Assembly: GCF_029962835.1 (NCBI RefSeq)
Contig: NC_080588.1
Location: forward strand, 16,634,001 to 16,698,000
Length of the DNA stretch: 64,000 nucleotides
From: Magnolia sinica
Lineage: Eukaryota > Streptophyta > Magnoliopsida > Magnoliales > Magnoliaceae
Direction of reading: 5' to 3'
Part shown: positions 1-64,000 of the stretch, one piece after another
Numbering within the stretch: position 1 is the first letter of the stretch
Layout of the letters: each line of letters opens with the position of its first letter
The notes under the pieces: model-generated
What the model was told of the DNA's origin: nothing
The model's input: only the letters and a program-made list of their open reading frames with translations
Databases searched by the model: none
Position numbers and translations under genes: made by a program

Positions 1-114
1 TAAATTACGTCACAACCTTTCTTCCTATCCCATGTAGGACTAAAAATTCTCCCCCCTTTCTTCCTATCCAATGTAGGACTAAAAATAAAAAAAAAGGGTT
101 TTTTGCAAACCCTT

Positions 115-180
<66 letters not shown>

Positions 181-1073
181 AAAGTTTTGAAATATCTCTA
201 ACTTATAAATGATCTTTACATGCATGCGCACTTAGCAAAGCTCATGCTAAATAGTAGCTGAGCAAAAGAATATTTACAAGAAACTTAGGAGGGCATCCCC
301 TCCACTCCTAATAGTTTGTATCCATTATTTTAGACAATACATAATTGTAAGTATTCACTTCTCTCAACTTGTGAGAAACCTTAAACCTGTTCAACCAACT
401 TAGAAGAGCCATGTAGCTCCAAAACAGTCGCTATATCCTCAAATTCAAGTCAACCTAGTTGTTTATTGCAGAGATTATGAGTTAGGAATCACCTTCAATT
501 TCCAGATCAGATACCAGCCTTGTGGCCAACTTGAGACTTACACTTCTTATTTTACTTGATTTTGAAATATAACAACTTTAAAAGAAATGATCAAATACTC
601 TCATAACATTTGCATTAGGATGCCTGGACAGCCCAACCATCTAAACGGTTCATTAGGTATCACAAACATTTCATGGGCTACCATTCTAACATCATACCAA
701 TCTGAGAAATATTAACCATTTGATCAATTACTGCTAATATGAACGAACAAGATCGTTTAAACAAAAATGGGTCCGATCACCAATTTTATCCATCTATTTG
801 TTAGGAATCACCATGGATTGCTTATGATTCTAAAGTATCACTTTTGTTGGACAATCATAACAATCCCATTCAAGGCTTGGAAAACTATTGCTACAGGAAA
901 TAAGGCTAAATCATGGATGGATTGGATCTTTTGATCAGTGATTCTTGCAAAGTATTCCATAGAATGTGTTATTCACTTAATGAACAGTTCAGATCGATTG
1001 ACTGGTCTGTGAAATTGAAGCAATGGAATTAAGAATTTAATAAGTAGTTTATATGATAAAAGTAGTCATATGT
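1..1073. other. Intergenic, AT-rich, no gene seen
   Basis: No coding region or RNA gene is recognisable before the first tRNA. A ~30-bp block ('ctttcttcctatcc..atgtaggactaaaaa') occurs twice near positions 17-48 and 56-87. A short hairpin (aagggtttt..aaaaccctt type) precedes a TA microsatellite. The remainder is unique-looking AT-rich sequence. Confidence 0.6.
120..177. repeat. (TA)n microsatellite
   Basis: Uninterrupted alternating TA of about 58 bases, read directly. Confidence 0.95.
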
Positions 1074-1147
1074 GCTGGAATAGCTCAGATGGCTAGAGCG
1101 TGTGGCTGTTAACCACAAGGTCGGAGGTTCAAGCCCTCCTTCTAGCG
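1074..1147 (+). tRNA. trnN-GUU: tRNA-Asn (anticodon GUU), copy 1
   Basis: This is a 74-nt cloverleaf. Acceptor strand GCTGGAA pairs with TTCTAGC, followed by discriminator G. The A-box region (TAGCTCAGATGG), anticodon loop with GTT (CTGTTAA) and B-box (GGTTCAAGCCC) are all present, and there is no intron. Thymine runs starting about 7 bases downstream fit Pol III termination. It differs from copy 2 by one D-loop base (A for T). It decodes Asn AAC/AAU codons. AT-rich sequence upstream and the intact folding suggest a functional gene. Confidence 0.96.
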
Positions 1148-1224
1148 TTCGATTTTTATTTTTTTGTTTTTTTCTTTTACATGTCCACATGAAGTAATTT
1201 GATATGATAAAATCTATCACTTGT

Positions 1225-1298
1225 GCTGGAATAGCTCAGTTGGCTAGAGCGTGTGGCTGTTAACCACAAGGTCGGAGGTTCAAGCCCTCCTTCTAGCG
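1225..1298 (+). tRNA. trnN-GUU: tRNA-Asn (anticodon GUU), copy 2
   Basis: Same 74-nt structure as copy 1, with D-loop sequence AGTTGG matching the usual plant tRNA-Asn. The two genes start 151 bp apart. The ~35 bp upstream of each are also similar (a 'tatgataaaa' block), so the pair arose by a local tandem duplication that included flanking DNA. A long T-rich tract follows and should terminate Pol III. Confidence 0.96.
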
Positions 1299-1337
1299 TT
1301 TAATTATTTTTTATTTTTTTTCATTGCCCACCTCTAA

Positions 1338-1760
1338 GGTAAATCAGGTACGCTGTCTCAGATCCAACATTCAGATGGAACAGAACCTAGGAAATAGTTC
1401 GGATTGGACACACACCAATGATCTTGTGTAAGACGGCCCACTATGTTCTCTATATGCCAGCAATCTAACACTAAGGTGGGCTAGGCCATAGGAAACGGTT
1501 GGGATTGAACACCCACTTTAAGTTTTGTGCCCGGCCCACTGCGTTGTCTACATACCATCAAATCCAACACTCAGGTGGGCCAGACCATAGCAAACAGCTG
1601 GGATTGAACAGTGTACGGCCCAGTGAGTTGTCTATACGCCATCAAATCCAACATTCGAGTGGGTCAGACCATAGGAAACAGTTGGGATTGGACACCTACC
1701 AGTCATGTGTAGGGCCCACTTCGTTGCCCATGCGCCATCCAATCCATTCATCTGATATGC
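1338..1760. repeat. Degenerate ~100-bp tandem repeat, about four units
   Basis: The block 'gggattgraca..ggcccactgcgttgtctatacgcc..' recurs with ggattg at 1401, 1502, 1601 and 1685, giving spacings of 101, 99 and 84 bp. Each unit also carries 'caggtgggccagaccatag'. The 111-codon open frame lying over it is a by-product of the repeat, not a gene. Confidence 0.8.
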
Positions 1761-2221
1761 CTCTTCAGGACGATTTAAAAAACCAAAAATCAGGTAAATC
1801 TGAGCCCTTATTTCCTGGCACATCGGTTTCATAATTGCGAGTCTTGGCTAATATGTTGTACTGCTCTCGATCGATTTGCTGCGAAATATGCAGTTGCTAC
1901 GTAGTACTGATATTGCCTTGACATCGGTTGTCGTGACATGCCATAGTAACTAACGAGATTGAGATCAACCCTCTGTCATGTTCAATCCAAATTTTGTAAA
2001 TTCACCGTGGCCATGTTGATATTTAGATTAGGTGAGAATGTATGATGTTCAGATTAGGTGAGAATGTATTAATATCGAACAACATTATTTCTTGACCCTT
2101 CTCAGGGAATTTTCACAATTCACGATCAGTGTTATCTTGGACAATGTTCTTAAACATAACATACTTGTTAGTTGAATAAGAATATATTCCATGTCATTTG
2201 TAATATTCAATTTTTTTCAAT
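1761..2221. other. Intergenic, no gene seen
   Basis: Nothing coding is recognisable. An 18-bp block 'agattaggtgagaatgta' is repeated in tandem around 2024-2070. Confidence 0.5.
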
Positions 2222-3244
2222 TTATTGATCATGGGTATTTTGTGATTTTAGGAACTTTAATAAACTTTCTGGCCAATAGTATTTCAAATATTTCATTGGC
2301 CCAGTTGATATTAAAAGTATATATCTTCTGGCGTTTTGTGTGGCCGGCACAGTTGTTTTCACTTTGAACAACGTTGAGCATATGAATGGTTTTTTTGTCA
2401 ATACCTCGGCAATCGTGACTTTATAGTTAGGGTCATGATAATATGTTTCGATTGTCGCATTATTTTGCATGGCTCATTCCTGAAGAAGTTTCTCATATCT
2501 GAAAACTTTCTTCGTAAGATTATACAAATCCACAAACTCTGTTCCAATGAATTTCTTTCGGAGTTTGTATTCCAAGTCGTCTAGCGCAAGTTGCGCAAAT
2601 TCAACCTCGATTGTAATGACTTTATACCGGCTTTTTGCTCTCCTGAACTAGGTAATGTAACTCTTATAAGATTCCCCTGACAAATGTCAGAAGCATGTGA
2701 AATCAGAGATGGTCATCTCTATGTCCTTATAAAAGAACTGGGCATGGAATTTTTTCTTCATTTCCTGCTAGGTATATATTGAATTTGGCAGTAAGTTGGA
2801 TTACCACATGAAGACTGTTGTCGTCAATGAATAACCAAATAATTACAATTTATGATAGTCGTTGTTAGCCAGTTCACCACATTGCATAGTGAATTGACCT
2901 ACATGTTTAACGGTCAACTGACTAAGATCGTCCGAGCATAATACAAAATCCAATCGATAATTCCTCGATAATGGGTGTTGTCGATCAATCCATTTAGGAT
3001 ATGTCTTACGGTAGACCAGGATAGTGTTACAGCTGAGGACTTGGCTTGCCACCTCTTAAACCATTTGCATGATCTAGTCACGATCCACATATTGAAATTC
3101 AACCATCGATGATGGATCAGGAGTTACTCGGTTCTGCCCCTCATATAATAATGGATTCTTGGGCAAATGTTGGAAAAGGTATCTTATCAGCATGTCTTGA
3201 TTTTGAGATTTGAGGATAAAATTTCTGACCTCCCGCTCTAGTCA
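2222..3244 (-). mobile_element. Fossil Ty3/gypsy gag, capsid region
   Basis: The minus strand encodes pieces that resemble the plant gypsy-type Gag capsid: a segment with 'QFTMQCGELANN' (about 2860-2900), one with 'RKKFIGTEFVDLYNL' (about 2520-2580) and one with 'TYYHDPNYKVTIAEV' (about 2390-2440). The order matches family Gag proteins. The element is broken in several places and old. No pol was found next to it. The match is recalled from family knowledge, not computed. Confidence 0.65.
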
Positions 3245-4690
3245 GTGTTGAAAGTGAAATATTGTATATTTTCTCATTGTTATACATTAGTTTTATAAAT
3301 ATAAATATGCTTAATTAATCTAATTATACATGTTTTCTCTTACGAGGTGATTTTGAGAGTTAAGGAGAAAAGGATGCTTAAAGCATAGATTTAATGCTTA
3401 AAGAATTACTAAGTAAATGATTAGATCTTTGGAGGTCAAGATTGATGAATCTAAGAGTCTAAGATTCAAGGAAACCAAATGAAGAAGGAAGAAAATCAAG
3501 GAATTGAAGTGAAGAAAATCAAAAGTGCATAAATCGACCTTTCGATGCCATCGATGACAACTTCGATGCCTTCGAAGTAAATGTTGATGTCATCGAAGCC
3601 ACTTCGATCCCATTACAAAAATAAAAATAAAAATCCAATTTTGTTACTGGACATATTGGAGCATTTTTCGATGCCATCGAGGAGATGATTGATGTCATCG
3701 AAGTCCAATTTAACGCCATCAAAAGAAGTTCGATGACATTGAGAAATTATGCAGATTCAAATTTTCTTGATTAGACAGCTTTTCAATTTCACTCAAACTC
3801 TTCGATAAGAGCTCGATGTCATCGAAGCTGCGATAGCTACGTAAAATCAGGTTGGTTTTAAAGTTGGTGTGAATCAAGTCTATATAAAGGGATGTTTTAG
3901 GAGTTTCTACATACAGATTAGGGTAAAATGAGTAGAGCAAGAAGTTGTGGAGATTCAAGGAATCCTCCCTCCTCTTCAATCCTTCGATTTTAGTTAGTTT
4001 TTATATTTTTCTTTAAGAGTTATAGTTCAATCATGTCTATGGTTGGTTAATCTCCTAACTAGAGCTAAGAAGTGAGGCTTGTAGTTTTTCTTAATGTTTA
4101 TTTTACTTTGATTCAAGTTATTTGATTTTCATGTTGAACAATTCATTAATTTTGGTTTGAATAAAGAAGTATTTTCAGTTTACTTTGATCCATTATCGAC
4201 TCCAGATACTTTAGATGCTTAAGAAGACTATTGATATTATCTTACATGTTTTGCAATCGTTTGGTCTGTAAAATACATTGATCTATCATTGACTCCGAGC
4301 ATAATAGATGCTTTGAATTCCCTGCAATCAATATATTGATGCTTTATGAGGGAACCAATTCAATGAAGTTCAAATCTGTTTTGAATTATGTGAATGATGA
4401 TTAAACTCTCCATTATCCGGCTGGATAGGATAGGACTTCGATTCTAGTTGTGTGATCTAATTGAATCAAGTAACATTAAGTAAGATATAAGTGGATCCTT
4501 GATACTCTAATATTTTATCTTTGAGAGTTTCTTACAAAATTACTCTTTAAATATGAATTTAGTAGTTAGTTTATATTTTAGTTATAGTTCCAACGTATTC
4601 TAAAAATTGCATGATAGCAAGTACATATGGGTATGACCTCGGTCTCACTGAGTTATTACTATATCGTAGCACTGCACTTGGGGTTGTCAT
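3245..4690. mobile_element. Probable solo LTR inserted in the fossil gag (borders approximate)
   Basis: A ~1.4-kb non-coding block separates two parts of the same fossil gag. It begins 'tgttgaaagtg', contains a TATA-like 'tctatataaagg' near 3880, and has the 'catcgatg/cttcgatg' palindromic motifs often seen in plant LTRs. It ends near 'cttggggttgtca'. A clean target duplication was not found, so the exact ends and family are uncertain. Confidence 0.45.
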
Positions 4691-5190
4691 AACGGTCAAC
4701 TAAACTCAGTGGGTAGCGGAGCATTCTGCCCATCCTGAATTGGAACATGAAGCACGTTCCGCTGTAAGGGAGGTATTGATGGTGGTTGAACCATGTTACC
4801 AATAGAACTTACTTTAACATTATGCTATGTTGTCATAGGTGCTCTTTCAGTAATGATGGTCATCAACCGATGCATGGCTTCGGTTTGGTTTATCATCCAT
4901 CTGTTAACATTCTCAGTTTGAACACGGAATTGATCGACTTGAGTGTGTACCAACTCTACTTGAGCTCTCCCATATTTCTAAACATGCTCGATATTCAGTT
5001 ACACATCCCGAAATCCAACCATTATCTCTTCAAGAGAAATAGCCCGAGAGGTCGATACCCCTTCCTAGTTAACAGGATTGAGTATCGGATTAATATTTAA
5101 ATTTAATAATTTAGGGGTCATTTTAAGGCACGTCCTCGATCGGAGGTGGTGCGACTGGTTTTGAGGTTTCATCCCTAATGATTCGATTGC
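4691..5190 (-). mobile_element. Fossil Ty3/gypsy gag, N-terminal region
   Basis: On the minus strand this reads as the start of a gypsy Gag (stretches such as 'QVDQFRVQTENVNRW' and 'PLQRNVLHVPIQDGQNAP'). It continues the capsid pieces at 2222-3244 across the LTR-like insert. It is old and broken. The 104-codon plus-strand open frame here is an antisense shadow. Confidence 0.5.
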
Positions 5191-5197
5191 TCACTCT

Positions 5198-5798
5198 TAG
5201 GTGTGTACACGAACCGAGTTACCTCGGTTAGCTCGCTCGACTCAACTCGAAAAAGCTCGATTCGACTCGATTTGAAACTGAGTTCAAGCTGAGTCGAGTC
5301 GAGTTGATTTTTTTAGCTCGAAAAAATTTCGAGCCGAGTTCGAGCTTGCCCAAGCTCGACTCAACTCGAATCAAACCCTAACTCGAATCAAACTCGGATC
5401 AAACCAGTTCGATGTCTCGGTTATTTTGATATTGATGTTGCTTAGCAAGTGTTTGATGAAATGACTCAACGAAGTGTCGACTAGTGGCAAGGAAGGTATG
5501 GATACAAAACAAATGCCCTCATATCTTAACTTTTATGTTGCCTGTTGAGGGTTTGATGAAATACCTGTAAAATGATGTTGCTGCTTTACATTTTGTGAGA
5601 AATTGAAGGTGCACTCCACGTGTTTGAGAAAAATGCTGCAGAGGCTCGAACTTGGCTCAAACTGGACCGAACCGCCGACCGAATCGAGCGAAGCTGGCAA
5701 GTCAGGCTCGAGGACCAAGCCGAACTGAGTTCAAGTTGGGGTCAGCTAGTGGTTGAGCCGAGTTGAGTTGTGCTAAGCTCGACTCGTGTACACCCCTA
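5198..5798. mobile_element. hAT-like MITE, about 0.6 kb
   Basis: Terminal inverted repeats 'taggtgtgtacacga' and 'tcgtgtacacccct a' bound a block packed with 'ctcgactcgag'-type motifs. The flanks ctcactct (5190-5197) and ctcattcc (5799-5806) match at 6 of 8 positions, consistent with the 8-bp target duplication of hAT elements. No transposase is encoded. It sits in the fossil gypsy sequence and is therefore younger than it. Confidence 0.65.
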
Positions 5799-6895
5799 CT
5801 CATTCCATTCATATTTATGTCAGGTAAGTAAAGTAGAGAATGGTCCCACCAGGCGTGCCAAAAATATAGTCCATTTTTCATTCTCAATTTCGATCATGTG
5901 ATATATGTGGGCATGCCAGAATTGAATGCGTGGCTTAATTCAAATTGAACAACTATGACCCCAAACACCAAGATATGCAGATACGTCAGAATCGACCATA
6001 TGTGACCAATATCGAATAATATTGGTCACCTATCAGCCATTTGCACAGCGTTGTTTAAGATGATCAGGTGATTACTAGATGGTGGGGTTTGCCCTCTGAA
6101 AATGGTTTACTTCTTTACCTTCCGTATGAAAGGATTTTTTCAATACAGATAAAATAAAAAGAAATTCTTATGGTCACCCGTGTGGAGCAAGTACAGAGCG
6201 CCTTTGTGAATAGAGAATGTTCTTAAATTATATTTTCAAAACTTATTTTTCAATTTATAAAATGGCACCTAAGACTCACCAAACTAACCCATTTAATTGT
6301 AATTGGTTTGTACTCGACCAAACTTGAACTATCCTGCAGTGCTACACTCTAGCTTAAGAATGGAATATAGATCTAAAGGTACACCAATCTAGATACAAAC
6401 ATACATACATCGTGTGTGTATGCCTACATATACTATTGTTTATTGATTCATTTTGAGTTTTGATTAGGTCAGATTGACGCATGGATAAGCCGTATTGGCA
6501 GGTCAGTTCATTTGAGTTCAAACATGAGCAAGGCCCATTTACCTTGTGTGCAGAGAGAATTTAAAAATGACATGTGGGGCAAGTATTCAAACTAAACTGT
6601 CCAAATTCAAACTCCTAGTTTAAATGTATAATGAACCAAAAGTTATGCTTTTTTTATTGTGATCATTTGATTGGTAGACATTTATTGGATAATTTAAGAA
6701 GAAATCATTAAATAGCTATGTTTCAACAACTACATGCAAATTAGAGGTTATGATTGTTCAACCAATCTAATTTTTAGAGAGTGACATAAGGACGGTAGTT
6801 TCACAATTTAGTTAATTGAATTTAGGTTAATTAATGCTACCAAAGCTCTTTGAATGAAAGTAAAAAAATATAATTATTACATGTGACAGGAATTG
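5799..6895. other. Intergenic, no gene seen
   Basis: Mostly AT-rich sequence without coding signal. The first ~300 bp ('gtgccaaaaatatagtcc..') may be leader or LTR of the fossil gypsy element to the left, but I cannot show this. Confidence 0.4.
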
Positions 6896-9800
6896 TGTAA
6901 CGCCCTGAAAATCGGAGGTCGAGTAAAAGTCTAACTCCCGAGTTCCAACGCATCACTTATGTAACATATGTAATGATGCTTAAATGTTGGCTGTATTAGT
7001 GCATAAAACATGAATAAGATTAAGCCAAATCAGCAAAACATAATCCAGGGACAATTGTACTACGCAAGCAGAACGCTGAAACGAATATATATAGGTTTAC
7101 AAAATAGTATAAGTCCCCAAAGTATGTGTGCTCTACCAGGTCAATAATTACATTTATTAGTTCAAAATACAAAATATTAAAAGTGTAATAGTCCACTACA
7201 AGTATAACCCTGAAGCCCCACCGATCAGAGTAGTCTATGTAAACCCGCCTGAAGACTGCTTGTAGGAGAATGCCTCCTCATCATCCTTAAAGTCCGGCTC
7301 CGCCTCGCAGGCTGCGCCATCATCTGAACCTACAACAGGGTCTGCTTGGTGTTTAAAACACCGTCCTGTAACGTGGGAGTGAGTGATCAATTCAGTGGAA
7401 CAATAAAGCAAAGGTTAACATGTTATCAATTCAGTCAAGCAGTAATGATAAAGCAATACAATCGAACAGTCCTAGATACTCTGATTAATGCAGGAATGAT
7501 ATGAATAAATGATGCATACTCTCGCCTGCACTCCTTCAGCGATCTTCATCTAACGGTCGCGCATGTCAGTCACTTTCTCGTGCTCTCTACACATTGCCAA
7601 ACGGCACATGCGATGTGGTGCATGAGCGTGATTACCAAGTTCTTATTAGTCCTTTTCATACAGCAGGATTGGGAAGCTAAGGTACCTCCCTTATATCAAT
7701 TGTCAAACGATGATCCATTCTAGGGTCGTCAATCCTAGTAAGTCTCATACGATGTTACGGTTCTAGGTCACTGCAAAGGGCTCGTCACCTGATCAGTGCA
7801 GGCCTAGTTTGTAGTCTTATTGCTACGAAGAGGCTCGTCACCTCTATGCAGTCTCAGAGTACGCTCGAGGTCACTACAAAGGGCTCGTCACTTGATCAGT
7901 GTAGGCCGACAGCTCGAATACAGTGTCTCATACCACCGTATTCGGCTCACGAGTCTGGATTGCTCACTGGTCACTATGGGGAGGCTCGTCACCCCAGTGT
8001 AGGCCAACAACTCAACTACGGTGTCTCATACCACCATGCTTGGCTTATGAGTCATAGCGAATCGAGGTACCAAGGTTTAAAAGGGTTTCACTGGTGAGTT
8101 TAGTACCTTAGATTTAAGCAATAGCGTCCATACATGGTGAACATATATCGGGTCAATCGGGTTACTTGACGAGCTCGATTAGTACGAGCGCACGTTGAGT
8201 TGATCGACATGAAATGCGTAAGCACTCTGTGTGGCCTAACCACTGCCGACAACCAAGGTACGACTTGGGTTCATCGAACACGTCCTGTGCGGCGAAATCA
8301 ACCTCAGCCACCTATTCAATGCTTGCTACCGATTGCTTGGACTATTCCGTAGTCCCAAACACATTCAATTATACAGATAATCCTACATGCTAATCAGAAC
8401 AGTAATGGATCAACAATTTCTATCATACCAGCATGTGGGCACTTGATGGATTTCAACTTAAACATGAATTCACACATATGCAGTGTCTAAGTAAGACAGA
8501 CAATGAATATAAGTTACATAGAGGAAATCATACACATCGTTATGGTAGTTGAGAATCTCTTCTCAACGCCCGTATAAAGTACAATTTATTACACACTTGT
8601 TCATTCAGACATTTCTGCAAACACTTAGACTACACATTCCAACATACATGAAGTATGTTGGTGATAGCACGTATTAGCGTATTAGGACAAATCCTTTTGC
8701 CAAGGAGTTGTTACACATACAACTAGCATAAACATACAACAATTAATCATGACAAACACATATTCAAATTTCATACATATACGATACTTTCTACATATGC
8801 ATGGAATACACTAAACTCAATATAGTTCATATATATCAGAAACGCGATACAAACATCGCATTTGGCATGTGAAATTTCACCCACATCAATAATAAACCAT
8901 TAACCGACATTGAAAGCCTTGAAAACCATAACCTATAGGTTTATAGTCCGCACCTTTCGCTGGTAGACTCGTAACGAACTCAGTTTTAAAGTCAAGTCTT
9001 TGTCTACGGCAGATTGGCAACCTATAGCATAAATTAGGTTAGCTATTTCACAACCTACACTATTAGAAACCCTAAAACATATTAGGGTTAGGTTTTCTTA
9101 CCCAAGTATTGAGTCGGAATTGCCTGATTTGCGATACAGAGGGGGTGGCTAAATGCGTGGAGCGACGGGATCGAATCTCAGGAAGAACTTCCAACTCTTA
9201 CTCTTACTTTCTCTCTTTTCCTCTCTTTTCTCTTCTCTCTCTCCTAGGTTTTCTCAAATTCGTATGGGATATGAGAGAGGGGGTTTAAGGTCCTTATATA
9301 GGCCCAGGTTTGATGGGAATGGCCCCAGGGCCAAGGTATACTTAGGTTATATCCAAATACAGACCGTCTCGGTCTAACGGAGCACTTCTGGTGGCCCCTT
9401 TTTCACGTTCGGTAGGACTTGAGCTCCCTGACCATGAATCTAGGTCAGGCTGAGTTTTCGTCCCGATCGGGTTTGCAGATCGACCGTGGCAGACCAGTTT
9501 TAGTTTAACGGTCACGGTCACTCGATCAGGGTCATAAGTACACCGCCATGTATGGGACATTTCTCCTGATCCGAGGGTGTATTTGGGTCAGATTCTAATA
9601 GTCTAAATCCTTATATTTGGCTCGTAAGCGACACGACTCAGATTACTTAAATTCTGATCTTTATTTCTAAATATTTTCACGTTTCTCACACTCCTTGCTC
9701 CAAGCTCAAGTGGTGCATTTCTAGACACAGTTAGGACTTGATTTCCGAAGGGGTTGTCAAGTCCAGTAATGCGGTCATATCCGTATAGTTTCAGGGTAAT

Positions 9801-10081
9801 AAGACTTTCGTCATGCGGTCGAGTTCCGATATGGAGTTTCAAGATGCTCCCAAGAGCAACTGAGTTTTGAGATGGATTCTAGATTTCAGGGTAACGTAGC
9901 ATCAATGATCCTGCACGTTTTGGGTCTTATAGATCATACTTAAACCGATTAGTGCTAATTTCACAAGCACTCTAGTTCAGCACTTACTAACTTTTACCTA
10001 ATTTCTAAAAATTTTTGGTCCTGGGTGATTTCTGTCTGAGGTGGCACTCGGGTCCCCGTACGGATTTTTCGAGACGTTACA
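6896..10081 (-). repeat. 3' LTR of the Ty3/gypsy element
   Basis: The LTR begins tgtaacg and ends cgttaca on the plus strand, and is the downstream LTR because the element codes on the minus strand. A TATA-like box (CCTATATAAGG, minus strand) lies at about 9293-9303. Open frames inside (for example 7820-8097) are not genes. Confidence 0.9.
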
Positions 10082-10082
10082 A

Positions 10083-10098
10083 TCTACCCCCCTTAAAG
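10083..10098 (-). other. Polypurine tract of the Ty3/gypsy element
   Basis: On the minus strand the sequence AAGGGGGGTAGATT directly abuts the 3' LTR, the expected site and composition of the plus-strand primer in LTR elements. Confidence 0.75.
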
Positions 10099-10099
10099 T

Positions 10100-13000
10100 A
10101 AAATTTTATCCTCGAAATTAGTACCTTTTCGTACTCCTCGAGAATCTGAGGGTAGTTCTTTCGAACCTCGGCTTCTATCTCCCAAGTAGCCTCTTCTTCC
10201 GTTTGATGCGTCCACAGTACTTTCACAAGTGGAATAACTTTGCTTCGCAACACCAGTTCCTTCCTGTCTAGGACACGCGTCGGTCGCAGTATATATATAG
10301 CATCCTCACTCAACTGCACCTGCTCCCATCTGATAATGTGGAAAGGATCGGGAACGTATTTCTTCAGCATAGAAACATGAAATATGTTATGCACACCAGC
10401 AAGTGGAGTGGGCAAAGCAAGGCAATATGCTACTGCCCCCACTCGATCAAGTATCTGGAATGGGCCAATGAATCGAGGCGTAAGTTTCCCCTTCTTGCCA
10501 AACCGAAGAACTCCCTTCATAGGGGAAACCCTGAAAAATACATGATCTCCGACCTCGAACTCTAGCGGCCGCCGCCTCGTATCGGCATAACTCTTCTGTC
10601 TGCTCTGCGCTGTCAACAGTTGGCGCCTGATAATGTCGACTTTCTCTTAGGTTGCCTGAACTAACTCCAAGCCAATCAGGCTCTTCTCGCCAACCTCTGC
10701 CCAGCAATGCGGTGCCCTACACGGACGCCCATACAGTGCCTCGTAAAGAGTCATGCCAATACTCGCCTGGAAGCTGTTGTTATAGGTGAACTCTGCATAA
10801 GGAAGATAGTCATCCCAACTGTCCTTAAAATCCAGCACACAGGCCCGCAACATATCTTTCAGAATCTGATTCACCTATTCCGTCTGCCAGTCAGTCTGTG
10901 GGTGGAACGCGGTACTGAATTTCAACTTCACACCCGTCACTTCTTGGATGCGAGTCCAGAAGATGGATGTAAATCGCGTGTCTCGGTCCGACACGATCTC
11001 CAAGGGAACTCCATGCAGACGTACGATCTCCTTGATGTACAACCTGGCCAACTCGTCTGTAGAGTTCGAAACTCTGATGGGGAGGAAATCAGCCGATTTC
11101 GTCAACCGGTCCACGATCACCCAAATGGAATCATAAGCCTTCCTCGTCTTCGGCAGCCCTGAGATAAAATCCATAGAGATGAAGTCCCACTTCCATTCAG
11201 CTATGAGCATGGGCTAAAGCAAACCAGGAGGTCGGTGATGCTCTGCCTTGACCTGCTAGCACGTGAGACAACGGGATACATAATCTGCTATGTGAGCCTT
11301 TATATTGTCCCACCAGTATGACTTCTTCATGTCACAGTACATCTTCATACTGCCTAGATGCATAGCCATCCGAGAATCGTGAGCGGCCTCAAGAACTTCC
11401 TTCCTCAAGTCAGGGAGGTTCGGGACGCATAGGCGGCCACGGTAACGTAAGCCCCCATCTGTACCAATGCTCTACTCTGAATCCTGATCTGCACTAACCT
11501 GCCCTCTCATCTTCGCCAATAGCTCATCGTCTGTCTGAGCCGCTTAATCCTGTCATCAATGAGGGACTGTACTCGAATATTTTCGATGCCTTCATACGGC
11601 TCCTCCAGTATGAGTTTCTGCTCAAAGTCTCTCACAAACTCTACCATGTCCCACTCAACTATCATTAACGGAGCCGCGAATGCTCAGTGCGTCTGCTACA
11701 AGGTTGGCCTTACCAGGATGGTAAGAGACTTCGAACTTGAAGTCCTTCAGTGTCTCCATCCATCATCGCTGCCTCATATTCAGGTCCCGCTGAGTGAATA
11801 TGTATCTGAGGCTCTTATGGTCGCAAAAGAGCTTGAACTCCTCTCCATAGAGGTAATGCCTCCAAATCTTCAAAGCAAAGATAACGGTAGCTAACTCCAA
11901 GTTATACGTAGGGTAGTTTTCCTTGTGTTTCCTCAACTACCGTGATAGGTAAGCAATAACCCTGTCCTTCTGCATCAAAATACCACCCAATCCGACGCGA
12001 GACGCGTCCGTGTATATCGTATACTTGACCCCTTGCTCTGACAATACTAACACAGGGGCGGACGTCAACTTGTCCTTCAGCTCCTGAAAAGCTGCTTCCG
12101 CCTTTTCATTCCAGGCGAACTTTAGATCCTTCCGTGTCAACTGAGATAGAGGTCTAGCTATCTTTAAGAAATCCTGACTGAATCGTTGATAATAACCTGT
12201 CAGACCAAGGAAACTCCTCACCTCAGTAACCGAACCGGGCTGCTTCCAATCCTGAACTGCGGCTACCTTAGCAAGGTCCATAGTTATCCCTTCTCTGGAC
12301 ACCACATGTCCCAGGAACTTGACTTCTTCTTTCCAGAAATCACATTTCTTATACTGTACAAACAGCTGGGTCTTCCTCAGAGTATCCAAGACTACTCGCA
12401 GGTGTTCTTCATGCTCTTCCCGACTCTTGGAGTATATAAGGATGTCATCAATAAACACGATGACGAATTGGAAAAGAAATGGCCGAAATACCCTGTTCAT
12501 CAAGTCCATGAACACGGCTGGTGCATTCGTAAGGCCAAATGACATTATGAGAAACTCATAGTGTCCAAAATTGGTCCTGAAGGCCGTCTTCTGTACGTCC
12601 TCATCCCTAACGCATAACTGGTGATATCCTGACTGTAGATCTATCTTCAAAAAATACCTTGCTTCCTTCAATTAATCGAACAGATCATCTATCCTGGGCA
12701 AGGGATACTTGTTCTTCACCGTCACTTGGTTCAATCTACGATAATCGATACATAATCGCAAAGATCCATCCTTCTTCTTTACAAACAACACAGGCGCTCC
12801 CTAGGAAAACACACTGGGTCGTATAAAGCCCGCATCCAACAGATCGTCGATCTGTTTCCTCAGCTCCTCCATCTCGCACGGAGCCATGCGATAGGTCGTA
12901 AGAGACATAGGTGTCGTACCAGCACTAGGTCGATGGTAAAATCAATTTCGGGCCGAGGGGTAAGTCCAGGTATCTTCCTAAACACGTCTGAGAACTGTTG

Positions 13001-13501
13001 GACCACAGGAGTGTCCTCAAGCGCTGGACCATGAGCGTTGTCCAGCATGGAAGCATAAAAATCAATGCGATAGGGCCAACTGACCTGTACTGGGAATGTA
13101 AAGGTCGTGCCCTCTGGTCCATAAGCTGTCACCACTCTACAATTGCAGTTAATTTCTGCCTTCATCTATGTGAGTCAATCCATACCGAGAATGACATCAT
13201 AGTGAAGTAATGGGGTGACAATCAAGTCGATGAGCGTTGTCCCGCTCCCTACATCTATCGAACATCCCTTACAGATCTTGGTAGCGTATGAGAAAGTCCC
13301 TGTGGCGGTAAGGATTCTCACCCCAACCATAGGACTAGTTTCCAATCCTAGCCGCTTGACTGCTGCGCACGATATGATAGAAACAGTGGACCCGGTGTCC
13401 ACTAGTAAAAAGATTGGAGTACCTTGGATATGTGTTGTAACATCAAAAGCTATAGGTGGCATAGGTGTTGCCTCTGATGCTTCAGCTGTAAGTGAGTGCA
13501 C
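10100..13501 (-). mobile_element. Fossil pol region: protease, RT, RNase H, integrase, chromodomain-like end
   Basis: Minus-strand segments show protease 'FLLVDTGSTVSII' (about 13400), RT with '[13 protein letters not shown]' (about 12430), RNase H start '[13 protein letters not shown]' (about 12000), an integrase core with 'GLPKTRKAYDSIWVIVDRLT' (about 11130), and a C-terminal segment (10077-10616) ending in a chromodomain-like 'VLWTHQTEEEATWE'. This is typical chromovirus order. The region is broken. Confidence 0.9.
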
Positions 13502-14441
13502 TCGAGCCTGTTGAAAACGGTTGGCTGAGGTACCATAGGCCGTTGAGGCGGCCTAGATCGAGGTACAGGTGGCCAGAATGATGGATGAGCTGGTGCCGAG
13601 CGTAGAGGTGGTGGTGATATAGTCTGTGGAAGCTGGCGGTTGATCCTCTGGGGCGGTGAAAAGCCGTTATCCTTTATCCTGGTGAAGCAAGTCACCTCCG
13701 TGTGGCCTGACCTCTTGCAGTAGGCACACCACACATTAGGTCGCCTCACAGGGGTAGGTGGAGCCATTAGTCTCAGCGGTGAATCTGCCCGTGCCCTCTT
13801 CCTGAGGAATGGTCTACCCTGAATCTCTGGTCACGGCCTAGGAGCCATCGGTGCTCACATACGGGACTGTCTGTCCCCGTCCTGCTCGGCCCTCATGGAC
13901 ATGCCCACTAGCTCAGAGTAGCTAAGTATGCTAGTGCAGCATATCTGCAACCGAATATCTGGTCGCAAGCCCAAGAAAAATGTCGCATACGCATCGGCTC
14001 ATCTGTCAGAATCAACAGGGCGTACCTGCCCAAGACCATGAACCTGTTCTCATACTCAGCCACTGTCATCCCTCCCTGTCGGAGGCGAAGGAACTCACTC
14101 TCCTCGTGGCTGTAGGTGACGGGATAGTACTTCTCGTGGAAGCGCACCTCAAAATCTGCCCACGTCCACACGTGTCCAACCACAACAGTACGGAGGACAC
14201 TATCCCACCATAAGTTGGCCTCCTTCTCGAACATGAAGGTGACCAACTCCACCTGCTCGGGCTCTGTACAGTGCAGCGGCTTTAGCATCTTAGAGATGCG
14301 GCCAAGCCAATACTTGGCCTCCTCGAGTCTGTGAGTACTCGTAAAAGTAGGGGACCGTAAGCGCTGGAATGGCTTAAAGTGGCCACTGACACCTGTATTC
14401 CCAGCAGGGGGTGTAAATGGAGCAGGCGAAGCCACACCCAT
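13450..14441 (-). mobile_element. Fossil gag region with CCHC zinc knuckle
   Basis: The minus strand carries a Gag capsid segment (stretches such as 'EANLWWDSVLR' and 'GGMTVAEYENRFM') and, closer to pol, a CCHC knuckle 'CAYCKRSGHTEVTC'. It matches Ty3/gypsy Gag in content and position. It is broken. Confidence 0.88.
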
Positions 14442-17196
14442 GCTCTAGGTAAAAATCCCCGCCATGGTGGCCAAAAACTGCTGCTGCTGCTGTGCCTGCT
14501 GCTGCTGCTATTTTATCTGCTGCTGCTACATCAACAACATCATCTGCTCCAACCTATCAGTAGGGGGAGCCGACTGAGATACAGGTGGCGTCGAGGAGGA
14601 CGCACGGTTCTGCCCTGGAACTGGTGGCGCAATAAGTGTAGGCCCATTAGTGGGGCCAGTGGCCGGCTAAGAGTCCGGTATGGTATCAGTGAGAGACGGG
14701 CCCGAACTGGGGTCCGTATGGTTATTGCTTAGGGGAGGTGCCCCGTCAAACGAATCGCCAAATGTGAGACATGCCGTACTCCGTGTGGTCTTAGGTAGCA
14801 TTCCCTATATACAACATAGGTGCAACCCAGGTCAGATTCAGCGTGCCCACAACCTCAATCACACAGCATTTACACACAGCTTATAGAAACTTCATGCATT
14901 TCATTTACCAAAATTGTCACAATTACATGAGATATGTCATAACATGAATCATGACAGGAAACGCATATGAGCTATTGCAAGTAAAGCTACTAACATTAAG
15001 TTAACTAACAAACACAAACACAAGCACTTCAACATTAAAACACAGACATTCTAAGACAGCAACAAAGCAAACTACTGGGCAACGACACGGATGACTAGAC
15101 ATCCGAGTCTGGCGACGGAGGAGGGGCGCCCTTATCCTGCAGGCAATACAGGATAGCTTTCAAAGTGTGGGTCACCTTCTTGAACTTGTGCTTCACAAGG
15201 GCCCGAGTATCAATGATCTCCTACCGCAGGGCAACCTGACCCTCCTCAAGTCGAACTAGACGGGCTTCCCTAACAACCCAATCAGGGTCATGCTCCGTTG
15301 CCGTAGGAGAGGAGCTCTCATCCGTGTCTTGAGCCTCCACTTCTTCTTCCTGTTCTTCTTCTATCTCCTCTCTACTTACCTCTTCATTATCATACTCTTC
15401 ACTAGCCGTCTTGTCTTCACTCTCATCGAGGAGGGCTTGTCGTTGCCGTGGGCCAATTTCCATCTGGTTGAAAGTAGCCTTGTTGATGTAATGGGTCGAC
15501 ACCGGCACTTCCGCTCCAAGTCTATAGCCAGACTCCCATGCAATTATGAATATGAGTCGGCCAAATGGAAGCGAATCAGACGCTCTAGTGGAGCATGCCG
15601 TAAGAACTATTTGCCGCAGAATGTGCGTAGGCACGCACAACTTCTCTCCCTGCCCTACTTGGTACAAAAAATCTACCATTAGACCGGTGCACTCGCTACG
15701 GATGCTCCACCTAGGGTACATGTGCGTGAAGATGTGGTGGAGTAGGCGAAAGTCATCAGTCATGTTAGTTGCTAGGAGTCCGTTGTTCGGATTCCAACGA
15801 GCCAGTTGTCTACAAAGGAATCACGTGCGGTGATCCCTTTCACGTACACTCTTCAAATTCTTCTCGCTTACATGCACTTCGCCAAGCGACATCTTCATAA
15901 ACCGAGCTATCAACCCAGCATCAATTGTGGCCTCCCGATCTCTACCAATAGGGATTTTGAACTGCAAGGGCTCCAACGTAGGCTCTCGAATGTAGGCGTA
16001 GAAGGCTTGGACTGTGTCCACATTTGCGAGGTACTCGCCCTCAAACATAGGACCCACCCGGCCTCAACCAGGCGGTCCATCACCAGATATTGCCCGAAGA
16101 GCCTCTCATCCACATGAGCTTCAAAGAGGACCCTGCGACCCTGAAATCTCCCATGAGACATATCCGTCAAGAGGATCCTTTCAAGGGGAGCCTGGGGATC
16201 AAGCTCCTGCTTAGTCCGTATCTCCCGGTCAACATTAGCACTTGTAGCGGCGCCTCTAGGCCCCCTTGAATGAGTAGGGCGGCCTTATCCGTAGGCATCC
16301 TCTTCTTCCCCATGAGAGAAAGAAGCGTGAAAATTGAGAAAATGGCCGTCACAAGCTCGAACAAGGCCATGGAAAAGAGAAGATAGGTGAAAAATGGAGG
16401 AGTTGTTGAACTTGATGGTATATGAAACACAAATGAGGGATTTGTGCTCTCAAATCAAAAGAAAAGAGAGAGATAGGAGAGGGTTTTGATGGAAAACGGT
16501 GGAAGGGTATGAGTGCTAAAGAAAAATAATGAAATGGGTGAATGGAGGAGAGATTTGAGAGAGAACCAAAGAGTTTTGAAGAAAAAGGGGAGCTTGGAGG
16601 GGTAGGTTATGAAGGGAAGATGTGTTAGGGGGGTTTAAATTCGTCCCAACGCACATCAATGGGCCACACTAGACCCTAGAGGCATCGGCCCGCCCGACCA
16701 GGCCTGCCAGCCGGAGAGGCCTCGCAGAACCGGCGAGGCCCTCGCCGGTCTCTGGACATTTTGGCGAGGTCTCGGCCTTTGGGTGAAATCCTCCTACCCC
16801 CTGGATTGTAAAAATATGTGGGGCCCATCCTGGGTCCCCCTGGAATTATTTCGTTTGGCCCCCGACTCCGTTTTGAGTCGTTTCGGATCATTTTATGTAA
16901 TTCTTGATGTAACCTCGTATTTTCTCAAGGGTTGAAGGCTGGGGTTGGGTAAATTATAGTCTAAACCCATCAATTGATGGTCTAGAAGTGGTCTGAGGTT
17001 ACCTCAAGCGATCACAGACGTGTACAAACCCGATCTCGGCGATCGTTTTCAGTAAATTTCACCAATTGGCGAAACTGGAAATCCTAAGCTTGTCTCTACA
17101 TTTTTCTCGTACCCACCTAGGTCTAAATGCGTCAGCGTACATCGTGTGACCATAACCCACGTCCGGTTTAATCCAAATCATGCTTGAATACCAACT
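14442..17196 (-). mobile_element. Leader region of the Ty3/gypsy element with an extra ORF region
   Basis: About 2.7 kb separates the 5' LTR from gag. On the minus strand about 15220-16310 carries fragmentary coding sequence resembling, from memory, the 'putative plant transposon protein' segments found in some large gypsy elements. It includes an 'RLLHHIFTHMYPRW' stretch and a strongly acidic Glu-rich tail (about 15290-15430). A CAG/CTG-rich stretch lies near 14475-14540. The extra region is broken, and its function is unknown. Confidence 0.55.
17178..17196 (-). other. Primer binding site, initiator-tRNA-Met type
   Basis: Directly inside the 5' LTR the minus strand reads AGTTGGTATTCAAGCATG. 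TGGTATTCAAGC agrees at 9 of 12 positions with the usual plant iMet primer site TGGTATCAGAGC. Confidence 0.55.
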
Positions 17197-20100
17197 TGTA
17201 ACGCCCTGAAAATCAGGGGTCGAGTAAAAGTCCAACTCCCGAGTTCCAACGCATCACTTATGTAACATATGTAATGATGATTAAATGTTGGTTGTATTAG
17301 TGCATAAAACATGAATAAGATTAAGCCAAATCAGCAAAACATAATAATCCAGGGACAGTTATACTACGCAAGCGGAAGACTGAAACGAATATATATACGT
17401 TTTCAAAACAGTATAAGTCCCCAAAGTATGTGTGCTCTACCAGGTCAATAATTACATTTATTATTTCAAAACACAAAATATCAAAAATGTAATAGTCCAC
17501 TACAAGTATAACCCTGAAGCCGCACCGATCAGAGCGGTCTATGTAAACCCGCCTGAATACTGCATGTAAGAGAATGCCTCCTCATCATCCTCAAAGTCCG
17601 GCTCCGCCTCGCAGGCTGTGCCATCGTCTGAACCTATAACAGGGTCTGGTTGGTGTTTAAAACACCATCCCATAACATGAGAGTGAGTGATCAACTCAGT
17701 GGAACAATAAAGTAAAAGTTAACATGTTATCAATTTAGTCAAGCAGTAATGATAAAGAAATACAATCGAACAGTTTTAGATACTCTGATTAATGCAGGAA
17801 TGGTATGAATAAATGATGCATGCTCTCGCCTGCACTCCCTCAACGATCTTCATCTAACGGTCACACATGTTAGTCACTTCCTCGTGCTCTCTACACATCG
17901 CCAAACGGCACATACAATGTGGTGCATGAGCGTGATTACCAAGTTCTTATTAGTCCTTTTCATACAGCAGGATTGGGAAGCTAAGGTACCTCCCTTATAT
18001 CAATTCCCAAACGATGATCCATTCTAGGGTCGTCAGTCCTAGTAAGTCTCATACGATGTTATGGTTCTAGGTCGCTGCAAAGGGCTCGTCACCTGATCAG
18101 TGCAGGCCAAGTTTGTACTCTTATTGCTATGGAAAGGCTCATCGCCTCTACGCAGTCTCAGAGTACACTTGAGGTCACTACAAAGGGCTCGTCACCTGAT
18201 CAGTGTAGGCCGACAACTCGAATACAGTTTCTTATACCACCGTATTCGGCTCACGAGTCTGGATTGCTCACTGGTCACTACGGGGAAGCTCGTCACCTCA
18301 GCGTAGGCCGACAGCTCGACCACGGTGTCCCATACCACCATGCCTGGCTCATGAGTCTTAGCAGATCGAGGTACCAAGGTTTAAAAGAGTTTCACTGGTG
18401 AGTTTGGTACCTTAGATTCAAGCAGTAGCGTCCATACATGGTGAATATACATCGGGTCAATCGGGTTACTTGACGAGCTCGATTAGTATGAGCGCACGTT
18501 GAGTTGGTCGACATGAAATGCATAAGCACTCCGTGTGGCCTAACCACTGTCGACAACCAAGGTACGACTCAGGTTCATCGAATACGTCCTGTGTGGCGAA
18601 ATCAACCTCAGCCACCTATTCAATGCTTGCTATCGATTGTCTGGACTATTCCGTAGTCCCAAACACATTCGATTATACAGATAATCATATATGTTAATCA
18701 GAACAATAATGGATCAACAATTTCAATCATACCAGCATGTGGGCACTTGATGGATTTCAACTTAAACATGAATTCACACATATGCAGTGTCTAAGTAAAA
18801 CAGACAATGAATATAAGTTACATGGAGGAAATCATACACATCATTATGGTAGTTGAGAATCTCTTCTCAACGCCCGTATAAAGTACAATTTATTATACAC
18901 TTGTTCATTCAGACATTTCTGCAAACACTTAGACGACACATTCCTGCATACATGACGTATGTTGGTGATAGCACGTATTAGGACAAATCCTTTCGCCAAG
19001 GAGTTGTTACACATACAACTAGTATAAACATACAACAATTAATCATGACAAATACATGTTCAAATTTCATACATATACGATACTTTCTACATATGCATGG
19101 AATACACTAAACTCAATATAGTTCATATATATCAGAAACATGATACAAACATCGCATTTGGCATGTGAAATTTCACCCACATCAATAATAAACTATTAAC
19201 GACATTGAAAGCCTTGAAAAGCATAACCTATACGTTTATAGTCCGCACCTTTCACCGGTAGACTCGTAACGAATTCAGTTTTAAAGTCAAGTCTTTGTCT
19301 ACGGCAGATTGGCAACCTATAGCATAAATTAAGTTAGCTATTTCACAACCTACACTATTAGAAACCCTAAAATAGATTAGGGTTAGGTTTTCTTACCCAA
19401 GTACGGAGTCGGAATTGCCTGATTTGCGATATAGAGAGGGTGGCTAAATGCGTGGAGCGACGGGATCGAATCACAGGAAGAACTTCCAACTCTCACTCTT
19501 ACTTTCTCCCTTTTCCTCTCTCTTTTCTCCTCTCTCTCCTAGGGCTTCTCAAATTCGTATGGGATATGAGAGAGGGGGTTTAAGGTCCTTATATAGGCCC
19601 AGGTTTGATGGAAATGGCCCCAGGGCCAAGGTATACTTAGGTTATATCCAAATATGGATTGTTCCAGTCCAACGGAGCACTTTTGGTGGCCCCTTTTCCA
19701 CGTGCGATCAAACTTAAGCTCTTTGACCATGGATCTAGGTCAAGCTGAGTTTTCGTTCCGATCAGATTTGTAGATCAGCCGTGGCGGACCAGTTTCAATT
19801 TAATGGTCACGGTCACTCGATCAGGGTCACAAGTACACCGACATGTATGGGACATTTCTCCTGATCTGAGGGTGTATTTGGGTCAGATTCTAATGGTCTG
19901 AATCCTTATATCTGGCCCGTAAGCGATACGACTCAGATTACTTAAATTCTGATTTTTATTTCTAAATATTTTCACGTTTCTCACACTCCTTGCTCCAAGC
20001 TCAAGTTGTGCATTTCTAGACATAGTTAGGACTTGATTTCCGAAGGGATTATCAAGTCCAGTAATGCGGTCAGATCCGTATAGTTTCAGGGTAATCAGAC

Positions 20101-20376
20101 TTTCGTCATGCGATCGAGGTCCGATACGGAGTTTCAAGATGCTCCTAAGAGCAACTGGGTTTTGAGATGGATTCTAGATTTCAGGGTAACGTAGCATCAA
20201 TGATCCTGCACGTTTTGGGTCTTGTAGATCATATTTAAAGTGATTAGTGCTAATTTCACAAGCACTCTAGTTCAACACTTGCTAACTTTAACCTAATTTC
20301 TAAAGGTTTTTGGTCCTGGGTAATTTCTGTCTGAGGTGGCACTCGGATCCCTATACGGATTTTCCGAGACGTTACA
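17197..20376 (-). repeat. 5' LTR of the Ty3/gypsy element
   Basis: Direct copy of 6896-10081 with the same ends. A TATA-like box lies on the minus strand at about 19588-19598, followed by the presumed transcript start of the element. Confidence 0.9.
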
Positions 20377-20504
20377 AATTATCCCCCGTTGCCATGAGAT
20401 ACCATGGGACAAACATAACTCTATTCCATGTTTATGTCATTGTGGCATTCGGTTGTACATTTGTTAACCATTGAATAAATATACCAATTAGCAATCGGAA
20501 CTAT

Positions 20505-20930
20505 TAAGAATAACATGTATATGTTATATCCGTATCGTCCATCTATTTTGCAACCTCATTTTATGGCATGGGCCCAAAATGAAACAAATCTAAAGCTTAT
20601 GTGGACCACAACATAGAAAGCAATGACACCCACCGTTGAAATCTTCTTAGGGTCCAGTGTAATGTTGATTTTCCATCCAACCTATTTATAAGGTCAAACA
20701 AACCTGGACGAAGTGAAAACAAAAATATCAACTTGAACCAAAACTTCAATAGTCCCCAAGAAGTTTTAAACAGTAAGCGTTTAATCCTCACTGCTTTTTG
20801 TTGTGAGGTCCACTTAAGCTTTAGATTTACCTGATTTTTAGGCCCATGACCTAAAATGATCTTGAAAAATATGTAGATGATGTGGATATAGCCCATACAT
20901 CATGGTGGGATCTACAGAACTTACTGACAT
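20505..20930. repeat. Dispersed inverted-repeat family ('cccaccatgatgtatg' family), copy
   Basis: The left end 'tgttatatccgtatcgtccatctatttt' and the reverse complement of the right end (gatgtggatatagcccatacatcatggtggg) are related. The body has the family landmarks 'gtggaccacaacatagaaagcaatg', 'gttttccatccaacc' and 'ggtccacttaagctt'. Other copies lie at 25.1 kb, in both arms of the 25.6-34.4 kb foldback, and at 56.8-58.4 kb. No protein is encoded. Confidence 0.7.
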
Positions 20931-21899
20931 CAACAAACATTTTCTTAAAATTTCAAATGGCAGGATGGGAAGTCGTGCTATAGTACTCATAATCCAAAAG
21001 TGACTAAATGCAATTCCATTTAACCTAATCCCACCCTTTCCTATTCTCATCAAACATTGGATGAAATTTACACGGTGTCAAATGCTATTTCATCCCACCT
21101 AATCCTATCTGATACTATGAGCCAAAACGCCCCCTTTGGTAAGTAAATGGCGTTGACCTCTGTCTACACCATTTTCTGTATAATTTCTAAGTACCCGCAT
21201 ATCATGTGTAGTATTCTGCCAGAGTACCATTACCTTTATTAATTTCTTCATTAATCATCCTTAAATCACTACCATATGCACTTTAGCAATATGAGATCTA
21301 TGGAGAGAACTGGATTCAGCAAGCCCTTCCGGTCGGGATTCAGTGAGCCCTGATACCTTGAGAATTGATTCGTCCACATGATGTTACATCAACCGAACCA
21401 TTTTCAAACATGCTTCACCACCTCACCCAATCTGGTTCCCACTAGGTGGGGTATGGAATTCAGGTTCCTGAAGTAGAAGAGTAGTTCAGACCACTTGGTG
21501 ATCCCCACTTATATGAACACGTGGATGGCTGAAAATCTGACCAATGCTCCGGATTAAATGCACTTATGGGTACACCATATCATCAAACTGGGCATATTTG
21601 AGCCTACACTATGAGCCCTACCTAATGATTGTAGTGGTTCCCACATGGTGCATGTGTGGCTGTGAGTGCAAGCAACTCACATTTCTCTCCATCCAAGCAT
21701 CAGATCTATGGACGGGATTGAATTTTCAGTTGTACATCATCTATCATGGGCATGTTTCAGATTTTGCAAAGGAATTTTTACTGAGAAGATCATTAGATAC
21801 AAAATGGGGCCACCATTAAACGATCTGGATTAAAGTAGATACATGCTTACATGTACATTGGTTGTGCGCATGCATACAGTCTATCTGGCATGAAATTGT
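20931..21899. other. Intergenic, no gene seen
   Basis: I see no coding region, RNA gene or clear repeat border here. The 91-codon frame at 21544-21819 shows no family resemblance and lacks supporting context. Confidence 0.5.
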
Positions 21900-23660
21900 G
21901 CAGTTATCTAACATGATATCACGACAAGCGGAAATTTGAGGAGCTTAGAATTTTGGCTAAATCCTGGAGGAGAGTGAATAAGACCTTTTAAAATATTTTC
22001 CAATTTTAATCAATTCAAGCCACAAGCTAAATAGGTCCAAGATCATACACTATACAAGATTCAACTAATTGTACAAAGTGGTCTATGGGGTGAGATGGTT
22101 ATATCTAGTGTATGCAATACATTAAGTGCCTAGCATACAATCTAATCATGCATCCATATAATTAAATTAAATAAATCATAATATAAGCATAATAGAATTG
22201 TAAACACATAAACAATTGCAAACATAAAAATATATAATGGTTTGGATAAATTTCCACTTTACTCTTAGATGACTAACTCAAACTTGAGTTATCCAGATTT
22301 CAATATCTCAATTGATTTTCTATAGGTTTACCAATAACATTTACAATGATTTTTAATAGATTCACTACAAACCCTTGCGCTCCTACATGAACCTACATGT
22401 ACACATTCGTGCTAGTGTCGGTCCTACACAAGGACCTACACATACGTATTCGTGTCAGTGGCTCCCATGTAAATTTGCAAAAGTTTTATATATGTTAACC
22501 AATAACCTACATGTACGCACCTGTGTTAGTGGCTCCCTCAGATACTCACAAGGTTTTCTATAAGCTAATCAAGAACTGATGCAATCTTACATAAGGACCT
22601 GTGTACACTCTCGTCAGATATGGTCCTACAAAAGGACCTATGTATACTCCCATCAGCGATGGTCCTACACAAGGACCTATTTGCGTTTGGGTTTCAATTC
22701 AATATGGTGTAATTATAATCTTATATATTTTGGATGAGACTTGTTGATAGCTTCTTCTTGAGATGCTCGATCAATCTTGATGCGGTTTCTCTTTTGCTCC
22801 CTCGATTTTGATGTGGATTTTCTTAAGCTCCAATGATCAGCTACCTTGCAATGATATACCTATGAGGATGCCAAGGTAATATGATGGTGGTAGGATCTCC
22901 TACAATTAAGTGGTCGTTGGTTCCAATTGAGGATTCACCTATATGGGTATTCTAGAGGATGATAGACACAAGGATTTACTTAAATGATTGGTGTCTAATC
23001 TCTAGAGAATGCAAGATAACATGTACATATTCAAATGGAGCTTGGAATGCTTATTAGAGTGATGAATCACAAGAAAAATGACATAAATATCTTTGGTTTA
23101 AAGTCTAGAAGCATGGGATATAAGTGAATGCATAGAATCTCTAAATTTATTTTTTTTTTTTTTTAAAAACCCATTTTAATTACAAAGGTCCGAGTGTTAT
23201 TTTTATAGAGAAAAAGCTCCAACGAACACATAATGGCTAGTTTGATTGAATCAATCGAACGTTCATTGTCAGTTTGTTTGCTGGACAATTTTGGCCGTTC
23301 TCGATTGGATCATCGATTGGATCAACAAGACTTATCGATTCAATCGACAATTTTCAGAATTCTGTTGATTATAATTTTTAAGTTTCAGCAGATCTAAACC
23401 TCTATAAGCCTAGCTAAATATATTCATTTTAAGACTAAGGTTCATGATAATCAAACAGGAGTTTTCCTATAGGAGAACGGATCATTTAGAGGTAGGTTGT
23501 TTTGGAATTAAAGGGGTTTAGAGTTAGCTTCACCAAGGCACCTCAATTTACCTGTGTCTTCAAGTCTACAGTATTAATGTTTTCTACCGGACAAATGTTT
23601 ACATGCAACACTCTACCTAAACTTTCATATAAGATACATTCTCTCCTACACTTTTATAAA
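21900..23660 (-). repeat. Possible LTR remnant with internal direct repeats
   Basis: Features recall a plant LTR read on the minus strand: a TATA-like TCTATAAAAATAAC near 23205 and upstream 'tcgattgatcc/ttcaatcga' motifs with a 'gtccagcaaac' phrase. No paired LTR, target duplication or coding region was found. Within it, 22374-22690 holds several degenerate ~55-bp units around 'ggtcctacacaaggacct', itself a short palindrome. Confidence 0.3.
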
Positions 23661-24221
23661 ACATCCTGACCCTGAAAAAGATGAGTCGGACAATAAAGAC
23701 AATCTAGGGAAGTAAGTCTCGAACGCAAGGCAAAAAAATGCCTTCAAAGGACTAACCCTCCCATTCCAAATCGCCTGATTGTTGCAACATTGATGACTGG
23801 ACAGTCAAATTAATCTCTATAAGTTTGATTTTATAGTATGACTTGAGTTGAATACAAATTTAGTACGCCCGACATTATTCTATTTGCACGCATTTGACTA
23901 AACATGGGTTGTTCATTAACTACGTGGTCTTGCATTTGATTGAACAACAAAAAGTTTAAATGCCTGGATCTTGTGCACACTTGCCACATGTATAATGGAT
24001 GGTCACCATCATTTGTGTAGATAGTGGTAAACTATAATATGAATCATCAGGGAGACATCTTTAGATCTTTGGAAGGTAGCCATCAGCTTTTATGAGTTTT
24101 ATAAAATTGAACTATTTAATTAATATGAAATTTTCATTCTTGTACCTTACTGGAACAAAATTTTAAAGCTACCACGTTAATTGATATAATTATCATGGTG
24201 CCGTTGGATCAATAGTTGGTG
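23661..24221. other. Intergenic, no gene seen
   Basis: AT-rich sequence without recognisable features. Confidence 0.5.
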
Positions 24222-25005
24222 GCTTGGGTGGGTTCCATCATGATGTTTACATAAAATCTACTCTAACCATGTGGGTCAGTCCATGCTGGGCCAAGGGCCA
24301 AAAATCAGCTCCATTTATGACACTAGTGGACCATGTTCCGAGCAACACTCGCCCTCCAAATTGTTAACGTGGCCCAGAAGAGTCATGGATGGTAGGATTT
24401 TTTGGTCATTGAACTAAAAGTTTGTGCAGAACCTATCATATAAAGTGGGTTTCATGTAATTACTGTACCGTGCACTGTGAAAGTCAAGAGTGTGCGTCTC
24501 TCTCCCAGTTGATTCCTTTGGTGTGGCCTATCATAAGACTTGATTTTTGGTGGGGCCAACCATGATGTGTCCAGGAAGTCCTCTTATACCAGTAGATATG
24601 TATTGTAGCTTAAGCCCGAAAGTAAGAAATGGACTGAATTGTGGTTTAGGTAGGCCTGGCCAAAGAAAAAATAAAAATAAAATTTTGAAAGAGAAATGTG
24701 CACCCTTGATTTTTTTAGAGCTCACCATGATAATAATATGAAATCCACTGAAACCATTAGATGCCCTACCAAAATTTATGACTAGCCCTAAAAATCAGGC
24801 CCATATATGATTAGGATGGACCATACCAGGAAAAATTGTTTGGAGGGTGATAGTTGCCCTGTGCACTATTTCCAATCATATAGTTCACCTGAATCACATG
24901 TGAAAGTGATTTTTGGGTCCCTCATTTAAAATGAGGTGATACACCTAATGGTTGGGATGGATTTTATATAAACATCAGGTTGTGGCCCACCCAATCAAGC
25001 AACCC
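24222..25005. mobile_element. Inverted-repeat (MITE-like) element, about 0.8 kb
   Basis: The left part (ggcttgggtgggttcc..catgatgtttacataaaatc..caccctccaaattg region) is matched by the reverse complement of the right part (gcttgattgggtgggcc..cctgatgtttatataaaatcc..). This gives inverted repeats of ~150 bp. A single-arm relative lies at 39300-39530. No coding capacity or sure target duplication was seen. Confidence 0.55.
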
Positions 25006-25034
25006 GTCTGCTCGCACGCCCACCTAACCTGCCC

Positions 25035-25585
25035 TTTTAAAAGGAAAGGATTTGTCACTCCCCCCTACCTCCAGCCAATGGCTGATGGTCGGTGCTATGT
25101 TGGAACCACCATGATGTATGTGTATCATCCATTCCATCCATCTATTTTTACATATCATTTTATGATATAAGACCAAAAATGAGTTATATATAAATCTCAA
25201 GTGAACCACATTACAGGAAACAGTGTTGAATGAACGTTGACCATTAAAAACCTTTGGGGCCATAAAAGTTTTGGATCAAGCTAACCTTTATTTTTTTCCC
25301 TTAATCTGGGACTGTATGACCTAATCAACAGATTGTATGTTAAATAAACAGTACAGTGGGTCTTAGGAGGATTTTACTGGTGGATATCCAATCACTATTG
25401 TTTTCCTGTGGTGTGGTCCACCTGAGATCTATATTACTCTCATTTTTCTCACTAATTCCTAAAATGATATGTAAAAATGGATGAATGGAATGGATGAAAC
25501 ACGTACATCATGGTGGGGCCCATAGAGCACCGACCATCAGCCACCGGGCTGGTGGGAGGGGGAGTAGCCAATCCGTTCCCACCTT
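25035..25585. mobile_element. Inverted-repeat MITE of the 'cccaccatgatgtatg' family
   Basis: Ends 'ggaaaggatttgtcactcccc' and, reversed, 'gggaacggattggctactcccc' continue inward as inverted repeats through 'ggctgatggtcggtgct' to 'ccaccatgatgtatg'. The body is the same family as 57844-58396, with the same 'attggctactcccc/attggct' outer motif. It abuts the left target site of the large foldback. Confidence 0.65.
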
Positions 25586-25593
25586 AAAACTAA
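25585..25593. repeat. Left 9-bp target site duplication (taaaactaa)
   Basis: Identical to 34358-34366. The two copies directly flank the inverted termini of the large foldback. Confidence 0.9.
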
Positions 25594-26840
25594 GAGAAAT
25601 TTGCGACTGTACGACCCATTTATGGCCCATTTAGGAAACTACGCCCACCTCATTTTCCTCTGCGAGAATACGCCCGAGCTGTACGGAAGGCTTGCCAAAG
25701 GTCGAAAATGCCCCTGCTTGTTCCTTCAAGCGGATATGTGGTGCTCGAAGACGAGCGCTGACACTCCTCGAACTCCGAGTTGTACGAACGGTTCAAAAGA
25801 TATCAGAGTTACATGGGCCCCACAGTTACGTATTTATTATATCCACAACGTTCATCCATAGTTCGAGATCATTTCGGAGCATTATCAAAAAAAAAAAAAA
25901 TCCTATCCAAAGATCAACTAGACCACACCACAAAGAGCAAAGGGAAAATTGATTTTAACCGTTAAAAATTTTGTAGGGCCCACCGTAACATTTATTTTCC
26001 ATCCAATATATTCATAATGTCACAAAGAACTGGATGAAGAGGAAAAACAAATTTTGTAATGGTCCAAAACTTTTGGGACCCCTAAAAGGGTTTCAATGGT
26101 AGACGTTCAATCTTCCGTTGCCTTTTACAGTGTGGTCCACTTGATAGCTAAATCTGTCTTATTTTTCTTCCCAAGCGGTAGTACGAGTTCGCCAAATAGA
26201 TGGACGGTTTGGATATAACACATACCTCATAAAAGGACCCACAAAGGCGGTGTGGATTACAACAGGAAAAAAAAGAGCTGGTATCTTTGGCTACGGATTA
26301 TAACTGTAGCGATGACCGCAGCCAATGCTTTTTCAATGTCCTCTACTATACATCGAAGGTCTTTCGATATATACTTCGATATATCGAATGTCTTTCGATT
26401 AATCGGAAAAGGTCCAAAACAGTCCAGCAACTTTGCATAAAAAATCCTGCAATTTTCGATTAATCGAAGTGTATTCGATATGTATCGAAGATATAGCTAC
26501 AGATTATAGCTGTAGCCATAACTGTAGTCCGTAAAAGTCTATGCAAATTTTTTTATTTTTTATTTTTTATTTTTTAGTTTTTATTTTTTACATGGAGAAC
26601 TTTATCCTACCTACAATTTTCTCTAATACATATTTATATAAATATGTATATATAAGCATATAAAAAAAAAATTCTCTCTTTTTTTCATTTATTTCTCTAG
26701 TCATTCAACAAGAATATCTTATAAACCAAAATTAGTTACTTGATGTACCCTATATGATTTTGGGGTAGGAGAAGATACTTTAGCCAACTAACCTAGTTAT
26801 TTTCTAAGATTCCATCAGGTCGATGGTCGAAAATCCATTT
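25594..26840. repeat. Left outer arm of the foldback element
   Basis: It begins with ~210 bp of terminal repeat (gagaaatttgcgactg.. to ..ggttcaaaagatatcag). A copy of the 'cccaccatgatgtatg' family follows (about 25800-26245), then a small hairpin unit (26272-26540) and AT-rich DNA. Its reverse complement is 33110-34357. Confidence 0.9.
26272..26540. repeat. Small hairpin unit with tcgatatatcga core
   Basis: Edges 'ttggctacggattataactgtagc' and 'gctacagattatagctgtagcc' are inverted copies of each other. Between them are several cgatatatcga/cgattaatcg palindromes and the phrase 'cagtccagcaac'. It is a MITE-like insertion carried in both arms; the mirror copy is about 33412-33680. Confidence 0.6.
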
Positions 26841-26844
26841 CATT

Positions 26845-27020
26845 CACTCTGCGGTCAATTTCAATCAACTAACCTAGTGTATTTCGTGTTGATTCACGGT
26901 CGTTTTGAGGCATTTCGCGGTCAATTCCCTTCACTTCACGATCATTTACATGCATTTCGCGCTCAAATCGCTTCAAACCATGATCATTCCCATGCACTTC
27001 ACGGTCATCCAAAACAATTG
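26845..27020. repeat. Outermost satellite unit in reversed orientation, left arm
   Basis: The satellite text here runs as 'cacggtcgttttgaggcatttcgcggtcaattccc', the reverse of the array that follows. Orientation flips at about 27020-27040. The mirror of this arrangement is at 32986-33070. Confidence 0.75.
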
Positions 27021-27029
27021 TTTGAAGTG

Positions 27030-29220
27030 TCTGGAATATCATCGGTTGAGCGATTTGACGAAATGCATTTACGTGAAGTGAAGGGAATTGACCGAAATGC
27101 ACTTCACCGTGAATCACACGAATTGTTTGCAGCAACCGTGATCATGGAATTGATGCGATTTGAAGGATTGCGAAATGCATGCAAATTACCTTGAGTTGAA
27201 GTGAATTGACCGAGAAATGACTCGAAACGACCGAGAATCAACAAGTAATTGTTTGGGACGAAGTGAAATGCATGGGAATGATCATGGTTTGAAGCGATTT
27301 GAGCGAAATGCATGCAAATGACCGTGAAGTGATGGGAATTGACCGCGAAATGCCTCGAAATGACCATGAATCAACATGGAATTGTTTAGGACGACCGTGA
27401 AATGCATGGGAACGATCATGGTTTGAAGTGATTTGACCGTAAATGCATGCAAATGATCGTCAAGTGAAGGGAATTAACCGCGAAATGCCTCGAAACGACC
27501 GTGAATCAACACGGAATTGTTTGGGAAGACAGTGAAATGCATGGGAATGATCATGGTTTGAAGCGAATTGAACGCGAAATGCATGCAAATGACCGTGAAG
27601 TGAAGCGGAATTGCGCGAAATGCCTCGAAACGCCAGTGAATCAACACGGAATTGTTTGGGATGACGTGAAATGCATGAGAATGATCATGGTATGAGGGAA
27701 TTTGCCGCGAAATGCATGCAATGACCGTGGGTGAAGGGAATTGGCCGTGAAATGCCTCGAAATGCGATAGTGAATCAACACGGAATTGTTTGGGATGACG
27801 AGAAATGCATGGGAATGATCATGGTTTGAAGCGAATTGCGAAATGCATGCAATGACCGTGGAGTGAAGGCGAATTGACCACGAAATGCCTCGAAACGACC
27901 GTGAATCAACACGGAATTGTTTGGAATGACCGTGAAATGCATGAGAATGATCATGGTTTGAAGCGAATTGACCGCGAAATGCATGTAAATGACCGTGAAG
28001 TGAAGCGAATTGACCGCGAAATGCCTCGAAACGACCGTGAATCAACACGGAATTGTTTGGGACGACCATGAAGTGCATGGGAATGATCATGGTTTGAAGC
28101 GAATTGACCGCGAAATGCATGCAACTGACCGTGAAGTGAGGCGAATTGACCGCGAAATGCCTCGAAACGACCGTGAATCAACACGGAATTGTTTGGGATG
28201 ACAGTGAAATGCATGGGAATGATCATGGTTTGAAGCGAATTGACCGCGAAATGCATGCAACTGACCATGGAGTGAAGCGAATTGACCGCGAAATGCCTCG
28301 AAACGACCGTGAATCAACACGGAATTGTTTGGGATGACAGGGAAATGCATGGGAATGATCATGGTTTGAAGCGAATTGACCGCGAAATGCATGCAACTGA
28401 CCGTGGAGTGAAGGGAATTGACCGCGAAATGCCTCGAAACGACCGTGAATCAACACGGAATTGTTTGGAATGACCGCGAAATGCATGGGAATGATCATGG
28501 TTTGAAGCGAATTGACCGCGAAATGCATGTAAATGACCGTGGAGTGAAGCGAATTGACCGCGAAATGCCTCGAAACGACCGTGAATCAACACGGAATTGT
28601 TTGGGATGACCGCGAAATGCATGGGAATGATCATGGTTTGAAGCGATTTGACCGCGAAATGCATGCAAATGACCGTGGAGTGAAGGGAATTGACCGCGAA
28701 ATGCCTCGAAACGACCGTGAATCAACACAGAATTGTTTGGGACGACCGTGAAGTGCATGGGAATGATCATGGTTTGAAGCGAATTGACCGCGAAATGCAT
28801 GCAAATGACCGTGAAGTGAAGGGAATTGACTGCGAAATGCCTCGAAACGACCGTGAATCAACACGGAATTGTTTGGGATGACCGCGAAATGCATGGGAAT
28901 GATCATGGTTTGAAGCGAATTGACCGCGAAATGCATGCAAATGACCGTGAAGTGAAGGGTATTGACCGCGAAATGCCTCGAAACGACCGTGAATCAACAC
29001 GAAATTGTTTGGGATGACCGCGAAATGCATGAGAATGATCATGGTTTGAAGCGAATTGACCGCAAAATGCATGCAAATGACCGTGGAGTGAAGGGAATTG
29101 ACCGCGAAATGCGTCGAAACGACTGTGAATCAACACGGAATTGTTTGGAATGACTGTGAAATGCATGGAAATGATCATGGTTTGAAGCGAATTGACCGCG
29201 AAATGCATGCAAATGACCAT
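27030..29220 (+). repeat. 136-bp satellite array, left arm (about 16 units)
   Basis: The unit contains 'gaattgaccgcgaaatgc', 'gaccgtgaatcaacacgg' and 'gggaatgatcatggtttg'. From about 28010 to 29220 the period is exactly 136 bp with very similar units; from 27030 to 27900 units are diverged and indel-rich. Each unit contains the core gaccgcgaaatgc three times about 45 bp apart. Overlapping 63- and 101-codon frames on both strands repeat every 136 bp and are not genes. Confidence 0.93.
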
Positions 29221-29872
29221 GCAACTTAAGAGACTAGAAGAAGCACACTATGAACACAACTTGAAAAACATGGAGTGTGTACCGACATGGGTGTGTACTA
29301 ACAAGCTAACCTAAAAAAGTAAAACAAAAAAAATATTTAAAAAAAATAAAAAAAACACATTAGAAAAAAAACAGAAAAATTACACTTCGATATATCGAAT
29401 AGAACACGATATATCGAAACTCTTCGATATAATCGAAACCTAATCGATTAATGGTAGAGTAAGTTGTCGATTATATCGAAATCTAGTCGATATAATATTA
29501 GTAAGTCATCCTTACAACCGACCGATATATCGACTATTATTCGATTGATCGAAAATAGTCACAAACTGTCCAGCGACAAAATACTTTTTAAATTGTATTA
29601 TCGATATAATCGAGTAGATGTCGATATATCGAGGTATTGATATATCGACTAGATTTCGATATATCGAACATTGTCAGAAAATGTCCAGCGTCGAACTGCT
29701 TTTTTAGTGCAATTTTTCTGTTTTTTTTTCTAATGTGTTTTTTTTTTATATATATATTTTTTTGTTTTACTTTTTTAGGTTAGCTTGTTAGTACACACCC
29801 ATGTCGGTACACACTCCATGTTTTCCAAGTTGTGTTCATAGTTTGCTTCTTCTAATCTCTTAAGTTGTATGG
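29221..29872. repeat. Centre of the foldback element, with palindrome cluster
   Basis: The flanks of the centre are still inverted copies (aacttaagagactagaagaagc.. against ..gcttcttctaatctcttaagtt, and a shared 'gtgtgtaccgacatgggtgtgtac'). The unpaired loop is about 29380-29705. It holds at least eight tcgatatatcga-like palindromes and two 'tgtccagcg' phrases, resembling the unit at 26272-26540 and the upstream parts of some plant LTRs. No coding region. Confidence 0.75.
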
Positions 29873-32800
29873 TCATTTGCATGCATTTTGCGGTCAAATC
29901 GCTTCAAACCATGATCATTCCCATGCATTTCACAGTCATCCCAAACAATTTCGTGTTGATTCACATTCATTTCGGCGCATTCACGCTCAATACCCTTCAC
30001 TTCACGTCATTGCATTTCGCGGTCAAAAGCTTCAAACCATGATCATTCCCATGCATTTCGCTATCACAAACAATTCGTGTTGATTCACGCGTTTCGAGGC
30101 ATTTCGCGGTCAATTCGCTTCACTCGACGGTCAGTTGCATGCATTTCCAATTCGCTTCAAACCATGATCATTCCCATGCATTTCGCGGTCATTCCAAACA
30201 ATTCGTGTTGATTCACTTGTTTCGAGGCATTTCGCTGGTCAATTCCCTTCACTCCGCGATCAATTTTTGCGGACAATTCGCTTCAAACCATGATCATTCC
30301 CATGCATTTCCTATCATCCCAAACAATTCCGTGTTGATTCACTGACGTTTCAAGGAATTCACTGTCAATTCGCTTCACTCCATGGTCGATTGCATGCATT
30401 TCGTCAATTCGCTTCAAACCATGATCATTCCCATGCACTTCATGGTCGTCCCCAAACAATTCCTTGTTGATTCACTATTGTTTCGAGGCATTTCGCGGTC
30501 AATTCGCCTCACTTCACCGTCATTTTTTCGCGGGCAATTCGCTTCAAACCATGATCATTCCCATGCACTTCATGGTCGTCCCAAACAATTCGGTGTTGAT
30601 TCACGGTCTTTCGAGGCATTTCGCGGTCAATTCGCTTCACTCACGATCCATTTACATGCATTTGCGGTCAATTCGCTTCAAACCATGATCATTCTCATGC
30701 ATTTCACGGCATTCAAACAATTCCGTGTTGATTCATGGTCGCTTCAAGGCTTTCACGGGCAATTCCCTTCACTCCACGGCCAATCCCCTTCTTTCGCGGT
30801 CAATTCGCTTCAAACCATGATCATTTTCATGCATTTCACGGTCATTCCAAACAATTCCGTGTTGATTCACGGTTGTTTCGAGGCATTTCGCGGTCAATTC
30901 CCTTCACTCCACGGTCATTTGCATGCATTTCGCGGTCAATTCGCTTCAAACCATGATCATTTCCATGCATTTCATGGTCATTCCAAACAATTCCGTGTTG
31001 ATTCACGGTCGTTTCGAGGCATTTCGTGGTCAATTCCCTTCACTCCACGGTCATTTGCATGCATTTTGCGGTCAATTCGCTTCAAACCATGATCATTCCC
31101 ATGCATTTCACGGTCATCCCAAACAATTCCGTGTTGATTCACGATCGTTTCGAAGCATTTCGCGGTCAATACCCTTCACTTCACGGTCATTTGCATGCAT
31201 TTCGCGGTCAATTCGCTTCAAACCATGATCATTCCCATGCATTTTGCGGTCATCCCAAACAATTCCGTGTTGATTCACGGTCGTTTCGAGGCATTTCGCG
31301 GTCAATTCCCTTCACTTCACGGTCATTTGCATGCATTTCGCGGTCAATTCGCTTCAAACCATGATCATTTCCATGCACTTCACGGTCGTCCCAAACAATT
31401 CCGTGTTGATTCACTATGTTCGAGGCATTTCGTGGTCAATTCCCTTCACTCCACTGGCATTTGCATGCATTTCACGGCCAAATCGCTTCAAACCATGATC
31501 ATTCTCATGCATTTCGTGGTCATCCTAAACAATTCCGTGTTGATTCACTATCCCTTTCGAGGCATTTCGCGGTTCATTCACTTCATGGTCGATTGCATGC
31601 ATTTCACGGTCAATTCGCTTCAAACCATGATCATTCCCATGCACTTCATAGTCGTCCTAAACAATTCTGCCTTGATTCACGGTCGTTTCGAGGCATTTCG
31701 CGGTCAATTCGCTTCACTCCACGGTCATTTACATGCATTTCGCGGTCAATTCGCTTCAAACCATGATCATTCCCATGCATTTCGCGGTCATTCCAAACAA
31801 TTCCGTGTTGATTCACGGTCGTTTCGAGGCATTTCGCGGTCAATTCCCTTCACTCCACGGTCATTTGCATGCATTTCGCTTCAAACCATGATCATTCCCA
31901 TGCATTTCCCTGTCATCCCAAACAATTCCGTGTTGATTCACGGTCGTTTCGAGGCATTTCGCGGTCAATTCGCCTCACTTCACGGTCAGTTGCATGCATT
32001 TCGCGGTCAATTCGCTTCAAACCATGATCATTCCCATGCACTTCATAGTCGTCCTAAACAATTCTGCCTTGATTCACGGTCGTTTCGAGGCATTTCGCGG
32101 TCAATTCGCTTCACTCCACGGTCATTTACATGCATTTCGCGGTCAATTCGCTTCAAACCATGATCATTCCCATGCATTTCGCGGTCATTCCAAACAATTC
32201 CGTGTTGATTCACGGTCGTTTCGAGGCATTTCGCGGTCAATTCCCTTCACTCCACGGTCAGTTGCATGCATTTCACGGTCAATTCGCTTCAAACCATGAT
32301 CATTCCCATGCATTTCCCTGTCATCCCAAACAATTCCGTGTTGATTCACGGTCGTTTCGAGGCATTTCACGGTCAATGCCCTTTACTGCACGGTCAGTTG
32401 AATGCATTTCGCGGTCAGATCGCTTCAATCCATGATCATTCTCATGCACTTCACGGTCGTCCCAAACAATTCCGTGTTGATTCACGGTCGTTTCGAGGCA
32501 TTTCGCAGTCAATTCGCTTCACTTCACGGTCATTTGCATGCATTTCGCGATCAATTCGCTTCAAACCATGATCATTCCCATGCATTTCACGGTCGTCCCA
32601 AACAATTCCGTGTTGATTCACGGTCGTTTCGAGGCATTTCGCGGTTAATTCCCTTCACTTGACGATCATTTGCATGCATTTTACGGTCAAATCACTTCAA
32701 ACCATGATCATTCCCAGTCGCAAATCACGGTTGTCGCAAACAATTCCGTGTTGATTCACGGTCATTTCGAGGCATTTCGCGGTCAATTCCCTTCACTTCA

Positions 32801-32985
32801 CGGTCAGTTGCATGCATTTCGCGCTCAAATCGCTTCAAACCATGATCATTCCCATGCATTTCACGGTCGTCCCAAACAATTTCATGTTGATTCACGGTCG
32901 TTTCGAGGCATTTCGCGGTCAATTCTCTTCACTTCACCGTCATTTGCATGCATTTCGCACTCAAATCGCATCAATTCATGATCAG
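29873..32985 (-). repeat. 136-bp satellite array, right arm (about 23 units), inverted
   Basis: Same satellite as the left arm in opposite orientation. Units at 29873-30800, near the centre, are diverged with many small deletions. From about 30840 to 32600 they are near-identical at 136-bp spacing. A block is duplicated at a 397-bp offset (31640.. and 32037..), equal to three units minus an 11-bp deletion at about 31877. Open frames of 322 and 236 codons across this array are by-products of the repeat. Confidence 0.93.
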
Positions 32986-33070
32986 CGGTGTTGCATGCAA
33001 CTGACCGTGAAGTGAAGGGAATTGACCGCGAAATGCCTCGAAACGACCGTGAATCAACACGAAATAGACT
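32986..33070 (+). repeat. Outermost satellite unit in reversed orientation, right arm
   Basis: The text 'ctgaccgtgaagtgaagggaattgaccgcg' is in the orientation of the left array, i.e. flipped relative to the rest of the right array. It mirrors 26845-27020. Confidence 0.75.
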
Positions 33071-33109
33071 AGGTTAATTGATTGAAATTGACCGCAAAGT
33101 GAATGAAAT

Positions 33110-34357
33110 GGATTTTCGACCATCGACCTGATGGAATCTTGGAAAATAACTAGGTTAGTTGGCTAAAGTATCTTCTCCTACCCCAAAATCATATAGGGTA
33201 CATCAAGTAACTAATTTTGGTTTATAAGATATTCTTGTTGAATGAATAGAGAAATAAATGAAAAAAAGAGAGAAATTTTTTTTTTTATATGCTTATATAT
33301 ACATATTTATATAAATATGTATTAGAGAAAATTGTAGGTAGAATAAAGTTCTCCATGTAAAAAATAAAAACTAAAAAATAAAAAATAAAAAAATAAAAAA
33401 ATTTGCATAGACTTTTACGGACTACAGTTATGGCTACAGCTATAATCTGTAGCTATATCTTCGATACATATCGAATACACTTCGATTAATCGAAAATTGC
33501 AGGATTTTTAATGCAAAGTTGCTGTACAATTTTGGACCTTTTCCGATTAATCGAAAGACATTCGATATATCGAAGTATATATCGAAAGACCTTCGATGTA
33601 TAGTAGAGGACATATTGAAAAAGCATTGGCTGCAGTTATCGCTACGGTTATAATCCGTAGCCAAAGATACCAGCTCTTTTTTTTCCTTGTTGTAATCCCC
33701 ACTGCCTTTGTGGGTCCTTTTATGAGGTATGTGTTATATCCAAACCGTCCATCTATTTGGCGAACTTGTACTAACGCTTGGGAAGAAAAATAAGACAGAT
33801 TTAGCTATCAAGTGGACCACACTGTAAAAGGCAGTGGAAGATTGAACGTCTACCATTGAAACCCTTTTAGGGGTCCCAGAAGTTTTGGACCATTACAAAA
33901 TTTGTTTTTCCTCTTCATCCAGGTCTTTGTGACATTATGAATATATTGGATGGAAAATAAATGTTACGGTGGGCCCTACAAAATTTTTAACGGTTAAAAT
34001 CAATTTTCCCATTGCTCTTTGTGGTGTGGTCCAGTTGATCTTTGGATAGGATTTTTTTTTTTTTGATAATGCTCCGAAATGATCTCGAACTATGGATGAA
34101 CGTTGTGGATATAATAAATACGTAACTGTGGGGCCCATGTAACTCTGATATCTTTTGAACCGTTCGTACAACTCGGAGTTCGAGGAGTGTCAGCGCTCGT
34201 CTTCGAGCACCACGTATCCGCTTGAAGGAACAAGCAGGGGCATTTTCGACCTTTGGCAAGCCTTCCGTACAGCTCGGGCGTATTCTCGCAAAGGAAAATG
34301 AGGTGGGCGTAGTTTCCTAAATGGGCCATAAATGGGTCGTACAGTCGCAAATTTCTC
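33110..34357. repeat. Right outer arm of the foldback element
   Basis: Reverse complement of 25594-26840 with only scattered substitutions and small homopolymer differences. Ends '..cagtcgcaaatttctc'. Confidence 0.9.
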
Positions 34358-34366
34358 TAAAACTAA
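34358..34366. repeat. Right 9-bp target site duplication (taaaactaa)
   Basis: Perfect copy of 25585-25593. Confidence 0.9.
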
Positions 34367-34992
34367 TGTTACGGGATCTAGTGGAACGATATTTATATAA
34401 GTAATAAGAGGCACGTTTGTCTGCGGGTGGATGGGCTGAGATTCGCACCTGCGTGGAATCAGCAACTCTCCCCATTCGAAAATGGAGTTATTAGATGCTC
34501 TGGCAGATTGGTGACAGCTATGGGTCTTCAGCATATGAATTAGATTGATTCAGCTGATACAAAGCTCTTATTAATGATTTGTTAGATTCCAGCCATCATC
34601 TATTTTTAATTTCAACCGTGCATTAAAAAAAATCCACCAATCTACAATTCAGGAATTAAACCATCCTAAATTTTTACATACGATCCATCCAAGTTTTGCA
34701 CCGAAATTTGAACAGTGTGATTGGGGTAAATTATATGTCACGTATACAATTTCTTAGTGCATGTGTATCAACCATCAAACTTGCAGAGTATCAAAGCTTT
34801 TCTCCAAATGAGAAAGCAAAAGGCTGGTGAGACAAGCGCCAAACAGGACCCATGAGGGGAGAGAAGGAGAGAGATCCGACAGAGATGCAGGGAACGGAGA
34901 AGGAAGAGCAACTCCCATACATTGTTCCCCGCGGCGCATTTTAGACGAGGGCCTTCTCACTCACCTCATATTTCCAGCAGAGATCTGAAAAG
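34367..34992 (+). promoter_or_regulatory. Putative PSP promoter and non-coding first exon
   Basis: This ~0.6-kb stretch lies between the foldback and a good splice donor (aaaag|gtgagtac, donor at 34993). Its 3' part (about 34850-34992) is purine/GC-richer ('gaggggagagaaggagagag', 'ccccgcggcgcatttt') and looks like a 5'-UTR exon. The matching acceptor would be 'tttgattag|aacc' at 37581, just before the start codon. No TATA box or transcription start can be fixed from sequence alone. This is inference. Confidence 0.45.
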
Positions 34993-35080
34993 GTGAGTAC
35001 TCAGAAAAATAAAGAGAAAAAATTCCGAAAAAAAGAGAGACAAAAGCAAGTAAATCTTTCTTATTTCTTCTATTTTCTTC

Positions 35081-35083
<3 letters not shown>

Positions 35084-35116
<33 letters not shown>
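35084..35116. repeat. (CT)n microsatellite
   Basis: About 16 CT units shortly after the putative first splice donor of PSP. Confidence 0.95.
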
Positions 35117-35119
<3 letters not shown>

Positions 35120-35769
35120 CATTCATTCTATCATCTGTTCTGTTTTTGGTATCATTTTGCAGAGAATTTTTAATTTATTATTATTATTTTTTTAAATTGG
35201 AGCTTTTTTTTTTTTTGGTTGAATTGTTTTTATGAAAGAACATAAATAATGAGATTGCTGGGGTTCCTCTGTTAGGGTAGGTATATGACTATCGGCAGGT
35301 TATGATTTGTGCAAGTTGGGTTGATGGTTATGGGATCTGGACCGTTTATATGATCGGTCACGCCATGGATCAGCCTGTGGTAAAAAATTTCATCGATTGG
35401 ACAAATTTTAACCGTTGGATTAGTGGGGTGCAAATTGACGGTTAAGAATGTTTTACAGAGTATAAGAGGTAGACTGGATGGATGGCTAGGAGCTTATAGT
35501 CTGAGAAGAACTCATGGTATGGCCCATCGAGCGTGAGGCCCACCAGATCAATGGTCGTTCACTCCTTTGAAGCGTGGGGTATAAACTACAAACCGTGTAG
35601 TGCTCTAGCTACAGGCTACTCATACATTTTTTATTTAAGGTTGTTTGGTTGCACAAAATATCATGAAATTCACCAAATTATATTTGACTATAACGAAATT
35701 TCATGATATCTAGTACAACCAAGCACATCCTAAAATAATAGGGAAAAAAGGGCAAAGATTAACAATAAA

Positions 35770-36140
35770 GCAGTGTTGTAAATAACACTTGTAGCATAGC
35801 AGTAGCTTACGCTATGTAGCGTATTGTACAAGGTGTTCCATAATGATAACAGTGGCTGTAACAGCCACCGCCTGTTACCATTACAATACGGGCCATTACG
35901 GCCCTTTTTTAATTTTTTGAATGAAATTGTTTCAAGACCATTATGGACTGTTACAGGTTGTTTTTTCTGTAATGGCCTTTTCAGTCATTTCGGCCCCGTA
36001 ACGTGTAATGGTTGTGGCTGTTACCATTACATAATGACCATTATGTAACCATTTTAGTATGCCATGGTAATGTAGCTACAATGCTACGTGGCACAACCAA
36101 ATAGCGTATTTCCCTTGTAGCATACACTATATATAGTGTT
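35770..36140. repeat. Degenerate 'ggccgttac/gtaacggcc' MITE-like repeat
   Basis: Outer 'gtgttgtaaataacacttgtagcatagc' and 'cttgtagcatacactatatatagtgttg' enclose many short inverted words such as taacagcc, ggccattacgg and gtaatggt. Related patches are at 36490-36740 and 39590-39980. Borders are approximate. Confidence 0.5.
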
Positions 36141-36489
36141 GTCAAAATCCAACGATTTACGATTTGAGTCGAATCTTAAGCAAAACAATTTGAATCCCAC
36201 CTTGAGTCCCTTTTTAGATGAATCCTATGGCTCTATGATTTGAAGCCTACCATTTTCAATTTGAATCCCGATTTTCGATTCAAATTATACTTGTTATTTT
36301 TTATTATAAATTTTACTTGGCTTTCATTTTATGTTTCTAAATCGGTGGAGGCTTTAAGAGTTGTTTGGAAGATGTCAATTATTTTATTCTGTTCTTTACA
36401 AGAGATTACATGATAGATATTTTCTTTGATGTTAAATCGTTTTGCATTTCTTATGATTCCTTCTTAATTGGTTGAAACACCAAATTGAT

Positions 36490-36740
36490 ATAATATTCAA
36501 TAATGGTAACGGTGGCCATACTGGCCGGTCCAATGGCCGTTAGGATGCGGACCATAACGGCCATTACGGTCCTGTAATGATCAAACATTTTTTATGAAGG
36601 GAAAAAAAATGTATCAGCCCCATATCTACCCATCACGAGCTAATTTTAAATTGAATGCTATGGCCCCGTATCATGTAACGCTTACCACTGTTACTGCTAC
36701 ATAACAACCTCTATGATCGTAATGTAACTGCTTTTTAATA
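36490..36740. repeat. Second 'ggccgttac' repeat patch
   Basis: Contains 'ggtaacggtggccatactggcc', 'ccaatggccgttagg' and 'ataacggccattacgg'. Same word family as 35770-36140. Non-coding. Confidence 0.45.
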
Positions 36741-36956
36741 CCAAGTGCATGACTTATGTAGATTTTTTTTAATAGATAGTTGCGATCATGTTGACCTACA
36801 TGTATTGTGGCAATGATGGTTAGAAATCATTTTTTTTTTTCTCTAATCCATAGAATCAAGTGCTGCTTTTCCAATGTGATTCTATGCTCAAGAAAAGTGA
36901 AAGAGAATATAAATTATTAAATGATTCTTACATATTTTAAGGTAAATTTTTTGAAT

Positions 36957-37027
36957 GTAAAAAAAAAAAAAAAAAGAAAAAAAAAAGAAAAAAAAAAAAG
37001 AAAAAGAAAGAAAAAAGAGAGAGGGAG
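36957..37027. repeat. A-rich / (A)nG low-complexity tract
   Basis: About 70 bases of A runs broken by single G. The minus-strand Phe-rich frame over it is an artefact. Confidence 0.9.
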
Positions 37028-37595
37028 AAACAAGAATCCTTTAACACTATCATAATATGGTGGTATTACTTGGTGCATATTGATGAGAAATGGACGACAA
37101 CTAGGATCCATGACAGTGGCTGTTGATTGCAGAGGAGAGATGGAGTGCACCATGCACTCATGTCAGTGTGGTAAGCTATTTATGTAGGATCTGAAACAGA
37201 AAATCCCTCTTGGGTGGTTCATAGCTCAATAACTGGATTTATTTGTGCTGGGGCATTGTTATCTTTTGTGGTTTTGCAATTGCTTCTTTTTTTCTTTTTT
37301 TTTTAAAATTTATTTTATTTAATTCACCTATATTTTAGGAGGTTTTGTCATTAATAGGTTTTTTTAATGTGTTTGTACCCATGCATCCAGCCGTTGGTTT
37401 AGCTGGTAATGCATGCCCCCAACTTGCAGTGAGGCTGGGGCTCAAAAAAAAACTCCGTTCTTTTTCACTTAGCATTTCGGGTTCTTTCATTTTATGTTTC
37501 AGCTTCTCCTTTTGTTATTTTTGAGCATTCAATGCTTTCGTGCTAATTTAAAGTTGGGAACACCATTCCTTATTTGATTAGAACCAGATAATTTA

Positions 37596-37818
37596 ATGGC
37601 GGGGCTGATTAGCGCTCACATCGCCCCAAATCGTCTACCTCGTAGTCGTCATCACTCCCCTCTTCCCCCTATCTTCTCTCCTTGTTTATCAAAGAAGTTG
37701 CATAAAATTCCTCTTGGGATAATGGGACAATTCAAACCTCTCACCTCAGTGATAACCTCAGCTCAACCTCAAGACATTGCTGCTCCTACTTGCTTTGATA
37801 ACACTCTACCCACAAAAG
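37596..37818 (+). CDS. PSP: PSP exon 1: transit peptide
   Basis: Encodes residues 1-74 plus one base. The sequence is rich in Ser, Pro, Leu, His and Arg (MAGLISAHIAPNRLPRS..), as expected of a chloroplast transit peptide. Donor AAAG|gttata at 37819 (phase 1). The long open frame continuing past it is intron read-through: the codon after the splice restores 'EVLEIW'. Confidence 0.85.
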
Positions 37819-39840
37819 GTTATATCCAAATCATTTCGATATTAGTAATCATCTGCATTGTACTTCTAGCACTGATTCTTACTGTTTTGGATGGGCTTTG
37901 CTTGCTTGTAGAGGTGCTTGAGATCTGGAGAAATTGTGAAGCTGTCTGCTTTGATGTGGATAGCACTGTGTGCTTGGATGAAGGCATTGATGAACTTGCA
38001 GAGTTCTGTGGTGCTGGAAAAGCTGTTGCAGAATGGACTGCCAGGTTCCATGTTCTTCTGGTTGTTGATATTTATAGATTAATCGCTATTTGGGAACTCT
38101 TATCATTTTTTGTTTTGGATGTTGCCAGGGCAATGAGTGGATCTGTTCCGTTTGAAGAGGCTCTAGCAGCTAGACTCTCTTTGTTTAACCCTTCGCTGTC
38201 CCAGCTCCATGATTTTCTTGAGAAGAGACCCCCCAGGTGCATATTGTTTGTCACAAATTGATTTGCACGTCTCCTATTTTTATTGCTACCTTTTTGTATG
38301 TATTTAGAAGTTGAAGGGACAGCTAAAACATGTTAGGTTTGCTAGTCAATTAACTGGAATTTGGAATTTTTTGGCAAAAATTGGGAACTGTTTTGCATCT
38401 TTAATTTGAAGTAAATATGAAATATTTCCCAACTTTTCTTGTTTCCTTTTCTTTTAGTTTTAAAGTACCAAACAATTCACAATTTCTTAGAAATCTTTTG
38501 AAACCATTTGGTTTTCATGAAAGGAAAAAGGTGAATTTCATAACCGCACTTCAAGTGGTGGGACTTGTAGAGAATTGTTTGAAGTGTACTAATTTTGTGG
38601 TAATTCATGCTCACTGGTTTTGTTTCTACATTTCCTGATAGAATTCTGACAACATTGAGAAAATCATTGCCTATTGGGTCTACTAAATGTATAGTTCATA
38701 TTTTCCAAAAGATCAGGGTTGTCTTTTTTTTTTTTTCTTTTTTTAAAGTCTTCTTCAACATTTTCCTGTTAACTTTTGGAAAACATCAATCTCCCATGGT
38801 CTGATGTGGTCAGGCACTGAGAAGTCTCATTCTAGTTGATGAATTGAATTTTCAAGGGATTTGTTTTAGTTCAATAGCATTTTAAGGTTACAACTGAATT
38901 TTCACAGTTTCCAATGCCACTGTAAGTGATGAAAAATTACCTAAGCATGGTGGAAGATCTATAAAGAGGAGAGAAGACTGAGAAGATGACTAGTAAATGT
39001 CATCCTTTTGTCTTCATAGTGGTGAATCTATGGATCACATGTTTACGCACTGGGAGTACGCCAGGAGGCTTTGTTAGTTGTTACAATTTCATTGGCCTGT
39101 CTAGGATAGAGTGGATGATGTCATGATAGTGACCCTTTTCCAGGCTTGGCATGGTCAGGGGAATGGTTGGGGAAAAGGAGAAAGGTTATGTGGCTAATCA
39201 TGATGCTTTTGGCACTATAGTTAGTGCTAAAATTGTAATAGGAAGTTGGACGTCCAACCAGCTTAGAAATTAATCTTAATAAATATGAGTTAGTTCATAT
39301 CACTTTCGAAGAGGGATTGGCGGCTTGGGTGGGCCCAATCGTGGTGCTAATGTGAAATCCACCCTGACCATCAAGTGTGTCACCCCATGTTAGGCCTAGG
39401 GCGAAAAAATCAGCGGCATCTGTGATTCAGGTGGATCACATGATTAGAAAGAGTGTATAGGGCAAAGCTCACCCTCCAAACTGTTTCCCTTGGTGTGGCC
39501 CACCCGAATCGACCTGATGTTGATGGTTGCCTGTACAGTATTGACTCCCCATCTACTGGCAGCTTCCCATGTGTTGGGCAGGCAGCATGGTGTGCTGAAA
39601 CGGCTGCTATGGGGCTGTAAAGGCCATTATGTAAAGGTTACAATGACAAGCATTACACGTTATGGGGTTGTAATGGGCGTTACATAAAAAAATGACTTCT
39701 GATGGTCATTACAACCCCCGTAACGGTCCGTTATACACCCCAACCCAACCCCACCCCCCCATGTAAAGGCCATAACACCCCTGTAATTGTTCATACAGGG
39801 CCGGTAAAGGTTTTTTAGTTTTTTTTTTTCAATTTTTTTT

Positions 39841-39897
<57 letters not shown>

Positions 39898-41681
39898 TAA
39901 TGGTTGTCACGGAGGCTGTAACGGCCATTACAACCCGTATCGTAAAGGTAGTGGTGGCGGCCGTTATACTAGGCCTTCCAAAAATGGATGATTTTGAACT
40001 TTATAGAGTTGTGTTGCTTTCCACAAGCACTAAAAGAGGAGCCAGGTTGTTTTTTTATTTTTATTTTTCTTTTTTATGATATCAACCACTATTAGGATTG
40101 TTGTTGCCTCCGATCCATGACCACAACTAGATGAAGAAGTTATATGATAGCCTCATGAGTACTTGGGGAAGATGATTTGCTTGCTATAAGAACTTTAGGC
40201 TTCATGTTGATGTTGCCATGGCTTAGTGAGGGTTCGCAAAGGTGCTTTGTAGTATCCGAGATGAGAACATAAGATACTCATCGCCAAGTCTACCAAAGTA
40301 CACATAGTATTTTATCTTTTATTATAGAGTGGGTATCGGATTCAGTCAACTGATCAATAATGATACGATCTTTTTAAAGTATACATCAATTGTTAAAGGC
40401 CCTTCTTGGCAGTCTCAAAACTCAAGTCTTGTTTGCAGAAATGAGCCTTGGATTGTTGTCTAAAGAACATGGAGTGATTTTAGGAGGGTATGAGTGGAAG
40501 ACATGTCCAGGACTGAGCAAGGATGTCCTTAGACAAATTAGAGTTGATATAAACAAAACATTTGATCTTTAACTTAGTAGGTCTCATACTTGTGATTTCT
40601 TCATTTTCTTAATAGATTTGCCATATTTTTGGGTGTCATTGTCCAAGACGGAGGCGTGAGTTGGGGTAGAATAGTAAAATGAGAGGAAAGAATAGTGTTA
40701 GGCTGGATTATAATAGGTATAACAGAAAAAGAAAAAAAGAGAAGAAAGAGAAGAAAAACACCTATGTTTTCTTTTGGGTCGTAGGATAAGGTTTTCAAAA
40801 CACTAATGGATGCACCCTATATCGTGTCCAATTAATCGCTATTAGGGATACTATGCCCTATTTGGGTTTTTGTTCCAAGAACTAGGATTTTTGGAATTTT
40901 TTGAAAAAAAAAAGATGGTAAAGGATAGATCTAAAGGTAGAAATTGTAATAACCCGAATTAATCTTAACCATCCAATTTTAACCATTGATCAATGTACCA
41001 AATTAGTCCAATATGACCATTGATCTACAAGATCAACTGGTCTAATCTCAACCATTGATTTGGACATATCCAATCAAATTATTCGTTAACTAACAAATCC
41101 AACCATGCATTTAACCATTCATCTAATGATATAACCATCAAACCATCCATCTCACCACCAATCCACAGGTACATCACGAAGTCCAGCCCCCAATCGCACA
41201 TGAACTCATCTAACCGTACATTTATCCATCCATCTATCCATATATCCATCCGTCCATTTATGTATATATCGATCTGTCCATCCATCTACATCATCCATTT
41301 ATGTACCATTGAATACATCACAATCATATGTTAATTCATGCATCAAATGCTAGACACGTGTACACCCATTTCATGCATGCACACCTCTTACATATGCTAC
41401 ATGCACACACTTATCACACGTGTGGCATGCACATACATGTGGCATATGCGTGTGGTTTGCATGTGGCACACGTACAATGCATGTACAGACTTGTATGCAA
41501 CTATACAACCTGTGTTAAAAATAATAATAATAACAAACAAACAAACAAAAAACGTGGTTAAAAAGAACGAGAAAACGGAAGCAAGAGGTGTAACTTATTT
41601 GCTTTATGTGTGCATAAAGAATACTATATATAAGGGGGTTCGTTGTGAGATAAGATGCAACAGCATGCAGTGTGCAACGTG

Positions 41682-41721
<40 letters not shown>

Positions 41722-43776
41722 TAGCTATTCACGTGATATACAGGTAAAGATAGGAGTGGAGAGAAAAAAAAAAGGAAGAAAGAAAAATAAGAGGAAAGAG
41801 AAAAAAGGAAGAGAGAAGAATTTATTTATTTTTTAAAGACTTTCTTTTATAATATGTGAGTTTCTCTCACTTGATGTTTCATATATATATATATATATGG
41901 GAAAAGGTACTATGCGCTCGACCTCACGAGTCCGTCCCATGAGGTCGAGCTGTGTGGGCCCCACCGTGATGCGTTTCGAACATCTACCCCATCAGTCAGA
42001 TGCACCATTCCATCGTGGGCCTAGGTCTCAAAAATCAAGTCAATCCGTGACTTGTGTGGGCCACACCACATACAGAAGTGGGGAGGGGCCGTGCACCATT
42101 AAAACATTCATAATCATTTTTTGGGCTCACCGAGATGTGGTTTGCAAATCCAGCCCATCCATTATGTGTGTCCCACTTGGATGAGGGTTCAGACCAAGTT
42201 TCAGCAGCATTCAAAACTCAGGTGGGCCCCACCAAGTGCTTTTATATGTTTTAACGGTGTCTTCACATGATTTTAGATGGTATGGCCCACCTGAGTTCCG
42301 TATACGGCTGATTTTTGGGATATCCTATAATTTAGAGGGGACCCATCAAATGCACGGTGTTGATTGTCGACACGCATCACGGTGGGGCCCACACAGCTCG
42401 ACCTCACGGGAGCTTATCGTGAGGTCAAGCGCATAGTACCTTTTCCCTATATATATATATTGCACACATAATTAATGTTGTCATCTTAGTTGTTTTTATT
42501 TCATTTTTTAAAAATTGTTGTAATTACTTATCATGCTTTTTAATATTTTGTTTATTTTTTTTGCCGCGGTTGTTGATATTTTAGCATGCCTCAATTTGAC
42601 TTTAAGTTTTGTTTATTATTAATCCTGCACAAATAATTCATTTTTAGGATTTCTATTTTTATTTTGTTAAAATTATTGTAGAAATCTCGAGTCTATATAT
42701 AATTTTCAAGAATCTCAAATATAATAGATTACGTTGCATTTGTATTTTTCTACATGGAACTTTAATCGTGTATGGATAATTTATATTGATTTGAAATTTT
42801 ATTTTTGGTTTGATAAATTATTTACATCATATATTATGGATTCAACCTAAGAATAGCGATCATTGCAAATTTTTATAAATATTTGGTTCATGTAATATTG
42901 AAATCATGCATGACCATAACAGTTTTTAGAACACCAGAAAATAGGTGGGGCAATCAAGTCCTCTGGGTTGAAAATCCCTAAAGTATAAATAGGTAGGGCG
43001 ATCATGATCCTTGGGTTGAAAGTCCTAGAAACCCTACTGGTACCTCTTGGAACCTCTACCGTACCCTTTGGGTGGGTGAGCAAGTCAGGATTGCAAAGGT
43101 TTCTGCTTTCAGGTTCGGTAGGGTAGTAGTTTGACCAGCTAACGTACAAATGAGTCCCTCGCCAAGTGCCCTTTGGATGGGTGAGCATGTCACCAGTTGG
43201 GTTTTTGAGACTTTCAACCCAAGGGTCTTGATTGCCCTACCTATTTACGCTTTAGGGATTTTCAACCTATAGGACTTCATCGCCCCACTTATTTTCTGGT
43301 GTTCTAAAAACTGTCATGGTCATTCATGATTTCAATATTACATGAACCAAATATTTCTAAAAATTTGGAATGATCGTTATTCTTCAGTTGAATCCATAAT
43401 ATATGATGTAAATAATTTATCAAACCAAAAACAAAATTTCAAATCAATATAAACTATCCATACACAATCAAAGTTCCACGTAGAAAAATACACATGCAAC
43501 ATAATCTATTATATTTGAGATTCTTTTAAATTATATATAAACTCGAGATTTCTACAATAATTTTAGCAAATTAAAAATAGAAATCCTAAAAATGAATTAT
43601 TAGTGTAGGATTAATAATAAACAAAACTTAAAGTTAAATTGAGGCATGCTAAAATATCAGCAACCGAAGGAAAAAAAATAAACGAAATATTAAAAAGTAT
43701 AATAAGTAATTACAACAATTTAAAAAAAATGAAATAAAAACAACTAAGATAGCAACATTAATTATTTGTGTGTGTT

Positions 43777-43807
<31 letters not shown>

Positions 43808-43971
43808 GTATATATAAACATCAAATGAGATAAACTCACATATTATAAAAGAAAGTCTTTTTAAAAAAATAAAAAATTCTTCTTTCTTTCCTCTTATTCT
43901 TTTTTCTTCCTTTTTTTTTTCTCTCCACTCCTATATTTACCTGCATATCATGCGAATAGCTAAAGTTCTTT

Positions 43972-44021
<50 letters not shown>

Positions 44022-47000
44022 GTCGCACACTGCATGCTGTTGCATCTTATCTCACAACGAACTCCTTTACATATAGTATTCTTTATGCACATGTGAAGCA
44101 AAGAATTTACACCTCTTGCTTCCATTTTCTCTTTCTTTTTAACCACGTTTTTTTTTTTTTTTTTTTAAATTTGTTTATTTATTATTATTATTTTTTTAAC
44201 AGATGTTGTATACTTGCATGCAAGTCTATACATGCATTGTACGTGTCACATGTATGTGCATGCCACACGTGTGATAAGTGTGTGTGCATGCAACATGTGT
44301 GAGAGGTGTGCATGCATGAAATGGGTGTACACGTGTCTAGTATTTGATGCATGAATTACCATATGGTTGTGATGTATTCAATGGTACATAAATGGATTAT
44401 GTAAATGGATGGACAGATCGATGTATACATAGATGGATGGATGGATGTATGGATAGATGGATGGATAAATGTACGGTTAGATGAGTTCATGTGTGATCGA
44501 GGGCTGGACTTCGTGATGTACTTGTGGATTGGTGGTGAGATGGACGATTTGATGGTTGTATCATTAGATGAATGGTTATATGCATGGTTGGATTTATTAG
44601 TTGACGAACAATTGGATTGGATATGTCCAAACCAATGGTTGAGATTGGAACAATTGATCTTGTAGATCAATGGTCATATTGGACTAATTTAGTATGTTGA
44701 TTAATGGTTAAAATTGGATGGTTAAGATTAATTCGGATTATTACAAAAATAAATCAAGGTATTTGAACAGCTGGATGAATAGGAAAGAAAAAGAATAGAA
44801 GGAAAGATAAAGGTAGAACTAGGATTTGGGAAATTGAGAAATTTATGTGTTTGGTATCAATTTCACCACAAAAAAAGGATTGTAGACAGAAAGACTTCCT
44901 TTTATCATCTTTTAGAAAGAAATGATCTGGAAAAAAATAAAAATAAAAATTATTGCCTTTTAAAAAATAGCTTCTATTGTCAAGAGTAACTTCTACTTAG
45001 GTTGACTGTTTGGGATGTGTTATTGTAGAAGTCGTTCTGATCAGTGTTTGAAATATCGGTGTCGCGTTATGCATCGCATCCTTTGGATACAGATATGTAT
45101 CGGTTATCGCATGGGATATATCTTTTCTATCGAGTAATTTATCAGCTATCGCATGGGATATATCTTTTGTATCGAGTAATTTATCGCACTGTTTGGGAAA
45201 CATTATGAAAATGGTTGAATTTTTCAATGAAACTTCAGGAATTGTTAAAAAAGACCTTAATAAACACTTTTAAATCATAATCTTTTAAAAAAGAAGTGCA
45301 CATAATAGGCTTCCTATCTATAGGGTCCTTAGTTATGCACTATTTGATCGTATTAATGCTACTATATTCAAATTGAATGCATAAGATTTAGAGTGTATGT
45401 GATGATCATTTCATCAAACACTCTTAAATACTTCAAAATTAGTCTCGATTGACAGTTGGTTGAAGGGAAATTTTGAAAAAAATAATTATTTTAATCATTT
45501 TTTAATTAATTTTTAATTAAAAATAATTTTTATTTTCAAAAATTGACAAGGACTTAACAAATCAGTAAATCAACCCTCATACATGCTTGATTTCATGTTT
45601 GGAGTGCAACATTGCAAGCAATTTAGGAAAATTTTCTCAATTTCCCCCAAATTGGACCACCAACACCTAAATTTCGAAATTATAGTGTATGTGACAATCA
45701 TTTCATAAAATACTCCTAAATACTTTGAAATTAGTCTCAATTGATAGCTGGTTGAAGGAAAATTTTGAAAAAAATATGGAGAACATGAAGAACAAATGTA
45801 TATCAAAATCAAAGCTCAAACTCCATGATTTTTCATGCAAAACATGAAGAACTAATGGATTTGTAACCATTTGACACTAATTTAACAAAATTTCAACCAA
45901 AAAAAGAAAAGGGGATCGGAAATTGAAAATGCTCACCAGATCGAACATGTGGGATATATCAGCACTACATGTGCGTTTCATATCACACGGGTGGGATACA
46001 AGGTATATTGTGGGATACATTGGCTGATATCGTCGATATTTAAAACATTGGTTCTAGTAACCCTTTTCACCTTTTTCAAACTTCTTCCCGTAAAGGAGAG
46101 AAGTCATCATCAGGTGAGTGAATAAATAATACGAGGGGCATCCCTTATTTGTATCTTAATCTGAGCGAAATGACAAGACTAGCCCCATATGAGAAAATCA
46201 AAGCCCACTTATCATGGGATCCATTTTCTGTGCTGCCAAATGCTACCTACCTTATTCTTATTATGCACTATTTTGGAGGTACATCCAAACGTGCCCTAAG
46301 TTTATGGGAAAAGAAATATCTGTTTCATGTAAACAAGTTTTTTCAGCATTGCAAAATCATATTAAAGATAATACCATGATTATTTTTCCTCTTTTAAAGT
46401 TATGATAGATAGTACACGTGTTCCCTGATGATGGATTTTCTCTAATATCTGATCTAGGGTTTACCCCTCAGTCAAACTTAATCTGAGTTTTCTGTTTCTA
46501 TGTGTAGGTTGTCTCCAGGCATAGCAGATTTGATCAAGAAGCTGAAGGCTAAGAAAACTGTTGTTTACCTGATTTCTGGAGGCTTCCGTCAGATGATCCA
46601 AGTATGCTGCTAAACTTCTAAACGTGCTTCAACTTCTCTTCTATTTCATGCCTTTTTGAGCATTGCTTGCTAGTTAAACTTTACTAAGCAAGCAAAATTT
46701 GTAATTTTTCTTTCACATAAGTGGAGAGTTATTGGGGATCCTTACTCTTGCTCTGGTGGTAGACTCTCAGGAGTTTCAACAGCCGGTCAAGGGTTCGAGT
46801 ATCCATAGGTGGTGAAATCCCACTACGGCGTGAGTGTGTGGGGGTGTGTACGTGTGTTAAAAAAAAAGAAGTGGAGAGTTATTGGTGGCAGGAAATAGAA
46901 GTGCAGTTTGTGTCCCATAAGGTACTACTACTGCAATCAGTCTAGCTGTCAGCTAGAGTTGGCCTCTCTCTAAGTGTGGCCAATCTGAATATCAAGGCAT

Positions 47001-50000
47001 TATACATGCCCATGAATTTCTGCAGTGTCCTCAGGGTTCTCTTAACACCCTATTTGTTGGCACTGATCAAAGGGTCATGGAACCCATCAGATAAACAAAT
47101 ATCACTGACCCATGGGCCTCACATGTAGAGATCCTGAGGCTCAGTTCCATATAATTCTTGCCAACCCCATTTCTTTGTGCTGCTGGATGAACACCAAAGA
47201 GCCTCCAAGCTTCACCCAAGGGACCACAAAATACTGCACCAAACCCACATAGAAAAGTGATACTCCAGTAGTGAGATTTGTTAAGCAGTCTCCTCCACCA
47301 TGCCTGTGAAGGACAATGGTTACAATGTCGGAGAAGTTGTTATGGAAGTAAAATGACTACTTATGGATGGATGCTTCAGAACTCAAATCATAACATCCCA
47401 AAGCATAAGGATTCAAAACTGGGTTCTGGCCAATCCTATTGTGTTTTGTGTCATGTAAGTGGCCCAAGAAGCTATTCAGAGCAGCAACCTGAAGCTTCTG
47501 TGCAGGTAATCATGCTTAAAACAGTGCAGTGGAGCTCTGGTAGATTAGTGTGGCAAGAAATGCTGTGTCCTCTTTGATTAGGAAAAGCCATGATCCAACA
47601 CAAAATAAGTATAGCCGTGGCAATCATTTCGAATTAGTGTACCATCCAAAAATATGCCCAAATTGTAGTTGCCAGTAGGGTGCAACTTGGGTAGGTTGGG
47701 TCTGGTTGAGGGTCAACCCATGTCTGACATGACCTCAAGAGGAACCAACCTGCAACCCAACCCAAATTTCAACATGAGGTGCACAACCTGAACCCAACCC
47801 AAATTTCTCTACGGCTGACCCAACCTGACCCGACCTTACCCAAGTACATGTGATCATTCCCAAACCGACCTTACCTGACCTTAATTTGCTCAACCCAAAC
47901 CTAACCCAATTTCAAATTGGGTTGGTGTTTTCAAACCCAAACCCGACTTGAGGATATTGACAACCTGATCCAAGCTTGGGTTTGGTCAATCTGGTTCAGG
48001 TTGAGCCAAACCCAATTTCAACAGCTGTATGCATTATTTATTGGTAGTTAATATGGTGACTTGTGGCTTGTCCCCACAATAATGTTGCCAAGTTTGGATC
48101 CGTGAATAATTACGGAGGCAATTACTTGGTTTGGGAAACAATTGCAATGATTCCCAGACATTCGTTACTGAATGGTGGGAAATAAAATGTAATAGAAAAG
48201 AACCAGTTGAAAATAAAATATTAGCATTGTATTTCTGAGATAAATACAAATTATATTAGGAAAAATAAAAATATAAAAAAGAAACTTCTTCTGTGTATTC
48301 ACTAGATTTTCTCTGGCCCTTCTGGGTATTCACCATTTTCTTCAGGCATCAGGAGTCAAGAAACTATTAACAAATGCACTAATCATAAAAAAATTGAGAG
48401 TTGAACTCCACCTAGTGCAATGCACTACTCATAAAGGACTGCTAATTTTAGGTAGGCCGGTAGTTGAATTTTCGCCAAGAAATCATGAGAATTCCTGGTC
48501 CAGATCTTGTGATTGGCATAACAGTGCAATGATGCTGTTGATCATGATTTATTAGAATTTTGCTATAAAATTTCCACTTCAAAAAGTTGTTTTTCATTCA
48601 GGAAGATAGTTTTTTCTATAATTTGAGATTTTTTAAAAACATATCAATTTTGTAGAACTGCCCATAGTAATATCTGTATCCATGCATATTTACAGTTCAG
48701 TGCCTTATTTGGTCCCTTTTGCAATGCCATTCATGTATACATGTACACATGCATGCTATATACTTAATCAGTATTATTTCAATTTAAAGCTATTACATTT
48801 CAAATTGCATATACCATTGTAACCATATTCTTCAAAATTATTAACTGGAGCAATTATTCATGAAGCCTGTGGCATTACAACTTGGAATCCCACCTGAGAA
48901 CATTTTTGCGAATCAACTGCTGTTTGGAAGGTCTGGGGAGTTTTGTGGGTTTGATATAAATGAGCCTACTTCAAGGAGTGGTGGGAAAGCTACCGCTGTT
49001 CAAAATATAAGAAAAGTAAGATCTTTGAGTTTTTTTACAGTTGCCTCCATCTATAGTACTTTCGATAAATAGAATGCCATCTGCTAATTCACAATTCTTG
49101 TGCATATATTGGATTTGCAGGTGCATGGTTACAAGGCTCTAGTCATGATTGGGGATGGTGCAACTGATTTGGAGGTAATAAATTTTTTTGGGATTTTTTT
49201 TTTTTGCATATAACCCGCCCTTTTCATGTACTGCAAAAACATCCCATGTTTGCGTATTTCTGAAAATGCCTCTTTTCTCGTATGTGTGTTAACCAACTGG
49301 TATGTCGCTTTTTCTAATGGAAATAGGAACGCTTTTAAGCATTCTTCAAGAAAAAAGACGAAAGTAACCCTTGGAAAACATTCATTTTATAAGAGGGCTA
49401 CCATCTCAGTCCTTGAAAACCATAAAATCTAAGATAGAATCCTTGAATTTGTCAGCCATTCTCGGAAGAAGAGGTGAAAGCAGTCATTGGATCGATGTGT
49501 GGGGACAAGGCACCTATCCCCGACAGATTACCAATTCTTTTCTTTTAGAGATTTTGGAACATTCTGAAGGGGGGGTGTTATGGACTTCCTTGCAGAATTT
49601 TGGGAAAGGAATCGCCTTTCTGTTGAATTAGGAGCCTCCTTTATTGCATTTATCCCCAAAGTGGAAGGGGCAGACAATTTAAAAGACTTCAGGCCGATTA
49701 GTTTAATTGGGAGCCCTTACAAGATCCTGGTTAAGATTCTTGCTTCCAGGTTTAGGGCCGCTTTGTCTAATCTTCTTTCTGAAAATCAAGGGGCTTTTGT
49801 GGCAGGTAGGTAAATCCTAGACAGTGCTCTAGTGGCTTATGAATGCATTGACTCTAGATACAAGGAAAATAAAACAGGTCTAGTATGCAAATTGGATATT
49901 GAAAAAGCTTATGTCCATGTGAATTGGGATTTTTTAGATTACATGCTTCGTCGGTTGAGTTTTGGTAAGAAATGGAGGGGATTGATGAAAGCTTGCATAG

Positions 50001-52149
50001 CTTTTCCTTCATTCTCTATTTTAGTTAATGGAGCTTTGAAAGGCTTCTTCAAGGCTTCTAGAGGATTGCGGCAATGAGACCCACTCTCGCCTTACCTATT
50101 TTTTGTGGTGGTGGAGGCTCTCAGTGGGATGCTCATCAAGGGTGTTGCGAATGGTTTGTTTAGAGGATTTGATATCCAATGGTTGACAGACAGATTTCTC
50201 ATCTCCAGCACGTGGATGGCACGCTTCTGTTTTGCGAAGCTAAGGAGGTCTCAATGGATAATCTACAAAAAAAAATTAATAATAATAAATAAATAAAAAT
50301 TGGTGTGTTTTGAAGCTATATCGGGGTTGAAAATTAATGTGGGAAAGTCAGAAATGCTTAGGATGAATGTAGATGGGGCTCGACCTTCTTTGCTTCATGA
50401 ACATCTTCAGCTGCAAGATTTGAGCCTTTTCCTCCACATTTCTAGGGCTGCCTTTATACATTGGGAAGCCGCCCAAGTATCTATGGGATAGGGTAATTGA
50501 AATCATCAAAAGGAAGTTGGCAACATGGAAATGCAGATGTATGTCCATGGGGGGTTGGTTCACCCTCTTAAAGATGCCTTTTTCCTATATGCCTATTTAT
50601 TTCCTTTCCTTGTTCAAGTTCCCCAAGTCAGTGCTTGACAAGCTAGACAAGTTGAGAAGAAATTTCCTCTAGGAAGGAGATAGTGCCAAAAGGAAGTTTC
50701 ATCTTCTAAGGTGGGATGAGGCTTGTAAACCTGTTATTGAGGGCGGGGCTAGCATTTAACCTTTGGGGGATATAAATGTGGCCTTTCTAGGGAAATGGAT
50801 TTGACGGTTTGGGGTAGAAGAAGGAAAGCTTTGGAGACAGGTGATAGCAGATAAATTTGGCACGCAAGAGGGAAGTTAGTTCATGAGGCATCGTTTGTTA
50901 TATAGAGCATCAGCAATTTGAAAAGCGATAGCAAACACTGAGCATTTGGTTAGACAGGGGATTTCCTTCAGGCTTGGTAGAGGCAATCATATTCGCTTTT
51001 GGATGGATCCTTGGTATGACCAGCAAGTGTGTCAATCTTTGTTCCCAAGGATCGCTCGTCTTACTTCCGATAGATTTATCACAGTGGCGGAGTGTTTTTC
51101 CATAGTTGAGGATTCAGTTGTTTGGTCTCCCCCTTGCCAAAGGAACTTGTTGGATGGTGAGTTTGATGAGTTCATCAATCTCTTGAACCTTCTCAACATT
51201 GTTTGGCCGACGATTGCCGAAGAAGACTTGATTTATTGGCTACGACACCGGTTGGGGAAGTTTATGATGAAGTCTTTGTTTCTCTTGGTTTCAAAGATTC
51301 CTTCCCAATTGGGCCTGTCCCATCCTTTTCATTTTTGGTTCTATGACGCTCTTCCTAGGGTGGCTGTTTTCGTTTGGCTCCTTGGCAGTGGTAGAGTTCT
51401 CATGGTGGACAACCTGTTGAGGAGATCATTGGTCATTCCAAATATCTATCTAATGTGCATGGGAAATGAGGAGTCTATTGACCACCTTTTCATCCATTGC
51501 CCCTTCGCTCGCTCAACTTTCGACCACTTCTTCAACAATGTGCAAATCACTTGGGTTATGCCTAGGTATGTTAGTGAATTGATATGAGCATGGCATGGAG
51601 GGGGAGTTGGCAAATCCGGGAAGGCTAAATGACATCTGCTTTTAATGGGTGTTTGTTGTGTGCTTTGGGGAGCACAGAATGGGCGATGTTTTAGGAATGA
51701 GAATCTGTATAGGGGAGGTCGTGTACAAAGTTGAATTTAGTGTCTAGTTGGGTGGTTTATGTAAAGGCCTCCGCTGGCGGCTTTCTTTCTTGATTTTGTT
51801 GGCCAGGGGTTATATTTTTTGTCGGCTTTTGTGGCTTCTAAATAAAATTGTTGTTATCTCTCCAAAAAAAAAAAAACCACAAAAGAAAAGAAAACCCATA
51901 GAAATAAGATATTCAAAGCATGGCTGTTTAGTAGAAAGTATATGGTCGGAGAATGGACAAAAACAGCATGGACAAATCATAGATTTATTAGCTGAAAAAG
52001 GAAAAGTCTTTATAATCTCGCATTGAAAAATGAAAGCTTGATCTTTGGTAGAATCATATATTGATGAAAAGATGGGTCCCTACTCATGGCTTAGTGGTAG
52101 ACTCACAAGAGTTTCAACACCATGGTCATGGGATTGAGTACCCATTGTG

Positions 52150-52191
<42 letters not shown>

Positions 52192-54242
52192 GAAAAGATG
52201 TATACATCAATTCATTGATAAGTGGATTAATGAGGGGGAATAAATTCCACAAAATCAGAATTTAAAAAAAAGAAAAAAAAGAAGTCGAATTTACAAATAT
52301 ACATGGAGATTCCCATAAATCCCCTAAAAGTGTACTGTTGAGAGCTTTGATTTTATTTGATTTTTTCTAATGTCTATACATGAAAACCCAACCAAACCCG
52401 TAAAAGTAGTTTTTTGATGCTTTTAACTTTAAGCAGAATCAAAAGGAACTAGAGTGACAGAAAGACCCAACAAAATAGAAACCTAATCTTGAAATATATG
52501 GTTTCAGACTTTCAATATATAATAACAAGGAATGGCAAGAGACTAGATCTGTTGTGCTTGGAAAGCTTGGAGATTTCTTCTCTTGAGTGTCATTTGATTT
52601 TTCTGGCTTCCAACCATGGAAATCACTATTGGAAGAGGATTTTTAGAGATAGGAATTGCAGAGAAGGAAACCCGCAGCAGATTAGGATTTCATGGGAGAA
52701 AAAGAGATGCAAAGATGGGGACATGGTGAAAGGAGGTTGCTTTTGCTCAAAACGTGAGCTTCTTTTCTTGGGGCAATTTGGTTTCTTTTCTTGGGGCAAT
52801 TTGGTTATTTCACTTTGCTAACTAACCATAGTGAAGTGGCAGTAGACAGCCATAGGGAAAAAGTAACAAGAAGGGTGTTTTTATTAGGGCTTTCATAATT
52901 TTTAATTTTTAATTTTTATTTTTTTTGAAGACACGCAATCACCCACAACCACATGTATCGGGTAAAGCCAAGGAGGGGAATCGAACCCTCACCTATAGGG
53001 AGCAAACCTATGGTGAAGACCATTCGCCCAAGCCTCGTTGGGTATTAGGGCTTTCATAATTAAAGATAGACGTGTAAAATTGCCCTTCTTGAGTATTACA
53101 TGAAGCAAACCCATGGGCCTAAACTCCACCCCAATGTAGATTTAAGCCCAATTATTACAAGAGCCCACATGTGGAACCAAGCAGTCCACCCAAGAGTCGC
53201 AACAGTCCATTTAACAAAATCCAAGCTAAGTTGCTAAGTGGCCCACGGAATTATAAACTTCAAAAATGAATGATTCATTAGCCATGTCCAGTAAATGGCA
53301 TTGATGCAGAAGTCCCATAATCTGTGATGTCTAAGATCTTGAGATTTTCTTCTATTATTGCTTTCCATGAACAAACAGCTAGCACAACGCACATCTCTTG
53401 GCAGGGGAAAGTTACACGCTATTAGTCATTCAAAACAAATAAAATGTAGCATGAAAGGACACGAGAAGGTTTTTAAGCAATTGAAAGGGCATGTAGGTAA
53501 TTTAGGATGAAGCTGTGTCATGGTCCTCTGTACCAAAAAGAGACGTACTTTTTGAACCCCCCCCCCCTGCCCAAAAGAAAAAAAAATACTATTTTTTTCC
53601 CACAGTCATTGCACATCACTTAGGGGGGGTTTTGGAACGTAAGTTACCTAAGATAAGCTACTTATGCCTCAAGTAGCTTATCTTGGTTTCTACTTAATAA
53701 GCTGAAGTGATTGAGTACCTTTAAGTTAAAAAAAAAGTTACTTATAATTGATCTTAAACCAAACTTATCTCAAATAAGTTACTTATCTACTGCTGTAAGT
53801 AGAAAAAGTAACTTAATTGGTGGTATCCAAACAGGCCCTTAGCAACTTGGATCAACTGTGTCTTGAGTTGAGGGTTGTATTGGGCTGACTCGCGTGAGTC
53901 GAGGGTGACTCATGGTATTGAACTGAATAGGGTAGAGCTGAATCTGAGCTGAGTTGTATCATACTTGTCCAAGTCTTAAAACCATGTTGCACATGCAAAT
54001 TTTACTGCCATTGTAAAATGAGGTATGCTTATAGAGGGGATGTTTACGATATTTGATGGAGAAATTTAGACATGGCCTTACTCTCTTCTTCTTCTTCTTT
54101 TTTTTCCTTTTTGCAGGCTCGTAAACCAGGTGGTGCTGATTTGTTTATCTGTTATGCTGGAGTTCAACTACGGGAGTCTGTCGCAGCCAAAGCTGATTGG
54201 TTGGTTTTCCAAATGCAGCATTTGATTACTTCCTTGGAATAG
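37596..54242 (+). CDS. PSP: Phosphoserine phosphatase, plastid-type, seven coding exons
   Basis: Hydrolyses L-3-phosphoserine to L-serine and phosphate, the last step of the phosphorylated serine pathway, in plastids in plants. Exons 37596-37818, 37912-38044, 38129-38236, 46508-46601, 48866-49015, 49121-49174 and 54117-54242 join in frame to 888 nt (295 aa), which from memory equals the Arabidopsis protein length. All introns are GT-AG. HAD motifs: DVDST (Asp89, Asp91), Ser178 in LISGG, Lys227 in SGGK, and GDGATD (247-252). Residues 1 to about 70 are Ser/Pro/basic-rich without acidic clusters, as in a transit peptide. Start chosen as the first ATG of the open frame, 14 bases after a plausible acceptor. 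Introns 3 (8.3 kb) and 6 (4.9 kb) are swollen by transposons, yet no break is seen in the coding exons. Confidence 0.93.
37912..38044 (+). CDS. PSP: PSP exon 2: HAD motif I
   Basis: Acceptor 'gcttgtag|ag' at 37911, donor 'GCCAG|gttcc' at 38045. Encodes residues 75-118 plus two bases, including the phosphate-accepting nucleophile region FDVDSTVC (Asp89 nucleophile, Asp91 acid/base) and 'DEGIDELAEFCGAGKAVAEW', the substrate-binding cap start. Confidence 0.95.
38129..38236 (+). CDS. PSP: PSP exon 3: cap domain
   Basis: Acceptor 'gttgccag|gg' at 38128, donor 'CCCAG|gtgcat' at 38237. Encodes residues 119-154 plus two bases with 'MSGSVPFEEALAARLSLF', the conserved four-helix cap segment of PSPs including the FEEAL glutamate and Arg implicated in substrate recognition in the family. 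Confidence 0.95.
39015..39235 (+). mobile_element. LINE 3'-end fragment (zf-RVT region) in PSP intron 3
   Basis: Translated fragments 'SGESMDHMFTHWEYARRL' and 'VTLFQAWHGQGNGWGKG' resemble the C-terminal zinc-binding region of plant LINE reverse transcriptases ('ESxDHLFxHCxYA..W'), with in-frame stops at several places. Compare the related segment at 51465-51590. No poly(A) tail is evident. Confidence 0.55.
39300..39530. repeat. Fragment related to the inverted-repeat element at 24222-25005
   Basis: Shares 'ggcttgggtgggcccaatcgtggtg', 'gtgaaatccaccctgacc', 'gattcaggtggatcacatgat' and 'caccctccaaactg' with one arm of that element. Single arm only. Confidence 0.5.
39590..39980. repeat. Third 'ggccgttac' repeat patch with (GA)n
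   Basis: Words such as 'taaaggccattatg', 'gtaacggtccgttata' and 'gtaacggccattacaacc' recur on both sides of a GA microsatellite. Same family as the patches in the 5'-UTR intron. Confidence 0.45.
39845..39895. repeat. (GA)n microsatellite
   Basis: About 25 perfect GA units. Confidence 0.97.
41695..41718. repeat. (GA)n microsatellite, left arm of second foldback
   Basis: Mirror of the (TC)n tract at 43975-44019, about half its length, showing independent slippage in the two arms. Confidence 0.9.
41899..42447. mobile_element. MITE nested in the left arm of the second foldback
   Basis: Terminal repeats of ~75 bp start gggaaaaggtactatgcgct at both ends. It is flanked by tatatatat on each side, compatible with a 9-bp MULE duplication but ambiguous inside a TA tract. 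Each end can also fold on itself: gctcgacctca..tgaggtcgagc on the left, and gctcgacctcac..gtgaggtcaagc on the right. It is absent from the right arm, where TA-rich sequence is continuous, so it inserted after the foldback formed. Confidence 0.8.
43975..44019. repeat. (TC)n microsatellite, right arm of second foldback
   Basis: About 22 TC units; counterpart of the GA tract at 41695-41718. Confidence 0.95.
45042..46050. mobile_element. hAT-like non-autonomous element, about 1.0 kb, in PSP intron 3
   Basis: Ends cagtgtttgaaatatcg and, reversed, caatgttttaaatatcg form terminal inverted repeats. The flanks gttctgat (45034-45041) and gttctagt (46051-46058) match at 6 of 8, consistent with an 8-bp hAT duplication. 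The body is AT-rich with repeated 'tatcgcatgggatatatc' words. No transposase. Confidence 0.65.
46508..46601 (+). CDS. PSP: PSP exon 4: HAD motif II
   Basis: Acceptor 'tatgtgtag|gttg' at 46507, donor 'CCAA|gtatgc' at 46602. Encodes residues 155-186 including 'VVYLISGGFRQMI', whose Ser178 binds the transferred phosphate. Lies 8.27 kb downstream of exon 3. Confidence 0.95.
46736..46868 (+). mobile_element. SINE, family A copy 1, in PSP intron 4
   Basis: A 133-bp tRNA-like head (A-box region tggtggtagactct, B-box gggttcgagtat) is followed by a GT-rich 3' part and a short A tail. A perfect 17-bp target duplication flanks it: aagtggagagttattgg at 46719-46735 and 46869-46885. Same family as 52075-52188. 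Inserted in the sense orientation of PSP. Confidence 0.88.
46886..48865. other. Rest of PSP intron 4
   Basis: No host exon is recognisable. A patch at about 47675-48025 is built of 'caacccaaccc/gggttgg' words and looks like a degenerate MITE (reversed ends caacttgggtaggttggg / ttgggtttggctcaacctg). The 99-codon frame at 47278-47577 has a few Cys/His residues but no family I recognise. Confidence 0.5.
48866..49015 (+). CDS. PSP: PSP exon 5: HAD motif III
   Basis: Acceptor 'catgaag|cctg' at 48865 (weak pyrimidine tract), donor 'GAAAA|gtaag' at 49016, phase 0 at both ends. Encodes residues 187-236 with 'GIPPENIFANQLLF' and 'EPTSRSGGKATAV', whose Lys227 is the conserved motif III lysine. Confidence 0.95.
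49121..49174 (+). CDS. PSP: PSP exon 6: HAD motif IV
   Basis: A 54-nt micro-exon, acceptor 'tttgcag|gtgc' and donor 'GGAG|gtaata'. Encodes residues 237-254 with 'MIGDGATDLE', whose aspartates coordinate Mg2+ in HAD phosphatases. Too short to appear as an isolated open frame. Confidence 0.95.
49300..51878 (+). mobile_element. LINE (plant L1-type), 5'-truncated and decayed, in PSP intron 6
   Basis: Successive plus-strand pieces give a plant L1 reverse transcriptase: 'QPFSEEEVKAVIGSM' (49450), 'FRPISLIGSPYKILVKILAS' (49690), 'SENQGAFVAGR' (49785), 'GLVCKLDIEKAY' (49875), 'LRQ*DPLSPYLFFVVVEAL' (50070, with an in-frame stop), and 'HVDGTLLFCEA' (50195) where intact elements have FADD. A zf-RVT end with 'ESIDHLFIHCPFA' (51470) follows, then 'aataaaattgttg' and a ~13-base A run at 51866-51878. 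An AT microsatellite interrupts the RT near 50268-50300. The endonuclease domain is absent. The 5' border is approximate, and no target duplication was recognised. Confidence 0.85.
52075..52188 (+). mobile_element. SINE, family A copy 2, in PSP intron 6
   Basis: Shares 'gggtccctactcatggcttagtggtagactc' and 'gagtttcaaca' with 46736-46868. Head with A box (agtggtagactc) and B box (gggattgagtac), ending in a long GT run. Perfect 12-bp duplication gatgaaaagatg at 52063-52074 and 52189-52200. The tail is (GT)n rather than poly(A). Confidence 0.82.
52901..53042 (-). mobile_element. SINE, family B, in PSP intron 6, minus strand
   Basis: On the minus strand: A box 'gaggcttgggcgaatgg', B box 'gggttcgattccc', then 'ggtgattgcgtgtcttc' and an A-rich tail. 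A perfect 19-bp target duplication, tattagggctttcataatt, lies at 52882-52900 and 53043-53061. Length 142 bp. Antisense to PSP. Confidence 0.9.
53623..53838. mobile_element. Tourist-like (PIF/Harbinger) MITE in PSP intron 6
   Basis: A 216-bp element whose ends ggggggttttgg and, reversed, gggcctgtttggatacc are related. It is rich in 'taagttacttat' inner inverted words and flanked by TTA on both sides (53620-53622, 53839-53841), the usual 3-bp target. Confidence 0.7.
54117..54242 (+). CDS. PSP: PSP exon 7: C-terminus
   Basis: Preceded by a long pyrimidine tract and 'ttgcag|gctc' at 54116. Encodes residues 255-295 with 'ARKPGGADLFICYAGVQLRE' and ends ..ITSLE followed by TAG. The last ~10 residues are similar in character to other plant PSPs. 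Confidence 0.95.
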   Translation, partial: ARKPGGADLFICYAGVQLRESVAAKADWLVFQMQHLITSLE

Positions 54243-54326
54243 TTTCTGGTCTGATGCTATTCCTTATCGGTATTTCTGTTTGGGCTCTTGGGGTTGCATT
54301 GAACACCAAGATTTTACAGTTGTTTT
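54243..54326 (+). other. Probable PSP 3' UTR (start)
   Basis: Follows the TAG stop directly. The polyadenylation site cannot be fixed; a SINE begins 84 bases after the stop, so the transcript either ends before it or includes it. Confidence 0.5.
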
Positions 54327-54503
54327 GCCTCCAACTCCATAGTCTACTTGAGTTGGTTAAAGTACATGTGGTCCTGAGGCATCACTCAGGTTTGAGTCCC
54401 TGAGGACAGTTTCCGAGTTTCATGAGGCGGTGGCCCTGAAAGTCTACCAAATAAAGAAAAAATAAAAGTAAAAAAGAAAAGAGAAAAAACAGAAGAAAAG
54501 AAA
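54327..54503 (+). mobile_element. SINE, family C, just downstream of the PSP stop codon
   Basis: A 177-bp element with a tRNA-like head (tacttgagttggttaaag; B-box region aggtttgagtccct), body 'gaggcggtggccctg', and a long A/G-rich tail. The flanking duplication is agattttacagttgtttt (54309-54326) and agattttacagttatttt (54504-54521), 17 of 18 matching. Confidence 0.85.
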
Positions 54504-54521
54504 AGATTTTACAGTTATTTT

Positions 54522-54994
54522 TATCATTAATTAATAAAACTGTGTTCTCTGATTTTTTATTTTCAAATAGCAAGTTTACTTTTTTTTTTTACAAGTGTTG
54601 GAGCAATGAGCATGCTAGCATGTAATCTAAAAGAAATAAATTAATCGCATTTTGGAGTAATGAAACATGATCTGTATCTTTGATCTGGTTGGCCACCTAA
54701 CTGATGTTTGACAGCCCAAAAATTGCATGGACTGAATGGTCCAAACCATCTGACTGGTGTAATTTATGGACAACTGCTAATTCTTTCCTTGGGTACTTCA
54801 ACAGTGCATTTTCAAGTAGTATATTGTATGATTATTGGTCTGATCACCATATTTTTGAGCTATGTACAAAGCCGCTATCTCTCCATAGCAACAGTCCATT
54901 TTCTATGTTGATGTTTGTTAGGGATGATTGCCGCAGATTTCACCATCTATACATATCATGGACGCAAAACGCCTGACCTAGAAGATGATTATTG
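54522..54994. other. Downstream of PSP, no gene seen
   Basis: AT-rich sequence. The two overlapping frames of 67 and 90 codons have no recognisable family. Confidence 0.5.
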
Positions 54995-55345
54995 AATCAG
55001 CCTGTTTGGTAGACACCTAAAAATGCACTGCTCTCTGAACAAATTATCCAAAAGGCGGATGTTTGGTGGCCATTTTCCATATTAAATGTAATTCAGTTGA
55101 GGTAAAAAAAAACAGCAAGAGGGCCTATTTAACTTTTATTTTTTTTGAAGCCCCGCGTCTCTGTGATGACACAAGTTCCCTGTAACTCTTGATACGTGGA
55201 GCCCGTGTTACCTAAAGCTCTGTGCGGACCTCTCCGAAGTCCATGATACATCTACTCCATGGAACTAAGTTTTTAAAATTTGCCTTCTGTAGAAATTTGC
55301 TTGAACAAGTTATTATTTTTTCAAGAGTGGCAACCAAACAGATCC
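54995..55345. mobile_element. MITE-like element ('tgtttggtagacacc' ends)
   Basis: The left end cagcctgtttggtagacacct and the reversed right end ggatctgtttggttgccact are related, as in many plant MITEs. Borders and target duplication are unsure. Confidence 0.4.
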
Positions 55346-55974
55346 TTATGATGTGGGTGGCACTGATGTGGTCATCCAAACGAACATGACTGACAAAATG
55401 CATACTGAGGTAAGCATCCCGTCCGAAAATAATAGATTGAGGCATGACTCCCTTAGGTAATGTTTCTCGACTCTGAACTCGTGAACTTGGGTGCAATGCA
55501 ATTACAGTCGGTGGAAACAGTTGTAGTGTTGTTGGATGAATAACTGCCTGAAGGATGATCAGAAATGAATGTGGTGTGAATAGTAGAAGAGACGCGGGAT
55601 AAGCATGAGAGAACAACTTGTTTGAGAACTAGCTATAATGATTTCCTTATTGCGACAGCCTAGTCCCGCCGCTCATGGCTCTGCTGGGAGTTCATGCATA
55701 CGCTGCAAGGAATAGGAAGTGCAGAGACTCCATTTTTTTGTGAGTTGGATCCCAAAGGAATTTGCAGTGTGATGGGAAGCTTCAAGTTCACCTCTGGTGC
55801 CGCCCATTTTCGGCATAGTTCCCGAAAACAAGACTCAACTTGACGGCCAGCCAGGTCAGGTTGACTAGAATGCCTGACTTGTAATTAGATAATTAGGAAT
55901 AAAAATGGATATTTAACATTGTTAAAATAAGTTTTAAAAAAACAAAAACAAATCATCAGTTGGCTGACTTATTA
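55346..55974. other. Intergenic, no gene seen
   Basis: The 134-codon minus-strand frame starting here (55212-55616) has no family resemblance I can name, and part of it overlaps the MITE. Confidence 0.4.
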
Positions 55975-56165
55975 AGGGGCCGTTTGGATGCATTTCCTCA
56001 GAATGGAGTTTTGAAAAGGGGGGATTTCTAGCCTGCATTATCATTCTACTCGGAACCAATATGATCATTTTTTATTTTTATTTTTTTTACTGAGTTGGTG
56101 TTTTAGCTTCTATTTTGTGGAGGATATGAAATGGGGCTTTGCAAAATGCATCCAAATGCACAACT
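55975..56165. mobile_element. MITE-like element ('ccgtttggatgcattt' ends)
   Basis: Left ggggccgtttggatgcattt and right aaaatgcatccaaatgcac (inverted) bound about 190 bp, as in Tourist-like MITEs. The target duplication is not clear. Confidence 0.45.
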
Positions 56166-56794
56166 GCCGTTTGGATGAAAATGGTGTTTTGGCCTCAAAA
56201 TTCCCTTTTCTGAAGGTGGTCTCAAAAGTCGTTCACTTGTCAAGTTGACTCAGCCAAGTTTTGGGTCGACTCGGTGATATTTAGAAATGTGATTTTCAGG
56301 CACCAACCATCATTGAATCCCAAATGGATATCTCTGATGGGTTGGGTTCTAGAGTTCCTGGACCTGGGCTGATCCTGTTCAGGTTTTGTTGCTTGATCCG
56401 GGCTATCAATGGGTTGCATCCTTTTGGTTCCAGGTCTCATTTTTGAGGATCTGGACCACCAAATGTGATTTGAGTTCAGGTAGCCCTACGATCTTTGCAA
56501 CTTAGTTTCGAGTCGGTAATCAGTCGAGGCCCACATAAAGAAATTCACATGGTTGGGCTCACCTGACCATGGATTAGATTGAAAGCAGGTGTGGCATTTG
56601 ACACGTTCGTGGTGTAAATGGGCTTTTGCCAAACCTCCTTCCATTGGTGGAAAATGAATTATATATCTAACTTATATAATATTCCCAGTGAAATTAACTG
56701 GACATCACTCAGACCCGAGTCGGCGTGATTTTAACCGGGTCGAAGCTGGTGGACCCGAACCCAAACCCTAGTAGACCCGGTTTTGTAACGGGCA
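56166..56794. other. Intergenic with 'gacccgg/gggtccg' words
   Basis: No gene. Words like gacccgagtcgg, aaccgggtc and gacccgaaccc recur here and again at 58400-58850, on the far side of the three-element cluster. This may be an older repeat split by that cluster. Confidence 0.4.
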
Positions 56795-57312
56795 CGGATT
56801 GGGTACCACACGGCTACACCCACCAGGACCGAGATAGAGACGGACGGCCATATCAGGGGATCTGTGGGACCCACCGTGATGTATATCTTTTATCTACCGT
56901 CCATCTATTTTAACAAATCATTTTAGGCCATGAGTTAAAAAAGGAGGTAGATAGAAGGCTCATGTGGACCACACCACACGAAGCAGTTGGTATTGAATTC
57001 ATACCGTTGAAAACTTTCTAGGGCCCACCGTGTTATTTATTTGCCATCTAACATGTTCATATGGTCACGTATGAGTGTATATAAGTGTTTGAAGGGAAAA
57101 AAATAAATATCTATTTTATCCAAAACTTCCATGTCCCCCAGGAAGTTTTCAATTCATACATCTTTCTATGGTGTGGTCCACTTGAACCCTCAACCTGCCT
57201 TATTTTTGGTCCCATGAACTAAAATGATCTTTCAGAATGGATGGACAGAGTGGATAAAAAATATAAACTACGGCGGGCCCCACAGATCCGTTGGTCTCTA
57301 GTACCCGATCCG
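56795..57312. mobile_element. Inverted-repeat element of the 'cccaccatgatgtatg' family, cluster copy 1
   Basis: Ends cggattgggtacc and gtacccgatccg are inverted. Inside, 'gtgggacccaccgtgatgtatatc' on the left and 'aaactacggcgggccccacag' on the right mirror each other. The body has the family landmarks 'gtggaccacacca' and 'ggtccacttgaa'. Confidence 0.65.
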
Positions 57313-57843
57313 CGTCCTTTTGTAGCCTGGGGTCCTGGACGCCGATTGTCTGCTGACGCTTAGTACCGTCACCAAGTTCTGTGAGCCCCACCTTGACGTT
57401 GTATCAACACCGTTCATTCATTTGGAGAGATCATTTTAGGGCATAAGCCAAAGAATGTGGTAGATCCAAAGCTAAATTGGACCCCACCACAGAAACCAGT
57501 GTGGATTAAATGCGTACCATTAAAAACTTCTTGGGGGGTTACATAAGTTTTCGATCAAGCTAATTCTTTTGTTTTCCTTTAGCCCATGCCTGCGTGAACT
57601 TATTAACCGGTGGGATCTTAAATAAACATCATGGTGGGCCCAGGAAGGTTTCAGCGGTTTCTGGAGTGGGATTCACTTGAGCTTTGTATCTATCATTCTC
57701 TGTCTTATGCCCTAAAATGACCTGTACAAGTGAATAGATGGTATAGATATAACACATATTTCATGATGGCCCTGTAGAACTTGGTGACATCACTTTAGCA
57801 GCCAGATAGCTGCCGAAACACTTGTCAGTAGCCAATCCGCGTC
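57313..57843. mobile_element. Inverted-repeat element, same family, cluster copy 2
   Basis: Left 'accaagttctgtgagccccacc' and right 'ctgtagaacttggtgac' are inverted copies. The body has 'gaccccaccacagaaacc', 'aaacttcttgggg' and 'aaacatcatggtgggcccagg'. It ends near 'agccaatccgcgtc'. Borders are approximate. Confidence 0.6.
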
Positions 57844-58396
57844 GGAAGCGGATTGGCTGGTGTACCACACACCAGCTATTTAGCTGGCGTCGTGCGAAGA
57901 CAGAACAAAGTTACATGGCCCTACAGTGATGTATTTATTATATCTATACCGTTCATCTATTTTTAGAGATCATTTTAGTGCATCATCCAAAAAGTCAATT
58001 ATATCTAAAGATTATGTGGACCACACCACAAATAGCCGCTGAGATAATGATTTTCACCATTTAACAATTTGTAGGGCCCACCATAACGTTTATTTTCCAT
58101 CCAATCTGTTCATAAGGTCAAAAACCTGAATTAAGAGGAAAAACAAATTTCATATTGATCCAAAGCCTCGGGGACCCCAAAAAGGATTTCAATGGTAGAC
58201 GTTCAATCCCCCACTGCTTTTTGCAGTGTGGTCCTATTGATAGTTAGATCTGTCTTAATTTTTTTATCAAGCTTTAAGACTAGCTCTTCAAATGAATGGT
58301 CGGTTTGGATATAAGACATACCTCATGATCAGACCCACAGAACTTGTTAATGTCAATCCAGCAGCTATCGTGAGGTACACTAGCCAATCCGCTTCC
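57844..58396. mobile_element. Inverted-repeat element, same family, cluster copy 3
   Basis: Ends ggaagcggattggctggtgtac and gta cactagccaatccgcttcc are near-perfect inverted repeats; length 553 bp. The body (for example 'tatttattatatc', 'gggcccaccataacgtttatt', 'caatggtagacgttcaatc') is closely related to the family copy in each arm of the large foldback (about 25800-26245). Confidence 0.75.
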
Positions 58397-59700
58397 ATCT
58401 GCGTCCTTTTAACCCGGTGTAAAACGGTGACCCCAACCCCCGTTTTCCAAATGGGTCCGAGGATTTGGACCCGTCTCGATAATATTGGGATAGGTCCATC
58501 GGGTACCATGGGTCCGGCTACCTGCTCACAGCCCTATGAACAAACCAACCCCAAGCCGGTCTGTGACAGCTCTATCACCCACCACCCATTTTTTTTAATG
58601 GACGGGATTGTGTTTGTTTTTCCACTTTTGTCCATTTGATCAATGGACTAGGATGCAACTGAAATTTATGACTTTTAAAAAATTATCTTTTTTCATAATT
58701 TTTATTTATTGTTTAAGAGTCATAAAGAAAGTTATGGACCTGAATTCGGATATGGACACATAACTGAAAAGACCAGGGTCTAAGTGATCAACACCAGACC
58801 CGAAAATCTGAACGGGACCCGGATCCGATTCCCTACTCAGATCGGTATAACCTTCAGTGCAACGCGTGTATATGCAAGTTATAAGCCATCCGTGTCCAGA
58901 ATTCAATTCCTTCCCACAATTGGCACCAACGTTCCCTGGTATATGTCATATTGATCTGATGTGTCTTACCGTGTATGGACCACAAATCAAGAAATATCCT
59001 CAGCCGGGCAATCTCGACCGTTCTATTTTTATTTTTATTTTTATTTCATCAACAAGGACATGCAAGAAGAGAAATGCAACAGAACCGTCCAGAAAATCTG
59101 GTGGCATGGAAGACCCACGGTATGACTCAACAAACCAATGGTCTGGATCATGGAGACACGTGCGAATATGCTGGCCAACCACATCATCGTGTCATGATAA
59201 CTAAAGAGAAAAACCTCCAACTCTTAAAAGGATGGATGATTGGCAGGCACTTAAAAATGAACCAGAATCATATGCAACGCTTGTTTTACGCAGTGCCAAA
59301 AATAACCAAGCTCTTATGGGTCGTCCACATTGTATGCATAAAATTAACTTTTATCAGGTGAGAATTATCATATATATGAACGTACATAAATAAGATAAAA
59401 ACCTCAGATGAGCCGCACTAATGGCAATGATGTAAAATTTCTCTAAATTCATGTGTGGCCCACCTGTGTTTTATAAGAGGCTGATTTTGTATCTTCTCTT
59501 TATCCTAGTGGGTTACACCTGATTAGTGAGCTTGACAAAAGATACATGTCATGATGGCTTTACAAACAAACCTGTGGTTGGAATCTATTTTAGGCTTCAT
59601 CGCGTAGAAGCAACGACTCAGACGATGCTAAATAGTAGTAAGATTTCAACAAGGGATGAAAGAAAGATTTTTTTCGACTGTTCGTATGGACGAATAAGAT
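58397..59700. other. Intergenic, no gene seen
   Basis: 'gggtccg/gacccgg' words at 58440-58850, then sequence without recognisable coding. The frames at 58857-59361 do not resemble any family I know. Confidence 0.45.
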
Positions 59701-59939
59701 CATGACCAGTAAAGTTATAAATAGTCTCAAAAGGATGAGCCCATCTGGTTATAACAAGGACACAAGACACATATCTCATACATGTGGCAGAGCCAACTAA
59801 CCACCACATTGGCCTCATGATCAGTAAAGTTATAAATAGTCTCAAAAGGATAAGCCCATCTGGTTATAACAAGGACACAAGACACATATCTCATACATGT
59901 GGTAGAGCCAACTAACCACCACATTGGCCTCATGACCAG
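59701..59939. repeat. 115-bp tandem duplication
   Basis: 59701-59815 and 59816-59930 are near-identical (unit starts catgaccagtaaag / catgatcagtaaag), followed by the first 9 bases of a third copy. By eye only about three differences separate the units, so it is recent. Confidence 0.93.
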
Positions 59940-60770
59940 AGTTAGACACTTACCAAAATATAGTCACACCAAGGAGTGAGTTCTGCCGATGAAATATAGT
60001 ATCTTGTATGGTTCTTATGGTTGAAAATATTTGAGGAGCAAAGTAACGATTATGTTGAGTTGGCCTAGCATCACAATGCTTTATTCATGTTCATGTGGAG
60101 AAGTAGGTAGCTATCACCACATGTGGTAGCTCATTAGAAACTTTCATCCTCATTAGAAACTTTCATCCTCGTAGCAATGGTGAGACATGCACAGAACCCA
60201 TGACCAATGACTAGCATACGTGACATTGTTTGATGGGCCAAGATGGTCTTTGGGTCCAACTAATTATCTCCACATCAACAAACATGAGAAGTGGTTATGA
60301 ATATCTCTCCTTATAACCATCTCAAAAGTTTTATAAATAATATAAAGATTGAAGAGTTTTGAGTTATCGTTAACCCAACACATATTAAATTAAATTTACA
60401 ACATAACACTACTTATATTTTATCTTTTATTTTATCTTGGCACAACCGGTCCACGCTACTATGTTATACCAATTATAGCTTAGGAGCAGTGTAATTTGGC
60501 CTCTCTACATTGCTACATTGGACCAACTTAGATTAGGAGTATTGTAATTTCCTTCCATCCATACCAAGTGTTGGATTGTAAGGAAGCCATTTTCTTTTCT
60601 TTTTTCAATAGTGTAATTCCCATTGTCCATGCCTAAGTCGCTCGACCAATGAAGATTTAGATTTAGAGCCACGCTATTTACATTATAAATGTTGGATCGT
60701 TGAGAAATACTTTTGTAAGTTTTTTGTCTTTTATTTCAATTAATGTAATTAGATCATTTTTGCTATCACG
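59940..60770. other. Intergenic, no gene seen
   Basis: AT-rich sequence. A 20-bp word (tagaaactttcatcctc + 3) is repeated in tandem near 60133-60172. Confidence 0.5.
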
Positions 60771-61079
60771 GTGAAAATTTTTTTTAAAAAAAGAGTCATT
60801 TTAGCTAAAAGGAAAAAAGAACTCATTAGAAGAACGACATTTTCCTTCGCAAATTATTTGATTGCGTATATAGATGGCAGAATAAATGACCAAACTACTT
60901 CAATTCTTGGTCATAGACGATCGCCAATGGTTTCTTTATCTATTTCGACTCTTGGGGTCAAAGCGTTTAGTTTAAATCGAGCTGTAAAAGAATTGTTGGA
61001 ATATTTGGTTGAATTAAATAGACTATTAAAAAATCGAGAACCAAAAAGAAAATTAAATTCGAGAAAGATAACTTATTAA
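60771..61079 (+). CDS. Unassigned ORF, 102 codons, Lys/Arg-rich
   Basis: Open frame from ATG to TAA. The N-terminal third is strongly basic (KKRVILAKRKKELIRR), the middle reads 'FANYLIAYIDGRINDQ', and the end is Leu-rich then basic (AVKELLEYLVELNRLLKNRE), which could form an amphipathic helix. No family is recognised. The AT-rich codon use recalls organellar DNA, so an inserted plastid or mitochondrial fragment is one possibility; part of a retroelement next to the LTR-like stretch is another. It may equally be chance. Confidence 0.2.
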   Translation: MKIFFKKRVILAKRKKELIRRTTFSFANYLIAYIDGRINDQTTSILGHRRSPMVSLSISTLGVKAFSLNRAVKELLEYLVELNRLLKNREPKRKLNSRKITY

Positions 61080-62268
61080 GTCGAGGCGTGACGTGAGTCA
61101 CTCAGCTTGAAATCGAATTTGCTCCCTTTGGACAGTGTCCTAAGTGCAACAAGTTTCTAGAGCAATCAACCTCTAGGATACAATGATTATAACCCGGTCT
61201 CAACAGTGCACTCACTGTACACGAGCTCGAACCACTTGCAGTTTAACCCGAAAATGTTGAGTTGACTCAGCAACAAACTCAGCAAAAATTATTAAGCTAG
61301 AAGAATAGAGAGAGTTTCTAGAAGAGGAGAATAAAATGATTTTTTCATACTTTGAAATTGGAACGGAAGTCCTTTTATAGACTCCGAAGTGGTGCATTAA
61401 ACACCCTTTAGAAATGGAGAAAGGGTTAAATCCGTTGGGTTTAAACCCAATAGGTGTTGATACAACCAACAAAATAGTCACATCTCTCTGGTTTAAAACA
61501 AAAATGAAAAGGTACAAATGCGCGTACACTCTCGTATATAAAGTCCCGCGAGTACACGCGTGCAAACGCGCTCACGAGCGTGAGTACACCCACACCCACA
61601 CCCGCACATGCGCCCGCGCTCAGCCCGTCCTGTCTCGTCCTCACAGGACCAAATTCACATGCCCCCTGAATGGGGCTCATGCCCCAAGATAAAAAGCCTA
61701 TCTTATAAACAAGATATTTTTCTTTGTTAAATCCGATGTAGGACAAAACCCACAACTGAAAATCAACAGAAATTTCAAATGTGGAGGGCAACCGAAATAT
61801 TTGAAATTTCGATTTTAATATTAATTTTGAAACAAAATACAGTAATCCCCCACATGTTTCAAAATAAAAGTCTTTCGGGTTAAAGCGTAATAGTTGTGCA
61901 ATGGTGTCGGTGTTACTATAGACTTGAATCGACATTAAAGTAAGCAAAACCGATCTATAGGAATCAGGTGACACCATAGTCTTGAACCTGAATCATTTTA
62001 ATGTAAATCCCAAGTATTTGTCACTCACACAACTCTTCCTCTGCAAGTTATTCAGCGATTCAGTGCTTTTCGGTCATACGGCATTACCTGGATTTCATGA
62101 GTGCTATAGAGAATTCACCTATATTCTCATAGGAAGCGGCCTCCACCTCTACACCCATATAGGTGAATTCCATCAAGTATAGGCAACAACTATATACACC
62201 ACCAAATATATGGATGTGGATTCATTAAGAGTTCTAAAAAACTCATCATTCTATGCTGTTGCTCGCAC
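61080..62268 (-). repeat. Possible LTR-type sequence (minus strand), borders unknown
   Basis: Read on the minus strand, a TATA-like CTATAAAAGGAC (about 61370) and the word pair 'aatccgatgtaggac' (61730) are reminiscent of plant LTRs, and a short inverted pair 'gaattcacctata/tataggtgaattc' lies near 62112-62172. No mate LTR was found in the window. There is also a CG/CA-rich patch at 61545-61625. Confidence 0.3.
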
Positions 62269-64000
62269 TGTCACGTCCCAAACTCGAAAACCGGGCTCAC
62301 AAAATTCTCAATCACTGAACCCGATACCGACAACCTCCATAGTACCCCATTCTCGGCTCCCAACACCTATATACCAGGTTCCGATCCTGGGATAAAGAGG
62401 ATTTTCAACATGAATTTGATTCATAATAAGCATAACTCACGAACAATAACCAAGACACCATCGCAAAATCCACTATGATAAAAAAAACTTTAAGATACAA
62501 TGCATAAAAGAAAATACAATAACAAAATTGGAAGCTCCAGAAGTTCGTCGCACACTTCAATCTCAATGCTGTTGCGGCGTCCTAGCGTCACCTGCACGCA
62601 ATGGTCATGCTGGAAAGCTTAGAGGGTGATGAGAATGTGTCGCAATATAAGCGTACTTAAAATGCAATAGCAGAGTAATGCGGAATATGATGGTGAATCC
62701 ATGAATACTATCAGTCATATCAACGCTATGTGATGCAAGGCATAAATACTATCGATCATATCAAGGCCATGTGATGCAAGGCATGAATGATGTCTGTCAT
62801 ACTAAGGTCATGCGATGCGAGATGCAACTCAAGCATACCAGTCCTCATCCGAATCCACATATCAATACAACTCATCACTAGAGCATCAAATATCAGTACA
62901 GTTCTCACAATGAATAAACACTGGGGTCTAGTACACTCTACGCCAGCTTGTCGCCCCTATCCGAGTGCACAACTGGGTAAGTGGAAAAGACCTCACTATC
63001 TGACTGCCAATATCGGGCCCAGCTCGTCGATAGCTGACCCATTCCTCAAGTTGGTCAAACTCAACCTCAATATTGCCCCCTCACTCAGGCGGGTAAGGTC
63101 ACACCCCTTTCCAATGGACAACGACACAGTGGGAGATGCAACCTACTGGTTTATGGCCCTCGTGTGCTCATGTATTCACTCGGTCTCGACTTTGGAATCA
63201 TCCTCTGGTATTATCGGGTTTAGGAATTTTCATCCAGGGACATTTATGGCGCCCTGATGCTAGTAACAGTATTTTCGGTATCCAATCCGGCTCTCCACGA
63301 TGTGCCTGTGGAGGCCACGACCCTGATGTCGCTAGGGCGTATAGTAACCACATCACACAATGCAAGATGCATGAGTCATACAATCCAGTCATGCATCAAT
63401 CCTGCGCATACCGTGCACTCATGAGGGACAACACCGCCTATCAGGGAGTCCTATAAACAACTTGCTAGAAGGCATATGCAATGGTCAACCTTATTTCATC
63501 ACAAGCATGCAAATGATGCGTATGGTCATGTATCATGATGCTATGCTGTCACATACTCATAATAGGCATCGATAACCGGCATCGATAATTGGCCTATATG
63601 CAAGGCGGGGTCCATAGATGAACAACCAATCTAAACCATAATATAAAGATCGGCCCTCGGCCGTAGATATATCAAATCCGGTAGCACGGAGCCATCCGTC
63701 TACGGCGAGGATGGACCATGCAACATCCATGGGGCCCAATGATTTGGGTTAACCCACTAAGAGAATGATGAGAATGGACCTAACCAGGCCTCAGGGAAGG
63801 TCACAATGTGGACATTTAACCAACATTGCTCCTAAGGAGTGGCCCACATAGAGCCACACGTATAGTGGGCCCATGGCCTCATATAAGGGCCTAATATACA
63901 TCACCATGGGCCTCACTCATGGGTCTAATACACATCACGATGGGCCTTACTCATGGGCCACATATGCATAACATTGGGCCTCGTATTCATCACATCGGGC
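62269..64000 (-). mobile_element. Partial LTR, probably Ty3/gypsy, running off the window
   Basis: Begins tgtcacgtcccaaactcg, the kind of terminus shown by the LTRs at 6896 and 17197 (tgtaacgccctgaaaatc), and has similar tone further in (tracts with 'gctcgtcgatag', city-like runs of short direct words, 'caatgctgttgcggcg'). The element continues beyond position 64000, so neither its mate LTR nor coding region is visible. Open frames within are not considered genes. Confidence 0.45.

Follow-up and report, generated by a model that had tools for sequence, protein, structure and literature searches.

It is not settled why DNA transposons of unrelated kinds keep evolving arms that are both very long and internally repetitive, and a locus of Magnolia sinica bears on the question. 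The window analysed here, 64,000 nucleotides of contig NC_080588.1 (assembly GCF_029962835.1), contains an inverted-repeat element of 8764 bp at window positions 25594-34357, both arms of which carry satellite-like arrays. What is this element, where does its satellite belong, and what keeps its two arms alike? We consider it likely that the element is one among hundreds of copies of a foldback family that is non-autonomous and probably Mutator-like: a modular palindrome making 9-10 bp target duplications, spread from array-bearing parents, with arms that evolve in concert. Because its large copies run into the hundreds, are well assembled and come with two types of centre, this plant-type family allows direct measurement of arm-to-arm exchange, of the turnover of arrays and of how satellites are born.

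Architecture of the element

The two copies of the 9-bp target site duplication, TAAAACTAA (25585..25593 and 34358..34366), directly abut the ends of the element: GAGAAATTTGCG begins the left outer arm at 25594, and its reverse complement ends at 34357. Read inwards, the outer 1.3-kb arms (25594-26893 on the plus strand and 34357-33053 on the minus strand) share 97.55% identity across an alignment of 1306 columns. Next come tandem arrays of a 136-bp unit, with 15 units matched in the left array (27139..29159, plus strand) and 23 in the right one (29930..32984, minus strand), placed in mirror orientation around a centre of 652 bp (29219..29870; 69.8% A+T) that belongs to type I. The first-pass annotation, made from the letters of the window, had described inverted termini with an exact 9-bp duplication on both sides, outer arms about 98% identical and 136-bp arrays mirrored around a short centre, and all of this was borne out.

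Several finer features complete the picture. Lag identities reveal a weaker inner periodicity of 21 and 42 bp in the left array. A single satellite unit at 26881..26998 (minus strand) points against the main left array. A counterpart in mirror position was matched next to the right arm in many other copies, though not in the window copy. The centre is a weak palindrome itself (75.5% over 686 columns), with strong symmetry at the outer edges alone and an asymmetric core containing TCGATATATCGA-like motifs. An Rfam scan of the window at the gathering threshold returned two tRNAs and nothing else, and a plasmid search using the arm as query gave no match.

Assemblies are known to go wrong at palindromes, and the mirror image might accordingly be read as an assembly or chimera artefact. 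However, the arms differ by about 2.4%, the arrays are unequal in unit number, and the same structure, ending in duplications, is common to many copies with different flanks. An assembly artefact is thus very unlikely for the window element, and we attach next to no credence to it.

A large family of mobile foldbacks

Across the 1.84-Gb host genome, the 24-base terminus has 246 exact copies (118 forward, 128 reverse), and the reversed pattern, used as a control on the same 1.84 Gb, has none in either direction, so that a chance origin of the termini is excluded. Among the 100 of these 246 matches listed, 27 adjacent pairs run forward-then-reverse within 50 kb (median 9345 bp), and three adjacent pairs are arranged otherwise. 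The first 307 bases of the window's left arm also have many matches of 98-99% elsewhere in the genome. We read the anatomy of 20 elements, the window copy and 19 others. Arm and array were present in all 20, and a centre in 16 (the window copy and 15 of the 19 others), all of them having arm, arrays and centre. As for the centre-less copies, L017, L024 and L027 have their main array in one orientation, and L021 is a truncated element.

Exact duplications of 9-10 bp flank 20 of the 32 elements with both ends readable. In a first sample of 12, five had an exact 9-bp duplication, L018 had an exact 10-bp one seen by eye, and a convincing duplication was absent in two. The second sample of 20 further elements gave 14 exact duplications of 9-10 bp, three more with one mismatch in nine, and three elements lacking a convincing one. 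These copies have long inverted arms with tandem repeats around a short middle, as foldback (FB-like) elements do, and the 246 exact termini together with the duplications attest to their mobility. The search for like-ended elements, which the first-pass annotation had suggested as a check, therefore upholds its idea of a transposed foldback, and the window element is one copy of a large mirror-image transposon family with tandem-repeat blocks in each copy. When the joined flanks of the window element were searched for an empty site, they matched only separately, with no uninterrupted site; the best 40 of 4058 candidates, the window aside, matched the left flank alone, this flank being a repeat that swamped the search.

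Superfamily and source of transposase

Target duplications of MULEs range from 8 to 11 bp. Those of the window family, at 9-10 bp, agree with the roughly 9 bp expected, and Mutator-like is the likeliest superfamily, judged from duplication length alone. The Mutator-like label of the first-pass annotation is thus plausible as regards the duplications, and unproven insofar as no transposase is tied to the ends. MULE genes are plentiful in the genome: of 1104 first-look candidates (PF10551), the 150 scored were all over the cut-off, and a source of transposase within the genome is possible. No transposase-bearing element with GAGAAATTTGCG ends came to light in the middles of five long end pairs; each consisted either of family sequence or of a stretch lacking family matches, and by eye one showed a LINE-like frame. 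The GAGAAATTTGCG ends would be cut in trans by the transposase of a MULE located at another place in the genome.

Might the family belong to another DNA-transposon superfamily with a similar duplication length? Foldback anatomy is convergent, and Galileo of Drosophila, whose long arms are internally repetitive as well (PMC3573991), is placed in the P superfamily. Nevertheless, MULEs typically make duplications of 9-10 bp, and the plant foldbacks FARE1 and MuTAnT are classed with them, so we find a different superfamily improbable. FARE, from Arabidopsis, is named in excerpts of two reports (PMC4486113, PMC3169594). MuTAnT of Medicago makes 9-bp duplications and numbers 218 copies; it differs from the window family in that its copies, the shortest about 200 bp and the longest more than 1.6 kb, insert at TA microsatellites, and in that a partner bearing the transposase is known (PMC4486113).

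The satellite as a part of the family

The first-pass annotation supposed that the window copy had mobilised a pre-existing satellite. The satellite is, rather, a family-wide part and not peculiar to this copy. A satellite 24-mer occurs 5727 times in the genome against about 5800 predicted under confinement to elements; the count fits a satellite confined to the family, and its closeness to the prediction indicates no free source satellite of comparable size. A long run of units in one orientation lies on C1 near 32.30 Mb. The array units also retain some positional correspondence from element to element, the distance from the outer arm being correlated between a unit and its best match in another element (rho 0.50), with best matches lying on the same side in 120 cases and on the mirror side in 123. 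On these grounds the supposition is not supported; the family spread from parents already carrying the arrays. This suggests that a tandem repeat can be abundant in a genome yet remain within a mobile element.

Spelled out as a rival, this first reading has a MULE capturing a satellite that already existed in the genome and multiplying it in the form of an inverted pair. The best similarity between units and outer arm is a 10-bp word and none is meaningful, which leaves room for an outside origin and lends no support to a derivation from arm sequence of the kind proposed for Tetris. Both the genome count and the positional correspondence speak against capture, and we would give it a slim chance.

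Unit numbers are often unequal between the two arrays of an element (10 and 28 in L011, for example). Homogenisation was assessed on near-full-length units only, 243 from 14 elements. Mean unit identity, at 0.921 within an array, 0.919 between arms and 0.9185 between elements, shows no per-element homogenisation; nearest matches do show a mild own-element excess (41 of 243 units versus 2145 of 29403 unit pairs of that kind). Unequal exchange and slippage in the arrays may alter unit number and yield the centre-less deletion forms.

Foldback anatomy itself is known, the type having been described from flies, nematodes and other plants. Tetris, an apparently non-autonomous foldback of Drosophila virilis with 8-10 bp duplications, resembles the window element in the make-up of its arms, where a flanking domain on the outside is followed by a tandem array and then by a domain bordering the non-coding middle, and in an array unit (about 220 bp) that varies in number as in the Magnolia sinica family (PMC4079207). 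The resemblance considered is one of anatomy; Tetris arms reach 1,735 bp against some 4 kb in the window element, and outside Tetris its repeat is also found in longer arrays resembling a satellite, which the counts for the window family do not indicate (PMC4079207). Tm1 of root-knot nematodes likewise has, in its excerpted account, composite arms with tandem repeats in variable number and duplications of 8-10 bp, mostly 9, in 45 of 53 elements, but its unit measures about 14 bp, the copies described are 1.1 and 2.6 kb long, a Phantom-type transposase has been identified and the end motifs are asymmetric (PMC3169594). The word "unusual", applied to the window element at first, was therefore too strong: as far as these partial accounts go, Tetris, Tm1 and Galileo all have tandem repeats in their foldback arms, which are shorter.

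Two types of centre

Type I and type II centres have their asymmetric core in common (in L009, 97% across positions 1-496), and elements with type II centres have diagnostic variants of their own on both arms. At arm position 83, C is found on eight of the 10 arms from type II elements (two do not extend that far) and on none of 19 type I arms; at position 778, G is found on nine of 10 and none of 19, respectively. Among 20 later elements, the five overlapping a type II fragment match have C at position 83 on all 10 arms. Type II centres also contain a gene-like open frame of about 270 bp, which had no match in Pfam and one weak match in PDB, to a designed protein (E 0.014). A Pack-MULE would hold a captured host gene fragment between its ends; the best 40 of 165 candidates scored for a parent gene were near-identical copies, and no parent gene was located among them.

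Concerted evolution of the arms

What is new here is that the two arms of an element evolve in concert. At the 28 sites with a minor frequency of at least 0.15, the two arms of one element have the same base in 800 of 933 comparisons (86%), whereas shuffled partners do so in a mean of 61.6% and at most 71.9%. Restricting the shuffles to groups alike in their base at position 83 gives 72.7%, with a maximum of 80.2%. Omitting the odd element E08 leaves 735 agreements in 863 comparisons, set against a shuffled mean of 62.4% and a maximum of 72.3%. At position 83, own arms agree in all 34 elements readable there. Variants found on exactly two arms tell the same story: in 36 two-armed elements, 26 of 209 lie on both arms of one element (mean 2.77, maximum 14 in 5000 shuffles), compared with 15 of 100 in the first sample of 16 elements (shuffled mean 3.12, maximum 12), and the transversions among them do so in 14 of 77 cases (shuffled mean 1.16, maximum 8).

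The advantage in overall identity is small (mean 0.949 for own arms versus 0.937), and 25 of the 36 elements have no private two-arm variant. Own-arm agreement is lowest at positions 984 (13 of 22) and 937 (22 of 31); discordant arms were seen in L011 at 563, L009 at 778, and E04 and E09 at 694. Arms named by the orientation of the centre show no differentiation (96.45% same side, 96.40% opposite side). Separate histories of arms A and B were rejected, the largest frequency difference, 0.40, falling within the range of 100 label shuffles (0.22-0.58, mean 0.39).

The concert could come about by copying from arm to arm or by the palindrome being rebuilt again and again out of a single arm. Alternatively, the palindrome might have formed once from a single arm shortly before the burst, so that arm agreement would mark recency and not exchange; the first arm tree, star-like with very short inner branches, is what one would expect of such a history. 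Yet type II elements, while sharing the asymmetric core, have their own variants on both arms, and own-arm agreement remains within groups and in rare variants, transversions included. We thus deem a single recent formation unlikely.

Returning to arms in concert, mutual correction might proceed through gene conversion, template switching at breaks or post-excision gap repair, in which the mirror arm would serve as template. It is tempting to suppose, if only tentatively, that ongoing arm-to-arm copying keeps arms and arrays alike, spreads new mutations to both and lets whole subfamilies of palindromes supplant each other. In that case the array may be the homology tract driving the copying, a working part of palindrome upkeep and not cargo. 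The authors of the Galileo study propose that long arms attract recombination and conversion (PMC3573991); exchange is a proposal there, whereas arm agreement is measured in the window family.

A further likeness concerns RNA. The first-pass annotation held that transcripts of the element, if made, could form a very long hairpin, which would be a plausible precursor of small RNAs. Mu killer of maize is an inverted Mutator-derived sequence for which a hairpin RNA is proposed; it differs in being one rearranged locus that includes sequence of the transposase gene (PMC3440606). A folded model of the joined end pieces of the window element predicts 495 paired bases, as expected of any such palindrome.

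Structure of the element

The first-pass annotation had described an inverted element carrying an exact 9-bp duplication and mirrored 136-bp arrays, and this structure proved to be real and well-preserved. The foldback element occupies positions 25594-34357 (8764 bp) of the window (C16:16634001-16698000), with the exact 9-bp duplication at either side. From outside to inside, each half is composed of a 1.3-kb outer arm, a tandem array of 136-bp units and, innermost, one edge of the 652-bp centre; the left and right outer arms are 97.55% identical. The unit itself contains weaker inner periods, with top lags at 21, 42, 94 and 115. In the left half, a lone inverted satellite unit is located between the outer arm and the main array, and no match to a mirror partner of this unit was found adjoining the right arm. 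The centre (A+T 69.8%) is 75.5% identical overall to its own reverse complement, its edges being symmetric and its core asymmetric. TCGATATATCGA-like palindromes were seen near a GTCCAGC motif both in the left arm (26375-26467) and in the centre (29386-29689); palindromes and motif are perhaps a module shared by these two parts.

A large foldback family

The window element is a member of a large foldback family. A search of the source genome for the same element ends had been proposed as a check, and in the host assembly (1.84 Gb, 127 contigs) the 24-base terminus was found 246 times as an exact match, with no mismatch allowed, while the reversed control was found 0 times. Among the first 100 of these 246 places, spanning contig C1 to part of C7, there were 27 adjacent forward-then-reverse terminus pairs within 50 kb versus 3 other adjacent pairs; pair sizes ranged from 4.4 to 44.9 kb, with a median of 9345 bp. 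A 307-base piece of the arm gave 3543 first-look candidates; scoring of the best 40 yielded a list of 41 matches, 40 of them 98-100% identical to the piece and one, a short match, 95% identical.

Our first sample comprised 19 of the 21 other forward-strand arm matches, taken as 10-kb stretches (20 loci, one long element being represented by two), which makes 20 elements together with that of the window. Since these were picked by arm similarity, the set is biased to young copies. Arm and array were present in all 20 elements and a centre in 16, the exceptions being L017, L021, L024 and L027. The number of units varies between the two arrays of one element, as well as among elements. The long element (L014/L015, G000:C18:60607833-60622755) measures 14.9 kb, with a right array of ~7.3 kb.

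The satellite is part of the family. Averaged over the 13 elements for which arms, arrays and centre were all available, leaving out centre-less and cut-off ones, a frequent satellite 24-mer occurred 25.4 times per element and the terminus 1.08 times. Were the satellite confined to elements, the 246 termini would predict ~5800 occurrences genome-wide, assuming that unread elements are like those 13; 5727 were counted. The totals thus agree with confinement, which is not proof, and free arrays may still exist. Among the places listed, two small clusters of three satellite matches each lie at 4.01 and 6.99 Mb of C1. Furthermore, at least 28 matches in a single orientation, with no flip, were found at G000:C1:32297574-32304300, possibly an expanding array.

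Mean unit identity hardly depended on whether units of one array, of the two arms or of different elements were compared, and only a mild excess of units (41/243) had their best match in their own element. Best matches in another element tended to lie about as far from the arm (Spearman rho 0.50) and from the centre (0.32) as the unit itself, and were on the mirror side 123 times and on the same side 120 times. Given such positional correspondence and parity of sides, the arrays were passed on largely by parents in which the two halves already mirrored each other.

Two types of centre

Five elements (L009, L011, L018, L019 and L025) carry a second type of centre, type II, the window element having type I. 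In the three compared in detail (L009, L019 and L011), the right centre edge has given way to a gene-like stretch of ~270 bp that contains an open frame (L019:4690-4950) and is near-identical in L009 and L011. The frame had no match in Pfam. This fragment was near-identical in the 40 scored of 165 first-look candidates, and its parent gene was not located among these best 40. Three copies in the same orientation, ~3 kb apart, were observed at G000:C15:23260215-23266503 and may reflect an amplification of the centre at that locus.

Type II centres are accompanied by variants of the outer arm. At arm position 83, C was present in 8 of 10 type II arms, two of the ten ending short of the site, at 563 A in 7/10 and at 778 G in 9/10, each against 0/19 type I arms; C at 1041 was found in both arms of L011 and L025 and likewise in 0/19 type I arms. 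Less clean were the contrasts for G at 160 (6/10 versus 2/19, the window element supplying both of the latter) and for A at 694 (6/10 versus 1/19). Most carriers had the variant on both arms, with one arm only for L011 at 563 and L009 at 778.

In a later set of 20 further elements, taken from exact-terminus pairs as end pieces only, five overlapped type II fragment matches (best 40 of 165 scored). These five had C at 83 in 10/10 arms, A at 563 in 6/10 and G at 778 in 8/8 readable arms, while C at 1041 was poorly repeated (2/8 readable type II arms). Six of the other 15 also had C at 83, every time on both arms.

Concerted change of the arms

The two arms of an element change together. Among the 16 two-armed elements sampled first, identity was 96.9% between own arms and 96.4% between arms of different elements, and it made no difference whether arms from the same side or from opposite sides were compared. 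In 36 two-armed elements, own arms agreed in 800/933 comparisons (85.7%) at 28 common variable sites, versus 61.6% with shuffled partners (maximum 71.9%) and 72.7% (maximum 80.2%) when shuffling was confined to groups with the same base at 83. Per-site agreement ranged from 34/34 (position 83) to 13/22 (position 984). One element, E08, has own arms only 73% identical, and agreement without it was little changed (735/863). Variants present on exactly two arms were in the same element in 26 of 209 cases (24/174 without E08), against a shuffled mean of 2.77. A single palindromic origin followed by independent evolution of the arms does not predict such own-arm agreement.

The own-element two-arm variants came from 11 of the 36 elements, the other 25 having no shared private variant of this kind, and the overall identity advantage of own arms was small (0.949 versus 0.937). 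It thus appears that exchange between arms is partial or took place mostly before insertion. The concert might have arisen by gene conversion, by gap repair with the mirror arm as template, or by the element forming anew from one arm.

Target sites

Five of the 12 first-sample elements with both ends had an exact 9-bp duplication. By eye, we recognized an exact 10-bp duplication in L018, 9-bp duplications offset by one base in L011 and by four in L012, and duplications with one mismatch in L020 and L028; none was convincing in L013 and L016, both ends of which were read. In the later set, 14/20 had an exact 9- or 10-bp duplication, 3/20 had one mismatch in nine and 3/20 had none. Exact duplications in both sets combined amount to 20/32.

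No uninterrupted empty site was seen when the host genome was searched with the joined window flanks (best 40 of 4058 candidates scored). This query matched the window's own two flanks and otherwise, by the left flank alone, copies of a dispersed repeat (25394-25580; 88-91% matches, 4058 first-look candidates). These matches mostly stop ~13 bases before the insertion point; therefore, the element adjoins the edge of another repeat, just beyond it.

Classification and relation to known foldbacks

The length of the duplication is consistent with a MULE, and the host has 1104 candidate MULE transposase genes (150 scored, all above the cut-off). Yet none was found between family ends in the middles of five long end pairs: L029, L033 and part of L031 contain satellite or centre sequence, and L030, L032 and the rest of L031 contain sequence without family matches, with a frame in L030 resembling a LINE reverse transcriptase by eye. 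The family is therefore likely, rather than certain, to be non-autonomous and Mutator-like.

Its architecture is Tetris-like, with outer domain, tandem-repeat domain, inner domain and middle (PMC4079207); Tm1 (PMC3169594) and Galileo (PMC3573991) have related arrangements, and in plants the foldbacks FARE1 and MuTAnT are assigned to the MULEs (PMC4486113). The kind of foldback is already known; what is added here is the family, its size, two centre types and a measured concert of arms. Among the foldback/MULE and Magnolia/Liriodendron papers searched, no title or opening of an abstract points to plant foldbacks whose satellite arrays reach kilobases, which is weak evidence of absence given that subscription papers were mostly missing.

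If the element is transcribed, its RNA could base-pair with itself over kilobases, and Mu killer of maize offers a precedent for the hairpin and small-RNA idea (PMC3440606). A model of the first and last 500 bases paired 495 positions, which merely restates the symmetry.

Other features of the window

Pieces of an LTR retrotransposon lie on the minus strand at 10077-15820, with gag, reverse transcriptase, RNase H and chromodomain matches among ten frames tested. An open frame at 50922-51587 with a zf-RVT match is probably a LINE remnant. Two tandem tRNA-Asn (GTT) genes are located at 1073-1148 and 1224-1299, 75 bp apart.
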